Assembly (NCBI GenBank): GCA_009664345.1
Contig: CP043547.1
Span: forward strand, 806,001-870,000
Direction: 5' to 3'
Length of the DNA stretch: 64,000 nt
Source of the DNA: Planctomycetales bacterium 10988
Lineage (GTDB): Bacteria > Planctomycetota > Planctomycetia > Pirellulales > Pb10988
Within the stretch, counting starts at the first letter, position 1. Each line of letters opens with the position of its first letter. Below, piece after piece: positions 1 to 64,000 of this stretch. A program made the translations under genes and the position numbers. The notes under the pieces are model-generated. The model ran no database searches, was not told where the DNA came from, and saw only the letters and a list, made by a program, of their open reading frames with translations.

Positions 1-82
1 ATCGCAACGGGATGGCAAATTCTTGCGAGAACGCCCTGAGTCCATCTACATGAAAGCAACCGACTATTCCGAAATTCAGTAA
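1..82 (+). CDS. 3' end of an unidentified gene
   Basis: An open frame enters from the left edge, reading in codons that begin at base 2, and stops at TAA (80-82). The last 26 codons end in YSEIQ. It points at the leftward esterase that ends at 123, so the two genes converge with about 40 bases between them. The fragment is too short to assign a family. It could be a chance frame, but the composition fits the neighbouring genes. Confidence 0.4.
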   Translation, partial: SQRDGKFLRERPESIYMKATDYSEIQ

Positions 83-122
83 CCGCAGTCCGCTCATTCT
101 CCGAAAAGCGCAAATCGTGTTA

Positions 123-1043
123 CTATTCACTTGCTAAGAAACCCATCTTTTCTAGCCAAATTGCTGCTCTTTCCGGCCAATGGGTCACGGGTTCCTCAGT
201 CGGTCGGAGTCCATATCCATGTTTTCCCGTCGGGTAGACGTGCAACTCAATCGGTACGTCTACCCCTTTTAATGCGGAAGCAACCAACAAAGAATTGTTC
301 ACCGAAATGCGATCATCGAAGGCATGCACGAAAAACATCGGGGGGACATCTTTCGTCACCTTCACTTCTTCTGCAAGCTTCGTCGGCTCGCTGCGTTCGA
401 CTAAATAAGCCGGATAGATGAGCATGGTGAAGCTGGGGCGAATGGGATTCTGATCCACGGCGTCGATCGCTTGGTATTGTCGATCTTCGAGAAACAACGA
501 AGTGAGACCGGCGGTTTGGCCCCCTGCGGAGAATCCACAAATGCCGATTCGATCCGGGTCAAGATTCCAATCTTTTGCCTTGGAGCGAACCAAGGACATC
601 GCCCGTTGAGCATCTTGGACGGCAGCGGTCCAACGCTTCTCAGGGTCTCTGGCAGGAACACGATACTTCAACACAATCCCCGTCACTCCCAGTGAATTGA
701 GCCATTCCGCAACTTCAATTCCTTCCAAGTCATAGGCCAAGATTCGATGGCCTCCGCCAGGGCAGATGACAACAGCGGCACCATTGGCTTTTGCTTCCTC
801 TGGCTGATAAACCGCGATTTGCGGCGTGGAAACATTCGTCAATCGAGTGACTCGCTTGCCTGCTACCATGCGTCCCTCTTCCCCGGACGAATCATGCTCG
901 GGAGCGAGGTTTCCGGTTTCTCCCGGTGGCAGCTCAGGCCAAAGATCAAGAACGATCGGCTCTTTCGCCTGAAGGTTGACTTGCAAAAGAAACAGAATTA
1001 TTCCCGCGAGTGCAAAATATTTTGTGGATGGGTGAGTCAACAT
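123..1043 (-). CDS. secreted alpha/beta hydrolase (acetyl-esterase / BD-FAE-like)
   Basis: This is a 306-residue exported serine hydrolase. A signal peptide covers about residues 1-26 (hydrophobic core ALAGIILFLL). The oxyanion-side motif CPGGGH lies near residue 94 and the nucleophile elbow GFSAGG puts the catalytic serine at 172. Asp and His of the triad are expected in the last third, where HAFDDRIS and GKHGYG are seen. Planctomycete enzymes of this group are usually annotated as acetyl or xylan esterases, and the substrate is inferred only. It is divergent from the PSCyt gene at 1298, with about 250 bases between them. It is the first of several secreted esterases and sulfatases here that would act on acylated or sulfated polysaccharides. 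Confidence 0.85.
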   Translation of the reverse strand: MLTHPSTKYFALAGIILFLLQVNLQAKEPIVLDLWPELPPGETGNLAPEHDSSGEEGRMVAGKRVTRLTNVSTPQIAVYQPEEAKANGAAVVICPGGGHRILAYDLEGIEVAEWLNSLGVTGIVLKYRVPARDPEKRWTAAVQDAQRAMSLVRSKAKDWNLDPDRIGICGFSAGGQTAGLTSLFLEDRQYQAIDAVDQNPIRPSFTMLIYPAYLVERSEPTKLAEEVKVTKDVPPMFFVHAFDDRISVNNSLLVASALKGVDVPIELHVYPTGKHGYGLRPTEEPVTHWPERAAIWLEKMGFLASE

Positions 1044-1297
1044 GATGTGTTTTTCCAGTCTCTTCTTACTTCATTGGATGGGTGAACGTTCAATCTTCTG
1101 AGGTCGTGTCTCAAGCGTTCAACGCTTTTAAAGGAAGCTCATTTTGGTCAGTTCTCCTCCCAGATGCAAGAAATGGGAGAAGAAGGTCCGATTATATTGA
1201 ATTATTGAGAAATTGCTTGCTATTGAGTTTGAATGCTTTAAGATCGTCATATGCAATTCCATTTATGAGTTCGATCGCCAATTATTGAGCTTTCAAA

Positions 1298-4200
1298 ATG
1301 CCCCCCATTTTTCATCCTCGAGCCTTCGTTTTTCTTCTCTTTCTCTTTGCCGGTCCATTCGCTTGCGACTCCGCACGCAGTGAAGAAGCGGCGATGAATG
1401 CCCAGGAGCTAGAGTTTTTTGAGAAGAAAGTCCGGCCGCTTTTGGCTCAGCATTGTTATTCCTGCCACAGCACCAAAGCGGAGACCCTGCAAGCCGGCCT
1501 TTATATGGATAGCCGTCAAGGTTTGCTCCGGGGGGGAGATTCTGGACCGGCATTCATTCCAGGGGATTCGGCTGGCTCGCTGTTGATGGAAGCGGTCCGC
1601 TATGAATCGTATGCCATGCCACCTGAAGGGATGTTGGCTGCCAACGAGATCGAGATCCTTCAGCAGTGGATCGATAATGGGGCAAAGTGGCCAGAGGAAG
1701 CTTCCCCGGTGATTGGGCTACCCGAAAAAGCGTTTGATTTAGAGAAGCGAAAGGCGGAGCATTGGGCTTGGCAACCGATCGAGTCTCCTGAACCTCCTGC
1801 TGTGCTTGATGCTTCTTGGCCGAGGCAGACCCTCGATTATTTCATTTTAAAGCAGTTAGAAAATGAACGGCTAAATCCAACAGAAGAGGTGGATCGGGCT
1901 GCCCTTTTGCGAAGGCTCTATTTTGACTTGATCGGACTTCCTCCCACGGCAGATCAGGTGCAAGCGTTCTTATCCAAGGGAAATGAACCCGCTGCCTTGG
2001 AAGAAGTAGTTGATGAACTCTTGGAATCTCCCCATTTCGGCGAACGGTGGGGGCGGCATTGGTTGGATTTGGTTCGTTACGCGGAATCACGGGGTCATGA
2101 GTTCGATAATGATGCTTCTAACGCTTATCAATATCGTGACTATATCATTCGAGCATTGAACGCGGATGTGCCTTACGATCAGCTTGTTCGCGAACATCTC
2201 GCAGGGGACTTGCTTGAAACGCCGCGACTTCATCCCGAAACCGGCGGGAACGAATCCATCCTCGGAACAGGGTTTTGGTTTCTCGGCGAGTGGGTCCATT
2301 CTCCTGTTGACATTCGTAAGGATGAAGCAGATCGCTTCGACAATATGATCGATGTAATGTCAAAAACGTTTTTAGGATTGACAGTCGCCTGTGCCCGCTG
2401 TCACGATCATAAGTTCGACGCGATCGCCTCCGCGGATTATTACGCGCTTTCGGGTTTTCTCCAAAGCAGTCAATTTCGACAAGTCCGTTTTCAATCGATG
2501 GAACACAATCGCAACATTGCGAGGGAATTGAAAAAATTAGATACCAAGTACCGCCGGCTCATCCAACTTCAACTCGAAGAGACAGGGAGAGGTTCCCTTC
2601 CGACACATATTAAGCTTCCAGAAGCGTTGGCTGATAAAGTCATCGTTGACTATGGAAAGATGAAGCAAGAGGATTTCCGGCAGGATGGATTTCTCTTCGG
2701 GCAAGGACCGCGTCGCCTCGGTACGCCTTCTCTTCTGAACGGGGAAGAAGGGCCATCGATTGCGTTCGAAGACCGGGGCGTTGCCGCCAGTGATCCTTTT
2801 TGGCATGGACTCGAAGCGGTATTCGAGAAAGGGGAAGCCAATCGAAGTAAATTGTATTCTCTTCCAAGAAGCGGTCGCTCATTGCGAACTCCGACTTTTA
2901 AAGTGACTCAGCCGGAAGTTGCCTGTCGGGTTGAAGGGGCGGGGCATGTCTTCGCTTGTGTCGATTCTCATCGTCTTGTCGCTGGCCCGTTACATTCCGA
3001 AACGCTTCGTCCGTTCAAATCCGGTCAACCTTGGGTGAAGTTAAATCTCGCCCGCTATGTCGGTCACCACATTCATTTAGAATTCATTCCGGCTAAAGAT
3101 CAAACGATTGAAGTCTCGCTCATTACCCAAGGGGCATCAACGGAAGATTTAGAAAAATTCGAAGCCCATCAATTGCGACTCTCGGCAGAAGTGGACAAGG
3201 CTTATCCCGAAGAATTTCTTCGATCACTCCATCCTCTAGCAGCAGAGTGGGCCGCGGAGCGGGAGAAATTAAAAGAACGAATTCAGCATCGGTCGGAAGT
3301 TGCCATGGCAATGTTGGATGGGAGTGAGGAAAACGACACGATCTTGATTCGCGGCAATGCCTCGAACCCTGGCAAGATCATCCCACGGCGTTTCCTCAGT
3401 GCGATTGAAGGGGAAGAGGCGATGCCGATCACTGCCGGGAGTGGGCGGCTTGAGCTAGCCGCCGCGATCAATGATCGTGAGAATCCTTTGACAACGCGGG
3501 TGATTGTGAATCGACTCTGGCATCACTTAATGGGTCGTGGGATCGTCGCTTCCACTGATGATTTCGGGGTGTTAGGACAACGACCAACCCACCCTGAACT
3601 TCTCGATCATCTCGCCATTCGCTTTGTCAAACAGGGACAGAGTCTCAAGAAGATGGTTCGGTACTTGGTTCTTTCGCGCACATATGCGATGTCGAGCCAT
3701 GCCCATGAAGACGCACTGGCGGCTGATCCCAAGAATTTACTTTGGCATTATCGTCCTCCTCAGAGGTTGGAAGGGGAAGTTATCCGCGATGCCCTCCTCG
3801 CGATCTCAGGGCAGCTCGACCGGAAGCAATTCGGGGAATCCATTCCCATCCATCTAACGGACTTCATGACGGGTCGCGGACGTCCAAAGAAGAGCGGTCC
3901 GCTCGATGGAGACCGACGACGTTCGATTTACATTACCATTCGCCGGAATTTTATCTCTCCGTTCATGCTGGCTTTTGATACCCCGGTTCCTTTCAGTACG
4001 ATGGGTCGTCGCAATGTTTCCAATGTGCCTGCACAGGCGTTGATTCTTCTCAATGACCCCTTCGTGAGGATGCAAGCCCAGGCTTGGGCGGAAGCGGTCT
4101 TGGCGGAACAAGATTCGTTCGACGGAAGGGTGGATGCCATGTACTTGGCGGCCTTCGGACGATCGCCGACCAAAAAAGAGAAGGCGATCGCAAGAGGTTA

Positions 4201-4309
4201 TCTCTCGGCCTCCGCTGCCGATGCAAACCATCCTTCGCAAGAGCAAGAGGCTTGGTCGGACTATGCTCACGCGTTGATCAACACGAAGGAATTTATTTTC
4301 CTTCGCTAA
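1298..4309 (+). CDS. PSCyt1-DUF1549-DUF1553 planctomycete cytochrome-like protein
   Basis: A 1003-residue exported protein with the standard planctomycete architecture. The signal segment is about residues 8-22. A PSCyt1 cytochrome-like domain carries the haem c motif CYSCH at 53-57. A DUF1549 (PSCyt2) domain runs from about 175 to 385 and has a second CxxCH, CARCH, at 365-369. A central insert follows, then a C-terminal DUF1553 (PSD1) domain from about 716 with VNRLWHHLMGRGIV. It ends 15 bases before a DUF1501 gene on the same strand; this pairing is almost universal in planctomycetes and the two are certainly co-transcribed. The biochemical role of the pair is not established. Envelope electron transfer or surface polysaccharide processing has been proposed. 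Confidence 0.93.
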   Translation: MPPIFHPRAFVFLLFLFAGPFACDSARSEEAAMNAQELEFFEKKVRPLLAQHCYSCHSTKAETLQAGLYMDSRQGLLRGGDSGPAFIPGDSAGSLLMEAVRYESYAMPPEGMLAANEIEILQQWIDNGAKWPEEASPVIGLPEKAFDLEKRKAEHWAWQPIESPEPPAVLDASWPRQTLDYFILKQLENERLNPTEEVDRAALLRRLYFDLIGLPPTADQVQAFLSKGNEPAALEEVVDELLESPHFGERWGRHWLDLVRYAESRGHEFDNDASNAYQYRDYIIRALNADVPYDQLVREHLAGDLLETPRLHPETGGNESILGTGFWFLGEWVHSPVDIRKDEADRFDNMIDVMSKTFLGLTVACARCHDHKFDAIASADYYALSGFLQSSQFRQVRFQSMEHNRNIARELKKLDTKYRRLIQLQLEETGRGSLPTHIKLPEALADKVIVDYGKMKQEDFRQDGFLFGQGPRRLGTPSLLNGEEGPSIAFEDRGVAASDPFWHGLEAVFEKGEANRSKLYSLPRSGRSLRTPTFKVTQPEVACRVEGAGHVFACVDSHRLVAGPLHSETLRPFKSGQPWVKLNLARYVGHHIHLEFIPAKDQTIEVSLITQGASTEDLEKFEAHQLRLSAEVDKAYPEEFLRSLHPLAAEWAAEREKLKERIQHRSEVAMAMLDGSEENDTILIRGNASNPGKIIPRRFLSAIEGEEAMPITAGSGRLELAAAINDRENPLTTRVIVNRLWHHLMGRGIVASTDDFGVLGQRPTHPELLDHLAIRFVKQGQSLKKMVRYLVLSRTYAMSSHAHEDALAADPKNLLWHYRPPQRLEGEVIRDALLAISGQLDRKQFGESIPIHLTDFMTGRGRPKKSGPLDGDRRRSIYITIRRNFISPFMLAFDTPVPFSTMGRRNVSNVPAQALILLNDPFVRMQAQAWAEAVLAEQDSFDGRVDAMYLAAFGRSPTKKEKAIARGYLSASAADANHPSQEQEAWSDYAHALINTKEFIFLR

Positions 4310-4324
4310 ATAAAGGTCGAATTC

Positions 4325-5779
4325 ATGAAAGAATCATTCTTTCCCTGTCGGCGATATCGGGCTACCCCTTTAAATCGTCGGGAGATGCTTGCTCAATGTG
4401 CCGGGGGATTCGGAGCGGTGGCGTTGGCGGCCTTACGTTCCGATCCTGCCTTCGGGGCGGAGCTGACAAATGAGCCGACAAGAGGCGTTGCCAGACATGG
4501 GCCGCATCACGCTCCCAAAGCCAAGAATATCATCTTTCTTTATATGGATGGGGGACCGTCGCAGGTCGATACCTTTGATCCGAAACCGGCGTTGACCAAA
4601 TACGATGGACAAGACCCCGGTGCTTTTTTCGAAGTTGAGCCAACGCAATTCAATAACAATGGAAAAGTTCTTGCGAGCCCCTGGAAATTCAAACAACACG
4701 GGCAGTCGGGCATTCCGATCAGTTCCCTCTTTCCGCACCTCGCTGAATGTGCCGATGAGTTGGCGATCGTCCGTTCGATGGTCTCCGAATTCCCGGAGCA
4801 TACCTTCGCCAATTACTTTTTGCATACCGGGAGCGGATTCCAGGGTCGGCCCAGTATGGGGGCTTGGGTGAATTATGGACTCGGAAGCGAGTGTCAAAAT
4901 CTTCCTGGCTTTGTCGTCCTGAATGGAGGTTTAATTCCCCCTGGTGGTCTCGATTGCTTTGGAAGTGGGTTCCTGCCGGCCAGCTATCAAGGTTCGATCT
5001 TCAAGCCGTCGGGGAGTGGGGTTGCCAACATTCGCCCAACGGTAGGAACCCCGATGCAGCAGCGAAGAAAGTTGGACCTGATTGGACAGCTGGACGGCAT
5101 GAGCGAGGAGCAATTCGGTCGGCATGATGAGTTGGAATCGGCGATCCGGAACTATGAACTTGCTTATCAAATGCAGATGGCTGTCCCGGAAGTGATGGAG
5201 ATCAAGCAAGAACCAAAGCACATTCAACAGATGTACGGGCTAGAGGCGGAATACCGGCCGACGCAAATTTACGGGGCTCAATGTTTGCTCGCTCGCCGGA
5301 TGGTTGATCGTGGTGTCCGTTTCATCGAGCTAACTTGCCCCTCGGTTGCCAAGGATCGTTGGGATCAGCATTCGGACCTCAAAGGGGGACACGAGAATAA
5401 TGCAAAGGCCGTCGATCAGCCGGTAGCTGCGTTACTCAAAGACTTACGACAACGCGGGCTGCTTGATGAAACCTTGGTCGTTTGGGCAGGTGAATTCGGT
5501 CGGACCCCGTTTGCTCAAGGAAAGAATGGTCGTGATCACAATCCGCACGGTTTTTCGATCTGGCTGGCAGGAGGCGGAGTCAAGGGGGGAACGATCTATG
5601 GTGCGACCGATGAATGGGGATACAAGGCGATCGAGAATCGCACCGAGATTCACGATCTTCACGCAACGATGCTGCATCTGCTCGGAGTCGATCATACAAA
5701 ATCCACTTTTCGCTTTGGTGGAAGAGATATGCGACTGACCGATGTCAAAGGGCATCTTATTCACGACATTCTGGCTTAA
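4325..5779 (+). CDS. DUF1501 family Tat-exported protein
   Basis: A 484-residue member of the DUF1501 family, which has an alkaline-phosphatase/sulfatase-like fold. The N terminus has a twin-arginine signal, NRREML followed by a small hydrophobic stretch (GGFGAVALAAL), so it should be exported folded. The core starts with IIFLYMDGGPSQVDTFD, the family's metal-site strand, and WAGEFGRTPF with GRDHNP form the later conserved blocks. It lies 15 bases downstream of the PSCyt1/DUF1549/DUF1553 gene and is its normal partner. No enzymatic activity is established for the family, so the role is inferred only from the partnership. The gene converges on the esterase ending at 5855. Confidence 0.93.
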   Translation: MKESFFPCRRYRATPLNRREMLAQCAGGFGAVALAALRSDPAFGAELTNEPTRGVARHGPHHAPKAKNIIFLYMDGGPSQVDTFDPKPALTKYDGQDPGAFFEVEPTQFNNNGKVLASPWKFKQHGQSGIPISSLFPHLAECADELAIVRSMVSEFPEHTFANYFLHTGSGFQGRPSMGAWVNYGLGSECQNLPGFVVLNGGLIPPGGLDCFGSGFLPASYQGSIFKPSGSGVANIRPTVGTPMQQRRKLDLIGQLDGMSEEQFGRHDELESAIRNYELAYQMQMAVPEVMEIKQEPKHIQQMYGLEAEYRPTQIYGAQCLLARRMVDRGVRFIELTCPSVAKDRWDQHSDLKGGHENNAKAVDQPVAALLKDLRQRGLLDETLVVWAGEFGRTPFAQGKNGRDHNPHGFSIWLAGGGVKGGTIYGATDEWGYKAIENRTEIHDLHATMLHLLGVDHTKSTFRFGGRDMRLTDVKGHLIHDILA

Positions 5780-5789
5780 AGAAAACGTG

Positions 5790-5832
5790 GAGCCTTCCCG
5801 ACCCAATCACTTTGAAAAAGTCTGGAAGGCTC
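5790..5832. terminator. hairpin between convergent genes
   Basis: GAGCCTTCC (5790-5798) pairs perfectly with GGAAGGCTC (5824-5832), 25 bases of loop, in the 75-base gap between two convergent stops. There is no U tract on either side, so it may be a weak or factor-assisted bidirectional terminator. Confidence 0.4.
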
Positions 5833-5854
5833 GCAATCCATCTAGAGATAGGAG

Positions 5855-6931
5855 TTATTCCTTGAGCTTAGCGATGAGAAAGTTTTGAACGGATCCATAA
5901 GGATCATGTTCGGGAATCACATCTCTTCCGCGGACAATACAGGTTAAGCCCAGCTTCTCCATCGCTTCTTGAAGTTTCAAACCGAGAAGCACATGGTGAA
6001 CCCAAACTCCTGGTGAGCTTGTTTCGTCTACCGGCTTGTTCAGACCTCCATAGTACATATAGACAGGGATTTGATCATCTTTGGTAAGGTGATTGATCGG
6101 GGAGGCATCTTCCATCAGTTTAATGACGCGTTCCGACTTCAAATCCTCTTCCGTTTCGACAAGATAAAACGGCCCCAATGCGGGATGCTGTTGCAAATTT
6201 TCGACGCCAAACCATTTTTTGTAAGTCCGCCAATCATAGGTCGATTGTCCTCCAGAAGTCCCGGCGGCGATGATTCGCGTTGATTGCCGGGCGATAGGGT
6301 CTTCGCTGTCGGGATCGGCCAGATCATCATGAAAGGCAAGCCAAAGCGTGATCCCCGCGCCAGCGGAACCTCCGAAGCAGGCGACTTTCTCCGGGTTGAT
6401 TTTCCATTCCCCTGCATGGGCACGAATCGTCTGAAGCCCTCGGGCGGCATCATGCATCATCATGGGATAGGGCCCTGAATCGGAAAGCCGGTAGTTCATC
6501 GAACAGAAGGCGATACCTTCGTTAAGGAACTGTTGAACAATGGCGTCGGAAACCTTCGACTTGTCTCCGCCTTTGAAGCCTCCGCCATGAATATAAATCG
6601 CCAGCGGGGTCGGTTCGTCGGCATCGGGAACGAGCCAAAGATCAAAACATTGCCTCTCATGGTCACCGTAGGAAAAATCGGGAAAGGTCGGCCGGAGTGA
6701 TCGCGTGTTTTTAGTCGGTTTTGGTTTTTCTCCCCGTCGCTGTTGATTGAATTTCCGAGCCTCATCGAGCGTCAAGGTTCCGTCTTGGTTGAGATCGGCT
6801 TGGGGAAAACGTTTTAGGAACTGCTTTGCTCTCGTTTCAAAATCCGGACGGTCGCTCTGAGTCTGAGCATCCAATGCTGAAGTTGCCAAAAGCATTGTCA
6901 ATCCAAGTAGTAACAATCGTTTAAACATCAA
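5855..6931 (-). CDS. secreted esterase/lipase with N-terminal EF-hand
   Basis: A 358-residue exported hydrolase. The signal peptide spans about residues 1-22. One calcium-type EF-hand loop, DLNQDGTLTLDE, sits at about 46-57, followed by a low-complexity linker. An alpha/beta hydrolase domain follows with HGGG at 115-118 and the nucleophile elbow GGSAGAG with Ser 189. This HGGG plus GxSxG layout is that of the hormone-sensitive-lipase and carboxylesterase group. The EF-hand in front of a secreted catalytic domain is a recurrent planctomycete arrangement and may tie stability to Ca2+ in seawater (inference). It converges with the DUF1501 gene. The substrate is unknown. Confidence 0.88.
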   Translation of the reverse strand: MMFKRLLLLGLTMLLATSALDAQTQSDRPDFETRAKQFLKRFPQADLNQDGTLTLDEARKFNQQRRGEKPKPTKNTRSLRPTFPDFSYGDHERQCFDLWLVPDADEPTPLAIYIHGGGFKGGDKSKVSDAIVQQFLNEGIAFCSMNYRLSDSGPYPMMMHDAARGLQTIRAHAGEWKINPEKVACFGGSAGAGITLWLAFHDDLADPDSEDPIARQSTRIIAAGTSGGQSTYDWRTYKKWFGVENLQQHPALGPFYLVETEEDLKSERVIKLMEDASPINHLTKDDQIPVYMYYGGLNKPVDETSSPGVWVHHVLLGLKLQEAMEKLGLTCIVRGRDVIPEHDPYGSVQNFLIAKLKE

Positions 6932-7140
6932 TGGCTTCCTCGTGTTCGTTCGTGGTGTTCAAGTACTGAGTTTCTGAAACCTCCATTTTAATCGACTCCA
7001 TCGGCGAGTGTCGATCATGCTGAAGTCATTGAACCCCTTCGCAGCCTGAAAGTATCGTCCTTATGACAAGTAGTTTCGTTCAATCGAGGCACATGCTAGG
7101 CTGAGAGATTAAAATTATTTCCCTTTGTAGGCAGTGAGAG

Positions 7141-8175
7141 ATGATGGAAACAAGACGACTTGGGCGTACCGATTTGCAGATTAGCCGGCTCTCCGTTGGC
7201 GGGCTTTTCACCTCGTCTTTGGCAGGTGGCGAACAGGAAACCCGGCGGATTTTAGAGCAAGCGATTGATTTCGGAATCAATGCGATCGATACCGCTCCGG
7301 CCTATGCCGATAGTGAAGCTACTCTGGGCAAAGCCTTGAAGGGACTGAATTCCCCGTTGATCCTTTCCACAAAACTCGGGGGCCGCCCCCAGCCTTTTGA
7401 TCCTCAATCGGCCGCTGGATTGAGAAGTTCGGTCGAGGAGAGTTTGCGACTCTTGGGCCGCGACTCGATTGATATCCTTCATATCCACGAACCCGATCGC
7501 CCTCAACAATATTCTTGGTGGACGAGTTACGATCCGCTAGAAGGTCCGGTTCTCGACGTAATGAGAGAGCTGAAGGAGAGAGGGCTCGTACGATTCTTCG
7601 GCTTGGGAGGAACGACGGTCACCGAATTGACTGCTCTCATGAAAACGGACCTATTCGATGTCGTGCTGACGGCCTTCAACTATAATGCACTCTTTCGTGA
7701 GGCCGCAACGGAACTCTTGCCCACGGCCGCCCAACTCGATATGGGAGTCTTTTTAGGGTCTACGTTAGGCCAAGGATTCCTTGCCAGACGACATGACAAA
7801 GAAGTTCAACAGCGTCCGATTTGGTTATCCAAACAGCGGCAGGAGCAGCTTCTTGCCTATTATCGACTGCTTGATGAGTCCGGCCTCTCACCGGTGGAGC
7901 TTTGTCTTCGCTTCGCAATGGGACATCTTGCGGTTTCGACTATCCCCGTCGGTTGCAAAACCATGGAGCATCTCAAGACGAGCGTGGCCGCTGTTGAAAA
8001 AGGCCCGCTCCCTGCGGATGTTTTGAATCGGCTGGACGAGATTGCTGCGATGGTTCCTTTTCGACCTTACGAAGAACCGATGATTCTCCCTCTCGGCAAA
8101 AACTATTATGGGCCAGGACCGGCCAATGTCGGAGCTTCGGTCCCCGTTGGTCAGTCCAAGAAGTTAGAACAATAA
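7141..8175 (+). CDS. aldo/keto reductase
   Basis: A 344-residue cytoplasmic NAD(P)-dependent aldo/keto reductase with no signal peptide. The fold begins with RRLGRTDLQISRLSVGG. The catalytic tetrad can be placed at Asp 50, Tyr 55 (AIDTAPAY), Lys 78 (LSTKLGG) and His 116 (HIHEPD). The closest named relatives by pattern are D-threo-aldose / L-fucose dehydrogenase-like reductases, consistent with sugar catabolism, but the substrate is not readable. Two adjacent ATG codons (7141, 7144) could serve as start, so the true protein may be one residue shorter. It is followed after 123 bases by a metallophosphoesterase on the same strand. Confidence 0.88.
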   Translation: MMETRRLGRTDLQISRLSVGGLFTSSLAGGEQETRRILEQAIDFGINAIDTAPAYADSEATLGKALKGLNSPLILSTKLGGRPQPFDPQSAAGLRSSVEESLRLLGRDSIDILHIHEPDRPQQYSWWTSYDPLEGPVLDVMRELKERGLVRFFGLGGTTVTELTALMKTDLFDVVLTAFNYNALFREAATELLPTAAQLDMGVFLGSTLGQGFLARRHDKEVQQRPIWLSKQRQEQLLAYYRLLDESGLSPVELCLRFAMGHLAVSTIPVGCKTMEHLKTSVAAVEKGPLPADVLNRLDEIAAMVPFRPYEEPMILPLGKNYYGPGPANVGASVPVGQSKKLEQ

Positions 8176-8298
8176 GAGATTCCGGCCGTGGCAACCTTTG
8201 CAATGGAGCAATTTCGAGACAAATCCTGCCTTGACGATAGAAAGTAAGAAGAGCCAACTACTAATCGGAAGAGACCTTCAAGAGCATCCAGGTGACGC

Positions 8299-9171
8299 AT
8301 GTTAAAAATACTCCACTTCTCGGACCTTCACTTTGGGCCGCCTTATCTGCCCCATATTGGAAAGGCCTTCCTGGAGATTGCCCCGGAGATCGAAGCGGAT
8401 GTTTTGGTTTGCAGCGGAGATTTCACGCAACGGGCCAAAGAGGAACAGTTTCAAGATGCCCAGGGCTTTCTCCAAAAACTGCCGAAGCTTCCCTTGATTG
8501 TCGTCCCTGGCAACCACGATGTGCCCCTTTATCGGGTAATCGAACGCTTCAACACCCCTTTGGATTTATATAAAAAGTACATTTCGAAAGATCTGGACGA
8601 TGTCGTTGAAGTGCCAGGGGCAACCTTCGTTGCATTGAACTCCACTTCGCCACGCAGGGCGATTTCCAATGGTCGGATTCATCGCGATCAGCTTCTCTTT
8701 ACAAAAAGCGCTTTTGACGAAGCACCGGAAGAGAATATTCGGATCTTGGTAGCTCATCACCACTTTTGCCCTGCTCCAGATTTTGAAAAAGATCAAGTGA
8801 TGCCTCAGGCCAAGCGGGCCATCAATATGTTTTCACAACTTGGAGTCGAGTTGATTCTTGGAGGGCATCTCCATCGAGCCTACATCGGGAACTCTCTCGA
8901 TGTCTATCCGGGAAAATTTCGCAATCGCGGCATCATTATTGTGCAGTGTGGAACGACGACCTCACGGAGAGGGAGAGGCCGCGAACGCGAAAAGAATTCC
9001 TTCAATGTCATCCAGATCGACGACCAAACGGTTCATGTCGCCCATTATATGTATTTCAACGAACGGGAGACCTTTGCCCCGATCAGCCGACATATCTTCC
9101 CCCGACCGGGCCATGCGTTTCTGGAAGGAGAAGTCCCTATGCTTGAAAAGCATTTGGTCGAAGAACTTTAA
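8299..9171 (+). CDS. calcineurin-like metallophosphoesterase
   Basis: A 290-residue cytoplasmic phosphoesterase of the Icc/CpdA-like group. All dimetal motifs are present in order: SDLH (Asp 9, His 11), SGD (Asp 41), GNHD (72-74 region), AHHH near 155 and GGHLHR near 195. An AGGTGA ribosome site lies five bases before ATG 8299. It could hydrolyse cyclic nucleotides or another phosphodiester, and the sequence does not say which. The stop lies eight bases from the stop of the converging TIM-barrel gene, so the two mRNAs probably overlap at their 3' ends. Confidence 0.88.
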   Translation: MLKILHFSDLHFGPPYLPHIGKAFLEIAPEIEADVLVCSGDFTQRAKEEQFQDAQGFLQKLPKLPLIVVPGNHDVPLYRVIERFNTPLDLYKKYISKDLDDVVEVPGATFVALNSTSPRRAISNGRIHRDQLLFTKSAFDEAPEENIRILVAHHHFCPAPDFEKDQVMPQAKRAINMFSQLGVELILGGHLHRAYIGNSLDVYPGKFRNRGIIIVQCGTTTSRRGRGREREKNSFNVIQIDDQTVHVAHYMYFNERETFAPISRHIFPRPGHAFLEGEVPMLEKHLVEEL

Positions 9172-9179
9172 AGCCTCCG

Positions 9180-10109
9180 CTAGGCGACAGGCTCTTCGAG
9201 GGCGGTTCTGACATCGTTCAGAAAATGAGGAATCGCCGTATAGGGGTCTTCCTTCTCTTCGTATTCCAAAACGAGATACCCTCGATAATGGGCATCATTG
9301 AGAATCTGAATCATGCGTCCAAAGTCGGCGGGGGCGGGTTCGCCGTTCACATGGGTCATCACCTTGACTTGAGCGACCACCGCGTACGGGGCAATCTTCG
9401 CCAATTCCGCATAAGGGTCAGGTGTAGGTTTGAGGTTTGCCGAATCCCACATCACATTGAGCCAAGGCGAATCGATTGTTTTCATGATCTGCACTAAGTA
9501 ATCGACATTTTGCAGAAAGTCATGATTCTCCAAACCGAGCATCACACCACGCTTTTCCGCGTAAGGAAGTGCCAATTCGAGGTTCGCCATCACATTGGAC
9601 AAGATCTCTTCTTCGGTCACCCCTTTGAATTTTCCACGCGTTGCAAACACTCGCACAACCGGTGCCCCGATCTCAGCGAAGTGATCAATCCACGTTTGAA
9701 AATATTTCATCTGCTCCTGAGCTTCGTCGCTTTCAGGGGGATGGCCAAAGTTATTCCCCATCGCTCCGCCGGAGATATCGAGCCCAAGCACATAGGCCCG
9801 GCGTTTCAACTGATGAAGATAACGACGCGTCACTTGGCCGGGGAAGAAATAGGAGGTCAACTCGGCAGCATCCAATCCCAACTCAGCACAATAGTCGAGA
9901 AAGTCCATCAGATCGAGTTTGCCCTCGGTCTTTTCTCCCCACCACCATTTCATTTGCGATTTGAGGGAAAAACTACTCATCGAGAGCCCGCAAATTCGGG
10001 AGGTATTTCGTTTAAAACGATCCTCAGCCCAGCCAGAACCAGCCATTCCAGTCAAAGCCGCAACTCCAGAGAGCTGGAGAAATTGCCGTCGAGGGAAACT
10101 ATTCATCAT
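9180..10109 (-). CDS. Tat-exported sugar phosphate isomerase/epimerase-like TIM barrel
   Basis: A 309-residue AP-endonuclease-2-like (xylose-isomerase fold) protein. A twin-arginine signal opens the protein (FPRRQFLQLSGVAALTG). The barrel has the family metal-site strands, for example LGLENHDF and VMWDSANL, and a final LVLEYEEKEDP. Planctomycetes carry many such exported TIM-barrel proteins, and most have unknown sugar substrates. A second ATG follows the first directly, so the start may be 10106. It converges with the metallophosphoesterase and stands alone on its strand, because the terminator at 10228-10273 separates it from the PepSY unit. Confidence 0.87.
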   Translation of the reverse strand: MMNSFPRRQFLQLSGVAALTGMAGSGWAEDRFKRNTSRICGLSMSSFSLKSQMKWWWGEKTEGKLDLMDFLDYCAELGLDAAELTSYFFPGQVTRRYLHQLKRRAYVLGLDISGGAMGNNFGHPPESDEAQEQMKYFQTWIDHFAEIGAPVVRVFATRGKFKGVTEEEILSNVMANLELALPYAEKRGVMLGLENHDFLQNVDYLVQIMKTIDSPWLNVMWDSANLKPTPDPYAELAKIAPYAVVAQVKVMTHVNGEPAPADFGRMIQILNDAHYRGYLVLEYEEKEDPYTAIPHFLNDVRTALEEPVA

Positions 10110-10227
10110 TCTTCTTCACCAATGGGGGAAATTGAACATTAAAGCGCAACTACTTACCTACTTTCCCCGAACATGCCTGTCAACCGTTGGGCACAAAGGT
10201 TCTTCACATGCAAGCTGCATGGGAAAC

Positions 10228-10273
10228 AAAAACACCCTGTCAGCGGGAACGGCGAACAGGGTGCTTCTTTTTT
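10228..10273 (-). terminator. bidirectional intrinsic terminator
   Basis: Arms CACCCTGT (10233-10240) and ACAGGGTG (10256-10263) form a perfect 8-bp stem. On the minus strand it is followed by five T (10228-10232), closing the Kelch/ApbE/PepSY unit that ends at 10291. On the plus strand it is followed by CTTCTTTTTT. Confidence 0.8.
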
Positions 10274-10290
10274 AAATGAACGTGAAAGGG

Positions 10291-10983
10291 CTAGGGAACC
10301 CAAAGTGCCCATGCGACAACCAAAACAATGGTCCCCGCGACCGCGGTGAGAAGTCCAGGTACTCGGCGTTTTTTCAAATAAAATAATAGCCCAAAACCCG
10401 AAAGGGACATCAACATCATCACAACGGCTGAAAGATCAATCACCCAGCTCCAAGCAGCGCCACTGTCGCGACCTTTGTGTAGATCATTCAAGACCGCCAT
10501 CAGACCCGTCGTCGTTTCCGTCAACATATACTGACCCGTCATGGGGTCAATAAAGAGGTCCGCCGCATAGCCTGGACCTTTGAAAACAATAAAGTATTCA
10601 AACTCAGAAACATCAAACTCGACGACTTTTCCTTTTAAACGATGTTCGCTCCGTAGCCACTCCGCGATCCCAAGCTTATCCACCTTCTGTAGAGCGGTTG
10701 CTTGGACCTCAGGCGAACTTTCCGCTTCTGAAACAAGGAATTCGGCAGGAAGTTCCCCTTGGACATCGACGACGGTTTGCTCACTCGCTCCAAACCACGT
10801 GGGATGATTCAAAGTGATTCCCGTGAAGGAAAAGAACATCAATGCCGCGAAGCTGAGCATCGAAATATAAATGTGTAGCCAGCGAAAGGCCGATGCACTT
10901 TTAGCGTACCAGTTCTTTCGCCGAACTTTTCGGGTCGGCATCCGAGGATATACTTTTGGCTCACTTGTATCGGGGATCGCCAT
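10291..10983 (-). CDS. PepSY-associated TM helix protein
   Basis: A 230-residue inner-membrane protein. A basic cytoplasmic start is followed by a first helix at about 36-56 with His 37 and His 60 near its ends, a periplasmic PepSY-like region (about 65-170), and two closing helices at about 180-200 and 205-228. PepSY-associated TM proteins include PiuB-type iron-regulated proteins and flavin- or haem-linked ferric reductases. The start lies two bases after the stop of the ApbE-DUF2271 gene, and the Fur box upstream of the operon supports an iron-linked redox role. It is shorter than four-helix PiuB and so belongs to the single-PepSY subtype. Confidence 0.85.
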   Translation of the reverse strand: MAIPDTSEPKVYPRMPTRKVRRKNWYAKSASAFRWLHIYISMLSFAALMFFSFTGITLNHPTWFGASEQTVVDVQGELPAEFLVSEAESSPEVQATALQKVDKLGIAEWLRSEHRLKGKVVEFDVSEFEYFIVFKGPGYAADLFIDPMTGQYMLTETTTGLMAVLNDLHKGRDSGAAWSWVIDLSAVVMMLMSLSGFGLLFYLKKRRVPGLLTAVAGTIVLVVAWALWVP

Positions 10984-10985
10984 CG

Positions 10986-12491
10986 CTACTGTCCCTTTGT
11001 GGTGGCTGTTTCAAGGGGATGGAACTCAAAGGTTACCTCCTTGACTTCCACGTTTTCTTCCAAGGGAGTTTTCGGAATCGGCTCGGAACCCCACTTGATA
11101 TCTTTTCGGATGATCTGATAGGTCCCGTGCTCCCGAGCCACTTCAATATAGAGAGTGTAGGTTCCCTCCGAGAGCGGTTTGCCTCGATTGTCGGTCCCAT
11201 CGAAGCGGGCTTGATACTTGCCCGGTCCGCGGGTGGCTCCGGAAATCGTCCCGATCAGTTCGGTCTTTTCCACAAATTTTCGCATGCGATCATTGCGATA
11301 CCATCGGGTAAGGTCACGGTGCCAACGAGGTCCGGGAGACTCGGTCATCATCCAGAGGATGGCGGTTTTTACTGGAAAACCATCTTTGTCCTCAAGCCAG
11401 ATTGCGACGTAAGGCCGTCGATAGCGGCCACCTTCGGGGCGATTGAGGGAGAAATCGACTATTAATCCGGTTGGTTCGTTCGTTTGCAATGTCCGCTTAG
11501 CCATGGCGACGGTTTTTGGCCAGCCGCTGGAAGTTGTTTGATTTCCATCTGCATCCAGCAGAAAACATTCAAAGTCCTCCAACGATTCGATCAATCGAAG
11601 ACTTTCCTTAGCGGTCAATACCGAGCAGATCGTTGCGGCGGCATCGGCGTCCATCGCGGTCGGGGCGATGACCGTGGCACTGGTGACATGCTCAACAGGT
11701 CGGCCGTTACGAGGATCAAGGATATGCGAATAGAGTTTCTCTTCAATCTTCCAATGACGGTGATATCCCCCGCTTGTCGCCATTGCGATCGGGTTCTGCC
11801 GATTCAGACTAAGTAGCGGCCGGGCCGATTCGGAACGATCGAAGGGATTAGCCAAAGTGATTGCGAATGACCCTTCCCCGGTCGAGCGAAGATCGCCACC
11901 AATGTTTACCAAAAAGCGATCAATGTTAGCAAAATCTTTCTCGACTAGCTCGCAAACAGAGTCCAGAATAAAGCCTTTTGCCAGGGCATTCAAATTTACC
12001 GGGAGGGCATGCGAACGACTGGTCGATCCACTGCCTGTTGGAAGCGACCAAGAGGGGCTGACCAGTTGGTTACGGATCTGTTCTAGCTCCGCAGAGGTCG
12101 GAACCTTTTGAACTTTTTCCGCTCGTTGCCAGAGTTGGCTGTAGGCTTCCGTGCGAACATCGAACGCACCACCGGAGGCTTGCCGCCAAAACTCGGCACG
12201 TTCGAGGACGGTCAACAATGCTTGAGAAGGTTGAATTTCCGAGGGATTGAACTGCCACCGCATTAGTTCACTGTTGGAATCATAGCTGCTGAAAATGGCG
12301 GCAAGCCGATCAATTTCCGCCAAGATACTCGCTTCTGCTTCGGGCACAAGGTTGGGTTCATCTGTCAAGAAACGCAGTTCCAGTGACGTACCAAGAACGT
12401 TCTCATGTCTCAGGACATATTCTTCTGCATTCGTCGAGGAGCCAATGATCAAGAGAGAGCAAAGGCACAATAGTTTCGATATTTTGATCAT
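10986..12491 (-). CDS. FAD:protein FMN transferase (ApbE) fused to DUF2271
   Basis: The protein is 501 residues when started at the ATG at 12491, chosen because it begins a clean signal peptide (KLLCLCSLLIIGSSTNA). A longer frame would run into the upstream gene. The first domain (about 25-330) is ApbE, which transfers FMN to Ser/Thr of exported redox proteins. It shows LNALAKGFILD, VNIGGDLRSTG, HILDPRNGRP and TAMDADAAAT. The second domain (about 340-490) is DUF2271, with YVAIWLED, an ISGATRGPGKYQ block and a final beta strand. ApbE, DUF2271 and PepSY together recur in bacterial iron-acquisition loci. The natural flavinylation target is unclear, since no FMN-binding domain protein is seen beside it. 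Confidence 0.88.
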   Translation of the reverse strand: MIKISKLLCLCSLLIIGSSTNAEEYVLRHENVLGTSLELRFLTDEPNLVPEAEASILAEIDRLAAIFSSYDSNSELMRWQFNPSEIQPSQALLTVLERAEFWRQASGGAFDVRTEAYSQLWQRAEKVQKVPTSAELEQIRNQLVSPSWSLPTGSGSTSRSHALPVNLNALAKGFILDSVCELVEKDFANIDRFLVNIGGDLRSTGEGSFAITLANPFDRSESARPLLSLNRQNPIAMATSGGYHRHWKIEEKLYSHILDPRNGRPVEHVTSATVIAPTAMDADAAATICSVLTAKESLRLIESLEDFECFLLDADGNQTTSSGWPKTVAMAKRTLQTNEPTGLIVDFSLNRPEGGRYRRPYVAIWLEDKDGFPVKTAILWMMTESPGPRWHRDLTRWYRNDRMRKFVEKTELIGTISGATRGPGKYQARFDGTDNRGKPLSEGTYTLYIEVAREHGTYQIIRKDIKWGSEPIPKTPLEENVEVKEVTFEFHPLETATTKGQ

Positions 12492-12561
12492 GTGTAAGCA
12501 CTTTCGTTGGGCGATTTCAAGATTGTCGAACAAAGGGCGTGGGACAAATGTGGGATAAAGC

Positions 12562-14841
12562 CTATTCAGAAGATTCCTCGTTTTCGTCTTTCTCCTCGAT
12601 TTCGGCTTGTCGCTCAAAGGCTTCCTTCACCTCGGTGTAACTCAGCATCTGGTCCGAGTTGGAATCCGCCGACTCGAAAAACGCGGTCATTCGGTTTCCG
12701 AGTTCATTCCGAGAAACTTGCCCATCCTTGTTTGCATCTTTCCGCATAATCACTTTGGTGTTTTGATCCACTTCCTCACTTGAATCGGTACTCCGCGAGA
12801 AGCTCATTGCGGATACGACTTCAGGTTCCGCTTGTGGGCTCGGATCGTAGAGAACGAAGTTGGCCACCCCTTCCGCGTGGCGATCGATGCCATAAAACAA
12901 CAACCGCCCACCCATATTGAGCATGGCCATGGAGGAATCGATCTCCGCCGGCAAGTTTTGCGAAACAGTCGTCCACTTATCCGTCTCAGAATCATAGCGT
13001 TCCAAAGAAGTCGCGGGTGCGAAGTGGCCGTCCTTGGTTCGTGTGAATCCACCGAAAAGATACAGCACCTCATCGGAAACAACGAGGCTTGGGAAGACGC
13101 GAGCCTCCGTGGGAGACGCCGCGGTTCGCCATGTTCGATCATTGAAGTTAAAAACATCGACCGTTTCTGCGATGCCTGATTGCCCAGTGAGTCCGCCGAC
13201 CATGTAATATTCATCGTTGAGGACGCCACCTCCGAAGGATCGCCGCGGCGTCGGCACAGTAACATCGGGAAGCGGGGTGATGTCGGAATCGTCTCCCCAC
13301 CAGTGCAGCACGGTTTCGGACAATCCTTGACCATGGCCTGCATCGCTGCCTCCAAAGAACCAGACCGCGTCATCATGAACGACCGCAGAGGACATTGCTC
13401 GCGGCTCAGGCAGGCGAACCGGGGATTTTTGCCAGGACTGCGATTCTGGATTGAAGAGAAAGACTTGCTTCAAGGAACCGAAATGATCCGACTTATACCC
13501 AAGTCCTCCGGCGAGGATGATCGCTTCATGTTCGCTGGTGATTGACTTCAAGACGGCGTTTCCGTTTTGCATCGCACGCGGCATCGATGGAAGTTTCTCC
13601 ACCGAATGGGCGGCGATATCGAAAACAAACGCCTCATTCACAAAGGCTTCTTTTGAAAAGTCATGGGGTTGTCTGCTGGCGTTGCCTCCGAAGGCATAGA
13701 GTTTGGTTCCATCCAACACGAGCGACTGACCCTGCTCGGCTCGACCATCGAAGGGAACCGACCAAGCAATCGTGTGTGGTTCGGAACTCGCCGCTTCGTC
13801 AACCCGAAGGGATTCAACAACCGCGGAGCGACCGCCCAGCATGGAAGTTCCCCCCAAGGCGACCAATCGATTTTCCTCAAGCGGGAGAAGTCGCAAGAAC
13901 ATGCGAGGGAACATCAAACGACTTGCAACTTCCCAAGTGTTTTCTAATTCATTCAGTCGATACACGATCCCGGAACTTCCCGTATAGTAAAGATGCCCCC
14001 CGGTTGCAAAGGAACTGGTAGCAAAACCAGCAAGGGAACTATCGGCCCTCAATTCAGGACCTTCGGACCATTCTTCTGTTTTGGGATCGTAGATCGAGAC
14101 CTTTCGCGTCATCGACCTTTGCTGAATTCCTCCCAGCACAAAAAGTCGCCCATCGTGTGCTGCGACTGAAATTGCCCTGGTGAGATAACCGGGGCCAGGC
14201 AATTCCTGCCACCCTTGCTCCGGCTGATCCAGATCAAAACGGAGAATCGTCTCGTGCCAAGGGTCGTCACTGGAGGACTCTCCTTGAAGATTCCAGCCTC
14301 CCGCAACATAAACGGAACGATCGAGGATGGCCGCATCCAAGGAAGAGCGGGGTTTCGGTAAGGGCTCCAAGTCTGTCCATTCATCTCTCTCAATATCGTA
14401 ACGAGCAAAATAGTCCGTGGAATTGAATTCGGTTGAGTCCGCATCTTCCCCATTGATGAACGACAAGCCGCCTACCCGATAGAGATAGGTTCCGTCAGAT
14501 ACCAAGGCTGTACTTTGAGCAGGGGGGTGCATTGCGAGTTCTTCCCATTCCGCCGAGGGATCATCAAATCGAATGCGACGAAAATGATTGATCAACAGGT
14601 CCGTGCCAAAGCCATGCTCGACGCCGCTATGTCCACTGAAAATATAAAGATAATCCCCGACAACCGCCGCACTAAAGCTGGTGACCGATTCAGGCAAAGG
14701 TTGATGAAGCATCACCGGAGGAACAGGTTGCTCCTTAGAGGAAGTGACCGTTGCAGCCGCCTGTTCACCGTCGGGTGGTTCGGCAGAGACTATTTGAAAG
14801 AGTGATAAGAAACAGGCCATCAAAAGCAAACTACGGAGCAT
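12562..14841 (-). CDS. secreted Kelch-repeat protein with C-terminal EF-hands
   Basis: The protein is 759 residues from the ATG at 14841, preferred over a further-upstream start because it gives a signal peptide (LLLMACFLSLFQIVSA). Two Kelch propellers are suggested by about 11-12 blades with a GG doublet and downstream Tyr/Trp (for example YRVGGLSF, YVAGGWNL, FVLGGIQQ, MVGGLTGQ, YLFGGFTR). The C terminus has two EF-hand loops beginning at Asp 702 (DANKDGQVSRNE) and Asp 726 (DSNSDQMLSYTE), followed by an acidic tail. It is the first gene of the iron-type unit with ApbE-DUF2271 and PepSY. A binding or scaffold role is inferred from the propellers, and there is no catalytic motif. Confidence 0.85.
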   Translation of the reverse strand: MLRSLLLMACFLSLFQIVSAEPPDGEQAAATVTSSKEQPVPPVMLHQPLPESVTSFSAAVVGDYLYIFSGHSGVEHGFGTDLLINHFRRIRFDDPSAEWEELAMHPPAQSTALVSDGTYLYRVGGLSFINGEDADSTEFNSTDYFARYDIERDEWTDLEPLPKPRSSLDAAILDRSVYVAGGWNLQGESSSDDPWHETILRFDLDQPEQGWQELPGPGYLTRAISVAAHDGRLFVLGGIQQRSMTRKVSIYDPKTEEWSEGPELRADSSLAGFATSSFATGGHLYYTGSSGIVYRLNELENTWEVASRLMFPRMFLRLLPLEENRLVALGGTSMLGGRSAVVESLRVDEAASSEPHTIAWSVPFDGRAEQGQSLVLDGTKLYAFGGNASRQPHDFSKEAFVNEAFVFDIAAHSVEKLPSMPRAMQNGNAVLKSITSEHEAIILAGGLGYKSDHFGSLKQVFLFNPESQSWQKSPVRLPEPRAMSSAVVHDDAVWFFGGSDAGHGQGLSETVLHWWGDDSDITPLPDVTVPTPRRSFGGGVLNDEYYMVGGLTGQSGIAETVDVFNFNDRTWRTAASPTEARVFPSLVVSDEVLYLFGGFTRTKDGHFAPATSLERYDSETDKWTTVSQNLPAEIDSSMAMLNMGGRLLFYGIDRHAEGVANFVLYDPSPQAEPEVVSAMSFSRSTDSSEEVDQNTKVIMRKDANKDGQVSRNELGNRMTAFFESADSNSDQMLSYTEVKEAFERQAEIEEKDENEESSE

Positions 14842-14909
14842 AAATCCCCTCAACTCGAATGGAATGGTGTGAATGGCTGTTACCAAAAAGGCATGGCTAA
14901 TTATTGATA

Positions 14910-14926
14910 TTGAGACTCATTCTCAA
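14910..14926 (-). promoter_or_regulatory. Fur box
   Basis: On the minus strand the 15 bases 14911-14925 read TGAGAATGAGTCTCA. The classical 7-1-7 Fur consensus is TGAGAATNATTCTCA, so there is one mismatch. Flanking bases extend the dyad to TTGAGA-N5-TCTCAA. It lies 70 bases upstream of the Kelch start codon, where a promoter operator is expected. Confidence 0.75.
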
Positions 14927-15325
14927 AAGTCTAATCAGAACTTCGCACCTTCACAAGAGCCTTGACGGTCAGGATGATCCTTTCTGCATTCGATTCAACA
15001 CGATCATTCCTTTTTTAACGATTTCAGAGTATTCCCTTCTCGATCGATTTTCATTCAAAGAAATGGAGCGATAACTTTCTTCATCCCAAAAAAATCAAAA
15101 AGTGAACCTCATGTCTCAATCGCTTGTCTTTTCTGAAATCCTACAGACTTGATGTAGGCGAACGATCCTAAACAAGAGCTGACTAGCATCAAAAACTTAA
15201 ATAGCAAAAAGCACTTTTTGGAAATAAGAAACATGTGTACCTTTTTCTCAACCGAATCATCATCAGAGTCTTCCTCAGACGAGGAGGCGGGGGGATGATA
15301 TGGTTTGAGAAAACCGATGATCTGC

Positions 15326-15359
15326 AAGCCCGCCGGAATCTTCTAGGTGGGCTTTTTTT
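15326..15359 (+). terminator. orphan intrinsic terminator (possible attenuator)
   Basis: AAGCCCGCC (15326-15334) pairs with GGTGGGCTT (15346-15354), one G-U pair, followed by seven T (15353-15359). No plus-strand protein gene lies upstream for 6 kb, so it must end a short non-coding transcript or attenuate the EF-Tu leader. Confidence 0.75.
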
Positions 15360-15435
15360 ATGTACCTAGCGAACTTCGTAACCGTTTCACCTGCTGCTCT
15401 GGCGATGCAAGGGCACAAAAAAACCTTTGAGGCTG

Positions 15436-15488
15436 CTCACCTCTGGGGTTGATCAGCGGGTGAGGCACCACTCCTCAAGTGAAAGGAG
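15436..15488 (+). promoter_or_regulatory. EF-Tu leader hairpins masking the ribosome site
   Basis: CTCACC (15436-15441) can pair with GGTGAG (15459-15464). CTCCT (15471-15475) can pair with AGGAG (15484-15488), which is the Shine-Dalgarno of the EF-Tu paralog, 10 bases before ATG 15499. GGTG (15459-15462) can alternatively pair with CACC just after it. This suggests, but does not prove, translational control. Confidence 0.4.
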
Positions 15489-15498
15489 ACGATGAGCA

Positions 15499-16680
15499 AT
15501 GGCTCAGAAACCGAATCTCAATGTCGGAACGATTGGCCACATCGATCATGGAAAGACGACGCTCACGGCGGCGATTCTGCGGGTGCAGGCAGAGAAAGGA
15601 CTTGCCCGCTACAAGCCGTACCAAGAAATCGCCAAGGGAGGCATTGTTCGTGACAAAAGCAAAACGGTGACGATCTCTGCCGCACACGTGAAGTACGAAA
15701 CCGAGAATCGCACCTATGCCCATATCGACTGTCCGGGCCACGCCGATTACATCAAGAACATGATCAGTGGGGCGGCCCAAATGGATGCCGCGGTGCTGAT
15801 TGTCTCGGCGGCTGATGGTCCGATGCCGCAGACTCGGGAGCATATCTTGCTCGCACGACAGGTCGGAGTTCCGCACCTTGTGGTCTTCCTCAATAAGTGT
15901 GACTTGGTGGATGATCCCGAATTGATCGAATTGGTTGAAATGGAAATGCGGGAATTGTTGTCGGACTATGGTTTTCCGGGGGAAACGGTGCCGTTCATTC
16001 ATGGCTCGGCAAAGTTGGCCCACGATCACCCTGCTGATGAGCAGCACGCACGCTGTATCGTTGAATTGCTTGAGGCGTTGGATCGCTCAGTTCCTGATCC
16101 CGTTCGGTTGATTGATCAACCGTTTCTCATGCCGATCGAAGGAGTCTATTCGATCTCTGGGCGAGGAACCGTGGTCACCGGAAAAGTCGAGCAAGGCATC
16201 ATTCGCGCGGGCGATGCCATCGAAATCGTCGGCCTCTCGGAGAAATCGCATGTGGACATCGTGACGCAAGTGGAATCCTTCGGACAAGTTCAAAGCGAAG
16301 GAAAAGCCGGCGAGAGCGTCGGATGTTTGTTGCGTAAGACAGGCAAGAGCGAGGTCCAACGTGGTCAGGTTTTGGCCGCTTCGGGATCGCTGAACTCGCA
16401 TTCGCAATTCGAAGCCGAGGTCTATGTGCTGAAGAAAGAAGAAGGAGGACGACACACTGCGTTCTCGAACGGGTATACTCCGCAGTTTTTCTTTCGCACA
16501 ACGGACATCACCGGAACCACCACTGTGCTGGGCGATCTGGGCTTGGCAATGCCGGGGGATGGAGTGAAGCTCAACGTTTCGCTTCATAATCCGATTGCCC
16601 TTGCCGATGGAGATCGCTTCGCCATTCGAGAAGGTGGAAAGACGATCGGTTCGGGGGTTGTGACCAAGGTCATTCCCTAA
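15499..16680 (+). CDS. elongation factor Tu paralog (divergent)
   Basis: A 393-residue EF-Tu-like GTPase with all three domains. G1 is GHIDHGKT (13-20), the switch I threonine is Thr 58, G3 is DCPGH (77-81) and G4 is NKCD (132-135). Switch I reads [14 protein letters not shown] instead of the usual EEKARGITINT; the planctomycete EF-Tu type, as I recall it, also has RDxxKTVTI. The N terminus lacks the usual residues ending in RTKPHVN and begins [10 protein letters not shown]. Domain 2 is further altered ([10 protein letters not shown] for [20 protein letters not shown] for RGVKREEIERGQ). It is a lone unit between two terminators, outside any str/ribosomal operon, so it looks like a second, specialised copy. 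It should still bind GTP; whether it serves general translation is open. Confidence 0.92.
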
Positions 16681-16691
16681 TAACTTCTCAT

Positions 16692-16727
16692 GCCCCTGGT
16701 TTGAGTCATCGCGCCGGGGGCTTTTTT
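16692..16727 (+). terminator. intrinsic terminator of the EF-Tu paralog
   Basis: GCCCCTGG (16692-16699) pairs with CCGGGGGC (16714-16721), one G-U pair, followed by six T (16722-16727). It starts 12 bases after the stop codon. Confidence 0.9.
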
Positions 16728-17466
16728 AAACTTCAATCGAATCCCAATCGAGGTGAACAATCCAAGCATCTGAAATTCTTTGATCGATCGTGTGCCGCAC
16801 AAGATTAAACCACCGCTGGGCATGATCAAGAATGAGACTATCGGAAGAGATGACAATTTCGTCGGATGCCATTAACTCTTGATCCGGGTCCGGAACGAGC
16901 GTTGTTTCCCAATTCCAACGGCGTCCTTCAGCGATGCCTTGCAGAATTGTCTTCAACCGTCCGCTATTGGAGACCGGCGAATCAAGAAGCCAATGACATT
17001 GGGAGACTCCGCCGGCGGCCAACATTTCTCCTAACAGATGGAGCGCCGGAATGGTTTCCGAGACCTTTCGATAGCTACCATGCATGCTCGCCATATCTCG
17101 ATAGCAACCATCGCGGGCATGAAGAATCACTCCTCTGGAAAGCGCGGCTTCGATGCTGGTCAGGACGTTATAGCCATCGATCCACACCTCACATCCAGCA
17201 AGCTCGCTCAATGTTAGTTGATGTTGATTTCTTCTCTCAGCGGCAGCATCAGTGCAAGTGCATCGCGCAACCGCCGTCCGTTGTCTTGCCAAGAGTTCAT
17301 ATCGATCCCCGACAAGTTTCAATGCAGAGGTCGAAGCGTAACCTCGATTGAACAGCCAAGCCAAATCCTTCACCGCCTCTTGAAGCTGAGGTACTTGGTC
17401 CTCGGCAAAGAGTTTTTGATCCTCAGGGTGAGGGCCGCGATGTTTCCTAGAATCAGACATAGCCAA
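16726..17466 (-). CDS. DUF434 domain protein
   Basis: A 246-residue cytoplasmic protein. The N-terminal part (about 8-70) is DUF434, recognised from RGPHPED, WLFNRGYASTSALKLVGDRY and the basic RQR stretch. The second part (from about 90, VWIDGYNVLTSIEAALSRG) resembles a PIN-like or NYN-type nucleotide-binding fold and corresponds to the DUF5616 family. A PIN-like core suggests RNA handling, but that is inference. A second ATG two codons in may be the true start. Its 3' end overlaps the terminator region of the converging EF-Tu paralog. Confidence 0.8.
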   Translation of the reverse strand: MAMSDSRKHRGPHPEDQKLFAEDQVPQLQEAVKDLAWLFNRGYASTSALKLVGDRYELLARQRTAVARCTCTDAAAERRNQHQLTLSELAGCEVWIDGYNVLTSIEAALSRGVILHARDGCYRDMASMHGSYRKVSETIPALHLLGEMLAAGGVSQCHWLLDSPVSNSGRLKTILQGIAEGRRWNWETTLVPDPDQELMASDEIVISSDSLILDHAQRWFNLVRHTIDQRISDAWIVHLDWDSIEV

Positions 17467-17737
17467 ATGGGAAAAGTGAAACAGAAAAGAATATCATAAC
17501 CGTTGAAACTTCGGCAGTTCAAACAGATTTAGAGGTGAGTCTTTAATTCCCCAACGAACGGACATCTCTCTCGACGCTTCGGTTCACTCTGACTCAGTCA
17601 AACTCTTTAGAACACAGAACATCTAGTTTGTAGAGTGACGAACTCGCACATGTCTAGAAACGCTTCACATCTAAGCAGGGGTTGCCTTATCGGAAAGCAT
17701 GGAAGACTGGGAAAGATGGTCACTTTGAATTCACTTT
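17467..17737. other. intergenic region before the redox cluster
   Basis: This stretch is presumed to hold the promoters of the leftward DUF434 gene and the rightward redox cluster. I looked for an FNR/NNR-type dyad (TTGAT-N4-ATCAA) and a Fur box and saw neither. Confidence 0.5.
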
Positions 17738-17887
17738 GTGCAATCTGAATCCATAACAGGAGAAATTAGTAGATCAGGTAGGATTGGGCGCGTCGTTTGC
17801 CTAGGAGTCCTCTTGGTGTCGATCGTTGGTAGCATGACGACGACCTTGGGCAGAGAGAAAACTCGTGTAGAACATCCATCTACCTAA
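17738..17887 (+). CDS. possible 49-residue membrane peptide abutting the FAD oxidoreductase
   Basis: A GTG-started frame of 49 codons whose TAA stop (17885-17887) is immediately followed by the ATG of the 662-residue oxidoreductase. A hydrophobic helix is present (VVCLGVLLVSIVGSM) with basic residues before and after it. No good ribosome site precedes the GTG; an AGGAG at about 17758 lies inside the frame. The direct stop/start contact suggests translational coupling and the helix suggests a small membrane subunit or leader. The large gene has no obvious ribosome site of its own, which favours coupling. It could equally be chance. Confidence 0.3.
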   Translation: MQSESITGEISRSGRIGRVVCLGVLLVSIVGSMTTTLGREKTRVEHPST

Positions 17888-19876
17888 ATGATATCTTCCT
17901 CAACGCAACCGTTGCGCATGGTAGTCGTGGGCAATGGAATGGCAAGCTACGCCTTTTGTGCGCAGCTAGCGAAACATCCTGATTTAGGCCGATGGCAGGT
18001 CACCGTCTGTGGGGGTGAGCCGCGCGTCGCCTATGACCGAGTTCGCCTCTCGGATACCTTCACGGGGAAAACTCCTCAAGACTTGGAGCTTGCCTCCGAA
18101 GCCTGGTATGCCGACCACCACATCAAATTGCGTACTGGCACTCCCATTATTCACATCGATCGAGAGAAGCAAATCGTTCTTACTGCTTCTGCAGAAGAAA
18201 TTCCTTACGACCAACTGATTCTGGCAACAGGTTCCAATCCCTGGGTGCCCCCGATCGAGGGTGTCGATCTTCCAGGGGTTTTTGTCTACCGCACAATGGA
18301 AGATGTCGAGGCCATTCGCGCGAAGGGTGAGTCTTCACAATCAGCCATTGTCCTCGGAGGAGGTTTGCTCGGTCTGGAAGCCGCCCGTGCGTTGCAAGGA
18401 CTGGGGGTGGAAACGCATGTTCTGGAACGAGCCTCTCGCTTAATGGCACGGCAACTCGATGAACTTGCTGCTGAGGTTCTTTTGAAGGAAATCGAAAAGC
18501 TCGGTATTCATGTCCACCTCGGAGTTTCGACGGAAGCCATTCGAACCTGCGATCAAAAATTACAGATTGCTCTGGAAGGCGAAGAGTCCTTGCTTGCGGA
18601 CATGGTGGTGATTTCCGCCGGGGTTCGTCCGAACGATCAGCTTGCCAAAGAGGCGGGATTAGAAATCGGCCCCCGAGGGGGGATTGCCGTAGATGATCTG
18701 CTAAGAACCTCGGACCCACGAATCTGGGGGCTAGGGGAATGTGTTTGGCATCGCGAAACGCTCTATGGTCTTGTTGGCCCTTGCTACCGCATGGCGGAAG
18801 TGTTGGCTGCAAATCTGTTGGCCATGGGCACGGGTACCCGCTTTTCCGAAGCTTTTCAAGGAGCAAGTCGGGCCACCACATTGAAGCTGATGGGGATCGA
18901 TGTTGCGACCTTGGGGATTCCGATGGAAGTTTCTCAAGGGGGTGGGCGATACGTTTATCAAGAGCCTGGCATCTGTCGCACGATCATCACGGAGCATGAT
19001 TGCGTTGTCTCCGCGGTTGGAGTCGGGCCGTGGCCGGAACGTGATCGGCTGAGTCTCGCCATCGAAACGGGTCAGGTTTTCGTCCCGAATCAATTTCAAC
19101 ATTTCGAACAAGAGGGACTTCTTTGGCAACCGGGAACCGCCGTGCCTGTTGCGGAGTGGCCGGATGAGGCAACGATCTGCAGTTGCGTCGGGGTCTCGCT
19201 TTGCCGGATTCGTGAGCAAGTTCTCAACGGGGCCAACCTTGAAAAAGTCTCTCAAACGACGGGTGCAGGAACGGTCTGTGGTTCGTGTCGACCTTTACTT
19301 GCCGAGCTAACGGGGGAAGGAACGGGGGGATTTAAGATACCCGGACGGAAGACACTTTTAGTCGTCTCCGTTTTATCCTTTGCCCTGCTAATCGCCGCAG
19401 TCGTTGTCGGTCCGTGGCCGATGTCTCAATCGATCCTAGATCATCGCTTCACCTTTGAGGCCCTTTGGCGTGATCCTTTGCTTCGCAAAATCACCGGAGG
19501 CACCGTCGTGGGGCTTGCCGTGATAGGGTTGGCGCTCAGCTTACGAAAACGTTGGGGATGGTTGCAATTTGGTACTCATGGATTCTGGCGAGGGGTGCAT
19601 GGTTTCTTCGGTTTGGCAACCCTCATCGGCTTTTACTTTCATACCGGACTGAGCCTCGGCCACAATCTGACGCTGATTCTTGGGGTGATTTTCCTGGCGT
19701 TAAATCTTGTTGGCGCTGCCACCGGAGCGGTCGCTGCGATGGAACCGGTCTCGACAGGCAGAGCGGGATTAACCCTTCGTCAGTGGCGGCCGATTCTCAC
19801 TTGGCTACACATTGGCTTATTTGTACCCCTTCCGTTGTTGGTTCTCTTCCATGCGATTTCCGTTTTTTATTACTAG
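17888..19876 (+). CDS. NirB-like FAD/[2Fe-2S] oxidoreductase fused to a dihaem-b membrane domain
   Basis: A 662-residue protein. The N-terminal FAD- and NAD(P)-binding domains (about 8-400) resemble the first half of NirB-type nitrite reductases: VGNGMAS (14-20) for FAD and LGGGLLGLE near 160 for the pyridine nucleotide. A BFD-like [2Fe-2S] domain follows with Cys 431, 433, 464 and 467 (CSC...CGSC). Five TM helices come next (from about 490). Two of them carry His pairs 14 residues apart (His 571/585, His 641/655), the usual spacing for two b haems across a membrane. There is no sirohaem domain, so it is not itself a nitrite reductase. Six bases separate it from the multihaem cytochrome gene. 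Inferred role: electron exchange between NAD(P)H, or a quinone pool, and periplasmic cytochromes. Confidence 0.85.
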   Translation: MISSSTQPLRMVVVGNGMASYAFCAQLAKHPDLGRWQVTVCGGEPRVAYDRVRLSDTFTGKTPQDLELASEAWYADHHIKLRTGTPIIHIDREKQIVLTASAEEIPYDQLILATGSNPWVPPIEGVDLPGVFVYRTMEDVEAIRAKGESSQSAIVLGGGLLGLEAARALQGLGVETHVLERASRLMARQLDELAAEVLLKEIEKLGIHVHLGVSTEAIRTCDQKLQIALEGEESLLADMVVISAGVRPNDQLAKEAGLEIGPRGGIAVDDLLRTSDPRIWGLGECVWHRETLYGLVGPCYRMAEVLAANLLAMGTGTRFSEAFQGASRATTLKLMGIDVATLGIPMEVSQGGGRYVYQEPGICRTIITEHDCVVSAVGVGPWPERDRLSLAIETGQVFVPNQFQHFEQEGLLWQPGTAVPVAEWPDEATICSCVGVSLCRIREQVLNGANLEKVSQTTGAGTVCGSCRPLLAELTGEGTGGFKIPGRKTLLVVSVLSFALLIAAVVVGPWPMSQSILDHRFTFEALWRDPLLRKITGGTVVGLAVIGLALSLRKRWGWLQFGTHGFWRGVHGFFGLATLIGFYFHTGLSLGHNLTLILGVIFLALNLVGAATGAVAAMEPVSTGRAGLTLRQWRPILTWLHIGLFVPLPLLVLFHAISVFYY

Positions 19877-19882
19877 GATGCT

Positions 19883-21244
19883 ATGTCTCGTCGCCTGATC
19901 CTGATCACCATTCTTGCAGTGCAACTAGTGCTGGGCCTTGTCTTGGTCCATGGCCTGACTGTCGATCGCTCTCCGGTAAGTCGTCTTTTTTTGCCGGGCG
20001 AGACGACGCATGGTCACTACCAGATTGAACTTTCGTGCCGTGCTTGTCATACACCGACGATGGGGGTCAAGCAGGAAGCTTGCACGGATTGCCACGGTGC
20101 CGAGTTGAAGCAAGCGGACGATACCCATCCGGTTTCCAAGTTTACGAATCCCGCTAATGCTCACCTGATTGAAAAGCTTGATGCTCGCTATTGCACGACC
20201 TGCCATCAGGAGCATGTTCCGCATCGGACCTTTCCAATGGGGCTTTCCCTGCCAGAAGACTACTGCTATCGCTGCCATAGTGATGTTGCCGAGCAACGAC
20301 CAAGTCATGAAGGATTTACTTTCAAGTCATGTAGCACTTCCGGCTGTCACAACTTCCATGACAACACATCGCTCTATGAAAACTTTCTCAACAAGAATGC
20401 CGATCAACCGGCGGTGCTTTCCGATCCACATTATGCCGTGTTGAACTTTTATCAAAGTGAAAAGCAACTCGTTGGGAAACCGTTGAAATCGGAAGATAGC
20501 GATGCCCCGAGCGATGCTGAATTTACTAAGAAGGTCCATCAAGAATGGGCCGAGTCGTCGCATGCCGCGGCAGGGGTGAACTGCTCTCACTGCCATGTTG
20601 GGGTGGAGGGTACCGCGTGGGAAGGCGAATGGTCGGACCAAGTGGACTATCTGAACTGTGAAGAGTGCCATGCTTTCGAAACAAGTGGTTTTCTCGGGGG
20701 AAAGCATGGAATGCGACTTGCAGCGGGGCTTTCGCCGATGACGCCGGGAATGGCTCGCTTGCCGATGAAAGAGAGCGCCCGGCATGCCGAACTTAGTTGC
20801 AAGTCATGCCACAGCGATCACACCTTCGACACCCAATTTGCCGCCGTCAACGCTTGCTTGAAATGTCACGACGACCAGCACAGCCTCGACTATAGAAACT
20901 CTTCTCACTACGAACTTTGGCAAAGTGAAGTGAACGGCGAGGCTCCGCCCGGTTCCGGGGTATCTTGTGCGACCTGCCATCTGCCGCGTATCGAACATGG
21001 TGGCGATACGCGAGTCGAGCACAATCAAAATGCGACCCTTCGCCCCAATGAAAAGATGATTCGTTCCACTTGTATGCAATGTCATGGGCTGCAATTTTCG
21101 CTCGACGCCCTGGCAGATGAAGCTTTGATTCAAAACAACTTTCAGGGTGAACCGACCGTTGATATCGAAAGCGCGAGAATGGCCGTTGAATGGTTCGATC
21201 GTCGGAATGCGAAGAGAGAGCAACGACGAAAGCAATCCGATTAG
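19883..21244 (+). CDS. membrane-anchored multihaem cytochrome c (11 predicted haems)
   Basis: A 453-residue protein with an N-terminal signal anchor (about 5-25) and a periplasmic domain. Ten CxxCH motifs lie at Cys 52, 67, 104, 128, 234, 259, 306, 325, 362 and 397. One unusual CX4CH site is at 150-156 (CSTSGCH). Additional histidines such as His 111, 114, 227, 275, 301, 342 and 380 could be distal ligands. The C-terminal block with CATCHLPR, EHNQN and CMQCHG resembles the NapC/NrfH and octahaem-cytochrome superfamily, but I cannot name a subfamily. It is in one unit with the FAD/haem-b fusion and is its likely redox partner in the periplasm. Confidence 0.88.
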   Translation: MSRRLILITILAVQLVLGLVLVHGLTVDRSPVSRLFLPGETTHGHYQIELSCRACHTPTMGVKQEACTDCHGAELKQADDTHPVSKFTNPANAHLIEKLDARYCTTCHQEHVPHRTFPMGLSLPEDYCYRCHSDVAEQRPSHEGFTFKSCSTSGCHNFHDNTSLYENFLNKNADQPAVLSDPHYAVLNFYQSEKQLVGKPLKSEDSDAPSDAEFTKKVHQEWAESSHAAAGVNCSHCHVGVEGTAWEGEWSDQVDYLNCEECHAFETSGFLGGKHGMRLAAGLSPMTPGMARLPMKESARHAELSCKSCHSDHTFDTQFAAVNACLKCHDDQHSLDYRNSSHYELWQSEVNGEAPPGSGVSCATCHLPRIEHGGDTRVEHNQNATLRPNEKMIRSTCMQCHGLQFSLDALADEALIQNNFQGEPTVDIESARMAVEWFDRRNAKREQRRKQSD

Positions 21245-21298
21245 TACTTTTTACATTCTAAGTATTCGTTTTTATCTTATTCAATAGGGAGACCTCTT

Positions 21299-21898
21299 AT
21301 GAGAAATGGTGTTACCGGCTTGTTCCTAGGATTAGCTTGCGTGGGCGTTGTCGCTTGGATTTCCGGCTGTGGCGGTCCATCGGAAGCTGCCACGGGTGGG
21401 ATTTCTCCGCAGAAGTTCGCCGATGCCGTGCATGCGGTGATGATGGCGGACCGTACTGTCTACGCTACGCATATTGTTACGCGTTTGAAAGAGCAGGAGG
21501 CGGATGTCTATCCCAGTGAATATTGGGAAGATGAGCCTCATACCCTTCCACTTCCCGCTCAAATGTTCCGCATGGGGGCTGAGATGGTCAGTGCCAATCC
21601 CGAAGCTGGCTTCACCTACGCGCTTAAATCGAAGTGGCCCCTCAATGCCCAGAATAAGCCGGCAACCGAACTTGAAACGACCGGGCTAACGTTTCTTGCC
21701 GAGAATCCAGGTGAGAATTATTACGCGGAAGAGGAACTTGCGGGCAAAAAATATTATACTGCTTTCTATCCCGACACAGCGGTCGCCAAGGCATGTTGGG
21801 ATTGTCACAACAACCACGAAAACCGCGGCGATGATTACCCTGAATTCGAAGAAGGGGATGTCATGGGTGGAGTCATCGTCCGCATTCCGCTTGAATAA
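21299..21898 (+). CDS. DUF3365 (Tll0287-like) monohaem cytochrome c lipoprotein
   Basis: A 199-residue lipoprotein. The signal ends in the lipobox ISGC with Cys 24 as lipidation site. The mature part is a DUF3365 / Tll0287-like domain with one haem motif, CWDCH (166-170), close to the C terminus, followed by the typical GDVMGGVIVRIPL strand. A clear GGGAG ribosome site lies eight bases before the ATG. These domains are PAS-like haem c sensors or electron carriers. The protein sits 54 bases after the multihaem cytochrome and probably belongs to the same transcript. Confidence 0.88.
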   Translation: MRNGVTGLFLGLACVGVVAWISGCGGPSEAATGGISPQKFADAVHAVMMADRTVYATHIVTRLKEQEADVYPSEYWEDEPHTLPLPAQMFRMGAEMVSANPEAGFTYALKSKWPLNAQNKPATELETTGLTFLAENPGENYYAEEELAGKKYYTAFYPDTAVAKACWDCHNNHENRGDDYPEFEEGDVMGGVIVRIPLE

Positions 21899-21991
21899 AC
21901 AAATTTCGTTTCAGAACAAAATTGTCCCCGATCGACCTCGTCACTTCGTTCGTTATTCACTCTCCAGTTCGATCCTTTAAAAGGAAGCCAG

Positions 21992-22399
21992 ATGACCCCA
22001 GAAGAAATCACCCTTGTGAAAGCGTCTTGGGAGGAAGTCAAGCCAATCTCTGAGAAGGCCGCTGAGTTATTCTACGGAAGGCTTTTCGAAACCGACCCCA
22101 CAACCATTCCCCTCTTTGCCAATGCGAATATGAAAGAGCAAGGCAAAAAGCTGATGACAACGATCACCTTGTGTGTGACGAGTCTTGACCGTCTTCCACA
22201 GATCCTCCCCACCGTCCAAGCACTCGGTAAAAAACACAATGTTGAATATCAAGTGAAACCAGAGCATTACGATTCTGTCGGAGCGGCTTTGCTTTGGACT
22301 TTGGAACAAGGGCTGGGAGATAAATGGACACCAGAGACCCAAGCGGCTTGGACGAAGACTTATGTGACCCTGGCTGACGCAATGAAGGCTTCGACCTAA
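21992..22399 (+). CDS. single-domain globin (HGbI / flavohaemoglobin-type)
   Basis: A 135-residue globin. The residues can be aligned to the fold: B10 Tyr 28 (LFYGRLF), CD1 Phe 42 (PLF), E7 Gln 50 (MKEQ) and proximal F8 His 82 (GKKHNVEY). The TyrB10/GlnE7 pair is that of Hell's Gate globin I and flavohaemoglobins, which bind O2 tightly and turn over NO. There is no FAD/NAD reductase domain, so an external reductase is required, and the upstream oxidoreductase is a candidate (inference). It has a strong AAGGAAG ribosome site and ends at an intrinsic terminator, making it the last gene of the cluster. Confidence 0.92.
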   Translation: MTPEEITLVKASWEEVKPISEKAAELFYGRLFETDPTTIPLFANANMKEQGKKLMTTITLCVTSLDRLPQILPTVQALGKKHNVEYQVKPEHYDSVGAALLWTLEQGLGDKWTPETQAAWTKTYVTLADAMKAST

Positions 22400-22426
22400 C
22401 CAATTCTTGAAGCAAAAACCAAAAGA

Positions 22427-22467
22427 AAAGTCCCTCAAGATTCTCGCTGAACTTGACGGGACTTTTT
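22427..22467 (+). terminator. intrinsic terminator after the globin
   Basis: AAAGTCCCTCAAG (22427-22439) pairs with CTTGACGGGACTTT (22452-22465), one bulge, and runs into a T tract. It closes the redox cluster and faces the leftward sulfatase that ends at 22504. Confidence 0.85.
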
Positions 22468-22503
22468 TATGACTTTGAAATAACTAAATCCTAAAAGTAC
22501 TTT

Positions 22504-23952
22504 TTATTTTCGTTTATGAGGTTTTAGACGGACATAGCCCTGGAGCTGTTTCGAAAGGTCGGCGACAACCGATTCATAGGAAGGGTCTTCGGCAAGGTTG
22601 GTTCGCTCCTCGGGATCGGTCGCATGATCGTAAAGTTCTCGACCCGCTTTCCCTTCCAGCCATTCGGTATAGCGATAGTTTTCATTCCGCAGCGAATATC
22701 CCCAAGCTTCTGGATTGTGCCACACTTGAGTCACCGCCGGCTTGGTCCATTCCTTACTCTCAGGATCTTTGAGAAGCGTGCGTAAAGATTTCCCTTCGAT
22801 TTCATCCGGGGCTTTCAAGCCGCAAATATCAGCAATGGTTGGGTAAAGGTCGAGAAGTTCAACCGGTTTCTTCGTGACTTCGTTCTGGGAAAGACCTGGC
22901 CCGGCGATAATCAAAGGCATGCGGGCGGATCGCTCAAAAGCCTTTCGTTTGTACCAAAGGCCTTTTTCTCCTAGGAAATATCCATGATCGGACCAAAAGA
23001 CAATCAAGGTCTTTTCCATCAGGCCATTCTCCTCAAGTGCGTCCAACAGACGACCGACTTGGGCATCGACAAACGAATTACAGGCATAATAAGCTTGTTT
23101 GCATTTGCGCGCCTCTTCGATGCTGACGCCATCAAAATAATAGGGCCAGTTCTTGGTATCTCGCAAAATCGCCATGGCGGGGACATCAGCCAGGTCGGCC
23201 TTTGCCTCTTCCAAGACCGGCATGGTGATCTCTTCCAAAGGATAGAGATCGAAGTACCGTTTCGGAGCCACGTAAGGACAATGGGGATTGAAGAAACCGG
23301 CGGCAAGAAAGAACGGTTCGTCTCGATGTTCTTTCATTAGCTCATTAATCTTTGAAGCGACCATGCCATCGGTGTGTTCTTCATCTTTGCTGACCGGGTC
23401 CCACCAAGCCATCGAGATCCCAAGGCCTTTCCCTTTGTTATAGCGAACGATTTTATCTTCATGTTCTTTGTCAATGCCGGCGGGATTATAGCGTTCGTCC
23501 CAGGTGGCGGGGTCGTCATTGCCATCGGTTCCGATCTGCTTGGGATTTCCGTAATGATAGATCTTGCCGGCTCGGGCACTGAAATAACCATTCTGTCGAA
23601 AGAGTTGCCCGAGAGTGACAACGTCGGGATTCTTTTCACGGAGTTCATGAGCAAGCGTGTGCATATCCAACGTGTCAGGACGTAGCCCGGTCATGATGCT
23701 CGCCCGGCTCGGCCCGCAGAGCGGTTGTTGGCAATAGGCCCGGTCGAAGCGAACCCCCATGCTGGCCAATCGATCCAAGTTCGGGGTCTTCACTTGGGGA
23801 TTTCCGTAAACGCCCAGATCACAATTCATATCATCCGTTGCAATGAACAGGACGTTCAGTTTTTCCTCGGCCTGGACGGAAATTGAAAGAGACAACGGAA
23901 TGAAAAGAGCGTAGGCCAACAGCAGGCGTGTCGTGATTATTGGAAGATTCAT
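22504..23952 (-). CDS. sulfatase (iduronate-2-sulfatase-like), CGPSR
   Basis: A 482-residue exported type I sulfatase, started at 23952 because this ATG has a TGGAG ribosome site six bases upstream and opens a signal peptide (LLLAYALFIPLSLSISVQA). The formylglycine motif is CGPSR at 79-83, Cys 79 being the residue oxidised by FGE. The metal-site Asp pair is TDD at about 40-41, and a later block reads FWSDHGYFLGEKGLW. The sequence pattern, including ATDDMNCDLGVYG, matches iduronate-2-sulfatase-like enzymes (SulfAtlas S1 family). It is the last gene of the 22.5-30.6 kb carbohydrate cluster. The real substrate is unknown. Confidence 0.92.
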   Translation of the reverse strand: MNLPIITTRLLLAYALFIPLSLSISVQAEEKLNVLFIATDDMNCDLGVYGNPQVKTPNLDRLASMGVRFDRAYCQQPLCGPSRASIMTGLRPDTLDMHTLAHELREKNPDVVTLGQLFRQNGYFSARAGKIYHYGNPKQIGTDGNDDPATWDERYNPAGIDKEHEDKIVRYNKGKGLGISMAWWDPVSKDEEHTDGMVASKINELMKEHRDEPFFLAAGFFNPHCPYVAPKRYFDLYPLEEITMPVLEEAKADLADVPAMAILRDTKNWPYYFDGVSIEEARKCKQAYYACNSFVDAQVGRLLDALEENGLMEKTLIVFWSDHGYFLGEKGLWYKRKAFERSARMPLIIAGPGLSQNEVTKKPVELLDLYPTIADICGLKAPDEIEGKSLRTLLKDPESKEWTKPAVTQVWHNPEAWGYSLRNENYRYTEWLEGKAGRELYDHATDPEERTNLAEDPSYESVVADLSKQLQGYVRLKPHKRK

Positions 23953-24051
23953 GCTTTCTCCAAAGGCAATTGATTGGCGAGTTGCGTTTTCCCGACGTGC
24001 TATCATCATCCTCAAAGGAAGCAATCGCAACACCCATCGGTAATATTTGAT

Positions 24052-24981
24052 TCAATTTTCGCGAATGATTGATGGCCGCAAAGTTTGTTGAAACCATTTG
24101 CGAAGTTTTCGACGGGCAGGGAGATCGTAAAGAACCCAAGTATCGGTATGCGGCCAATCGACTAACGGTTGGAAAGTGAAGTTCCCTTCGGGGTAGACTT
24201 CTTGAAGGTAGGCTTTCGTTGGCTCGACCGAATTTTCATGACTGATAAATTGAGGACGTTGACCAAGTCGCCGCAGTCGCTCAGTGGCGGAAGCACGATC
24301 ACTCCCCTCATACGGCCAAGGCTTCACGCCATCGTAATGACTATGACAAAGGAAACCCCTCCAAAGGGAGGCAATTTCGTCATCATGCAACCCGATGAAG
24401 TTGCAAGCAATTGAACCACGCGAGAATCCGGCAAGGAACACCTTTTCAGGATCACCGCCGTATTTTCGGCAAATGTACGGCACGGCCTTTTTACAGTAAT
24501 CAACCGTTGCTTCAACCTCTCCCCACCACTTCCGTTCGTGACGATTGAGGGTGGGATTCACATAAGGAAGCGAAACCCAGATCGCTCCGCGCCCGCCCGA
24601 TAGACCATAGCCCAAGTGCGTCCCCTCGCCAGTCCCCGGATTCGTTTGATACTGATTGCCGGCGTACTCGACGATCACCGGATAGCATTCTTCGAGTTGC
24701 CAATCCTTCGGTAAGTAGAGTACATGATAAACTCCCGTGCCTTGAAAAGCCGGAAGATAGTGGCGAACTCGCTTTCCGGGACTCGGCTCACCTTCCACAA
24801 CCGGGGGAACTTTCAGATCGGGCCTCAGTCCTGGTGGCTGAGCAAAACAAAGTTGCGTCGAGGGTTGAAAACAAACAACAAACGATAGAACGTAGCACAA
24901 TAGGCAAGTAGCAATCTTACCACCTTGGACAACAGTAAAATGCGGAGTCTGCATCGTTGAGCCACGTTTATCGCTTGGCAT
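24052..24981 (-). CDS. secreted alpha/beta hydrolase (PHB-depolymerase/feruloyl-esterase-like)
   Basis: A 309-residue exported hydrolase, or 300 residues if the ATG at 24954 is used, which places the signal segment (IATCLLCYVLSFVVC) closer to the N terminus. Neither start has a strong ribosome site. The nucleophile elbow GFSRGS puts the serine at 178 in the shorter numbering. WPHTDTW near the end is the likely catalytic-His strand. The architecture is that of small PHB-depolymerase / esterase D-like enzymes. It lies between two sulfatases and would remove ester groups from the same glycans (inference). Confidence 0.82.
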   Translation of the reverse strand: MPSDKRGSTMQTPHFTVVQGGKIATCLLCYVLSFVVCFQPSTQLCFAQPPGLRPDLKVPPVVEGEPSPGKRVRHYLPAFQGTGVYHVLYLPKDWQLEECYPVIVEYAGNQYQTNPGTGEGTHLGYGLSGGRGAIWVSLPYVNPTLNRHERKWWGEVEATVDYCKKAVPYICRKYGGDPEKVFLAGFSRGSIACNFIGLHDDEIASLWRGFLCHSHYDGVKPWPYEGSDRASATERLRRLGQRPQFISHENSVEPTKAYLQEVYPEGNFTFQPLVDWPHTDTWVLYDLPARRKLRKWFQQTLRPSIIREN

Positions 24982-25022
24982 TGGTTCAAAGTTGAAGAGA
25001 GTATTAGAACCGTGAACCCAGC

Positions 25023-26606
25023 TTAATTAGGGTAATCTTTATAAGCATCGGGGTTGCGATCTCTGCCATATTTCACTTCGAAGATGGTGCGGGGATCGTA
25101 GTCCGGATCGCCATAAAGTAGCTGCTGCCGCTTGATATTCCGATTGGGATAATAGTCGAAAATTTCCCCTTGTCCGAGAACCCGCGGATCGCCTTGGGCT
25201 TTTAACTCTGTTTCGAGCTGTGCCCAAAGTTTCGCCATGATCTCTTTGTATTCCGGTTCATCGGCCAAATTGTTCACACAGTCCGGGTCTTCGATCATGT
25301 CGTAGAGTTCTTCGCCGGGCCGCTTCCCGAAACTCATTCCATACCAAGTGTATTCCTCGGTGCCAGGTTTGAGGGATCGAAGAAACGACTTGGTGGGTGA
25401 AGCATCCGTATTCATCAAACCATATTCAGGATCGCCAACCGGCCAGCGTTGCGGTTCGAAATTCCGCACATAGAGATATTGATCGTTTCTGATGGCCCGG
25501 GCGGGATAGCCGACCGAATACAAATCACCATCGGTACGACCAAGATCGTGACGCTCTTTCCCCAGCAGGGTGTGATCTCGATTCGGGTCAATGCGACCAC
25601 TTTTCTTGGCAAGAAGCTGGGGAAGGAAGCTTTTCCCGGTCATTTGCTCAGGTGCTTCAACGCCGGTGATTTCCATTAAGGTCGGGGCCAAGTCCGGAAA
25701 GGTCACGAAGTCTGTTACCGTGCGGCCACCTTTGACTTTATCTCCCCAACGAACGGCGAAAGGGATATGAAAGCCGTCATCGTAAATTTGCCCCTTTACG
25801 CGAGGGAAAGGCATGCCATGGTCGGAGGTCGCAATGATGATGGTGTTATCAAGCTTGCCCGCAGCTTCAAGATGTTTCAACGCGCGAACGATGTGCGTGT
25901 CGTACCATTCGACTTCGATGGCGTAATCGGCCAAGTCCCCCCGAATCGTTTCGTTATCAGGGTAATAAGCCGGAACGGTGACATCCTCGAGATTTCGCTT
26001 GTCGAGCTTCCAGTTATCGAGGCCGTAACTACGGTGCGGCTCTTTGGTGCCAAGCCAAAAGCAAAAAGGTTTGTCCGTGGGAGTTGCTTCCAAAAACGCC
26101 TCGAAGTTCGCAGCGTAATCGATGTCACTGATGCCTTTGTAAGGCGGTTTCTTTTTGAGTTGATTCCATGGATGCCCGGCAGGATTATCGGCAACTTGAT
26201 TCTTGCCGGCATCGTTACCCGACCAAATCCCTGGCCCCCAGCCTTTGCCGGTAAAACCAACATGGTAACCGCGATCCTCTAACAAATAAGGATAGAATTT
26301 CCACTTCGAAGAGAGGTAAGGATTGTGGTTGCAGGCTTCTTCCAATTGCCAAGAATAGCGACCCGTCAACAGACACGCACGGGCTGGGGCACACTTCGGA
26401 TTACAATTGTAAGCTTGCGTGAAAAGGACTCCCTCTTCAGCAATACGGTCAAAGCCAGGGGTCTCGACATAGGTGGTGCCATAGACTCCGAAACTATCAC
26501 GCGAGGCATCGTCGGCAATGATAAATAAAATGTTGGGGCGTGTCTCGGCTTGCAACGAAGTCGCCATTAGCAAGCTAAGGATAAGGAAAGCTAGTCTGTT
26601 CATCAT
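25023..26606 (-). CDS. sulfatase, CAPAR
   Basis: A 527-residue exported type I sulfatase. The signal peptide covers residues 1-20. The active-site motif is CAPAR at 72-76 (Cys 72). Metal ligands are expected at ADD (31-33) and in IIATSDHGMPFPRVKG. The C-terminal lobe is long, with a terminal YPNRNIKRQQLLYGDPDYDP stretch seen in heparan-sulfatase-like enzymes. It is in the same leftward run as the isomerase/epimerase (30 bases upstream) and the Gfo/Idh protein. Specificity cannot be read from sequence. Confidence 0.92.
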   Translation of the reverse strand: MMNRLAFLILSLLMATSLQAETRPNILFIIADDASRDSFGVYGTTYVETPGFDRIAEEGVLFTQAYNCNPKCAPARACLLTGRYSWQLEEACNHNPYLSSKWKFYPYLLEDRGYHVGFTGKGWGPGIWSGNDAGKNQVADNPAGHPWNQLKKKPPYKGISDIDYAANFEAFLEATPTDKPFCFWLGTKEPHRSYGLDNWKLDKRNLEDVTVPAYYPDNETIRGDLADYAIEVEWYDTHIVRALKHLEAAGKLDNTIIIATSDHGMPFPRVKGQIYDDGFHIPFAVRWGDKVKGGRTVTDFVTFPDLAPTLMEITGVEAPEQMTGKSFLPQLLAKKSGRIDPNRDHTLLGKERHDLGRTDGDLYSVGYPARAIRNDQYLYVRNFEPQRWPVGDPEYGLMNTDASPTKSFLRSLKPGTEEYTWYGMSFGKRPGEELYDMIEDPDCVNNLADEPEYKEIMAKLWAQLETELKAQGDPRVLGQGEIFDYYPNRNIKRQQLLYGDPDYDPRTIFEVKYGRDRNPDAYKDYPN

Positions 26607-26636
26607 GTTCCAATAAGGGTTCGAGCTGAGTTGATT

Positions 26637-27521
26637 TTATTTTTGGTAGCGTTGTAGAAGCTTTTGCGTGGCCTTGACGCCTTCGATGGGCGGAAGACTT
26701 TTGCCTTCGTATTCGATCGACACGATCCCGGTGAAGTTCGCTTCCACGACGCTCTTCATTAATCGATCATAGTCAAATTCGATCTGATTGCCACTCTCGT
26801 CGAAGTCGTGGGTTTTGGCGGAAACACCATCCGCATAGGGCATCATTACCTCGGTTCCGGTGTAAGGATCGTGCTCTTTCATCTTCCCAAAGTCCGGCAT
26901 CAAGCGGCAATGTGGGTGGTCGAGACTTGCAGCAAGATCGGCCAAGAACTGCCCTTGTTTCGACCACTCCGAAGCTCCTGGCTCGATGACAATCGTGATG
27001 CCGTGTTCTTTGGCATAGTCGGCAAGAGGGAGGAGGGTTTCCTTCGAAAACTCCAAGGCTTGCTCGCGATCGCCGCCCGGAGCTTTCAGAAAGACGCGAA
27101 CGTACTTCGCTCCCAAGACAACTGCGTTCTCCACATACGGAAAAAACTTTTCGGCTTGAGCGAGCCGTTCCGCTTTAAGTTTACCTTGGGCGTCGATCGC
27201 TCCTGCCATGACCAAGAAAATTTCCACCCCCGCTTCGTCAGCTCGCTTGCGGAGTTCCTTAAAAAACTCAGGGTCCTCTTTTCGATCGGGCGGATAGCCA
27301 CCATTCCAAACATCTACTTGGGTAATCCCAAAAGTGTTTTTTGCGAATTGTGGATAATCCAAAGCGTGCAGTTCCCCGGAGCGAAAGAGTTGTCGCAAGG
27401 AGTACATCGAGAGACCGATGGTGAATTCACCCTGAGGCGGTTCCTCCGCAACAAGTGGCCCTCGGATCGAACCGAGCAACGTCAAACTACAGAGTATCAA
27501 TATAAAAAGCGTTTTTTGCAT
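26637..27521 (-). CDS. exported sugar phosphate isomerase/epimerase-like TIM barrel
   Basis: A 294-residue protein when started at 27521, the ATG that opens a signal peptide (TLFILILCSLTLLGSI). A longer frame has no such feature. It has the AP-endonuclease-2 / xylose-isomerase fold: FTIGLSMYSLRQLF, VIEPGASEW, LMPDFGKM and a final VSIEYEGK carry the expected metal and substrate residues. It sits between the Gfo/Idh oxidoreductase and a sulfatase, an arrangement typical of planctomycete sugar-oxidation clusters, where such proteins act on oxidised (3-keto) sugars. That role is inferred. Confidence 0.86.
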   Translation of the reverse strand: MQKTLFILILCSLTLLGSIRGPLVAEEPPQGEFTIGLSMYSLRQLFRSGELHALDYPQFAKNTFGITQVDVWNGGYPPDRKEDPEFFKELRKRADEAGVEIFLVMAGAIDAQGKLKAERLAQAEKFFPYVENAVVLGAKYVRVFLKAPGGDREQALEFSKETLLPLADYAKEHGITIVIEPGASEWSKQGQFLADLAASLDHPHCRLMPDFGKMKEHDPYTGTEVMMPYADGVSAKTHDFDESGNQIEFDYDRLMKSVVEANFTGIVSIEYEGKSLPPIEGVKATQKLLQRYQK

Positions 27522-27579
27522 TCTTGCTTTCTTCTGAAAAGGAAGAGAACGACCGAGACGATTTCCGAATGAGGGCCGG

Positions 27580-28980
27580 TTAGACATTCATTTCCAACGG
27601 TCCCCAGCCCGTGCGTGGTTCTCGCCAAGCAAGTTCATTGACGGTTTTGTCATTCGTGATCTCTCCGGCCTTGTTAAGGACGAGCTTCTTGCCCACCCGA
27701 GCACAGAGATTGCCAAGTTGAATATTGGCGGTCATCGGCCCGGAGTAGCCAAAGTTGGAGCGAGCGTATTCACGGGGTTTTTCTCCACGGCATGCCATGA
27801 AAAATTCTTCGTGATGTCCAGGTGAGCGTTCCAACAATTGTTCAGGCTTGCCGAAGTCTTCATGTTTCGAAGCGGGGAGCAGTTGTGGAAAATTCCAGTG
27901 ATCGCCTTCAACCAGCATCGTCCCTTTCGAGCCAATAATCAGGTTCCCAGTTCGTGGCAAAGCACGTCCTTCTTTCTTCATGACTTCCGGGACTTCGGGC
28001 ATATTGGGATTGCCATCCTTATCATTTCCCTCATACCAAAACGTCGTAAAGCCAGGACGAGTGTTGCTCGCTCGATAGGTGCTTTTAATGATCATGCCTG
28101 CGGGGAATTGATCGGTCACAGGGCCGGTCATATAAATTGGCTCGACTGTCTTGGCATATTCTGGTTGCATGATGGCATAGATTCCATTCGTCGTATGGCA
28201 AGCCATGTCGCCCAACGCACCGGAGCCGAAGTCCACGACGCCCCGCCAATTGAAGGGATGATACGGGCCGCGTCCTTTTTTAGATCCTTCGGTGGGACCG
28301 GCATACGGCCGCATCGGAGCCGGACCGATCCAAGCTTCCCAATCGAGCGTGCTAGGAACAGGGGTTGTATAATCCGGACGATTTCCCCCTTGCGGCCAGA
28401 TCGGGCGATTCGTCCAGGTGTGGAACTCTTGAACTTCGCCGATGGCACCTGCGTGGATATATTCATAGGCAGTTCGCCAGCCATCGAAACTATTGCCTTG
28501 GTTCCCCATTTGCGTGACGACCGAAGGATTCTTTTTGTAAGCCGCAGCGAGGAGCTGAGCCTCACGAACCGACCAAGTCAAGGGCTTCTCGGTGTAGCAA
28601 TGAATGCCCATCGAAACAGCCGTCATTGTCGGTGAGAAGTGGGAATGATCCGGGGTGGCGACAAACACAACATCCAATGCTTCCCCGTGGTTTTCGAACA
28701 TCTTCCGCCAATCGGTGTAACCCTGGGCCTGTTCCCAACCGGCCTTTTCATGCACTCCACTCCAGCGTGTTTTATCGACCTCGGCGAAAGCAACGCAATG
28801 TAAACCAGCGTCATGCGAGGCTTTCGTGTGCGACTTGGCCTTTCCGCCTGCGGCCACAAAGCCGACTTGCAATTTCTCGTTCAGACCGCGTGCTCGAATA
28901 AAACCAGGGCAGGCAAGAACGGAAGCAGCGGCGGCAGCGGCAGTACGTTTGGTAAATTCGCGTCGTGTTAGTTGTGTCAT
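27580..28980 (-). CDS. Gfo/Idh/MocA family oxidoreductase, Tat-exported
   Basis: A 466-residue NAD(P)-dependent sugar oxidoreductase. The twin-arginine signal is LTRREFTKRTAAAAAAS. The Rossmann part begins LQVGFVAAGGKAKSH and includes DVVFVATPDHSH and the EKPLTWSV motif with its catalytic-region Lys. The rest is the Gfo/Idh C-terminal sheet. Planctomycetes use many Tat-exported members of this family, which carry their cofactor through the membrane. A GAGG ribosome site supports the ATG at 28980. The neighbouring TIM-barrel protein and sulfatases suggest periplasmic processing of desulfated sugars (inference). Confidence 0.92.
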   Translation of the reverse strand: MTQLTRREFTKRTAAAAAASVLACPGFIRARGLNEKLQVGFVAAGGKAKSHTKASHDAGLHCVAFAEVDKTRWSGVHEKAGWEQAQGYTDWRKMFENHGEALDVVFVATPDHSHFSPTMTAVSMGIHCYTEKPLTWSVREAQLLAAAYKKNPSVVTQMGNQGNSFDGWRTAYEYIHAGAIGEVQEFHTWTNRPIWPQGGNRPDYTTPVPSTLDWEAWIGPAPMRPYAGPTEGSKKGRGPYHPFNWRGVVDFGSGALGDMACHTTNGIYAIMQPEYAKTVEPIYMTGPVTDQFPAGMIIKSTYRASNTRPGFTTFWYEGNDKDGNPNMPEVPEVMKKEGRALPRTGNLIIGSKGTMLVEGDHWNFPQLLPASKHEDFGKPEQLLERSPGHHEEFFMACRGEKPREYARSNFGYSGPMTANIQLGNLCARVGKKLVLNKAGEITNDKTVNELAWREPRTGWGPLEMNV

Positions 28981-29050
28981 GATCGTGTTCCCTCGATCGA
29001 GTGTTTAAGTGTGTGGTGTCTTGAATGGCGTCGGTGAACGGAACTCCCTA

Positions 29051-30604
29051 CTAATTTGTCATAGGTTCCACAAAGTCGGGAAAGTTATGTTCTTTCTTGT
29101 CCTTGGCTCGGTGGGCAAGAAATCGTTTGTGCAAGTTCTTCACCTTTCCAGGGTGTTGTGTGGCGAGGTCCTTGCTCTCTTGAGGGTCTTTGGCAAGATC
29201 GTAAAGTTCCCAACTCTCGGTGGTGGGTTCCTCTTTGCCATAATAGACAATTTTCCAATCTCCACGACGTAGCGACCATTTATCGGTCTTGATGCGGTGG
29301 ATGGCGTAGACCTCTCGATTCTTCTTTGCAGCTTTGTCAGAAAGCAATTGCTGGGAGAAATCAATGCCATCCAAGCCGGGTTGGCCATTCGGCACGGTCG
29401 GTTCCGCACCCACTATGGTAGCAATCGTGGGAAGCCAATCAACAATATGATGAATGGAGTCTATTTTCTTCGGTTCGATGTGGCCGGGCCAATTGACGAA
29501 TCCTGGCACTCGCATTCCCCCTTCGTAAACGTCAGTCTTGATCCCTCGGAAGGGAATCGGTTGATTGAAGTCCGTCAGCTTCATGTCGTCGGGATAAGGC
29601 CGACCCCCCCAATTCACTTGCGGCCCATTGTCGGAAGAGAAGAAAATAACGGTATTCTCCCGTTGCCCCGATTCATCCAGAGAGGCGATCACTTCGCCGA
29701 TGGCGGAATCAAGATGATAAAGAACGGCCAAGAAAAGGCGTTTCTCCGGGTCTTCTTCTTGCTGAATCAAACCGGCGGGATCGTGGAACCATTTGATTTT
29801 GTCTTCGTTGAGCCATCGCTTTGGATTCTCTGGATCAAGCTGCGTCGGGGTGTCGACAAAGTCACCACGTTCATCGAGTGGCGTATGCGGGGCAAAATAA
29901 GGCAGATACAGGAAGAAGGGCTTGTCACGCTTCGTTTCAATAACCTTGATCGCTTCCGTAGTCACGAGGTCGGTCACGTGCGTCCCATTTTCATATCCGG
30001 GAATGATCTCATGGTTGCGATGCCAAGTGATCGCATTGGGATGATTGAGACTCGGCTTGCGATAGAGATGATTGTACGCACCCACCGCTCCGGCAAGACC
30101 GCCATACGAATAATCAAAGCCATGGTGATTCGGACCATGTTCCGGCCAAGAGCCTAAGTGCCATTTCCCCGTCAGGTAGGTTTCGTAGCCTTCGGATTTC
30201 AGCATCGTTGCCATCGTGAGCGTGTCATGCGGGATGATCGGGCGGTTTTCCGCCTGCAAGCCGGAGATTCCAAAACGACCTGGATAGCGGCCTGAAAACA
30301 GTGCGAGTCGCGTGGGCGTGCATTGCGACATCACATAATGTTGCGTCAGGACAGCCCCCTCTTTTGCCAACCGATCCATGTTGGGAGTGTAGACTTTTGG
30401 GTTGTTGTAACCGATGTCTCCCCAACCTTGATCATCGGTCAAGATGACAAGCACGTTGGGCCGCGAGGATTGGTCTGCCGCGCGGAGGGGTTGCTTGCCG
30501 AAACCCATGCAAAAGCAGAGAAGGGCTAAAAGGCAAAGGAAGGGAATGTCAAAAAAGGTTGAATGCCGGAGAAAATTTGACCGTCGTTTCAAAGGATGTA
30601 GCAT
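29051..30604 (-). CDS. arylsulfatase, CTPTR
   Basis: An exported sulfatase, 517 residues from the ATG at 30604. That start gives a late signal anchor (IPFLCLLALLCFCMG), but it has no clear ribosome site, and starts up to 30694 are possible. The active-site motif is CTPTR at 95-99, metal-site TDD at about 56-58, and FFSSDNGPQVNWGG is the later metal block. The pattern is that of arylsulfatase A/B-like family S1 enzymes. It is the first gene of the leftward carbohydrate cluster and begins just after the hairpin at the end of the Bat operon. Confidence 0.9.
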   Translation of the reverse strand: MLHPLKRRSNFLRHSTFFDIPFLCLLALLCFCMGFGKQPLRAADQSSRPNVLVILTDDQGWGDIGYNNPKVYTPNMDRLAKEGAVLTQHYVMSQCTPTRLALFSGRYPGRFGISGLQAENRPIIPHDTLTMATMLKSEGYETYLTGKWHLGSWPEHGPNHHGFDYSYGGLAGAVGAYNHLYRKPSLNHPNAITWHRNHEIIPGYENGTHVTDLVTTEAIKVIETKRDKPFFLYLPYFAPHTPLDERGDFVDTPTQLDPENPKRWLNEDKIKWFHDPAGLIQQEEDPEKRLFLAVLYHLDSAIGEVIASLDESGQRENTVIFFSSDNGPQVNWGGRPYPDDMKLTDFNQPIPFRGIKTDVYEGGMRVPGFVNWPGHIEPKKIDSIHHIVDWLPTIATIVGAEPTVPNGQPGLDGIDFSQQLLSDKAAKKNREVYAIHRIKTDKWSLRRGDWKIVYYGKEEPTTESWELYDLAKDPQESKDLATQHPGKVKNLHKRFLAHRAKDKKEHNFPDFVEPMTN

Positions 30605-30732
30605 GGGAACACCGGAGGGATTGGGGGTACGCTTGGGAAGAATGACCGAGTTCATCTTGGTGGCCATTATTGTACCTGGAATTTCCCTGGTCAATTCCTT
30701 GCACCTAAACCTTTATGTCCAGGAATAAGGGC

Positions 30733-30769
30733 AATCCCAACATCTCCTCTATTATCGAGAGTTGGGATT
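30733..30769 (-). terminator. hairpin overlapping the end of batD
   Basis: AATCCCAAC (30733-30741) and GTTGGGATT (30761-30769) form a perfect 9-bp stem around the batD stop codon. No T tract follows, so termination is only suggested. It lies where the Bat operon should end. Confidence 0.4.
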
Positions 30770-32032
30770 TAGCTCGGGAAGGACGGATGGTCGAACCGGG
30801 GCCATGGTTCGATGCCTGTCATGATTGAAGGCTTTTGCCAGCGATTCACCCTTCCAAGAAGTCGAATCGCCGGAACCGTAGAGATGACGTTGCAACTCAA
30901 GAACCGAGGTCGCGAGTTCTGTGGTTGGCGTGTAGACAGAACTTTGTGTTCCTCGCCAACTCGCCCAAGCTGCTTCGGCGGAGTGGGGATCATTCGTACG
31001 GCACGCCGCAAGCAACTTCTTCGCCGCCACTCGATCGGGAGGATTGAGAACTTCCCATGTTGCCTGCAAGGAATGGGCAATCCTTTCTCGCTGCCAGAAA
31101 AAAAGGAGGAGGATGGCCGATCCCAACGCAAGGACAATCACTGCCATCACTAATAAGGAGCGATTCCCCTCGGCGGCGTTCTTCCCTGCATTGTCTGTTT
31201 GCGGAAGCGCAGCGATTTCAAAGGTAACCGCCGGAAGGGTCTTCGAACCGAATTCTTCCGACTCGGGATTCCACCAAACATACTTAATCGCCGGGATCGT
31301 TAGCGTGCCAGGCTCTTGAAGATAATAAGTGATCCTATCCCGGCATGTGCCGCGAAAAGCTCCCCGTTCGGTGTTGTCGGAAACCTCCGGATGGTCCGTA
31401 TAGACCCGAATCCCTGGCGGAGCCTTCGTGGGTGGAGGAGCCAAGGCCATTCCGGTCATCTCATCGGCTTCTTGGGAAATCACACGTCGGAAGACCGCAC
31501 CTTGAGTTGCAGGCCCCGGGGTTGGGTTCCAAGTCTCATTGATATCGATCTCCTTCGTCGTGACGAGAAAACCAAATTGCTCACTATTCGGCGGCCGCTT
31601 GATAGTCAATGTCAAAGCAGGGACCTGTTGGACTTGACCGATCTCTGGCCCGGTGAAGCCATCTCGATTGGTAAAGCGGACTTCGAAAGGCGGGATTTCC
31701 ACGGAGCCTGTTGCTTGGCTGAAGATGGCAAACTCATGCGTTTGCACGAACCAGCTATCGTCTTCGATCTCCTCGGAAGAGACAACCGGAGAGCCTATTT
31801 TCACAATCACCGTACGAGGAATTTGAGGAAGCGAAAAGCTGGAAGCCCCGACAAAAGGCCCTTTTCCCCTAAGTTTCACCGAAAAGGAAACTCGCTGGCC
31901 GATCCAAGCTTCTTTGGTTGGTGCTTCGATGCTGACGAGTTCTACATCGGCAAAGCTAGAAGGTGGGAAGGCCGAGAAGATAAGAGCCAGAACGAAGCAA
32001 CTAACCACAACCAGACGACGCGAGGTTCTCAT
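30752..32032 (-). CDS. BatD-like protein
   Basis: A 426-residue protein from the ATG at 32032, which overlaps the upstream TPR gene by four bases (ATGA) and opens a signal peptide (LVVVSCFVLALIFSAF). A longer frame is ignored for that reason. The periplasmic part begins with the BatD beta-domain (VELVSIEAPTKEAWIGQRVSFSVKL), and a single TM helix lies near residue 300 (LLVMAVIVLALGSAILLLFFW), followed by a cytoplasmic tail. BatD belongs to the Bat (aerotolerance) complexes found with MoxR ATPases. It is the last gene of the operon. Confidence 0.87.
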   Translation of the reverse strand: MRTSRRLVVVSCFVLALIFSAFPPSSFADVELVSIEAPTKEAWIGQRVSFSVKLRGKGPFVGASSFSLPQIPRTVIVKIGSPVVSSEEIEDDSWFVQTHEFAIFSQATGSVEIPPFEVRFTNRDGFTGPEIGQVQQVPALTLTIKRPPNSEQFGFLVTTKEIDINETWNPTPGPATQGAVFRRVISQEADEMTGMALAPPPTKAPPGIRVYTDHPEVSDNTERGAFRGTCRDRITYYLQEPGTLTIPAIKYVWWNPESEEFGSKTLPAVTFEIAALPQTDNAGKNAAEGNRSLLVMAVIVLALGSAILLLFFWQRERIAHSLQATWEVLNPPDRVAAKKLLAACRTNDPHSAEAAWASWRGTQSSVYTPTTELATSVLELQRHLYGSGDSTSWKGESLAKAFNHDRHRTMAPVRPSVLPELNPNSR

Positions 32033-32616
32033 TCGGCGTCTCCTTCTGCTGGTTGAGATTGCTGGTAGGCAAACTTCGCTTTGAGAAAATCGGCCGGTTT
32101 CGTTTGCACCTGACGGAGCCAAATCGCTTGCACTTCTTCATTGGACATGGCTTGACTCCCGGCAACTTCCGTCTCTTCGCCGCCTTGCTGCTGCTTGCTT
32201 TTATCAAAGACGATCTCGTCGGCCCCGATTGTTTGGTCCCCCATATCCCCGCCTTTCTCTTCGACCAACTTCGCCCGGGCGGCGGCCAGATCGCGATTCT
32301 CTTTTGCTTCTTTCCAATCTGGCCGCTTCTTGAGTGCCTCCTCATAACTGGCAATGGCCTTATCATACTTGCCGAGGAAAATCCAAGCGTTTCCTTGATT
32401 GTAGTTAGATTCTGCTGTGGAAACTCTGGCGAAGGCTTGGACTGACTTTTCAAATTCTCCCGCTCGATACCAAGCAACGCCTTGCTGCATGGGGTCCTCG
32501 AAAACTTTCGCTGCCTCCGCAAACTTCTGTTGTTGCATCAAACGCTGACCCTGTTGATCCGGCGTTAGCCAAAGCCCGAGCCAGGTAAGTGCGAGTAATA
32601 GGGCAGCAAACCTCAT
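32029..32616 (-). CDS. TPR protein of the Bat operon (BatC/BatE-like)
   Basis: A 195-residue exported TPR protein. After a signal peptide (FAALLLALTWLGLWL) come about three TPR units, for example FAEAAKVFEDPMQQGVAWYRAGEF and YNQGNAWIFLGKYDKAIASYEEAL. The C-terminal part is charged and low in complexity. It overlaps both neighbours by four bases, BatB upstream and BatD downstream, so the three are translationally coupled. TPRs in Bat systems are thought to mediate contacts between the VWA subunits. Confidence 0.86.
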   Translation of the reverse strand: MRFAALLLALTWLGLWLTPDQQGQRLMQQQKFAEAAKVFEDPMQQGVAWYRAGEFEKSVQAFARVSTAESNYNQGNAWIFLGKYDKAIASYEEALKKRPDWKEAKENRDLAAARAKLVEEKGGDMGDQTIGADEIVFDKSKQQQGGEETEVAGSQAMSNEEVQAIWLRQVQTKPADFLKAKFAYQQSQPAEGDAE

Positions 32617-33548
32617 GAGTTCTTCTCCGTGGTGATGCGTTTTTCGCGACGAAAGGAAAACGCAACGATCAAGGCCAGCAGCGGAGTCAGCCAGTACCCT
32701 GCTTCTTGCCAGCGACTACTTTCCCCAACAATGCTGGTGGCGGCGGTTCGTTCTGCAAGATTCGTGATCGCGGTAATATCTTCGTCGTCGATCGAGATAT
32801 TTTGAACGGTTGCCCGCAAGGGCTTCGCCGCATCTCGAAGCGATTGGGTTTCGGAAGAGTCGGGATCAGCCAAGGCCAGGAATTGAACAGGCAGACGCAT
32901 CTCCGCCGGCAAATTCTTTTGCAATTGATTCGGATCGATGGTGGCCGAGTCCGCGATCACCAGGACCGTTCCGCCCGAGTCTTGATCTTTTAGGATTTTT
33001 GCAGCCTTTTGCAGGGCCAAGTCGACGCGGTCCCCTTGAACGGGCATGATTTCCGGACTGAGTTCAGCAGCCATCTCAGCAACGATTTCTGTATCCCGCG
33101 TGGGAGGAAGGACGAGATGAGCCGAACCCGCATACGCGATCAACCCCAACGGTTGGCCTTTTCTCAACTTGGCCAAATCGGCAATTTTCAACTGGGCACG
33201 CTCCAGCCGAGTGGGGGAAAGATTGGGTTGAAGCATGCTCGTATCGGCTTTGAGCAGAATCATCAGCGGTTGGGCATCGCCTACAAAGGGATTAGGCTCC
33301 AGCCGCCAGGTCGGTCCAGCCACGGCAATCGTCGTAAGAATCCAAGCCACCAAAATCCAAGCGGCAAAACGGTGATTCACTGGCTTTTGTCCGACAACGA
33401 GCACCCGCAAGAGTTCAGGGTCCATTTGTTCTTGCCAGCCTCGCAGGGCAGACGAACGTTGTTGCCAAAGCCACCAGAGCAGAACTGCCAACGGGATAAG
33501 TAGCAGCCAGAGAGGGCGGATGAAATGGAAGTTGTAAAGCAGGTCCAT
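32613..33548 (-). CDS. BatB-like VWA membrane protein with degenerate MIDAS
   Basis: A 311-residue protein with two N-terminal helices (about 8-26 and 56-76), a von Willebrand A domain and a C-terminal helix near 280. The MIDAS strand reads LLKADTSML, so the DxSxS motif is broken at its second serine and metal binding may be lost or altered. TPR and VWA partners are encoded on either side. BatB normally assembles with BatA in the inner membrane. It overlaps BatA by one base and the TPR gene by four. Confidence 0.87.
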   Translation of the reverse strand: MDLLYNFHFIRPLWLLLIPLAVLLWWLWQQRSSALRGWQEQMDPELLRVLVVGQKPVNHRFAAWILVAWILTTIAVAGPTWRLEPNPFVGDAQPLMILLKADTSMLQPNLSPTRLERAQLKIADLAKLRKGQPLGLIAYAGSAHLVLPPTRDTEIVAEMAAELSPEIMPVQGDRVDLALQKAAKILKDQDSGGTVLVIADSATIDPNQLQKNLPAEMRLPVQFLALADPDSSETQSLRDAAKPLRATVQNISIDDEDITAITNLAERTAATSIVGESSRWQEAGYWLTPLLALIVAFSFRREKRITTEKNS

Positions 33549-34585
33549 TAGCTTTCTACCTCCAGTTTTCCGGTGGCTGGGTTAACGTGAATGCGGTGAT
33601 CACTCCGCAGGGAGGCCGCTGATTTCTCCCGAGAGAGCAGAGCCAGGAACTTCGTCCCCATCGAAATCAGCACGGCGAAAAGAAGGGGATAATAGTAAAG
33701 CTCACGGCGAGGGCGATGGCTGATCGTCTTGACCTCACGCGTTTCGATGCGGTCAAGTTCGTCATAAATTTGTACGAGGCTCTTTCGATCCGCCGCAAAA
33801 TAATACTTTCCCTTGGCCGCAGTAGCGACATCCTTTAACGCCTGAGCGTCCAACTTATCCTCTCCCACCGTCGTCGGGTCGCCGATTGCCACGGTATAAA
33901 TCGTGATCCCTCGCTCCGCCGCAACGCGAGCCGCTTCGATCGGTGGAACTTGACTTTTGGTATCGTTGCCGTCGGTCAAAGCGATGATGGTTTTCGCAGG
34001 GGCATCGCTCTCATCGAAGAGATTCACCCCCAACCCGATCCCATCCCCGAATGCGGTCCTGGGTCCGGCCATCCCGACCTGGCATTCATCGAGTAATTGC
34101 CGAGAAAGTTCAAGGTCCGTCGAAAAGGGCGCTTGCAAAAAAGGGGCATCCCCGAAAACGACCAAACCCACACGGTCCCCTTCTCGATGAATTAAAAAGT
34201 CTCCGACGACCTCTTTGACAGCGGAAAGTCGGTCAACTTTCGCCCCTTCTTGATTGGTAAAGTCTTCCTGTTCCATCGAGCTGGAGAGATCGACCAACAG
34301 GAGCAAATCACGCGTGGGGAGTTCTTTGGTCAAAGGAGGTTCGATCCATTGCGGCCTCGCGACGGCGGTCATCACCAGCACCCAAAGAATGGTAGGCACC
34401 ACGAGACTTCGCGAGTCTTTCACCAAGCTGCCGACATTGGATGCGTGAGCGAGAGCCTTTTCCAAACGATCCCCAAAGGGTACACGGACCGCCACTTGAT
34501 TGACCTGACGTGGAGGAAGCAACAGCCGCAGCAGCCACGGCAAGGGCAAAAAAATCAAAGTCCAGAGATAATCAAATACAAACAT
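33548..34585 (-). CDS. BatA-like VWA membrane protein
   Basis: A 345-residue inner-membrane protein: N-terminal helices (about 5-22 and 60-77), a VWA domain with an intact MIDAS (LLLLVDLSSSM, DxSxS) and further metal-site residues in ALTDGNDTKSQ, and a C-terminal helix near 310 (LFAVLISMGTKFLALL). The intact MIDAS contrasts with the broken one in the BatB copy. Its stop overlaps the start of BatB by one base (TAATG). It works with MoxR ATPase and the Bat partners in envelope integrity or stress functions, as known for the family. Confidence 0.9.
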   Translation of the reverse strand: MFVFDYLWTLIFLPLPWLLRLLLPPRQVNQVAVRVPFGDRLEKALAHASNVGSLVKDSRSLVVPTILWVLVMTAVARPQWIEPPLTKELPTRDLLLLVDLSSSMEQEDFTNQEGAKVDRLSAVKEVVGDFLIHREGDRVGLVVFGDAPFLQAPFSTDLELSRQLLDECQVGMAGPRTAFGDGIGLGVNLFDESDAPAKTIIALTDGNDTKSQVPPIEAARVAAERGITIYTVAIGDPTTVGEDKLDAQALKDVATAAKGKYYFAADRKSLVQIYDELDRIETREVKTISHRPRRELYYYPLLFAVLISMGTKFLALLSREKSAASLRSDHRIHVNPATGKLEVES

Positions 34586-34596
34586 GGGACTTCGTC

Positions 34597-35067
34597 TTAG
34601 GGTTTGTCGGTGATTTCAGGAAGCGAATGGTCGCGAATCCACAACTCCGCATAGTCGCGTAACGCTTGCAGGTCTTCGCTTGGGACGGTGGACTTGCGGT
34701 AAACCCCTTCACTTAAAACCTGCTGAACCTTCGCGGGCATCGGTTCTTTCGTCTGCTTTGCCAGCCAGGCCGTCCACTCCGTGCCGGACTTGTTGGCAAT
34801 CAGTCTTCGGGGAAAAGTTGCCAAGGCCGTTCTTCTTAATAGCTCAGAAATGGCCCCCGCTGTGTTGGCTTCGAGCAATGCTTGAAGGGCTTCGCGGCGA
34901 AAAGCGTTTTGTTTCCAACGTCGCCAGTATTTCACCGAGAAGAGGATCGCCACTACGACGAGGATTCCGAATACGAAATACCAACCAACCGCCGGCGGCC
35001 ACCAAGGAACCGGAGGCGGAAGCACAAGATCATGCAATCGGTCAAGGCTGGTAGGATCGTCATTCAT
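34597..35067 (-). CDS. DUF4381 membrane protein of the Bat operon
   Basis: A 156-residue protein with one TM helix (VGWYFVFGILVVVAILFSVKYW, about 27-48) and a cytoplasmic C-terminal part rich in Arg and Lys. DUF4381 proteins are invariant members of MoxR-DUF58-BatA operons, but their function is not known. The start shares one base with the stop of the DUF58 gene (TGATG), and it is followed after 11 bases by BatA. Confidence 0.88.
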   Translation of the reverse strand: MNDDPTSLDRLHDLVLPPPVPWWPPAVGWYFVFGILVVVAILFSVKYWRRWKQNAFRREALQALLEANTAGAISELLRRTALATFPRRLIANKSGTEWTAWLAKQTKEPMPAKVQQVLSEGVYRKSTVPSEDLQALRDYAELWIRDHSLPEITDKP

Positions 35068-35984
35068 CAGGATAGCGGTCGATTTCCAAAGAGGGAACGC
35101 ACTTGCTTAGGAACAGGATGGGCGGTTGAGATTGGAAGCACCGGCACACGCAAATGTCGAAAAATCTGCATCCATTTTTCAAGTCGTTCTTGGAAGGCAG
35201 CTTGAAACGACTTCGAAAAAGAGGAGCCACTTTTTAACTCCCAGGTTCTTCCATCATCATGGGCAAACATCCCTTCCACCCCATTCAGCGAAATCCCCAT
35301 CGGATCATACACCGCGATCACCAGGACATCATTATGGGCGGCGATCTGTGTCGTGAGGCGTTTTGTTTCATCATCCGCTCCATAGAGGTCGCTGATCAGG
35401 ACCACCAGATGGTCGTGCTTTGCGACTCGGGCCGCACGCTCCAAAGCGTCATTGAGCGAAGTTGCTCCACGGGGGGGATCGGTCGAATGGAGCCGCTGAT
35501 TTAAGCGGACGATTTCATGAAAGAGTTGAAGGACGCGAGCTTGCGAACGGTGCGGCCGAACTTCGACAATCTCTTCCTCATTGAAAACTAAACCGCCGAC
35601 ACGATCGCCGACATCGAGCGCACGCCAAGCCGCCAACGCAGCAAGGTCCGCCGCCGCCGCGGACTTCATCGCGTGACGACTTCCAAAGAACATCGGAACC
35701 CGCTGATCGACAAGGAGCAAGAGCGGACGCTCGCATTCTTCAGTATAAACCCGCACATGAGGGGAACGCAGCCGAGCAGTTGCCTTCCAATCCATGGTGC
35801 GAATGTCGTCGCCTTGTTGATAATGGCGTAACTCTTCAAACGACAGCCCTCGGCCTCGAAGCCTCGAAGCATGCCGTCCTGCCAAGAGCGAACTAACCGG
35901 CTGACGCGGAAGCAAGGAAAAGCCGCGTGCATCCGCTTTCAAAAGGAGAAGTTCGTCGAGTTCAACCGTAATTCGAGCACCCAT
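35067..35984 (-). CDS. DUF58 domain protein (MoxR-associated)
   Basis: The protein has 305 residues if the ATG at 35984 is used. It has a GAGG ribosome site a few bases upstream, and the alternative upstream start is a TTG inside the moxR gene. The DUF58 signature is SSLLAGRHASRLRGRGLSF followed by DIRTMDWKATARLRSPHVR. A VWA-like fold is completed by LLLVDQRVPMFFG. It lies directly downstream of moxR, where DUF58 proteins always occur. It is cytoplasmic, with no helices. Confidence 0.9.
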   Translation of the reverse strand: MGARITVELDELLLLKADARGFSLLPRQPVSSLLAGRHASRLRGRGLSFEELRHYQQGDDIRTMDWKATARLRSPHVRVYTEECERPLLLLVDQRVPMFFGSRHAMKSAAAADLAALAAWRALDVGDRVGGLVFNEEEIVEVRPHRSQARVLQLFHEIVRLNQRLHSTDPPRGATSLNDALERAARVAKHDHLVVLISDLYGADDETKRLTTQIAAHNDVLVIAVYDPMGISLNGVEGMFAHDDGRTWELKSGSSFSKSFQAAFQERLEKWMQIFRHLRVPVLPISTAHPVPKQVRSLFGNRPLS

Positions 35985-35991
35985 GTGGACC

Positions 35992-36951
35992 TCAAACGGG
36001 GACAACTTCCTTCAGCAATTCTTCCACAACTTGGCTTCGCGTGACGCCTGCCGCTTCCGCTTCGTATGTCAAATGGAGACGGTGCGCCAAGCAAGCTGGA
36101 GCAACGGCACGAATGTTTTCCGGGGAAACAAAGTCCTGACCTTGCAGCCAAGCGTGCGCGCGGGCGGCCGCATCCAGCGCCAGGGTTCCGCGAGGACTGG
36201 CCCCCAATCGAATCCAATCCTTGAACTTGCCTTCATAGTTCTGAGGATTACGCGTTGCCAGAACGAGATCGACAATATACTTTTCCGCTTCTTCCGCGAC
36301 ATGAATGGCGTGAACTTCTTGGCGAGCCTGAAAGATAATCTCTTGCGAGAGCTTTGGCAGAGGGTCGGTTGCTGCTTTCGCCTTTTCGGCTCGTACAAGT
36401 CGAAGGATGGCCGATTCGACATCTCCAACGGGATAATCCACCCGAACATAAAGGAGGAAGCGGTCCATTTGTGCCTCGGGCAGTGGATAAGTCCCTTCCT
36501 GTTCAATCGGGTTTTGGGTGGCGAGGACCATGAAAAGTTCGGGCAGCTTGTGCGTCTCGCCAGCGACGGTGACTTGCCGTTCTTCCATCGCTTCCAAAAG
36601 AGAAGATTGCACTTTGGCCGGTGCCCGGTTGATCTCATCGGCGAGAATCAAATTGCCAAAGATCGGCCCCGGCTGAAATTCGAAGGTGGCGGTCTGTTCG
36701 CGATAGATTTCCGCCCCAGTCACATCAGAAGGGAGCAAGTCCGGCGTAAATTGAATACGGCCGAAGGTGCTTTCCACCAGCTTCGATAAGGTTTTGACCG
36801 AACGGGTCTTCGCCGTGCCAGGAAGGCCTTCCATAAGAACATGCCCGTTTGCCAGCAGGGCAAGTAGGATTCGTTCAACGACTGCCTCTTGACCAAGAAC
36901 AGCAGCGTTCATGGCCTCAGCAATTTGGGAGAGTGACTCACGTGGCCCCAT
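35992..36951 (-). CDS. MoxR family AAA+ ATPase
   Basis: A 319-residue AAA+ ATPase. Walker A is GLPGTAKT near 41-48, Walker B is ILADEINRAPAK near 106-117, and the sensor/arginine region FLLYVRVDYP follows. It is the first gene of the seven-gene Bat operon and its chaperone-like partner is the VWA pair. An AGAGG ribosome site lies a few bases before the ATG at 36951. The operon has no transcription regulator inside it. Confidence 0.93.
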   Translation of the reverse strand: MGPRESLSQIAEAMNAAVLGQEAVVERILLALLANGHVLMEGLPGTAKTRSVKTLSKLVESTFGRIQFTPDLLPSDVTGAEIYREQTATFEFQPGPIFGNLILADEINRAPAKVQSSLLEAMEERQVTVAGETHKLPELFMVLATQNPIEQEGTYPLPEAQMDRFLLYVRVDYPVGDVESAILRLVRAEKAKAATDPLPKLSQEIIFQARQEVHAIHVAEEAEKYIVDLVLATRNPQNYEGKFKDWIRLGASPRGTLALDAAARAHAWLQGQDFVSPENIRAVAPACLAHRLHLTYEAEAAGVTRSQVVEELLKEVVPV

Positions 36952-36981
36952 GGATAACCTCTTTCAGCCAGCAAGAAGTGG

Positions 36982-37015
36982 AAAACGCCCTCTCCCAAGA
37001 GTCTGAAAGAGGGCG
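36982..37015 (-). terminator. intrinsic terminator after a sulfatase gene
   Basis: CGCCCTCT (36986-36993) and AGAGGGCG (37008-37015) form a perfect 8-bp stem followed on the minus strand by TTTTCC. It separates the sulfatase that ends at 37033 from the moxR operon that begins at 36951. Confidence 0.8.
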
Positions 37016-37032
37016 GATTGAAGACAGCAAAC

Positions 37033-38532
37033 TTATTGACGCGGAGTGAAACTTCCACCCTCCTGGCGAGGCGGGAACTCCTTGTAGGTTGCCATATATT
37101 CCGCAACCAAATCCTTGAGCGGAACCATAATATACATATGACGGACAAACCAATCATCTGCATAGGAGGAGTCTTCCCAGGCGGTTTCAAACGGGTCGGC
37201 TCGCAAGTCAACAAAAAGAGGGGCCTTCCGGGGAACTTGCCCTTTGAACCAAGCGTTGATCCCTAGTTCATCCTGCGTGGAGAAATGAAACTTCCATCGC
37301 TTATAGCGAACTGCACCCAGGGTTCCGTCGTCAACGAATGCAAAGAAGCGGTCTCTGGGGCAAGCGTCTTCTTCTCCGGTGAGATAGGGAAGACAGTTAT
37401 AGCCATCGATATGAACTTTATAAGTCATGTCTCCGACGGTATGGCCTTTTAACAGTTTCTCCTTGATATCAGCTTCCCCGACTGCGGCCAACAAGGTCGG
37501 CAAGCAATCTTCCAAGGACATGATCTCATTGGAGATTTGTCCTCCTTTGATTTTCTCCGGCCAGCGAATCATGAAGGGAATTCGGATGCCGCCTTCCCAG
37601 GTCGTTGCTTTCTCGCCTCGGAACGGGGAAGTTCCACCATCGGGCCAGGAGAATTTTTCCGCCCCGTTATCGGTGGTATAAATGACGATGGTATTGTCCG
37701 TGATTCCCAGCTCATCGAGCTTGTCGAGCAGTTGACCAACCATGCCATCATGTTCAACCATGCCATCCGCAGCGATTCCGAGTCCCGTTTTGCCTACGGA
37801 TTCTTTTTTCAAATGCGTAAAGATATGCATGCGAGTGGTATTAAACCAACAGAAAAAGGGCTTGTTGGCTTTATGTTGTCGATCAATGAAGTCCATTGTG
37901 GAAGCGAGAAACTCTTCATCGATGGTCTCCATGCGTTTGCTCGTCAACGGTCCCGTATCTTGCACAGGGCCATCGACGGTCGCTTTCAAAACCCCGCGAG
38001 GGCCGTATTTCTTGCGAAATTCCGGGTCTTTGGGATAGTCGGGGTTTTCGGGTTCCTCTTCGGCATTCAAATGATAAAGATTGCCAAAGAATTCATCGAA
38101 GCCGTGATTGGTCGGCAAAAACTCATCCAGATCCCCAAGATGGTTCTTTCCAAATTGACCGGTTGCATACCCGTGTGGTTTGAGTAGCTCGGCGATTGTT
38201 GGGTCTTCCTTTTGAATTCCTACCGGATCTCCAGGCATCCCGATCTTCAGCAGCCCCGTGCGTTTAGGACACTGTCCCATGATGAAAGCCGCCCGTCCTG
38301 CCGTACAGCTTTGTTGCCCATAAAAGTCGGTGAAGCGAATCCCTTCTTGGGCGATGCGATCGATGTTCGGCGTTTGGTAACCCATGATGCCACTGTTGTA
38401 GCAGCTAGGATTAAACCAGCCGATGTCATCTCCCATGATGACAAGAATGTTTGGTTTTTCCTGAGCCTGGGTGAAAGCCCCTAGCGTTAGCGAGACCACG
38501 AGTGCAAAAACGAGACGAAATGAGATGTGCAT
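37033..38532 (-). CDS. arylsulfatase, CTAGR (tandem copy 2)
   Basis: A 499-residue exported sulfatase. The signal peptide covers about residues 1-23, GDD at 34-36 is the metal site, and the active-site motif is CTAGR at 76-80, in which Ala replaces the proline of CxPxR. It ends with a long insert and a final RQEGGSFTPRQ. It is clearly a paralog of the next upstream gene (same STDNGAE/TTDNGAE, WPDGG and TRMH blocks), so the pair arose by tandem duplication. A GAGG ribosome site supports the start. Confidence 0.9.
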   Translation of the reverse strand: MHISFRLVFALVVSLTLGAFTQAQEKPNILVIMGDDIGWFNPSCYNSGIMGYQTPNIDRIAQEGIRFTDFYGQQSCTAGRAAFIMGQCPKRTGLLKIGMPGDPVGIQKEDPTIAELLKPHGYATGQFGKNHLGDLDEFLPTNHGFDEFFGNLYHLNAEEEPENPDYPKDPEFRKKYGPRGVLKATVDGPVQDTGPLTSKRMETIDEEFLASTMDFIDRQHKANKPFFCWFNTTRMHIFTHLKKESVGKTGLGIAADGMVEHDGMVGQLLDKLDELGITDNTIVIYTTDNGAEKFSWPDGGTSPFRGEKATTWEGGIRIPFMIRWPEKIKGGQISNEIMSLEDCLPTLLAAVGEADIKEKLLKGHTVGDMTYKVHIDGYNCLPYLTGEEDACPRDRFFAFVDDGTLGAVRYKRWKFHFSTQDELGINAWFKGQVPRKAPLFVDLRADPFETAWEDSSYADDWFVRHMYIMVPLKDLVAEYMATYKEFPPRQEGGSFTPRQ

Positions 38533-38555
38533 ATTTTCCTCAATGTTGGAAAAGG

Positions 38556-38594
38556 GAGCGTGCCCGTCTAGTTAGTACTAAATCGAGCACGCTC
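38556..38594 (-). terminator. hairpin between tandem sulfatases
   Basis: GAGCGTGC (38556-38563) and GCACGCTC (38587-38594) form a perfect 8-bp stem with a 23-base loop between the two paralogs. On the minus strand a short pyrimidine run (CCTTTTCC) follows, so it may act as a weak terminator. Confidence 0.45.
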
Positions 38595-38622
38595 AAATTG
38601 AAGACGTGTAGCAGTTCTATAA

Positions 38623-40194
38623 TCAGTTGCGGGGGTAATCAAGCGTTTTCAACTTTTTGAGAACCTCTTGAGCTTGAAGAGATTGATAATTGATCCCAGC
38701 CGCATTGAGGCTCGATCCGGTTTGAAACGGGTAATCAGGAATTGTGGAGATAAATCGTTGAATATACTGCTGTGCCGGAACGAAGGTCCACATATTATCG
38801 GCGTACCAGCGAAAATATCCTAACCCTCCCTCTTTCCACATTTTTTCGTACGGATCGGCTTTGAGATTGATAATGAGTGGCCAGCCAGGGACGGCGCGAA
38901 CTCCAGTTGCGATATTCCCGTCGATGGTCGCAAAATGAATCTTCCAATTCTGCACCCGGATGGCATTCAGTTCGCCGCCTTGACTGAAATAATAAATTTC
39001 CTTGCGAGGGCTTTCTTCGGCTTCCCCTTTGAAGAACGGCATAAAGTTATAGCCATCAGGGTGAACTTTGAATTCCTTGCCGTTTGCTGTGTAACCCTTT
39101 TTCAATTTCTCGACGACATCGGACTCTCCGGCAGCAGCGAGGAGCGTCGGCATCCAATCTTCTTGAGAAATGATATTGTTATAGACGGTCCCCGGTTCAA
39201 TGACTCCGGGCCAACGAATGAGGAGCGGAACACGGAAGCCGCCTTCCCAAGTCGTCCCCTTTTCCCCGTAAAACGGTGTGATTCCGCCATCGGGCCAAGA
39301 GAAGGTTTCCGCTCCGTTGTCCGTGCTATAGATGACAATGGTATTCTGTTTGATACCAAGCTCGTCGATTTTTTTCAGAACTTCGCCGATGAAGCCATCA
39401 TGTTCCACCATTCCATCCGGATAGAGACCAATGCCGGTTTTCCCCTCCGATTCCTTTTTCAAGTGAGTCCAGACATGCATTCGGGTGGTGTTATACCACA
39501 TAAAGACCGGCTTTTTAGCTTTGACATTTCGTTCGAGGAAGTCCATCGCGTGTGAATGAACCTCTTCATCAATGGTTTCCATACGCTTGCGGGTCAGCGG
39601 CCCGGTATCTTCAATACGACCATCGGCAAACGAATGAATCACCCCTCGCGGACCGTATTTCTTGCGGAATTCCGGGTCTTTGGGATAGTAATAGGTTTCC
39701 GGCTCTTCTTCTGCATTGAGGTGGTAGAGGTTTCCATAAAATTCGTCAAAGCCGTGATTGGTCGGCAAATGCTTGTCTTGATCTCCCAGGTGGTTCTTAC
39801 CGAATTGCCCGGTTGCATAGCCTTCTTCTTTCAAAAGGTCCGCAATCGTCGGAGTCCAATCGGGAATTCCATGGTCGCTTCCCGGCATCCCGATGGTTAA
39901 CAATCCGGTGCGGAAAGGATGTTGACCAAGAATGAAAGAAGCACGCCCGGCAGTGCAGCTTTGCTGCGCATAGGAATCCGTGAACATGGCTCCTTCTTTG
40001 GCAAGACTATCAATGTTCGGAGTTTTATATCCCATAATGCCATGGTTGTAGGCGCTGATATTGTGAACGCCGATATCATCCCCCCAGAGAACGAGAATGT
40101 TCGGTTTCTCTGAAGAAGAGTCTTCTTGAGCAGGACTGATTGCCACTGAAGAAAACAGAACGAGTAGAGCCAGTAGCGACGAAAGGCAACGCAT
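38623..40194 (-). CDS. arylsulfatase, CTAGR (tandem copy 1)
   Basis: A 523-residue exported sulfatase. The signal peptide is about 1-22, the metal-site GDD is at 38-40 and CTAGR lies at 80-84. It shares order and motifs with the following gene (residues 90-420 are closely alike), marking a tandem duplication. Its C terminus is longer and ends in LKTLDYPRN. A GGAGG ribosome site seven bases before the ATG at 40194 supports the start. Specificity is unknown. Confidence 0.9.
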   Translation of the reverse strand: MRCLSSLLALLVLFSSVAISPAQEDSSSEKPNILVLWGDDIGVHNISAYNHGIMGYKTPNIDSLAKEGAMFTDSYAQQSCTAGRASFILGQHPFRTGLLTIGMPGSDHGIPDWTPTIADLLKEEGYATGQFGKNHLGDQDKHLPTNHGFDEFYGNLYHLNAEEEPETYYYPKDPEFRKKYGPRGVIHSFADGRIEDTGPLTRKRMETIDEEVHSHAMDFLERNVKAKKPVFMWYNTTRMHVWTHLKKESEGKTGIGLYPDGMVEHDGFIGEVLKKIDELGIKQNTIVIYSTDNGAETFSWPDGGITPFYGEKGTTWEGGFRVPLLIRWPGVIEPGTVYNNIISQEDWMPTLLAAAGESDVVEKLKKGYTANGKEFKVHPDGYNFMPFFKGEAEESPRKEIYYFSQGGELNAIRVQNWKIHFATIDGNIATGVRAVPGWPLIINLKADPYEKMWKEGGLGYFRWYADNMWTFVPAQQYIQRFISTIPDYPFQTGSSLNAAGINYQSLQAQEVLKKLKTLDYPRN

Positions 40195-40598
40195 ACTAGA
40201 GCCTCCAATAAGATGTTGTTAAGAATGGGAGCTGACGGGTGGACCCGGAAGAGAATGGGTTTTAGAGTACGCAAAAGCACTGGTCCAGCCCCAGTGTATC
40301 GCGACAACTAGCGAGAACAAGCCTTTACGAAGGCTGTTTTGATAAAAAAGTTATCTCGACAAAAACATCTATTTTATCTCTTATGGTTCACCGAGGTATT
40401 TATTTAGAAAACACTCTACATATTTACTTCTCAAGGGAGAATAAAAAATGCTCTGTCCAAGATTCAAGGACAGAGCATTTTTATAGAAGATAGTAAGCTT
40501 TAAGTTCAAACTGAAAAAGAGCTACCTATTCAATTGAAAATGATCGATGAAGACTTGATAAACATTTTAAAGTGAATGAAGGTTTTAAAACGGGACGT
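40195..40598. other. intergenic region between sulfatase units
   Basis: Apart from the terminator at 40444-40482 this 404-base AT-rich stretch holds no gene. It should contain the promoter for the two CTAGR sulfatases (right of 40194). I did not identify a clear operator. Confidence 0.5.
40444..40482 (-). terminator. strong intrinsic terminator
   Basis: ATGCTCTGTCC and GGACAGAGCAT form a perfect 11-bp stem with A/T tails on both sides (40444-40482). On the minus strand it closes the five-gene operon that ends with the sulfatase at 40599. Confidence 0.88.
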
Positions 40599-41987
40599 TT
40601 AAGATTTTTTATAGCCATTTCGTTTTCGTTCTTGCACGTATTGTCGAATTTCGCGAAAGAGATCAAGCTCGCCTGTCATACGTGGATCGTCTGTTTGTCT
40701 TCCAAATTCTATCAACTGATCACTTAAAGAATTCAGCTTTTGTTGATAGACTGGATCGCTGGCGAGGTTCTTTTCTTCCCAAGGGTCCTGAGTTAAATCA
40801 TAAAGTTCAACCGAGGAGGGTTGCGAAGGGGAACCATCGGACGTTGATTCATCATTATTATAGCGGAAGATTAAAGAATACTTGTCATTACGAATGGCTC
40901 GAAAGGTTTTGCGTTCCGGGTCGAATTCGCCATGCCATTCAAGCCCTGTAACAATGAAAGAGCGATCGGATTCCACACGACCTTCTTGATTAGAAGTCAG
41001 CATCTTGAGAAAACTCTTGCCTGTCATCGAGCCGGGAACCTTGACCCCGGCTGCTTCTAAAATGGTAGGAGCAAAATCCGCGAAGTTGATATAGTCCGTG
41101 ATTGTCCTTCCTGTAGGCACTTTGGCTGGCCAGCTGACTGCCATTGGCTCATGCGTGCCCCATAGATAAGGGGTACTCTTACCGCGTCCGGTCCCTAATG
41201 CAGTCCCATTGTCCGAGGTATAAATCACAAGGGTATTCTCAAGCAGACCGCGATCTTCCAATAAATCCAGTACTTTGCCTAGCGTTCGATCCGCATCAAG
41301 AATTTCATAGAGAAAATTCGCCCTGACTTTGCGATCGGCCTCGGTATGGGAAGGATGAAGTTTTACCTCATCAAGTGAGACCCCGAATTCTTTTTCAAGC
41401 TTCAGATAATTGTCTTCATCCCATGGTGAATGCGGCTCTTTAAATCCAAGCCAAAAGAAGAAAGGTTCGTTGGATTGTTTCTCATCGAGAAATTGCACCA
41501 TGTTGGCGAAGTAATCGACTTTTCGCTTTTCCGCCATGATTTGATTATAGACTTTTCCCGCCGAATCCGGGCCGTGGGCTTGCTCTGGATAAACTCCCGG
41601 CCCCCAACCTTTGCCGGTGCTGCCGACATGGTAGCCGACTTTTTCCAAGAGATTCGGCATCAAAGGAAACTTCTTCGGCAGCCACGCTTGGATGATGGCC
41701 CCTTCTTGCAACTCCCAAAAGTTCCTGCCTGTTAGCACTGTTGCTCGTGAAGGAGCACATGATGGAGCGGAAGCATGGGTATTGGTAAAGAGAACTCCTT
41801 GTTTTGCTACTCGGTCAAAGGCTGGTGTTTTCAAGCCCGACCAACCGTAGACTCCACGTTCCAAGCAACTTTCATCATCGGTAATGACAAACAAAATATT
41901 GGGTCGCTCGGATGAGTCAGCGTTGCTCAGACTGTTCACAAAGAGCAAAGCGAGACAGGAAAAAAGCAAAAGAAGGGATCGTTGCAT
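40599..41987 (-). CDS. sulfatase, CAPSR, last gene of the sigma-factor operon
   Basis: A 462-residue exported type I sulfatase. The signal peptide is about 1-23, the metal-site TDD at 36-38, the canonical motif CAPSR at 77-81 and a later YTSDNGTALGTGRGK block. A GAGGA ribosome site supports the start. It lies 27 bases after the membrane-redox gene and so is the fifth gene of the unit that begins with an ECF sigma factor. It is followed by the strong terminator at 40444-40482. The context makes it the probable target of that regulator's program, together with the FAD oxidoreductase. Confidence 0.92.
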   Translation of the reverse strand: MQRSLLLLFSCLALLFVNSLSNADSSERPNILFVITDDESCLERGVYGWSGLKTPAFDRVAKQGVLFTNTHASAPSCAPSRATVLTGRNFWELQEGAIIQAWLPKKFPLMPNLLEKVGYHVGSTGKGWGPGVYPEQAHGPDSAGKVYNQIMAEKRKVDYFANMVQFLDEKQSNEPFFFWLGFKEPHSPWDEDNYLKLEKEFGVSLDEVKLHPSHTEADRKVRANFLYEILDADRTLGKVLDLLEDRGLLENTLVIYTSDNGTALGTGRGKSTPYLWGTHEPMAVSWPAKVPTGRTITDYINFADFAPTILEAAGVKVPGSMTGKSFLKMLTSNQEGRVESDRSFIVTGLEWHGEFDPERKTFRAIRNDKYSLIFRYNNDESTSDGSPSQPSSVELYDLTQDPWEEKNLASDPVYQQKLNSLSDQLIEFGRQTDDPRMTGELDLFREIRQYVQERKRNGYKKS

Positions 41988-42014
41988 GGGGTCCTCTTCG
42001 ATAGGTAGAGAGTA

Positions 42015-43040
42015 CTAGGGGGATAGTTCGGTATTTGGTGTGGATGGCTTTTCAATTTTCACTAAGAACAAGTCGGCGAGTTCTTTGGCGGAGCTGAATC
42101 CTTCCAGATCGTATTGAATATTACCATTATTCTCCGCATCTCCACCGTGTCCGGTTAGTTCCAAAATCGCATACGGATTTTCATTGTCGATCTGAAGATA
42201 AGCGGTGTAGAGCAGGGAAGGTTGTCCGATTTGGGAATCGGTCCACTTCTCGTTGGGGTCCTGGGGGGCATTGATTTCGACGCAGATGATAATCTTCTGA
42301 TTTTCACCAGGGACTAAATAAGGATCGAGGGCGAAACTATGGGTATCCGTCGCTCCACTCACCGTATCGGCTTCGCCATCTGGGCCGACGCCGGAAATCA
42401 TCGTATAACGATTTCTCCACAAAGGCAGAATATGATTCCTTTGGGTCAAAGCTCCGTGCCAGTCGAGGTCCTCAGCAAATGCCAATTCATCTTGCAAATA
42501 GAGCGTTTCAATCATCGCTCCGGTCGTTGTTTCCGCCCAAACCGCAATCGCCGGAAGTTCCTTCAGATCGCGTGAAAAACTCAGATAAAGGGAGAGGTCG
42601 CAAGTTGTTGGGTCTTCGGTAATTCGATTGATCAAGACGCTATGTTTGGAAGGTTCGCCGAAGCCGACCAAGGAAGAAGCCCGCACGATTTCCGCTCGGT
42701 GACGGGCTTCATACCCTTGATCCATCAGCCAAGTGAATGGCGGCAGGGCTGCCATTGCCAAGGCGAGGAGACCTCCCCACGCCATGACAATGAGTAAAAC
42801 GCTACTTCCTGAAAGAATGGGTTTTCGTTTGGCAGAGGCTTTCTTTTTGAAGCGAAAAGGCTTCTGGAAATAGGAAAGCCGCACCAAAACATGCAACACC
42901 ACCAGGGCGAGCATCGCCACTCCGGCTCCAACATGCACCCGCGTGGTTGTGAGGGAGAAAGGCAACGAAAACGCCATGACTCCCGTGACCGCCAGTGTCA
43001 GGAAAGTAAAGAACAGCCCAAAATTGACAACGTGACGCAT
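42015..43040 (-). CDS. membrane protein: b-haem-type helices plus DUF2271-like periplasmic domain
   Basis: A 341-residue protein, started at 43040 because this ATG overlaps the upstream stop by one base (TGATG). Three TM helices (about 5-27, 34-55, 81-101) resemble DUF4405/cytochrome-b561-like domains. Helix 2 has His 36 and His 50, spaced by 14. The periplasmic part (about 120-310) is DUF2271-like by shared features: IAVWAETTTG, a GxxxxADTVSGAT block and a strand ending in a hydrophobic stretch. The same block order appears in the ApbE-DUF2271 protein. Fusing the two in one chain is unusual. It is translated with the FAD oxidoreductase and is its likely electron partner. Confidence 0.7.
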   Translation of the reverse strand: MRHVVNFGLFFTFLTLAVTGVMAFSLPFSLTTTRVHVGAGVAMLALVVLHVLVRLSYFQKPFRFKKKASAKRKPILSGSSVLLIVMAWGGLLALAMAALPPFTWLMDQGYEARHRAEIVRASSLVGFGEPSKHSVLINRITEDPTTCDLSLYLSFSRDLKELPAIAVWAETTTGAMIETLYLQDELAFAEDLDWHGALTQRNHILPLWRNRYTMISGVGPDGEADTVSGATDTHSFALDPYLVPGENQKIIICVEINAPQDPNEKWTDSQIGQPSLLYTAYLQIDNENPYAILELTGHGGDAENNGNIQYDLEGFSSAKELADLFLVKIEKPSTPNTELSP

Positions 43041-44896
43041 CAGCTTTGAGCCTCTTCGAAGCCAATCAGTTGACGCAATTCGTGGATATGGGTTTTGCCG
43101 ACTTCTCGCGGAGTGGCGTGATGCTTGTTGCACAAAGCGGCGGCGTATCCGGTGGCGATCCCCATTTGACCACAGGCGTTCATCACACGAGGACCGGCCA
43201 AGCCGATATGCGAGCAGCTAAAGCAGCGGCCTGCCATCATCAAGTTGTCGATATCCTTCGAATAAAGCGTGCGGAAGGGGACGAAGTATTGTCCACCCGT
43301 GTCGTAGAAGAGGGCTTTGGAAAGGAAATCGACCGGCTCGCCGGTGAGCTTGCGTTGATAATGCGTATCGACATCCCGCTCTTCGACGACGACGGCATCT
43401 TCAAATTCACGGCGTTCCGTTGCATCTCGCATGGAATAGATATAGTCACCGATAAGTCGTCGCGATTCGCGTTTCCCGCCGACGTATGAAACCCACTTCA
43501 GTTTCCAGGTGGCATTTTTCGGGTGCATCTTGGCATTGGCAAATGTGCCGTAAATCGCCCGCAACATGTGGTCGCGAATCTTTTCGGCATCCTTGACTTG
43601 ATCCAAATCATTATCCGAATATTCCCAGTACCATTCTCCGGCAGTGGCGGCATGTTCTTTGGCGACCGGCTTTGCCCAAGGAACTTCGGGGAAGAAATGA
43701 CGCTGATTGTCCTGTTCCGCATTCCAAAGGACAGAAGTTCCCATCACTCGATGATCCGCGACTTCTGGACTCCAGAGATCGCCATGTTTGTCCCAAGCTT
43801 CATTGAATTCGGTGTGGGCTTCGCGACCATATCGAAATTCTGCTCCACCCCAAAAACCGAGCCAACCGTCACCTGTGGCATCGATAAAGACAGGGGCGGT
43901 GAATCGCGTGATGATCCCGGTTTGGGCGTTGCGAGCTTCGACGCTGGTGATTTTATTGTCTTTCTTTTCAAGGCCACAAGCGATGTGACCGGGATAAAGG
44001 TCCACACCAGAGGCCGCCATCGAGGCTTCACGTTTCTTTTGATCTTCCTTGGCGAGAGCATCGCCATTGGGATAATGTTCAGTGTCGATCTTTTCGAGGA
44101 TGTTGCCGCCGTGACCGTGAATCCCCAGGGTATGGACGCGGATTTCTTCACTGGCATTTCCGCCGAAGATGGGGCGATCTTGAATCAGGGCAACCTTCAA
44201 ACCTTGCGAGCGAGCCGCCAAAGCCGCACCGCAACCCGACATGCCACCACCGACGATGACGACATCGAAAGATTCTTCCCTGATCGGTTGGGCAACGCGG
44301 CCCGAGAGCTGATCTTTCCAACCAGTCAACTCAACCAGGTCATCATTCGGCAAGGCCGGCGATGAGGCTTGTGAAAGATAGATGGCATCAAAACGGCCAT
44401 CGAATCCGGTCAGGTCTTGTACGGCGATTTCAACTTTGCCGGCAGAGGAAATTTCGATCGAGCCACCCGATTGCCAGTGCCAAGTTTCTTCTTCCACACC
44501 AAAAGTCGAATCGAGCGGCGATCCATTCACATGAACGCGGAATTGCCCCGGCGATTTCCAATTCCCCTTGCACCAATCACGAGTCCGTACCCAAACATGC
44601 CAAGTTCCCGCCTCGGGGACTTCCACGGTGGTGGTGGCATTTTCAACGGGTTCGCCCATGCCGTGAGCGAGGAGGTAACAACCCCCCATTTGTTGATAAT
44701 GCTGTGTATCCAGCTTCCAACCGCCGAGGTTTTCAAAGTTGCTGGCTTCGATGAGAATGCCGGAGGCGGCTTGTTTCTTCGACGAAAAACCAAAGGCATA
44801 ACCGGGGGCAATCGCGGAGGTCAAGCCAACTCCACCAATGACGCGGAGAAAACTACGGCGATTCGTCAATAAAGGGCGTTCGTTCTGGTAGTTCAT
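43040..44896 (-). CDS. Tat-exported FAD-dependent oxidoreductase (PF12831 type) with N-terminal beta domain
   Basis: A 618-residue protein. A twin-arginine signal (NRRSFLRVIGGVGL) is followed by a predicted jelly-roll or carbohydrate-binding-like region (about 45-180) with TWHVWVRTRDW and IEISSAGKVEIAV. The FAD-binding domain begins near residue 208 (VIVGGGMSGCGAALAARSQG) and the IFGGNASEEIRVH block is typical of the FAD_oxidored (PF12831) family. The late segment MMAGRCFSCSHIG also matches that family. It overlaps its membrane partner by one base and lies 10 bases after the FecR-like gene. Substrate: presumably a sugar or polysaccharide end, inferred from the sulfatase in the same operon. 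Confidence 0.85.
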   Translation of the reverse strand: MNYQNERPLLTNRRSFLRVIGGVGLTSAIAPGYAFGFSSKKQAASGILIEASNFENLGGWKLDTQHYQQMGGCYLLAHGMGEPVENATTTVEVPEAGTWHVWVRTRDWCKGNWKSPGQFRVHVNGSPLDSTFGVEEETWHWQSGGSIEISSAGKVEIAVQDLTGFDGRFDAIYLSQASSPALPNDDLVELTGWKDQLSGRVAQPIREESFDVVIVGGGMSGCGAALAARSQGLKVALIQDRPIFGGNASEEIRVHTLGIHGHGGNILEKIDTEHYPNGDALAKEDQKKREASMAASGVDLYPGHIACGLEKKDNKITSVEARNAQTGIITRFTAPVFIDATGDGWLGFWGGAEFRYGREAHTEFNEAWDKHGDLWSPEVADHRVMGTSVLWNAEQDNQRHFFPEVPWAKPVAKEHAATAGEWYWEYSDNDLDQVKDAEKIRDHMLRAIYGTFANAKMHPKNATWKLKWVSYVGGKRESRRLIGDYIYSMRDATERREFEDAVVVEERDVDTHYQRKLTGEPVDFLSKALFYDTGGQYFVPFRTLYSKDIDNLMMAGRCFSCSHIGLAGPRVMNACGQMGIATGYAAALCNKHHATPREVGKTHIHELRQLIGFEEAQS

Positions 44897-44906
44897 GGGA
44901 ATAGTC

Positions 44907-46241
44907 TCAGGGTTTCTCTTTCAGGGAAAGTTCAAGGATCGGCCCCGACGCTTCAGGATGGAAGCTGCTGGCAAAGGCATGTACAAGCCCGGTGGTTTCC
45001 CGTTCTTGGGTTTGCCTGATCACCAAAAAGGTGGCCGACCCGGTCGAATCGGATCGAAGAAAGTTTAACAGTTCTTTGGACTCAATGCAGTAACTTCCAC
45101 GTTGGCGACTGCGGGGAACCTCGAAGGTTCCGAGTAATTGACATTGTTCGATTTGAGGGGCATTTTCCCACGTTAAGCCTTCGGCATCCCAGGATTCCGC
45201 GGTTTCGTCGGTGAGCCCGTAAACGGCGAAGGTACAAATCTCTTCCAGCCGCGTGGCGAAACCAAGTCCGGTAGGGACAAGGTTTAATCGAAGTTGGGCG
45301 GACTGAATGTTCTTGAGGTCAATCGTTTTCAGCGGAAAAGAAAAGATCGCACGGCGGTCATGACCGCTCGGTGCTTTGGCCCACTTCACCATCAAAAAAT
45401 CTTCGTGGAGCGGACCTTTCTTGGCGATGGTCGCTTCGCGTCCTTGGGTGGTGAGTCGAAGTGTTTGCTCGGGTTGTTCCAGCGAGCCTTCGGACATGGT
45501 GCCCTTGAGCGTTTCAATGCCGGTGGCGGTTACGGTCGCGGCCTGCTGATCGGTTAAGAGGAGTTCTTCGCCAGAGGCAGGATGATGCAAAGAGATTTCT
45601 CCAGAGAGAACTTCAAAGACCGACTTACCACTCTCTTCATCGACCGACCCGGCGAACTGGGTTCCATGATCAACCACAAAGCCTTCGGGAGATTCAAGCA
45701 CAAACCCAATAGCGCTTTTTGGAACTGTGATGATGGCGGAACCCGAGAGCAATTTTCCTTTCATCGAAGATTCAAGGACAAGTTGGGCGGGGGCCTCTAA
45801 CACAACTTCGGCACCTGAGGCAAAACGGATCGTGGCAACTCCGGATTGAAGGCGTAAGAAACCAGGCTCTAACCACGAACCAGGGATGGTCGGCAGCGAG
45901 CTTTCCCAAGTTGCATCTTCACTGGAAACAAGTTGAGCAACATGACGCGGCCAAAAGAGAAGGCTTCCCGAAGCAAGGAGAACTATCGCCGCCAAGGCCA
46001 AAAGGGAATACCAAAGGATTGAACTTCGAGGACGAGCGGCACGCTCCAACTGTTCTTCGATCAGTGCTTCATCCAAAAGCTGTAGTTGAGAATGCTGATG
46101 GGTCAGACTGAGAAACAGCTTTCGAGAATCCGAATCTTCCAACAAGGTCGCTTCAAGCGCTGCAAAGGCCTCTTCGCTCAGTGAACCGTTGAGGTATCGC
46201 TCAATCTGTTCTGCAAGTTGTTGTTCTTGTTCGAAACTCAT
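44907..46241 (-). CDS. FecR-like transmembrane anti-sigma factor with DNRLRE-type region
   Basis: A 444-residue protein from the ATG at 46241, which overlaps the sigma-factor stop by four bases. The N-terminal cytoplasmic part (about 1-75) is followed by a TM helix (WYSLLALAAIVLLASGSLLFW). A FecR periplasmic domain (about 110-240) has GVATIRFASGAEVVLEAPAQL, VPKSAIGFVLESPEGFVVDHGT and a final DQQAATVTATG. A C-terminal beta region (about 270-440) resembles DNRLRE or carbohydrate-binding modules. Such FecR proteins act as anti-sigma factors or signal relays for the sigma factor encoded just upstream, and coupling supports this here. Confidence 0.85.
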   Translation of the reverse strand: MSFEQEQQLAEQIERYLNGSLSEEAFAALEATLLEDSDSRKLFLSLTHQHSQLQLLDEALIEEQLERAARPRSSILWYSLLALAAIVLLASGSLLFWPRHVAQLVSSEDATWESSLPTIPGSWLEPGFLRLQSGVATIRFASGAEVVLEAPAQLVLESSMKGKLLSGSAIITVPKSAIGFVLESPEGFVVDHGTQFAGSVDEESGKSVFEVLSGEISLHHPASGEELLLTDQQAATVTATGIETLKGTMSEGSLEQPEQTLRLTTQGREATIAKKGPLHEDFLMVKWAKAPSGHDRRAIFSFPLKTIDLKNIQSAQLRLNLVPTGLGFATRLEEICTFAVYGLTDETAESWDAEGLTWENAPQIEQCQLLGTFEVPRSRQRGSYCIESKELLNFLRSDSTGSATFLVIRQTQERETTGLVHAFASSFHPEASGPILELSLKEKP

Positions 46242-46813
46242 GATGCGGTTGATTCCGTCATACATTTGCGTAAAGCCAGACGAATCCGACTCAGGACGCG
46301 ATAGGTTGCCTCAACTGTCCGATCGACTTTCGCGGCGACATCCTCCACGGTGGAATCGCGAAAGTACCGCATTACCAAAATCTGTTGATGCCGAGGTTGA
46401 AGCTTTTTGATACACCTTCGCAACTGGTCCAATCGCTCCGATCGCAAATGAGGGTCCTTCTCAAACTCTTCAGAAAGCAGTTCATAGCAGCGATCCGTAA
46501 ACCAAAGTCGATCCCCTTCGCGGGCTTTTCGTCGCCGATAATCAAGAACTCGATTCAGAGCAGCTTTTCTAGCCCATGCCCTAAAATCGGTCCCGTGCTG
46601 ATATTGATCGAACGATCGCCACAGCGCGAGTTTCGTCTCTTGCAAAATATCCTGAGCATCGGAACTGCAAGGGACAAGGCTCATCACATAGGACGAGAGC
46701 GACTGATCATGCCGCGAAAGCATTTCGATAAACACCTCCGCATCCGCGAGAGGTTCGGGCAACTTTGAGTTCATACTTCTTAAGTGCCGCATTGGAGAAT
46801 TTTGGACACCCAT
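46238..46813 (-). CDS. ECF-type RNA polymerase sigma factor
   Basis: An ECF sigma factor of about 178-191 residues. Region 2 is seen as DAQDILQETKLALWRSF with the DNA-melting part AWARKAALNRVLDYRRRKAR, and region 4 as LQPRHQQILVMRYFRDSTVEDVAAKV with the helix-turn-helix. It belongs to the planctomycete-type ECF subgroup paired with FecR. Starts at 46813, 46792 and 46774 are all possible, and none has a strong ribosome site. It heads the five-gene operon down to 40599, which suggests autogenous control through the FecR-like partner. Confidence 0.88.
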   Translation of the reverse strand: MGVQNSPMRHLRSMNSKLPEPLADAEVFIEMLSRHDQSLSSYVMSLVPCSSDAQDILQETKLALWRSFDQYQHGTDFRAWARKAALNRVLDYRRRKAREGDRLWFTDRCYELLSEEFEKDPHLRSERLDQLRRCIKKLQPRHQQILVMRYFRDSTVEDVAAKVDRTVEATYRVLSRIRLALRKCMTESTAS

Positions 46814-47176
46814 CAAAAAATGTTTTTACGTTTTTTGTTTGGTGAAATGCAAGTATTTTGCAAAATATGAATCTAAAAAATGTGTAAATCTTTATAAATC
46901 AATAACTTGCAGCATGAAATAAAATTTTGAGTTAGGCGAAGAAATGAAGAGAAATTGAAAGATGCTCTCAATAAGAAGAGAGATGGTTTCTAGTTAAATC
47001 GATTATAAAGGTTGTATATATCCATCAGTGATTTTCCTTTAAACCGTCATGAAAATTAATAGCGAATAAAGTTGGGAATATTAGTAGAAGTTGCCGATTA
47101 TCTGGAGTAAGCTTGTTAAAACCGGCTGATCACCCCCCTATACGTGCCGTTCCCTATCCCTCCGAAGGAATCCATC
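46814..47176. other. AT-rich divergent promoter region
   Basis: This 360-base AT-rich gap separates the leftward sigma-factor operon from the rightward giant surface protein. It must hold both promoters. No clear operator was recognised. Confidence 0.6.
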
Positions 47177-50100
47177 ATGGCGTGGCTCGAATTCTTTTCC
47201 AATCAGAGTGAACGCAAACAACAATCCCGTCTCAAGAATCATAAAAACTCTCCACTTCAACTTGAATCTTTAGAGCAACGGCACCTCTTGGCGGTGACGC
47301 CGATGCTGATTGATATTAATCAGTCGACAGTGGATTCGAACCCCACCGAACTCGTGGAAGTAAATGGAAGTCTTTTCTTCGCGGCAGACGTTGGAAATAC
47401 GGGGGAGGAGCTTTGGGTAAGTGATGGAACTCCGGGAGGAACCCAACTTGTCAAAGACCTTTGGCCTGGATTGGGGGCTGACTCGAATCCTACTTCTCTC
47501 ACGGAGATGAATGGAACGCTCTTCTTTATTGCCAATGATGGTTCAAGCGGACAGGAACTCTGGAAGTCCAATGGAACGTCAGCAGGGACTCAACTCGTTA
47601 AGGACATCAATCCTGGACAGGTCTCTCCTGGTATTTATTCGATGACCAATTACCAAGGGACATTGTTCTTTGGAGCGACAAGCACCATGTCCAACGATCG
47701 AGAACTTTGGAAAAGTGATGGAACGTCAGCAGGGACCATGCTGGTGAAAGATATCAATCCCGGATCTTCTGGTTCGTATATTAGCGAGTTTGGGGAGGTC
47801 AATGGTACACTTCTCTTTACTGCCTTTACACCAGGCCTCGGTAACGAACTTTGGAAAACGGACGGGACATGTGCGGGGACTCAACTCGTCAAGGATCTCT
47901 TCCCTGGCCCTTCAAGTGGTTACCCGTTTGACATTACTGACGTGAATGGTACTGGTTTTTTCCGGGCTCGTGATCCGGCAACTTTCAAGAGAACCCTCTG
48001 GAAAACGGATGGTACCTGCGCGGGAACCGAGATTGTTAAACTCATTAATCCGGGACTCTATGATTCCTTCCCTTCGGACCTCGTTAATTTTAATGGAGTC
48101 TTGTACTTTGCCGCGAATGATGGAATTAACGGCCGTGAACTCTGGATGAGTGACGGCACGATCGTAGGTACTCAACTTGTCAAGGACATCTACCTCGGTG
48201 GGGGAAATTCTTCCCCGACCGACTTGACCGTTTTCAACGGAACCCTTTTCTTTGCCGCTACCGATGCATCCGGGGACCGAGAACTCTGGATCAGCGACGG
48301 CACCTCCCTGGGTACGATGCTGTTAAAAGACATCAACCCTGGCTTAGGTAGTTCTACTCCCAGTGACTTTGCTGAACTCAATGGAACGCTGTTCTTTTCA
48401 GCGGAAAGTCCTTCCTTTGGTCGCGAGCTATGGACTACGAATGGTACTTCCGCAGGTACTCAATTATTCAAAGATATTGATGTTCGCGGAGATTCTTCTG
48501 AGCCTGGGCGGATTGTCGAGGTCAACGGAACCGCTTATTTTGTTGCTACGCAAGCTGATACGGGACCTGAACTCTGGATGAGTGATGGAACTTCCGCAGG
48601 GACGATGCTTATTAAAGATATTCGTTCCGGTCCGTATGGCTCCAATCCGAGTTATCTAACAAATATAGATGGCACTCTTTATTTTAGGGCCAATGAAGGA
48701 AGCAACGGATACGAACTCTGGAAAAGTAACGGCACAAGTGCCGGTACCCAACTCGTGAAAGATATTTATCCTGGTTCCTACGGCTCGTATGTAAGTTATT
48801 TAACCGATGTGAATGGAACCCTTTTCTTCCGAGCTTTCTCTCCTGGATTAGGTGTTGAACTTTGGACAAGTGATGGAACCTGTGCGGGAACTCAAATTGT
48901 CAAGGACATCCGATCCGGCCCCTACAGCCCATTTTTGGCTCATCTAACCAATGTGAATGGAACCTTGTTCTTTGAAGCAAATGATGGCATCAGCGGAGGT
49001 GAACTCTGGAAGAGCGATGGTACTTACGCGGGAACCCAACTCGTCAAAAATATCTATCCTGGTGGTACTGGGTCTAGCCTCGGTGAGTTTACGAACGTCA
49101 ATGGCACACTCTTTTTTGATGCAAGTGATGCGTTTGGCGTCAGTTTTGAGCTTTGGAAGAGCGATGGAACCTCTGCCGGGACCATTCTAGTCAAGGATAT
49201 CCACCCAGGGGCCTTCAATTCGCGGATTGGCTATACCACGAATGTGAACGGAACGCTGTTCTTCCGTGCGACCGATGGAGTTGCCGAAGGCTTGGAACTT
49301 TGGATGAGCAACGGCACCAGTGAAGGCACGGTCCGCTTAAGTGATATTATTCCGGGAGCGGGCCCGACTTCCTATACCGAAGGTCCTCAGTCTTTGACGG
49401 AAGTCAACGGAAGTGTGTTCTTCACGGCTGGAAACTCAACGACTGGCGTAGAACTCTGGGTGAGTGATGGAACCACCGCCGGCACGCAACTTGTAAAGGA
49501 CATCAACCCTGACCCGTCTGCCTCCCCCCCTCGATTGCTTACGAATGTCAATGGCACGCTCTTTTTCCGAACGGACGATGGTTCGAGCGGCTATGAACTC
49601 TGGATGAGCGATGGAACCAGTGCGGGTACGCAACTTGTGAAAGACATTTACCCCGGCAATACCGGCGGTTATATCGTCAGAGAGTTGGCAAATGTCGGCG
49701 GAACGCTCTTTTTCCAAGCCAATGATGGCTCCGCGGGAGCGGAATTGTGGGTATTGGTAGAAGAGGCTGAACCGCCAACGCTTGAAATCACTCCCGATGG
49801 CGGAGCCACGAACGACGATCCGATTCTCTTCACCTTCGAATTCTCTGAAGACGTGATGGACTTTACTTCCAGCGACATCATGATCACCAACGGAGCCGCT
49901 GGAAGCTTCATGATCGTCGACGGCAACACCTATACACTTGAAGTCAATCCTTCCTCAGAAGGCGATGTCACGGTAACCGTGGCGGATGCTGTGGCTCAAA
50001 GCCTAGAGGGAGCTGATAACATTGGTGACACGGCTACCATTGAATATGACGCAACAGCCCCGACTTTGATGATCACCCCCGATAGTGGACTTACGAACGA

Positions 50101-53100
50101 TAATCCCATTCTTTTTACCTTTGAATTTTCCGAGGATGTAACGGGTTTTGTCTCCGGGGACATCATGATTACCAATGGCACTGCCGGCACGTTCATGGTG
50201 GTCGATGGAAATACGTATACCCTGGAAGTCATGCCCACCGCTGATGGCGATGTCATCGTGACGGTTGCCTCCGCGGTTGCTCAAGATGAAGCTGGTAACG
50301 ACAATCTCAGCGATAGCGCGACCATCGAGTTCGACGGAACCGTACCGACCCTAATGATTACTCCCGACACCGGCGTCACTAATGATAATCCGATCCTCTT
50401 CACCTTTGAATTTTCTGAGGATGTAATCGGCTTCGGTTCCGGCGACATTTTGATCACCAACGGCTCAGGTGGTTCCTTCAGCATGGTGGATGGGAATACT
50501 TACACACTTCAAGTCATGCCAATGGGAGATGGGGATGTTACTGTCACGGTTGCTGCTGCCGTGGCTCAAGACGATGCCGGCAATGACAACCTCGGCGATA
50601 GTGCGACAGTTGAGTTTGACGGAACCGCCCCAACTTTGGAAATTACCCCCGATGGCGGCATTACGAATGACGATCCGATCCTCTTCACGTTTACTTTTTC
50701 CGAAACGGTCGTGGATTTTGTATCAGATGACATCATGTTCACGAATGGAATTGGCGGGCCGTTTATGGACCTCGGAGGAGGGGTCTATACGCTGGAGATA
50801 ATGCCTATTGCCGATGGTGACGTTACCGTCACGGTTGCCTCTGGCGTGGCTCAAGACGAAGCTGGTAACGACAATCTCGGGGACAGTGTTACGATCGAGT
50901 ACGACGGCACCGCCCCAACTTTGGAAATTACACCGGATAGCGGTATCACCAACAACAACCCTATCCTCTTCACCTTTGAATTTTCCGAGGAGGTGACGGG
51001 CTTTGTCTCTGGGGACATCATGATCACCAACGGCACGGCCGGAACGTTCATGGTTGTCGATGGAGATACCTATACTTTGGAAGTGATTCCCACTGCTGAT
51101 GGTGATGTCACGGTCAGCGTGGCCTCTGCCGTGGCTCAAGATGAAGCCGGAAATGAAAACGTCGGTGATAGTGCAACAGTTGAGTTTGAGGGCACCGCTC
51201 CAACACTAGAAATTACACCCGACGGCGGAGCTACCAACGATTCTCTTATTCTCTTCACGTTCGAATTCTCGGAAGACGTGACGGGCTTTACTTCCAGCGA
51301 CATCATGATCACCAATGGAATTGATGATATATTCACGATGGTCGATGGCAACACATATACCCTATTAGTCGCCCCGTCGGGAGATGGGGATGTGACCGTC
51401 ACGGTTGCCGCTGCCGTCGCTCAGGACGATGCCGGGAACGACAATGTCGGCGATAGTGCGACCATCGAGTACGACGGTACTTCTCCTTTCTTGACCATTA
51501 CACCAGACAGCGGACTTACGAACAGCAATCCCATTCTTTTTACCTTTGAATTTACGGAAGATGTGATCGGATTTGAGTCGGGTGATATCATGATCACCAA
51601 CGGCACGGCCGGCACTTTCATGGTGGTCGATGGAAATACCTATACTTTGGAAGTGATGCCCACCGCCGATGGCGATGTTACGGTTACGGCTGCTTCCGCG
51701 GTAGCTCAAGATGATGCCGGAAATGACAACGAAGGTGACACAGCTACGATTGAATATGACGGCACCGTTCCAACCTTGATGATCACTCCCGACTCCGGAA
51801 TCACAACTGACAACCCCATTCTGTTCACGTTTGAATTTTCCGAGGATGTGACGGGATTTGTGTCCGGCGACATCATGATCATTGGCGGCACGGCCGGCAC
51901 CTTCACGATGGTTGATGGTAATACTTATACGCTCGAAGTGATGCCCACCGCTGATGGCGATGTGACCGTGACGGTTGCCGATGCGGCCGCTCAAGATGAT
52001 GCCGGCAACGATAATGTCGGCGATAGTGTCACCATTGAATACGACGGCACCGCCCCGACCTTGGAAATTACCCCCGATGGTGGCATTACGAATGACGATC
52101 CGATCCTCTTCACCTTTACTTTTTCCGAAACGGTCGTGGATTTTGTATCAGATGACATCATGTTCACGAATGGAATTGGCGGGCCGTTTATGGACCTCGG
52201 AGGAGGGGTCTATACGCTGGAGATAATGCCTAATGCTGATGGTGACGTTACCGTCACGGTTGCCTCTGCCGTGGCTCAAGACGAAGCTGGTAACGACAAT
52301 CTCGGGGATAGTGTTACGATCGAGTACGACGGCACCGCTCCGACCTTGGAAATTACCCCGGATACCGGCATTACGAATGACGACCCTATCCTCTTTACTT
52401 TTGAATTTTCCGAGGAGGTGACCGGATTTATCTCTGGGGACATCATGATCACCAACGGCACGGCCGGCACTTTCATGGTGGTCGATGGCGATACCTATAC
52501 TTTGGAAGTGATGCCCACCGCTGATGGTGATGTGACCGTCACGGTTGCTTCCGCTGTGGCTCAGGACGAAGCCGGAAATGACAACGACGGTGATAGCGCT
52601 ACAGTTGAATATGACGGAACCGAGCCGACCTTGGAAATTACTCCCGACACCGGCATCACCAACGATAATCCGATCCTCTTCACTTTCGAATTTTCCGAGG
52701 ATGTGACCGGATTCGTTTCTGGGGACATTATGATTACCAACGGCACGGCCGGAACCTTCATGATGATCGATGGAAATACCTACACCCTGGAAGTCACTCC
52801 CACCGCTGATGGCGATGTCACGGTTACCGTGGGCTCTGCTGTGGCTCAAGATGATGTCGGCAATGACAATCTCGGGGATAGTGCGACCATCGAGTACGAC
52901 GGAACCGCTCCGACCTTGGAAATTACCCCCGATGGTGGCGTAACGAGTGCGAACCCTATTCTCTTCACCTTTGAGTTTTCGGAGGATGTATCGGGGTTTG
53001 TTTCCGGTGATATCATGATCACCAACGGCTCGGCAGGCAGCTTCACGATGGTCGATGCAAATACCTATACGCTTGAAGTGACGCCTACCACCGAGGGTAA

Positions 53101-54343
53101 CGTCACCGTGAGTGTTGCGGCGCTGTCGGCTCAAGATGCAGCGGGCAATGACAACGAAAGTGCCACCGCAACGATCGAGTACAGCCTGGGTGTGGAGACT
53201 CCCTTGCTCGTCACTGGGACCGATGCCGGAGCTCCTTCGATCGTACGAGTCCTCGATGCCAGTGGTTCTGAGCTGCGAAACTTCGCCCCTTACACGGAAG
53301 CCTTCACGGGTGGCGTGCGAGTTGCAACAGGAGATATTAATGGTGATGGAGTCCTGGACATTGTGACTGCCGCGGGTCCGGGGGGTGGTCCACACATTCA
53401 AGTCTTTGACAGTTCGACAGGGGAGCTCATCACCGGCGGCGTCAACAACTTTTACGCCTATGATCCCGCGTTTACAGGCGGAGTCTTCGTTGCCGTAGGA
53501 GATGTAAATGACGATGGCTACGATGATATTGTCACTTCACCCGATGCCGGCGGTGGACCCCATGTGAAGGTCTTCGATGGCCAGACCGGAGCGGTGATCA
53601 CCGAGTTCTTTGCCTATGATCCAGGCTTCACCGGTGGGGTTCGCGTCGCGATGGGCGATGTGAATAACGACGACATGGCCGAAGTCATCACGGCCCCTGG
53701 TGCTGGCCATGAGCCTTATGTCCGCGTTTTTGATGGGAATAACTCGACTGGAATACCCATCGTAGGGCCAACCACCAACTTCCTGGCCTACGATGCCAGT
53801 ATCATGGTTGGGTTGTATGTAGCATCCGGGGATGTCGATGGCGACGGGTTCGACGATATTATTACGGCTCCGGGTGCCGGCGGGGGGCCGCATATTCGAG
53901 TTTTCGATTCCGTCGAAGCGAATCTGATTCAGGATTTTTATGCCTACGATACTTCATTCACCGGCGGCGTGCGAGTCGCCTCGGCGGACCTAAATAGCGA
54001 CCGCCACTTTGATATTCTCACCGTGCCAGGTCCAGGCGGGGGGCCGCATACCCGAGCTTTCAATGGGGTCGATGCCAGTGACATCTCCAACTTCTACTCT
54101 GGCGATTCGCTGAATCTTGATGGGCTCTTTATCGCCGGAGGCATCGGTCTTCTTCCTTTGCCTGCTCCGACTTCCGCCCCTTTGTCGAGTCTCTTCATCG
54201 TTTCCACCCCTGAGGAATCAGGTGAAGGAATGAATTTCGAAACGTTCTCACAGGAAGAAAACAAGTGGAAGGACGAGGTAGACGAATTCTATCAATCCGC
54301 TGAAGAAATCGACAAACTTTTTAGCGGCTTAGGAATTGAGTAA
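47177..54343 (+). CDS. giant LEPR-XLL / ELWxxDGT / Ig-like / FG-GAP surface protein, 2388 aa
   Basis: Start at the ATG 47177 with an AAGGA ribosome site seven bases before it; a GTG 33 bases upstream lacks one. The N terminus carries the planctomycete LEPR-XLL-type motif (LESLEQRHLLA, about 27-37). Then come 16 full ELWxxDGT repeats and one partial (about 55-865), 12 Ig-like repeats of 95 residues (867-2006), and FG-GAP/VCBS-type blades with calcium loops such as DINGDGVLD and DVNDDGYDD (about 2007-2330). The tail is WKDEVDEFYQSAEEIDKLF plus GLGIE (2364-2388). This is an exported, probably Ca2+-binding adhesin or matrix protein. It is paralogous to the gene at 57260-62395 and shares its tail. 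No classical signal peptide or LPXTG/PEP-type sorting motif was seen. Confidence 0.92.
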   Translation: MAWLEFFSNQSERKQQSRLKNHKNSPLQLESLEQRHLLAVTPMLIDINQSTVDSNPTELVEVNGSLFFAADVGNTGEELWVSDGTPGGTQLVKDLWPGLGADSNPTSLTEMNGTLFFIANDGSSGQELWKSNGTSAGTQLVKDINPGQVSPGIYSMTNYQGTLFFGATSTMSNDRELWKSDGTSAGTMLVKDINPGSSGSYISEFGEVNGTLLFTAFTPGLGNELWKTDGTCAGTQLVKDLFPGPSSGYPFDITDVNGTGFFRARDPATFKRTLWKTDGTCAGTEIVKLINPGLYDSFPSDLVNFNGVLYFAANDGINGRELWMSDGTIVGTQLVKDIYLGGGNSSPTDLTVFNGTLFFAATDASGDRELWISDGTSLGTMLLKDINPGLGSSTPSDFAELNGTLFFSAESPSFGRELWTTNGTSAGTQLFKDIDVRGDSSEPGRIVEVNGTAYFVATQADTGPELWMSDGTSAGTMLIKDIRSGPYGSNPSYLTNIDGTLYFRANEGSNGYELWKSNGTSAGTQLVKDIYPGSYGSYVSYLTDVNGTLFFRAFSPGLGVELWTSDGTCAGTQIVKDIRSGPYSPFLAHLTNVNGTLFFEANDGISGGELWKSDGTYAGTQLVKNIYPGGTGSSLGEFTNVNGTLFFDASDAFGVSFELWKSDGTSAGTILVKDIHPGAFNSRIGYTTNVNGTLFFRATDGVAEGLELWMSNGTSEGTVRLSDIIPGAGPTSYTEGPQSLTEVNGSVFFTAGNSTTGVELWVSDGTTAGTQLVKDINPDPSASPPRLLTNVNGTLFFRTDDGSSGYELWMSDGTSAGTQLVKDIYPGNTGGYIVRELANVGGTLFFQANDGSAGAELWVLVEEAEPPTLEITPDGGATNDDPILFTFEFSEDVMDFTSSDIMITNGAAGSFMIVDGNTYTLEVNPSSEGDVTVTVADAVAQSLEGADNIGDTATIEYDATAPTLMITPDSGLTNDNPILFTFEFSEDVTGFVSGDIMITNGTAGTFMVVDGNTYTLEVMPTADGDVIVTVASAVAQDEAGNDNLSDSATIEFDGTVPTLMITPDTGVTNDNPILFTFEFSEDVIGFGSGDILITNGSGGSFSMVDGNTYTLQVMPMGDGDVTVTVAAAVAQDDAGNDNLGDSATVEFDGTAPTLEITPDGGITNDDPILFTFTFSETVVDFVSDDIMFTNGIGGPFMDLGGGVYTLEIMPIADGDVTVTVASGVAQDEAGNDNLGDSVTIEYDGTAPTLEITPDSGITNNNPILFTFEFSEEVTGFVSGDIMITNGTAGTFMVVDGDTYTLEVIPTADGDVTVSVASAVAQDEAGNENVGDSATVEFEGTAPTLEITPDGGATNDSLILFTFEFSEDVTGFTSSDIMITNGIDDIFTMVDGNTYTLLVAPSGDGDVTVTVAAAVAQDDAGNDNVGDSATIEYDGTSPFLTITPDSGLTNSNPILFTFEFTEDVIGFESGDIMITNGTAGTFMVVDGNTYTLEVMPTADGDVTVTAASAVAQDDAGNDNEGDTATIEYDGTVPTLMITPDSGITTDNPILFTFEFSEDVTGFVSGDIMIIGGTAGTFTMVDGNTYTLEVMPTADGDVTVTVADAAAQDDAGNDNVGDSVTIEYDGTAPTLEITPDGGITNDDPILFTFTFSETVVDFVSDDIMFTNGIGGPFMDLGGGVYTLEIMPNADGDVTVTVASAVAQDEAGNDNLGDSVTIEYDGTAPTLEITPDTGITNDDPILFTFEFSEEVTGFISGDIMITNGTAGTFMVVDGDTYTLEVMPTADGDVTVTVASAVAQDEAGNDNDGDSATVEYDGTEPTLEITPDTGITNDNPILFTFEFSEDVTGFVSGDIMITNGTAGTFMMIDGNTYTLEVTPTADGDVTVTVGSAVAQDDVGNDNLGDSATIEYDGTAPTLEITPDGGVTSANPILFTFEFSEDVSGFVSGDIMITNGSAGSFTMVDANTYTLEVTPTTEGNVTVSVAALSAQDAAGNDNESATATIEYSLGVETPLLVTGTDAGAPSIVRVLDASGSELRNFAPYTEAFTGGVRVATGDINGDGVLDIVTAAGPGGGPHIQVFDSSTGELITGGVNNFYAYDPAFTGGVFVAVGDVNDDGYDDIVTSPDAGGGPHVKVFDGQTGAVITEFFAYDPGFTGGVRVAMGDVNNDDMAEVITAPGAGHEPYVRVFDGNNSTGIPIVGPTTNFLAYDASIMVGLYVASGDVDGDGFDDIITAPGAGGGPHIRVFDSVEANLIQDFYAYDTSFTGGVRVASADLNSDRHFDILTVPGPGGGPHTRAFNGVDASDISNFYSGDSLNLDGLFIAGGIGLLPLPAPTSAPLSSLFIVSTPEESGEGMNFETFSQEENKWKDEVDEFYQSAEEIDKLFSGLGIE
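47380..49755 (+). repeat. ELWxxDGT repeat array (16 full units)
   Basis: Sixteen imperfect units of about 47-52 codons, each containing a variant of ELWxSDGTxxGTxLVKDI with Gly or Asp before ELW, and a 17th partial unit (ELWVLVEE). The units diverge enough in DNA that they are not recent copies. They are recognised as the ELWxxDGT repeat family of beta-propeller-like surface proteins. Confidence 0.9.
49775..53194 (+). repeat. 12 tandem 285-bp Ig-like repeats
   Basis: Twelve units of exactly 95 codons. Each begins near PTLEITPDxGxTN and contains ILFTFEFSEDV, DIMITNGTAG and VTVASAVAQD. The DNA is much more alike than in the ELW array. Units 4 and 9 share an essentially identical stretch displaced by 1425 bases (five units; compare 50721 with 52146), showing internal duplication of a multi-unit block. 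Confidence 0.93.
53195..54150 (+). repeat. FG-GAP/VCBS calcium-loop repeats
   Basis: About six blades with the spacing GDxxxDGxxD (for example GDINGDGVLD, GDVNDDGYDD, GDVDGDGFDD) and GPGGGPHIQVF-like strands. They are integrin-type FG-GAP propeller blades with calcium-binding loops. Confidence 0.85.
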
Positions 54344-54349
54344 GTCAAA

Positions 54350-54590
54350 CCTGAAAAAAGTCTCTCTTCCTCTCCCCCCTTCTTTAAGCGAGAAGGGAAG
54401 CTGTTCCTCTGTAGGAAATCGCTGAAGGGTTGAACGTTTCTTCGAGGAGGTCAAGAAGCAGATGGAACCGCTCCCACAGCCCAAAAATCGGCGCGAGCCC
54501 GAAAGCCAAAAGTAGTTTTCGGAAGTTCCTGCTAAGACGGCATCGATCGCGTCACCTGCCGGGTCTTTCAATAGTTATGCTGTTCGAACA
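54350..54590 (-). mobile_element. 3' remnant of an IS5-type element, inverted
   Basis: On the minus strand the DNA matches the 3' end of the intact-length IS downstream: both have GGTGACGCGATC and GAAAACTACTTTTGGCTTTC, with scattered substitutions. The outer end CCTGAAAAAAGTC (54350-54362) corresponds to that element's terminal inverted repeat. Only about 240 bases remain, in the opposite orientation, immediately after the giant gene's stop. The reading frame is broken, so it is not functional. Confidence 0.75.
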
Positions 54591-54669
54591 AGCGTCCCAC
54601 CTATTTCTAGCTCGAAACAGATATAAAAAGCTGCTAAGAAGCGCTTACATAGATCCGTTCAATAGTCCT

Positions 54670-56197
54670 CCCTGAAAAAGTCTTAAAAATTCAATTTTTC
54701 CTGGGTATGATAGCTTTAACACCGGCGAAGGGTAGGGTAAACTTTGCCAGGATTTTCGGCCTTGACCTTGCAAACCTTGCAAACGGAGAACGGTGATGAA
54801 GCCGCCTTTGAACCCAGAGTCGAACCAGCAGGACCTGTTTCGGGCGTCGTTCGAGCAGATTCTCAACCCCGAGCATCCGCTTGTTCGACTCGCCGAGCGG
54901 ATCGATTGGCGGCGGTTTGAGGCGGCGTTCGAGGGCTGTTATGCCGCCGACTTCGGGGCTCCGGCGAAGGCCACCCGGCTGATGGTCGGGCTGCATTATC
55001 TCAAGCACGCCTTCGGCGAGTCGGACGAATCGCTGCTGGATCGTTGGGTGGAAAACCCGTACTGGCAGTGCTTTTGCGGCTTCACGACGATGCAACATGT
55101 GCCGCCGATTCATCCCACCGCGCTCATCAAATGGCGGCAACGCGTCGGGGCCGAACGGCTGCAACAGCTGCTGGAAGAGACCCTCGCTCTGGCCGTTCGT
55201 AGCAAGCAAGTCCGGCCTCAAGAGCTGCGGCAGGTCACCGTCGACACGACCGTGCAGGAGAAAAATATCACGCCGCCGACTCGAAGTTGCTGCTGAAGGC
55301 GATCCACAAACTCGGCAAGGCGGCCAAAACGCGGGGCATTCGCCTGCGGCAATCGTATGTCAACGTCGCCAAGCAGGCCGCCCTGCAAGCGAGTCGTTAT
55401 GCCCACGCCAAGCAGTTCAAGCGGATGCGACGCCGCCTCAAAAAGCTCCGCACTTGCCTCGGTCGGGTGATCCGCGACGTCCGCCGCAAGCAGCCGAAGC
55501 CCGATTTTTCCCTGGAAAAACTGCTGTTCTTGTGCGAACGCGTCCACCGGCAGCAGCCGCATGATAAGCAAAAACTCTACAGCCTCCACGAGCCGGAGGT
55601 GGTTTGCATCAGCAAAGGCAAGGCCCACCGGCGGTACGAATTCGGGCAAAAGATCGCCCTCGCGACGAGCAATCGCGGCAATTGGGTCGTCGGCGTGCGG
55701 CTGTGCGAGGGCAATCCGTACGACGGCCACACCCTCGCCGCGACGCTGCAAACGGTCGAGTCGACGACCGGCCAAGCGGTGAGCGACGCCTTCGTTGACA
55801 AGGGATATCGCGGCCATGATTACCGTGGTCCAGCGAGGGTTCACTTGGCCGGCAGCAGCACGCGAGGCCTGAGTCGGACCCAGAAAAAACGCCGCCGACG
55901 CCGCAACGCGATCGAGCCAAAGATCGGCCACCTCAAGTCGGACCACCTTCTGGGACGTTGCTTTCTCAAGGGCTTGGCCGGTGACGCGATCAACGCGGTC
56001 TTGGCTGGAGCGGCGGCGAACATCCGAAAACTACTTTTGGCTTTCGGGCCTGCGCGGATTGGTTGGCCGTGGCAACAGCTCGCCCTGCTCCTCAAGCTCC
56101 TCAAAGAAGCGTTTACCTGCCCAGCAATGGCTCCCCCCCGAACCCGCACTCCCCTCCTCGCTTGATAAAAGCGAGAAAAAAAGACCTTTTTTCAGGG
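54670..56197 (+). mobile_element. IS5-family insertion sequence
   Basis: A GC-rich element of about 1.53 kb. Imperfect terminal inverted repeats are CCCTGAAAAAGTC (54670-54682) and the complement of CCCTGAAAAAAGGTC (56183-56197). The single transposase gene inside is frameshifted. No clear target duplication was seen, because its right end abuts a second, truncated element. Confidence 0.75.
54796..56165 (+). pseudogene. frameshifted IS5-family transposase
   Basis: The first part (54796-55296) gives RLMVGLHYLKHAFGESDESL, NPYWQCFCG, HPTALIKWRQRVG and the DDE-type VDTTVQ. The second part (from about 55278) continues in another frame with DSKLLLKAIHKLG, the second catalytic block VDKGYRGHD and EPKIGHLKSDH. 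The frames do not join. Near 55270-55283 the expected ITxPTDSK peptide is missing about four bases. The ATG at 54796 has a GGAG ribosome site. The break makes a full-length enzyme unlikely unless frameshifting occurs, though there is no slippery site exactly there. Confidence 0.8.
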
Positions 56198-56678
56198 ACG
56201 ACCAAGTAGCGTTGAATGATCGCCAGTTTGAGCATGCCGGCATAGTTGAGGGCGGTTTTCTCGAAGCGTGCGAAGACGCGACGGCATTCTTTCAGCCAGC
56301 CGATGACGCGCTCGATGAGGTTGCGGCGGCGGTATTGAGCGGGATCGAACTCGGCCGCTCGCCGGTTTCGTTCGCTCGACTTGGAGGGGATCACCGGAGT
56401 GATTCCTAGCGACTCCAGGAGCTCGTCGATCCAATCTGCTCGGTAGGCTTTATCGCCCGCTAGCCGCATCGGCCAGGCCAGCGGTTGACCGCACGAGTCG
56501 ATCAACTCCTCCTCGGCACGTTCGAGCAACGGCTCCAGCGCGGTGCTCTCGTGGGCTTGTCCGGCAGTGAGATGGAAGGCCAGCGGATGTCCCTGCCCGT
56601 CGCACAGGAGGTGAATTTTCGTGGAAAAACCCCCGCGAGAACGGCCTAAGGCGTGGTCGCTTGGTTCGTGCGGGTCGC
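56113..56678 (-). pseudogene. IS427-group transposase orfB, 3' truncated
   Basis: Continues orfA after a -1 shift: SDPHEPSDHALGRSRGGF leads into STKIHLLCDGQGHPL, AGDKAY (second DDE Asp) and LIERVIGWLKECRRVFARFEKTALNY (with the Glu). After QRYL the frame runs out into the neighbouring IS and stops at 56113, so the natural last residues and inverted repeat are lost. Confidence 0.75.
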
Positions 56679-57023
56679 TTTTTTGCCGCCGCCTGCCGCA
56701 CAACGATGGGCTCGGACGGAGGTCCCGTCGACGCACCACAGTTCGCCCTCGATCGCCCCGGTATCGAGGTAGGCCGCTCGCAACCGATCGAGAATCTGGT
56801 CGAGCGTCCCGTCGGCATTCCAGGCATTGAAGCGGTAATAAATCGTCTGCCATGGTCCGTACTCCGCGGGGAGGTCTCGCCAAGGAGACCCGGTCCGCAA
56901 GACCCACAAAATGGCGTTGATCACCTGGCGTCGATTCTTCGGCGGCCGCCCGGTCCGTTGGGGTTGAGGGAACAGATCGTGGATACATTCCCACTGATCG
57001 TCGGACAGTTGATGGCGTGGCAT
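56646..57023 (-). CDS. IS427-group transposase orfA
   Basis: A 125-residue N-terminal transposase part. It begins with RHQLSDDQWECIHDLFP and includes the family blocks GRPPKNRRQVINAILWVLRTG, DLPAEYGPWQTIYYRF and CVDGTSVRAHRC, the last with the first DDE Asp. The GGGAG ribosome site sits before ATG 57023. It ends 17 codons past the DDE Asp in its own frame, while orfB continues in the -1 frame after the A6 run at 56679-56684. Confidence 0.85.
   Translation of the reverse strand: MPRHQLSDDQWECIHDLFPQPQRTGRPPKNRRQVINAILWVLRTGSPWRDLPAEYGPWQTIYYRFNAWNADGTLDQILDRLRAAYLDTGAIEGELWCVDGTSVRAHRCAAGGGKKATRTNQATTP
56678..56685 (-). promoter_or_regulatory. A6 slippery site for -1 frameshifting
   Basis: On the minus strand GGC-AAA-AAA-GCG can slip back one base to read AAA-AGC-GAC, joining orfA's GGGKK to orfB's SDPHEPSDHALGR. 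This is the usual place and kind of slippery tract in IS427-group elements. Confidence 0.75.
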
Positions 57024-57141
57024 GAGGATCTCCCTGGCGAAAGAAACGAGTTCCTTCCAGTCTGAGAAAGTGCGAACAGAGATGCAAGTACCTTTTCAGA
57101 CAGAGCCTAGACTGAGCATCAGTTCCGTCAATGAAGGTCGA

Positions 57142-57255
57142 CTATTGGATTCCCAATCCGGTAAATAATTTATCAACGTCTTCTTGCTAAATTTTCTCGG
57201 GTTGGAATGTGTCCAATTTCTTATCATCCGCAATGTCAGAAGTATCCGACCGTAA
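57142..57255 (-). pseudogene. remnant of a third giant-protein 3' end
   Basis: On the minus strand the bases decode, with one frame break, to SDTSD-IADDKKLDTFQPEK followed by EDVDKLFTGLGIQ and a TAG (57142-57144). This matches the last ~45 residues of the neighbouring giant protein (SDTSD, DTFKPKK, EEIDKLFTGLGIE), though the DEVDEFYQS stretch is lost. It therefore represents either a tandem duplication of the 3' end or the last trace of another family gene destroyed by the IS insertions beside it. Confidence 0.7.
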
Positions 57256-57259
57256 GCTT

Positions 57260-60200
57260 CTATTCAATTCCCAAACCGGTGAAGAGTTTATCAATTTCTT
57301 CTGAGGATTGATAGAATTCATCGACTTCATCATACCAACTTTTCTTTGGTTTGAAAGTGTCACTATTGACATTTTTTATAGTGTCAGAAGTGTCAGATAT
57401 TGAAGTGTTTAAGTTATTGACACTGTCAGACTTAAAACTGTCAGAAAATGTGGTGGAAGTTGGTGAAGGGTCTTCGATCGGGATGTAGCTGATGCCGCTG
57501 GCGATGAAGAGACCATCGGTATTGGTCGGCGAACCTGAGAAGAAGTTGGAAAGGTCGGAAAGATCAACACCGCTGAAAGCTCGGGTGTGAGGGCCTCCGG
57601 AAGAACCGGGAACCGTGATGATGTCGGCAAAGCCGTCTTGATTTAAATCAGCACTTCCCACTCGAACGCCACCGACGAAGTTCGGATGGTAAGCGTAAAA
57701 GTTTTGCAGTGTGGAACCATCGGCGGAGCTAAAAGCTTGAATATGCGGACCACCGCCGGCACCGGGCGAAGTGATGATATCGTCGAAGCCATCGCCGTTC
57801 ACATCACCGGTAGCGACATAAAGACCGGTTAAAACATTCGGAGCATAAGCATAGAAGTTGGTCACTGGACCGGGCATTTGCTCGCCGGTCATGCCGTTGA
57901 TCACGCGAACATGGGGACCACCACCAGGACCAGGAGTCGTGATGATTTCAGCGAAGCCATCGCCGTTGATATCTCCCGTGGCAATGCGAACGCCGACGGT
58001 GACATTCGGAGCGTAGGCGTAAAACTCGGTGATCACGTCGCCAGTCAGTCCGTTATAGACTTTTAGGTGCGGACCACCACCGGCATCGGGAGCGGTAATG
58101 ATATCGTCGTACCCATCGTCGTTCACATCGCCCACCGCCACGAAAACACCCGTTGTTACATTCGGAGCATAGGCATAAAAGTTATTGAGCCCGCCCGTGA
58201 TTAGTTGTCCGGTCCGGCTATCGAAGACTTGCACATGTGGGCCACCGCCCGGTCCGGCAGCCGTGATGATATCGAGTATCCCATCACCGTTGATATCGCC
58301 CGTCGCGACACGAACCCCGCCAGTGAAGGCACCATAAGGCATAAAACTCAAAAGTTCATTGCCGGAAGGATCGAAGACCCGAACAGTAGCAGGACCACCT
58401 GCATCGGTCCCGGTGACAATCAGCGGGGTTTCGTCGATGGCGTTGTAAGTAATCGTCGCCGAATCCCCAACGTTGTCATTCATGGCCGCATCTTGAGCCA
58501 CGCCATCGGCGACCGTCACGGTGACGTCGGTATCTTCGGCATCCGTAGTGACTTCGAGGGTGTAGAGGAAATCATCGAGAGTCGTAAAGGTTCCTGCCGT
58601 TCCACCTGTCACCATGATGTCCCCGGCATCAAAGCCGATCACATCTTCGTAAAAGAAGAACGTAAAAAGGATTGGATCGTCGTTGGTTTCGCCTATATCG
58701 GGTGTGGTGATTGCCAACGTCGGAGCGGTGCTGTCGTACTCGATGGTCGCCATGTCCCCGACGAGTAAATTCCCAGCTGCATCTTCAGCGGCTTCATTGG
58801 CAACACTCACCGTGACGTCACCATCGGCATCTGGGGTAACGTCGATCGTATAAGTATCCTCATCGACCATGGTGAAGTTACTACCAACCCCACCGGTGAT
58901 GGTGATATCGCCTTCGATGAACTCAAAGATCTCTTCGGAAAACTCCAAGGTGAACGTGATCGGGGTGTTGTTCGTGACTCCGCTATCGGGAGTGATGATC
59001 AATGTCGGAGCGGTCCCGTCATAGGTGACCGTGGCACTTTCAACTTGGTTGCCATTGCCAGCGGCGTCCGTGGCTCCATAGGCCAAAGCATTGACAATCA
59101 CATCCCCATCAGCCATTGCGGTGACTTGTAGGGTATAGATATCGCCATCGACCATCGTGAAGGTGCCCTTACTGCCATTGATGACCATCACATCATCGGC
59201 AGTAAAGTCAAAGACCTCCTCAGAAAATTCGAAAGTAAAGACCGTCGTTGCCACATTGGTCAACAGATTATTCGGCGTGACAACGACCGTCGGAGCAGTT
59301 CCGTCATAAATAACCGTAATACCATCACCAACAAGTAGATTCCCGGCGACATCTTCTGCAGAATCATCCGCCACTGAAACAGTGATTTCGCCTTCGGCGG
59401 TTGGGGTGACTTCGATGGTATAAATATCCCCATCAACCATCGTAAAGTTACTACCCATCCCACCGGTGATTACAATGTCTGATTCTATAAAATCGACAAT
59501 TTCTTCAGAAAATTCAAACGTGAAGAGAACCGGATTGTTGTTAGTTGCATTGCCATCCGGCGTGATGTTAACAACTGGGACAGTGCCATCATAAACGATT
59601 GACGCACTTGCGGAGAGATTTCCATTTCCTGAAGCGTCGTGGAATGATTGTTGATTGATAGAAAAGATTACCTCTCCATCAGAGTTAGGTGTTACATTGA
59701 TGGCAAAGGTATCTTCGTCAAGAACGGCTAAAGCGCCAGTAACACCATTCGTGATCTGTATATCGTTTGAATCGAAATCATAAGGAACTTCTGAGAAGTC
59801 TAAAATAAACTGAATTGAATTATTGTTAAAGATACCACTGTCAGGAGTAATGGTTATTGAAGGTGAAATGTCATCTTCTAACACCCAAAGTTCATTATCC
59901 GAATCTTGATTAAATCCTGAAAAGAATAAAGTGCCATTAACGTTGGTCATGTAACGAGGCAGGGAAGAAAAGGTACCTTCAACGTTCTCAAAGGCTAACT
60001 CCGTAGTGGTAAATGGCTGAGAGCTTTTGAATAAACCCACGGCACTATGAGATATAGGAGAATGAAAATACAAGGTATTGTTCGCTTCTGATAACTCCCA
60101 AGACCTAGAGTTTCTGAGCTTCTCCGTGCCCAGGGAAGTCCCATCGGTTTTCCACAAAGATCTATCACTCGTGGGGTAAGCAGAAAAGAATAATACATCC

Positions 60201-62395
60201 TTCACTTTGGTAAGGAGAGCGGGAGTAGAACTTGCGATTCCCGGTTCAAGATCTATAAGTTGATACGTTGTACTTGAAGTTCCTTCACTTCGCCATAATT
60301 CATTTCCATGAACCCCATCATTTGCTCTAAATAACAATATGCCATTGAAATTTGTCAATTCCCCAGGATAGGAACTACCACTTCCGGGAAAAATATCTTT
60401 GATTCGAACCGATCCTGTTGTGCCGATTAGACGCCAAAGTTCCGTTCCCGAATATCCATTATTTGCGCTAAAGTATAATGTATCGTTTACATTAACGAGC
60501 CAAGCGGGATAGGAACCTTCACTTCCACTTCGAAGATTATTCACTAACTGTGTATTGAACGTGGTTCCGTTGCTTCTCCATAGCTCATATCCATGGGAGC
60601 CGTCGTTTGCACTAAAATAGAGAAGCCCATGGAAATTTGTTAAGAATGAAGGGAAGGAATTGTTTGGACCTGGATGGATATCTCGAACCAACTGAGTTCC
60701 TTCAGAAGTACCATCACTCATCCAAAGTTCATAACCGTGTAGACCATCATTGGCAGTAAAGAATAGTGTACCGTTCACATTCACCAAGTAGCGTGGACTA
60801 GAGCTTTGTGTAGAAGGTTGAATATCCTTGACTAGCTGAGTTCCAAGTGTAGTCCCATCACTTTTCCAAAGTTCACTGCCATGAGCTTGGTCTGAAGCTC
60901 GAAAAAACAAAGTGCCATTTAAATTAACAAGATCGCCAGGAGAAGAGCTCGTAGGGACTGGGTTGATATTATTGACTAGAAGTGTGCCTAGAAAAGTGCC
61001 ATTACTTTTCCATAGCTCCACCCCATGTGATCCATCGTTGGCCTGAAAGAACAAGGTTCCATTTATATTTGTGAGATACTGAGGAGAAGAGCTGAAACCT
61101 CCGGTCAATATGTCCCTGACCAACTGAGTTCCACCACTCGTTCCATTACTCATCCAAAGCTCGGTACCCTCCGATCCATTGTTCGCCTGAAAGAATAAAG
61201 TTCCATTCACGTTTGTAAGATGCTTAGGCAAAGAGCTGCCATCGCTAGAAAGAAAATCTTTTACAAACTGGGTTCCAGAACTTGTCCCATCGCTTTTCCA
61301 AAGTTCGATGCCATTTAATCCATTGTTCACGATGAAGAAAAGCGACCCGTTCACAGCTGTAAGATATTGAGGATGGGAACTAAGGTTGCTGCTTGGTATG
61401 TCTTGAACAAACAGCGTTCCAGCGTTCGTGCCATCGCTCATCCAGAGTTCACTACCATGAGCTTGATCTGAAGCTCGAAAGAACAAGGTTCCATTGACGT
61501 TTGTCAGCCCGTTAGGATTTGAACTCTCATACCCAGTACGAATATCCTTGAGGAGATAGGTGCCATCGCTTGTTCCATTGCTTCTCCATAGTTCTCTTCC
61601 TTCTCCCTGTGTTTCAGCTGAAAAGAACAATACCCCATTTACATTGGTTAACGACTCCAATCGATAGCTTGTAGAATATTGGTAATGAATGTCCTTAACG
61701 CGAACTGTGCCGGAACTGGTTCCATCACTCATCCAAAGATCAAATTCGTCGGTAGCCTCAAAGAATAGAGTGCCATTTATATTCGTCAGCTGGCTCGGCA
61801 GTGAATGCCCACTTCCTGGAGTAATATCTTTAACCAGTTGAGTTCCCGCACTCGTTCCGTCGCTTTTCCAGAGCTCGATCCCATTTGAACCATCATTAGC
61901 ACGAAAAAATAATGTTCCATTAACCTCTGTTAGCTCGAAGAGCTGAGAACTTCTGCTGCCAGGGCGAATGTCCTTCACGAGCTGGGTGCCTTCTGAGCTT
62001 CCATCGCTTCTCCAAAGCTCTTCCCCATTCCTGCCGTCATTCGCGATAAAGAATAGAGTGTCTGCGACATTGGTGAGAAATTTCGGAGAAGAACTTACAC
62101 CAAAGGCCCGAATGTTCTTGATCAATTGAGTCCCGGCGCTACTTCCATCGCTCATCCACAATTCACGGCCATACGAACCATCATTGGCTACGAAAAATGC
62201 AGTATCGTTGACCTCTGTAAACCCGGAAGGATCGGATGGATTTCCTGTTTGATTAATATCAATCAGAAAGGGTTCCGCAGCCAGGAGGTGACGATCTTCG
62301 AGCGATTCGAGTTGAAGAGGAGTTTCTTTTTGCTGGCGAAGGCGGGTGCGATGGTTGCATTCAAAGTGCTGGGAGAGGGGATTGAACCAGGTCAT
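57260..62395 (-). CDS. giant LEPR-XLL / ELWxxDGT / Ig-like / FG-GAP surface protein, 1711 aa
   Basis: A paralog of the 47177-54343 gene in convergent orientation. The N terminus has LESLEDRHLLA (about 29-39). About 15 ELWxxDGT units, the last ones degenerate, fill 55-835. Five Ig-like units of 95 residues (about 843-1320) follow, then about six FG-GAP blades (GDINGDGILD, GDVNDDGYDD, GDINGDGFAE) and the tail DEVDEFYQSSEEIDKLF plus GLGIE (1687-1711). Compared with the larger paralog it has seven fewer Ig units, so the Ig array evolves by unit gain and loss. A Ser/Thr/Asp-rich linker (about 1650-1686) precedes the tail. Start is the ATG at 62395; no strong ribosome site is seen. Confidence 0.92.
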   Translation of the reverse strand: MTWFNPLSQHFECNHRTRLRQQKETPLQLESLEDRHLLAAEPFLIDINQTGNPSDPSGFTEVNDTAFFVANDGSYGRELWMSDGSSAGTQLIKNIRAFGVSSSPKFLTNVADTLFFIANDGRNGEELWRSDGSSEGTQLVKDIRPGSRSSQLFELTEVNGTLFFRANDGSNGIELWKSDGTSAGTQLVKDITPGSGHSLPSQLTNINGTLFFEATDEFDLWMSDGTSSGTVRVKDIHYQYSTSYRLESLTNVNGVLFFSAETQGEGRELWRSNGTSDGTYLLKDIRTGYESSNPNGLTNVNGTLFFRASDQAHGSELWMSDGTNAGTLFVQDIPSSNLSSHPQYLTAVNGSLFFIVNNGLNGIELWKSDGTSSGTQFVKDFLSSDGSSLPKHLTNVNGTLFFQANNGSEGTELWMSNGTSGGTQLVRDILTGGFSSSPQYLTNINGTLFFQANDGSHGVELWKSNGTFLGTLLVNNINPVPTSSSPGDLVNLNGTLFFRASDQAHGSELWKSDGTTLGTQLVKDIQPSTQSSSPRYLVNVNGTLFFTANDGLHGYELWMSDGTSEGTQLVRDIHPGPNNSFPSFLTNFHGLLYFSANDGSHGYELWRSNGTTFNTQLVNNLRSGSEGSYPAWLVNVNDTLYFSANNGYSGTELWRLIGTTGSVRIKDIFPGSGSSYPGELTNFNGILLFRANDGVHGNELWRSEGTSSTTYQLIDLEPGIASSTPALLTKVKDVLFFSAYPTSDRSLWKTDGTSLGTEKLRNSRSWELSEANNTLYFHSPISHSAVGLFKSSQPFTTTELAFENVEGTFSSLPRYMTNVNGTLFFSGFNQDSDNELWVLEDDISPSITITPDSGIFNNNSIQFILDFSEVPYDFDSNDIQITNGVTGALAVLDEDTFAINVTPNSDGEVIFSINQQSFHDASGNGNLSASASIVYDGTVPVVNITPDGNATNNNPVLFTFEFSEEIVDFIESDIVITGGMGSNFTMVDGDIYTIEVTPTAEGEITVSVADDSAEDVAGNLLVGDGITVIYDGTAPTVVVTPNNLLTNVATTVFTFEFSEEVFDFTADDVMVINGSKGTFTMVDGDIYTLQVTAMADGDVIVNALAYGATDAAGNGNQVESATVTYDGTAPTLIITPDSGVTNNTPITFTLEFSEEIFEFIEGDITITGGVGSNFTMVDEDTYTIDVTPDADGDVTVSVANEAAEDAAGNLLVGDMATIEYDSTAPTLAITTPDIGETNDDPILFTFFFYEDVIGFDAGDIMVTGGTAGTFTTLDDFLYTLEVTTDAEDTDVTVTVADGVAQDAAMNDNVGDSATITYNAIDETPLIVTGTDAGGPATVRVFDPSGNELLSFMPYGAFTGGVRVATGDINGDGILDIITAAGPGGGPHVQVFDSRTGQLITGGLNNFYAYAPNVTTGVFVAVGDVNDDGYDDIITAPDAGGGPHLKVYNGLTGDVITEFYAYAPNVTVGVRIATGDINGDGFAEIITTPGPGGGPHVRVINGMTGEQMPGPVTNFYAYAPNVLTGLYVATGDVNGDGFDDIITSPGAGGGPHIQAFSSADGSTLQNFYAYHPNFVGGVRVGSADLNQDGFADIITVPGSSGGPHTRAFSGVDLSDLSNFFSGSPTNTDGLFIASGISYIPIEDPSPTSTTFSDSFKSDSVNNLNTSISDTSDTIKNVNSDTFKPKKSWYDEVDEFYQSSEEIDKLFTGLGIE
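58437..59866 (-). repeat. five Ig-like repeats of the 1711-aa protein
   Basis: Five 95-codon units homologous to those of the larger paralog (PxxxITPDxGxTN, FTFEFSEE, VTVSVA). They are more divergent from one another than the 12 units in the larger gene, with no visible recent block duplication. Confidence 0.85.
59885..62230 (-). repeat. ELWxxDGT array of the 1711-aa protein
   Basis: About 15 recognisable units of ELWxSDGTxxGTxLVKDI type, the last two or three degenerate (for example SLWKTDGT and a unit without ELW). Confidence 0.85.
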
Positions 62396-63000
62396 TGAAG
62401 AGGCTGCCTTGCAAAGAGGTGGGGGGAACCTTTAATAGCAATTTAATTCCTGTATGATACCTCTTTCGCCAGAGAGGGTAAACGGCAAAAGCCATCTTCT
62501 CCTAAAACACACCAATTATTTTAGGCTGGCAAAAACTTGCAGATCTATATGATCTCTCTGTAGTCGACTGATTCCTCAACCATCTACACAGCTATCACCC
62601 TAAAGGAAATCAAAGTCTGTCAGTGTTGAGAACATTGGCTATATCTGTAGAGAATGGTTGGTGCATAACGAGGGTTAAGACGAATCTGCTTTATGACCAA
62701 AATGCTGAACAACGAACGATTGAGCCTCAATCAGATGGAAAAATTGTTTTACGCCCTGGCCTCAGATCACTCCCCTGGGAAGTCTAATCCGTCATAAGTT
62801 CTTCTATGACAGGGATTAAGTCTATAGGAATTGTCTCGACACCACAGCTAAAAAGTTCAACTGGTGTCCAGTCACCCCGACTTTTCCTAAATCTAGTATG
62901 AACAACGACTTACGTACCTGCAGCTCTTCTGCAGTGCAGCCCGAAACCGAAGCATTTGGAGGGTAGTACTACCCTCGGACTTTGGCACAAGGTTTGCACT
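62396..63000. other. intergenic region before the recombinase
   Basis: A 605-base AT-rich gap between the giant gene's start and the recombinase. It holds the 18-bp palindrome at 62959-62976. A 34-codon frame (62693-62797, MTKMLNNERL start) is the only possible small gene; it has no ribosome site and no recognised homology, so it is not called. Confidence 0.55.
62959..62976. promoter_or_regulatory. 18-bp perfect palindrome upstream of the recombinase
   Basis: GAGGGTAGT followed directly by ACTACCCTC forms a perfect 18-bp dyad with its centre about 33 bases before the recombinase ATG. It could be an operator, a recombinase-binding arm site or an RNA hairpin. There is no T tract to make it a terminator. 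Confidence 0.55.
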
Positions 63001-64000
63001 ATGACGCAGAAATCTTTTTCCATCCCCACCATCGTTCATCACAAGCCTAGCAATCAAGCCCGCGTTCGTATCCATGACCGCGATTTTTATCTGGGGAAAT
63101 ATGGCTCGATTGAGTCGCAAGAACGCTACCGTCGGATCCTGGCCGAATGGCTCTCTACCGGGCAAATTCCGAGCACGCCTGCGGAATCTAAGCAAGCAGC
63201 CCCTTTCGCGATCGATGAACTGATTCTTTCCTACTGGAAGTTCGCCAAAGGCTATTATCGCAAGCAGGGCCAACCTACCAGTGAGCAGAACCTGATCCGT
63301 GACTCTCTCAAAGTTCTCAGAGAACATTATGGCTCGACAGCGGTTCGTGAGTTCGGCCCCCTTCGACTCAAGGCCGTTCGCGAGGCGATGGTTCAAATGG
63401 GTTGGTGTCGCAACGAGATCAACAAAAAGGTCGGGCGAATCCGAAGGTGCTTTCGCTGGGGTGTCGAAAATGAACTCGTCCCTCCCGAAGTCTATCAAGG
63501 CCTTCAAGCCATCACGGGGCTGAGGAAGGGACGTTGCGAGGCAAAGGAATCAAGCCCTGTCCTCCCTCTCGAAACCGAGGAAATCAACGCCACGCTTCCT
63601 CACACTTCTTCTCAAGTTCGTGATATGATCCGCCTTCAAGTGCTGGCGGGGTGTCGTCCTGGCGAGATTGTGAGCCTTCACCCCTGCGATGTGAATCGCG
63701 ATCAAGAGGTTTGGGAGTATCGACCGCAGTCGCACAAAACCGAGCATCATGGCCGCGAGCGGGTCATCTTCTTCGGACCTCGTGCCCAAGGCATCCTTAC
63801 TTCCTATCTCGACAACCGCCCCGCTGAAGCCCCCTGTTTTTCGCCAGCGGAAGCGGAATCCCAACGGATGATCGAACTACGCAAGCGACGGAAAACAAAA
63901 GTCCAGCCTTCGCAAATCGATCGCTCCAAGCAGGAACCTGAGCGAAAGCCAGGAGATGGTTACACAGTCGATAGCTATCGCCGGGCGATTCATCGAGCCT
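63001..64000 (+). CDS. tyrosine recombinase / phage-type integrase (partial, 3' cut by window)
   Basis: 333 codons are visible from ATG 63001 and the frame is still open at the window edge. The N terminus (FSIPTIVHHKPSNQARVRIHDRDFYLGKYGS) is the planctomycete integrase-type beginning. A core-binding helix region covers about 75-175 and the catalytic domain starts with LQVLAGCRPGEIVSL, which carries the first catalytic Arg (box I). The box II His-x-x-Arg and active Tyr would lie beyond the edge. It could be a lone chromosomal recombinase of the type abundant in planctomycetes, or the end of a mobile island to the right. Confidence 0.85.
   Translation, partial: MTQKSFSIPTIVHHKPSNQARVRIHDRDFYLGKYGSIESQERYRRILAEWLSTGQIPSTPAESKQAAPFAIDELILSYWKFAKGYYRKQGQPTSEQNLIRDSLKVLREHYGSTAVREFGPLRLKAVREAMVQMGWCRNEINKKVGRIRRCFRWGVENELVPPEVYQGLQAITGLRKGRCEAKESSPVLPLETEEINATLPHTSSQVRDMIRLQVLAGCRPGEIVSLHPCDVNRDQEVWEYRPQSHKTEHHGRERVIFFGPRAQGILTSYLDNRPAEAPCFSPAEAESQRMIELRKRRKTKVQPSQIDRSKQEPERKPGDGYTVDSYRRAIHRA

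Follow-up and report, generated by a model that had tools for sequence, protein, structure and literature searches.

What kind of electron transfer system is encoded by four adjacent genes of Planctomycetales bacterium 10988, and which pathway does it serve? The genes, here called A to D, lie within a 64,000-nucleotide stretch of contig CP043547.1 (the window), where a sequence-only reading had proposed a transmembrane redox module composed of a NirB-like fusion protein, an 11-haem cytochrome, a DUF3365 lipoprotein and a globin. The four open reading frames were recovered at exactly the coordinates first given, in the proposed order and all on the + strand, as are all features described below. 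Gene A (17888..19876, 662 aa) is predicted from its Pfam and NCBIfam matches, a structure model and conservation to encode an FAD/NADH-BFD [2Fe-2S]-di-haem-b membrane fusion; gene B (19883..21244, 453 aa), according to Pfam and motif counts, an 11-haem c-type cytochrome with an N-terminal membrane anchor; gene C (21299..21898, 199 aa), a Tll0287-like (DUF3365, sCache_heme) mono-haem lipoprotein; and gene D (21992..22399, 135 aa), a single-domain globin (Pfam Globin, 2e-19). The gap between A and B measures 6 bp. An intrinsic terminator (22424..22468) ends the set, as had been suggested: the RNA of positions 22415-22470 folds with an MFE of -22.3 kcal/mol (z -6.15, 200 shuffles) and is accompanied by a T run, while a simple terminator scan called no + strand terminator 3' of D. 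An Rfam search of 17400-17950 gave no match.

A Reductase With a Predicted Membrane Haem Domain

The product of gene A begins with a Pyr_redox_2 FAD/NAD(H) domain (residues 10-287, 17915..18748; Pfam 5e-61), continues with a BFD-like [2Fe-2S] domain carrying Cys 431, 433, 464 and 467 (residues 429-474, 19172..19309; Fer2_BFD 4e-8), and ends in a membrane part bearing His 571, 585, 641 and 655 (residues 487-661, 19346..19870). Five helices are predicted for the latter; the structure model (mean pLDDT 92.5) places five long helices after residue 486, and hydropathy also reveals membrane helices. VIA comparison matched model residues 8-419 to 3fg2 (Z 38.1, 392 residues, 2.4 Å), indicating a ferredoxin-reductase-like fold, with the VIA rows for A spanning residues 7-419. 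The NirB model TIGR02374 was matched only over positions 1-465 of 794 (411.8 bits; cut-off 578); thus, the sirohaem part is absent from A, and the fusion has the composition originally described. Judged by its sequence, the flavin part is of the reductase type common to NirB, NasC and Flp, since A combines Pyr_redox_2 with a BFD domain containing four Cys, the pattern of NasC/Flp-type donors. Unlike those soluble donors, A has its reductase part fused to a membrane domain in the model, and although Pyr_redox_2 and Fer2_BFD are shared with NirB/NasC-type reductases, A possesses a C-terminal membrane domain and no sirohaem domain.

Conservation of A and B was counted on sequences extracted by hit position, free of motif selection, from 93 loci plus the window. 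Among frames longer than 500 aa, BFD Cys 433, 464 and 467 are kept in 91/91 and Cys431 in 89/91; at the locus designated both L038 and L072, two separate ORFs make up A, and Phe occupies the position of Cys431. The four membrane His are spaced 14 apart on two helices and are almost invariant (571, 585 and 641 in 94/94 sequences, 655 in 93/94), and the residues of an RKR motif (553-555), located where a helix is predicted to end on the cytoplasmic side, are kept in 86, 91 and 92 of 94. A membrane-spanning pair of b haems would call for just such a set of two His pairs on two helices, and it is this spacing that suggests a di-haem domain. Pfam assigns the membrane part to no family above cut-off, cytochrome b561 and DUF4405 included: A itself reaches 17.4 bits with DUF4405 (vs 26.7), and a relative from locus L027 reaches 21.1 bits with Ni_hydr_CYTB (vs 30.1). 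Exporters of the NADPH oxidase/ferric reductase type pass electrons from a flavin to two b haems across the membrane, held by paired His on two helices. The likeness to A concerns the manner of working only, through the same flavin-to-di-haem route, whereas the domain order is reversed and A has an intervening [2Fe-2S] domain and a c-type wire partner. Recurrence of the same FAD-BFD-membrane architecture in other loci rules out a sequencing join as the origin of the fusion. No relative of A was found in viral contigs using six patterns derived from the window's A alone.

An Eleven-Haem Cytochrome Related to Hydroxylamine Oxidoreductase

Gene B encodes ten CXXCH motifs and one CX4CH, confirming the count of eleven haems. 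Five motifs form an N-terminal cytochrome c3/c7-like part (20036..20350; Cytochrom_c3_2, 2e-16), the fifth being CX4CH. The remaining six lie in residues 212-410 (20516..21112), a region that, by profile, belongs to the hydroxylamine oxidoreductase (HAO) superfamily: hhalign comparison with nine HAO-family proteins returned a probability of 99.2 and an E value of 2.8e-19, and VIA comparison with 4n4j yielded a middling score (Z 7.4, 191 residues, 3.8 Å). Haems 6-11 of B align, in order, with HAO h2, h3, h5, h6, h7 and h8. The fourth HAO motif (h4), which we take to be that of the catalytic haem, P460, has no counterpart in B between residues 263 and 306; because of this absence, B looks like an electron wire and not an enzyme. 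B contains no CXXCK motif, all 11 motif ligands being His in 94/94 sequences, and no invariant Tyr was detected among 87 sequences. Relative to HAO, octahaem nitrite reductase and NrfA, B thus shares six haems in order but lacks a haem 4 counterpart and CXXCK, and is extended at its N-terminus by a membrane anchor and five more haems. Against the decahaem models DmsE (41.7 bits vs 192) and GSU2203 (25.0 vs 325), B fell under the cut-offs.

In addition to the 11 haem-motif His, 11 other His are kept in 94/94 sequences. One of these, His333, aligns with a His invariant in the nine HAO proteins and therefore may not be a haem ligand; given this alignment, the additional His are suggestive, and no longer proof, of bis-His ligation throughout B. 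A match of B haem 9 to the CXXCK haem of octahaem nitrite reductase (7.8 bits) was superseded by the nine-protein profile comparison.

A Tll0287-Like Lipoprotein

The identification of the third gene as a Tll0287-like haem lipoprotein is upheld by a match of C to PF11845 (66.4 bits, cut-off 24.1, E 5e-18), a single CXXCH at residues 166-170, and a lipobox (ISG-C24) identified by eye; a PDB sequence search gave no match. The domain contains no Cys outside the haem motif in 82/82 motif-bearing sequences (10 of 92 extracted sequences, which lack the motif, were left out of this count). Hence, C shares PF11845 and CXXCH with stand-alone Tll0287/sCache_heme proteins but lacks the Cys axial ligand, which the consulted excerpt of PMC12889525 describes for Tll0287 and a P. 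putida stand-alone protein. According to the same excerpt, the P. putida relative binds NO weakly (PMC12889525).

Conservation and Genomic Context

The 93 fetched loci were chosen through a match to A's membrane part (13) or to B (80) and include at least four duplicate pairs, and the frequencies of A-B, C and D are conditional on that choice. In 93/93 loci the membrane part of A precedes B on a shared strand; C is encoded on that strand in 91/93 and D in 58/93, the latter no more than 4.5 kb from B, as in the window. When only loci of 20 kb or more are counted, all 62 contain C and 42 contain D; no globin was found in the remaining 20 or, across the full set, in 35/93. The module thus consists of a core of three genes, A-B-C, to which a globin is optionally added, and is no obligate four-gene unit. 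Of the findings that would have refuted the sequence-only reading, homologs of A without a cytochrome neighbour were absent from the fetched loci, whereas homologs without a globin neighbour did occur and contradict it in part. The core persists in distantly related bacteria and is not specific to planctomycetes, the fused architecture recurring beside the multihaem cytochrome beyond that group as well.

In the host's class, A's membrane part and B (strong score) co-occur in the same 14/297 genomes. Sequence distances of the FAD part of A and of B correlate with r 0.73, compared with 0.71 within A, in a comparison confined to proteins of the module. Larger alignments (A3/A4) were gathered by motif patterns (CxC, CG[ST]C and H-x13-H for A; a GCH-type motif plus eight CXXCH for B), so that their conservation counts are partly built in, and thinning kept 86/93 B and 70/79 A sequences; the counts cited here come from the motif-free extraction instead.

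Neighbours recurring in at least 6 of 89 distinct loci are mostly nitrate assimilation genes: an ABC ATPase (22 loci), a porin (20), a substrate-binding protein (17), a permease (14), a monohaem cytochrome c (11), a NasA-like protein (8), a GAF protein (7), a sulfite-reductase-type flavoprotein (6), and NasT (6). This list excludes A-D and one cluster (24 loci, opposite strand) presumed to represent frames opposite real genes. In the examples scanned, NirA, NirB, flavoprotein and nitrate ABC ATPase neighbours pass NCBIfam cut-offs; the permease matches ntrB best, under cut-off, and the substrate-binding protein is NMT1_2 (Pfam). The NasA-like neighbours are under cut-off, and for the L029 protein the top-scoring model is formate dehydrogenase alpha, making its nitrate role a putative one. 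Nitrate genes occur in 26/62 loci of at least 20 kb, compared with 0/20 control stretches from six module genomes, and within the fetched flanks of only 32/93 loci.

Within the class, every one of the 14 genomes with the module contains strong NirA (6) or NirB (8), compared with 110/283 others (p 3e-6) or, when weaker matches are included, 162/283 (p 0.001), both values being uncorrected for kinship. This retention rules out the module as an assimilatory nitrite reductase replacing NirA/NirB. Strong NirA/NirB was not found in 4/22 named genomes of unstated completeness (three Polyangium, one Pleionea); thus, nitrate assimilation may be non-obligatory for the module. The nas cluster of the window genome itself lies 2.3 Mb away and includes its own soluble FAD-BFD protein.

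Proposed Electron Route and Alternatives

Building on domains, linkage, conserved ligands, the missing haem-4 counterpart and the nitrate context, we infer, with roughly even confidence, that A-B-C is an inner-membrane system for NADH-to-periplasm electron export that serves nitrate assimilation, probably in nitrite or NO handling, alongside an NO-detoxifying globin. The FAD of A would take electrons from NADH and pass them to the [2Fe-2S] cluster, after which they would cross the membrane, presumably independently of quinone, via two b haems, probably ligated by His571/His641 on the cytoplasmic side and His585/His655 on the periplasmic side. B would then conduct them along its eleven haems, on an HAO scaffold devoid of the catalytic haem, to the periplasmic lipoprotein C, whose place as recipient a small monohaem cytochrome c would take in some genomes. 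The most likely function would be the reduction or buffering of reactive nitrogen (NO, nitrite) on the outer side of the membrane, although the acceptor is a guess because the core encodes no terminal enzyme. Where present, the cytoplasmic globin may convert NO to nitrate and be re-reduced by the FAD/FeS part of A. The weak NO binding of the P. putida relative of C, the loci lacking a globin, the limited share of loci flanked by nitrate genes and the distant nas cluster of the window genome count against this reading. The route from NAD(P)H through FAD, FeS and haem b to haem c had already been put forward; the conserved BFD Cys and the four membrane His strengthen it, while path, direction and acceptor are still matters of interpretation. 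A more specific version, in which this direct, quinone-independent export from A into B is widespread among bacteria and feeds C as an NO-reactive sCache_heme protein of a new class, and in which NO is removed at both membrane faces of nitrate-assimilating cells (by C outside and the globin inside), is considerably more tentative.

Electrons leaving through A and B need not be destined for nitrogen compounds. The pair may form a general valve towards a cytochrome c pool and oxidase, or towards periplasmic or extracellular metals, with the nitrate link reflecting redox balancing. A CBB3-type monohaem cytochrome c encoded close to the core in 18/93 loci (by BLAST, two examples being named by Pfam), the Alginate_exp-type porin recurring in 20/89 distinct loci, and the presence of the core in Polyangium and Pleionea without strong NirA/NirB are all consistent with such a valve. 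Nitrate assimilation is, however, the sole recognisable pathway among the neighbour families found in at least 6 loci, and the globin and C seem better suited to reactive nitrogen; a general valve appears less likely than a nitrogen-related role. It is quite improbable that B itself acts in the periplasm as an enzyme of the HAO/ONR/NrfA superfamily, using NADH electrons delivered by A to reduce nitrite, NO or hydroxylamine: its kinship in fold and profile with HAO and octahaem nitrite reductase and the aligned His333 are offset by the lack of an HAO haem 4 counterpart, of CXXCK and of an invariant Tyr, and by the NirA or NirB kept in module genomes of the class.

Flow in the opposite direction, from periplasmic electrons through B, the haems of A and its [2Fe-2S] cluster to a cytoplasmic nitrate or nitrite reductase, is thermodynamically allowed by general redox potentials. 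The FAD-BFD part of A comes from a family feeding assimilatory reductases, A lies directly 3' of a NasA-like gene in L029, L032, L033 and L035, and L027 has NirA and a flavoprotein gene between the NasA-like gene and A. Yet at those four loci an Fe-S/DmsC-like gene beside the adjacent NasA-like gene could already supply electrons (L029 by scan, the others by BLAST), the NasA-like gene of the window genome has its soluble FAD-BFD partner, and the complete NAD-binding domain of A would be superfluous, all of which makes reverse flow unlikely.

The closest known system to the module is Flp-Bjgb of Bradyrhizobium. As described in the consulted excerpt of PMC4724949, Flp and the globin Bjgb are encoded with the nitrate reductase NasC in a narK-bjgb-flp-nasC operon, protect against nitrosative stress, and are tied to nitrate assimilation and NasS-NasT; the excerpt likens Flp to cytoplasmic oxidoreductases and names no multihaem cytochrome (PMC4724949). 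On this partial account, both systems pair an FAD/NAD(P)H reductase with a single-domain globin, A and D being counterparts by domain content alone, but A joins its reductase part to a predicted membrane haem domain and has B and C as partners. The gene cluster of PMC13322032, as far as its excerpt goes, likewise differs from A-B-C. The literature searched showed no named system with the gene set A-B-C(-D) among the matches listed, in line with the sequence-only reading, and the individual proteins are recognised by generic families only (NirB-like, cytochrome c3, Tll0287-like).

If the preferred reading of NADH-driven export is true, a NADH-to-periplasm wire would be tied to nitrate use in several phyla, including marine planctomycetes and gammaproteobacteria. 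An HAO enzyme scaffold would have become a pure conductor through loss of its catalytic haem, and one group of stand-alone Tll0287-like proteins would gain a partner and a role. The fate of NO and nitrite in nitrate assimilation would thereby become testable.

Gene organization

Four open reading frames on the plus strand of the window occupy exactly the positions that the sequence-only reading had assigned to a redox module: a 662-aa FAD-BFD-membrane fusion (A, 17888-19876), an 11-haem cytochrome (B, 19883-21244), a Tll0287-like (DUF3365) lipoprotein (C, 21299-21898), and a single-domain globin (D, 21992-22399), separated by 6 bp (A-B), 54 bp (B-C), and 93 bp (C-D). The terminator proposed to close the unit was also recovered, as a stem-loop and T run located 3' of D (z -6.15). 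Upstream of A, a gene with DUF434 and DUF5616 domains lies on the minus strand (16726-17466). Domain-model matches place a NirB-type FAD/NAD domain at the N-terminus of A, followed by a BFD [2Fe-2S] domain, and a structure model (pLDDT 92.5) predicts five long helices in its C-terminal membrane part. B bears an N-terminal hydrophobic anchor together with ten CXXCH motifs and one CX4CH motif. Every single domain of the four proteins is already known. Consistent with the earlier suggestion that no named system holds this set, none was found among the matches listed in the open-licence literature, a scope that leaves room for an earlier description elsewhere.

Distribution and linkage

Within the class (297 genomes searched), the membrane part of A was matched in 15 genomes, and a B profile at E <= 1e-40 recovered exactly the 14 of these other than G150, whose match is distant and whose genes are separate. 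At the G150 locus (L040:6749-11501), the A-type membrane domain is a stand-alone 276-aa gene. On one side of it lies a gene for a 586-aa fusion of cNMP-binding and 4Fe-4S ferredoxin domains, on the other a cytochrome gene with ten CXXCH motifs; the set may be a related conduit fed by a different electron input.

A pattern-based scan of 84,980 named species genomes yielded 270 relatives of B. Loci were taken from the best 80 of these 270, which by their record labels belong to Pirellulaceae, Verrucomicrobia, Lentisphaera, alpha-, beta-, and gammaproteobacteria, Polyangium, Binatia, Dadabacteria, and Rhodothermales. With 13 loci from the class, this gave 93 loci, including at least four duplicate pairs, and hence 89 distinct ones. 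The fusion does recur beside the cytochrome: at 93/93 loci, the membrane part of A is encoded upstream of B and in the same orientation. The expectation that C and the globin would stay as neighbours held for C, present on the same strand at 91/93 loci, but only partly for D, which lies no more than 4.5 kb away on that strand at just 58/93. Counts were 62/62 and 42/62, respectively, among loci of at least 20 kb, and 87 and 55 among the 89 distinct loci; the two loci lacking C (L105 and L108) are short contigs of 7.3 and 6.9 kb with B close to the contig end. Distances in A and B were correlated (r 0.73 for the FAD part of A with B, 0.67 for its membrane part), the only benchmark being the FAD and membrane parts of A against each other (0.71).

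Cofactor ligands

For A, sequences from the 93 loci and the window were picked by match position, with no motif demanded. His 571, 585, and 641 of the membrane part are present in 94/94 and His 655 in 93/94; the pairs 571/585 and 641/655 are each spaced by 14 residues and each lie on one predicted helix. Such spacing is usual for two b haems spanning the membrane. Among frames longer than 500 aa, BFD residues Cys 433, 464, and 467 are found in 91/91 and Cys 431 in 89/91, both exceptions being a split gene (L038/L072). At L038:11237-13362, in a record labelled as a chromosome, A is broken into two ORFs of 484 and 229 aa, with Phe at the Cys431 position, which may reflect either decay or an error; L072 is the same locus. 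In B, the 11 motif His and 11 further His are invariant across 94 sequences. Tyr28, Gln50, Leu54, and His82 of D are invariant in 59 globins, consistent with a B10-Tyr/E7-Gln oxygen-binding pocket. No Cys outside the haem motif occurs in the C domain of 82/82 motif-bearing sequences (10 of the 92 extracted lacked the motif and were left out), so C is missing the Cys axial ligand that PMC12889525 describes for Tll0287 and a Pseudomonas putida protein. A second Tll0287-like domain in the same genome (G000:C1:4358818-4359087) sits inside a 584-aa open frame, possibly a sensor protein.

Relationship of the cytochrome to hydroxylamine oxidoreductase

The best Foldseek match of B is a hydroxylamine oxidoreductase (HAO; E 6.7e-5), and its profile matched octahaem nitrite reductases and NrfA among solved structures. 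VIA-align placed B residues 204-423 onto HAO with a middling score (Z 7.4, 191 residues, 3.8 A), and profile comparison of residues 212-410 with nine HAO-family proteins (identified with PF13447 within the phylum) gave a probability of 99.2 and an E of 2.8e-19. Six B haems align with HAO haems 2, 3, 5, 6, 7, and 8. In the comparison with these nine proteins, B showed no counterpart of the fourth HAO motif, that of the catalytic haem. CXXCK is absent across the 94 B sequences, and no Tyr is invariant in 87 sequences. Judged by these alignments, B is an HAO scaffold minus the catalytic haem.

Genomic context

Neighbour families besides A-D were sought in the 89 distinct loci at a threshold of six, with one opposite-strand cluster left out. 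They comprise an ABC ATPase (22/89; its representative is of the nitrate type by NCBIfam), an Alginate_exp porin (20/89; Pfam, five examples scanned), an NrtA/NasS-type NMT1_2 substrate-binding protein (17/89), an NtrB-like permease (14/89), a monohaem cytochrome c (11/89), a NasA-like molybdoenzyme (8/89), GAF proteins (7/89), sulfite-reductase-type flavoproteins (6/89), and NasT-type ANTAR regulators (6/89). Fe-S/DmsC proteins (5/89) and NirA (3/89) were also counted; the remaining clusters, in at most five loci each, were left unnamed. The outer-membrane porin near the module (e.g., at L027, L034, L039, L048, L049, L057, L064, L098, and L122) may be a nitrate channel.

Under thresholds that we set ourselves, a nitrate-assimilation gene is present at 32/93 loci and at 26/62 of those of at least 20 kb, against 0/20 control segments, each 20 kb long and positioned at round coordinates in six module genomes of the class. 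Strong NirA (six) or NirB (eight) matches occur in 14/14 module genomes versus 110/283 others (p 3e-6, with limits chosen post hoc and kinship ignored); when every match at 1e-60 is counted, the others reach 162/283 (p 0.001, kinship again ignored). Among named genomes, 18/22 have NirA or NirB; the four that lack both at a strong score are three Polyangium and one Pleionea. Elsewhere in its genome, the window has a nas cluster that comprises transport genes and encodes NirA, a flavoprotein, a NasA-like protein, and an FAD-BFD protein of the soluble kind. At L029, L032, L033, and L035, a NasA-like molybdoenzyme occurs together with an ABC ATPase and with a protein in which 4Fe-4S and DmsC-like parts are fused (scanned at L029). 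This combination suggests a variant of membrane-linked assimilatory nitrate reductase; the top NCBIfam score of the L029 enzyme is for formate dehydrogenase alpha, below the cut-off.

Proposed function

On the simplest reading, electrons would pass from NADH to FAD, the [2Fe-2S] cluster, two b haems, B, and then C or a small cytochrome c. This direction is proposed because A has an NAD domain, which argues against the rival of reverse flow toward a nitrate reductase. That B is itself an enzyme, as its HAO kinship might suggest, is the most weakened of three rivals, given the missing counterpart of the fourth HAO motif. The module could also be a general electron valve. Gene context, the globin, and the precedent of Flp-Bjgb (PMC4724949) lead us to infer that the module would act in nitrogen-oxide handling.
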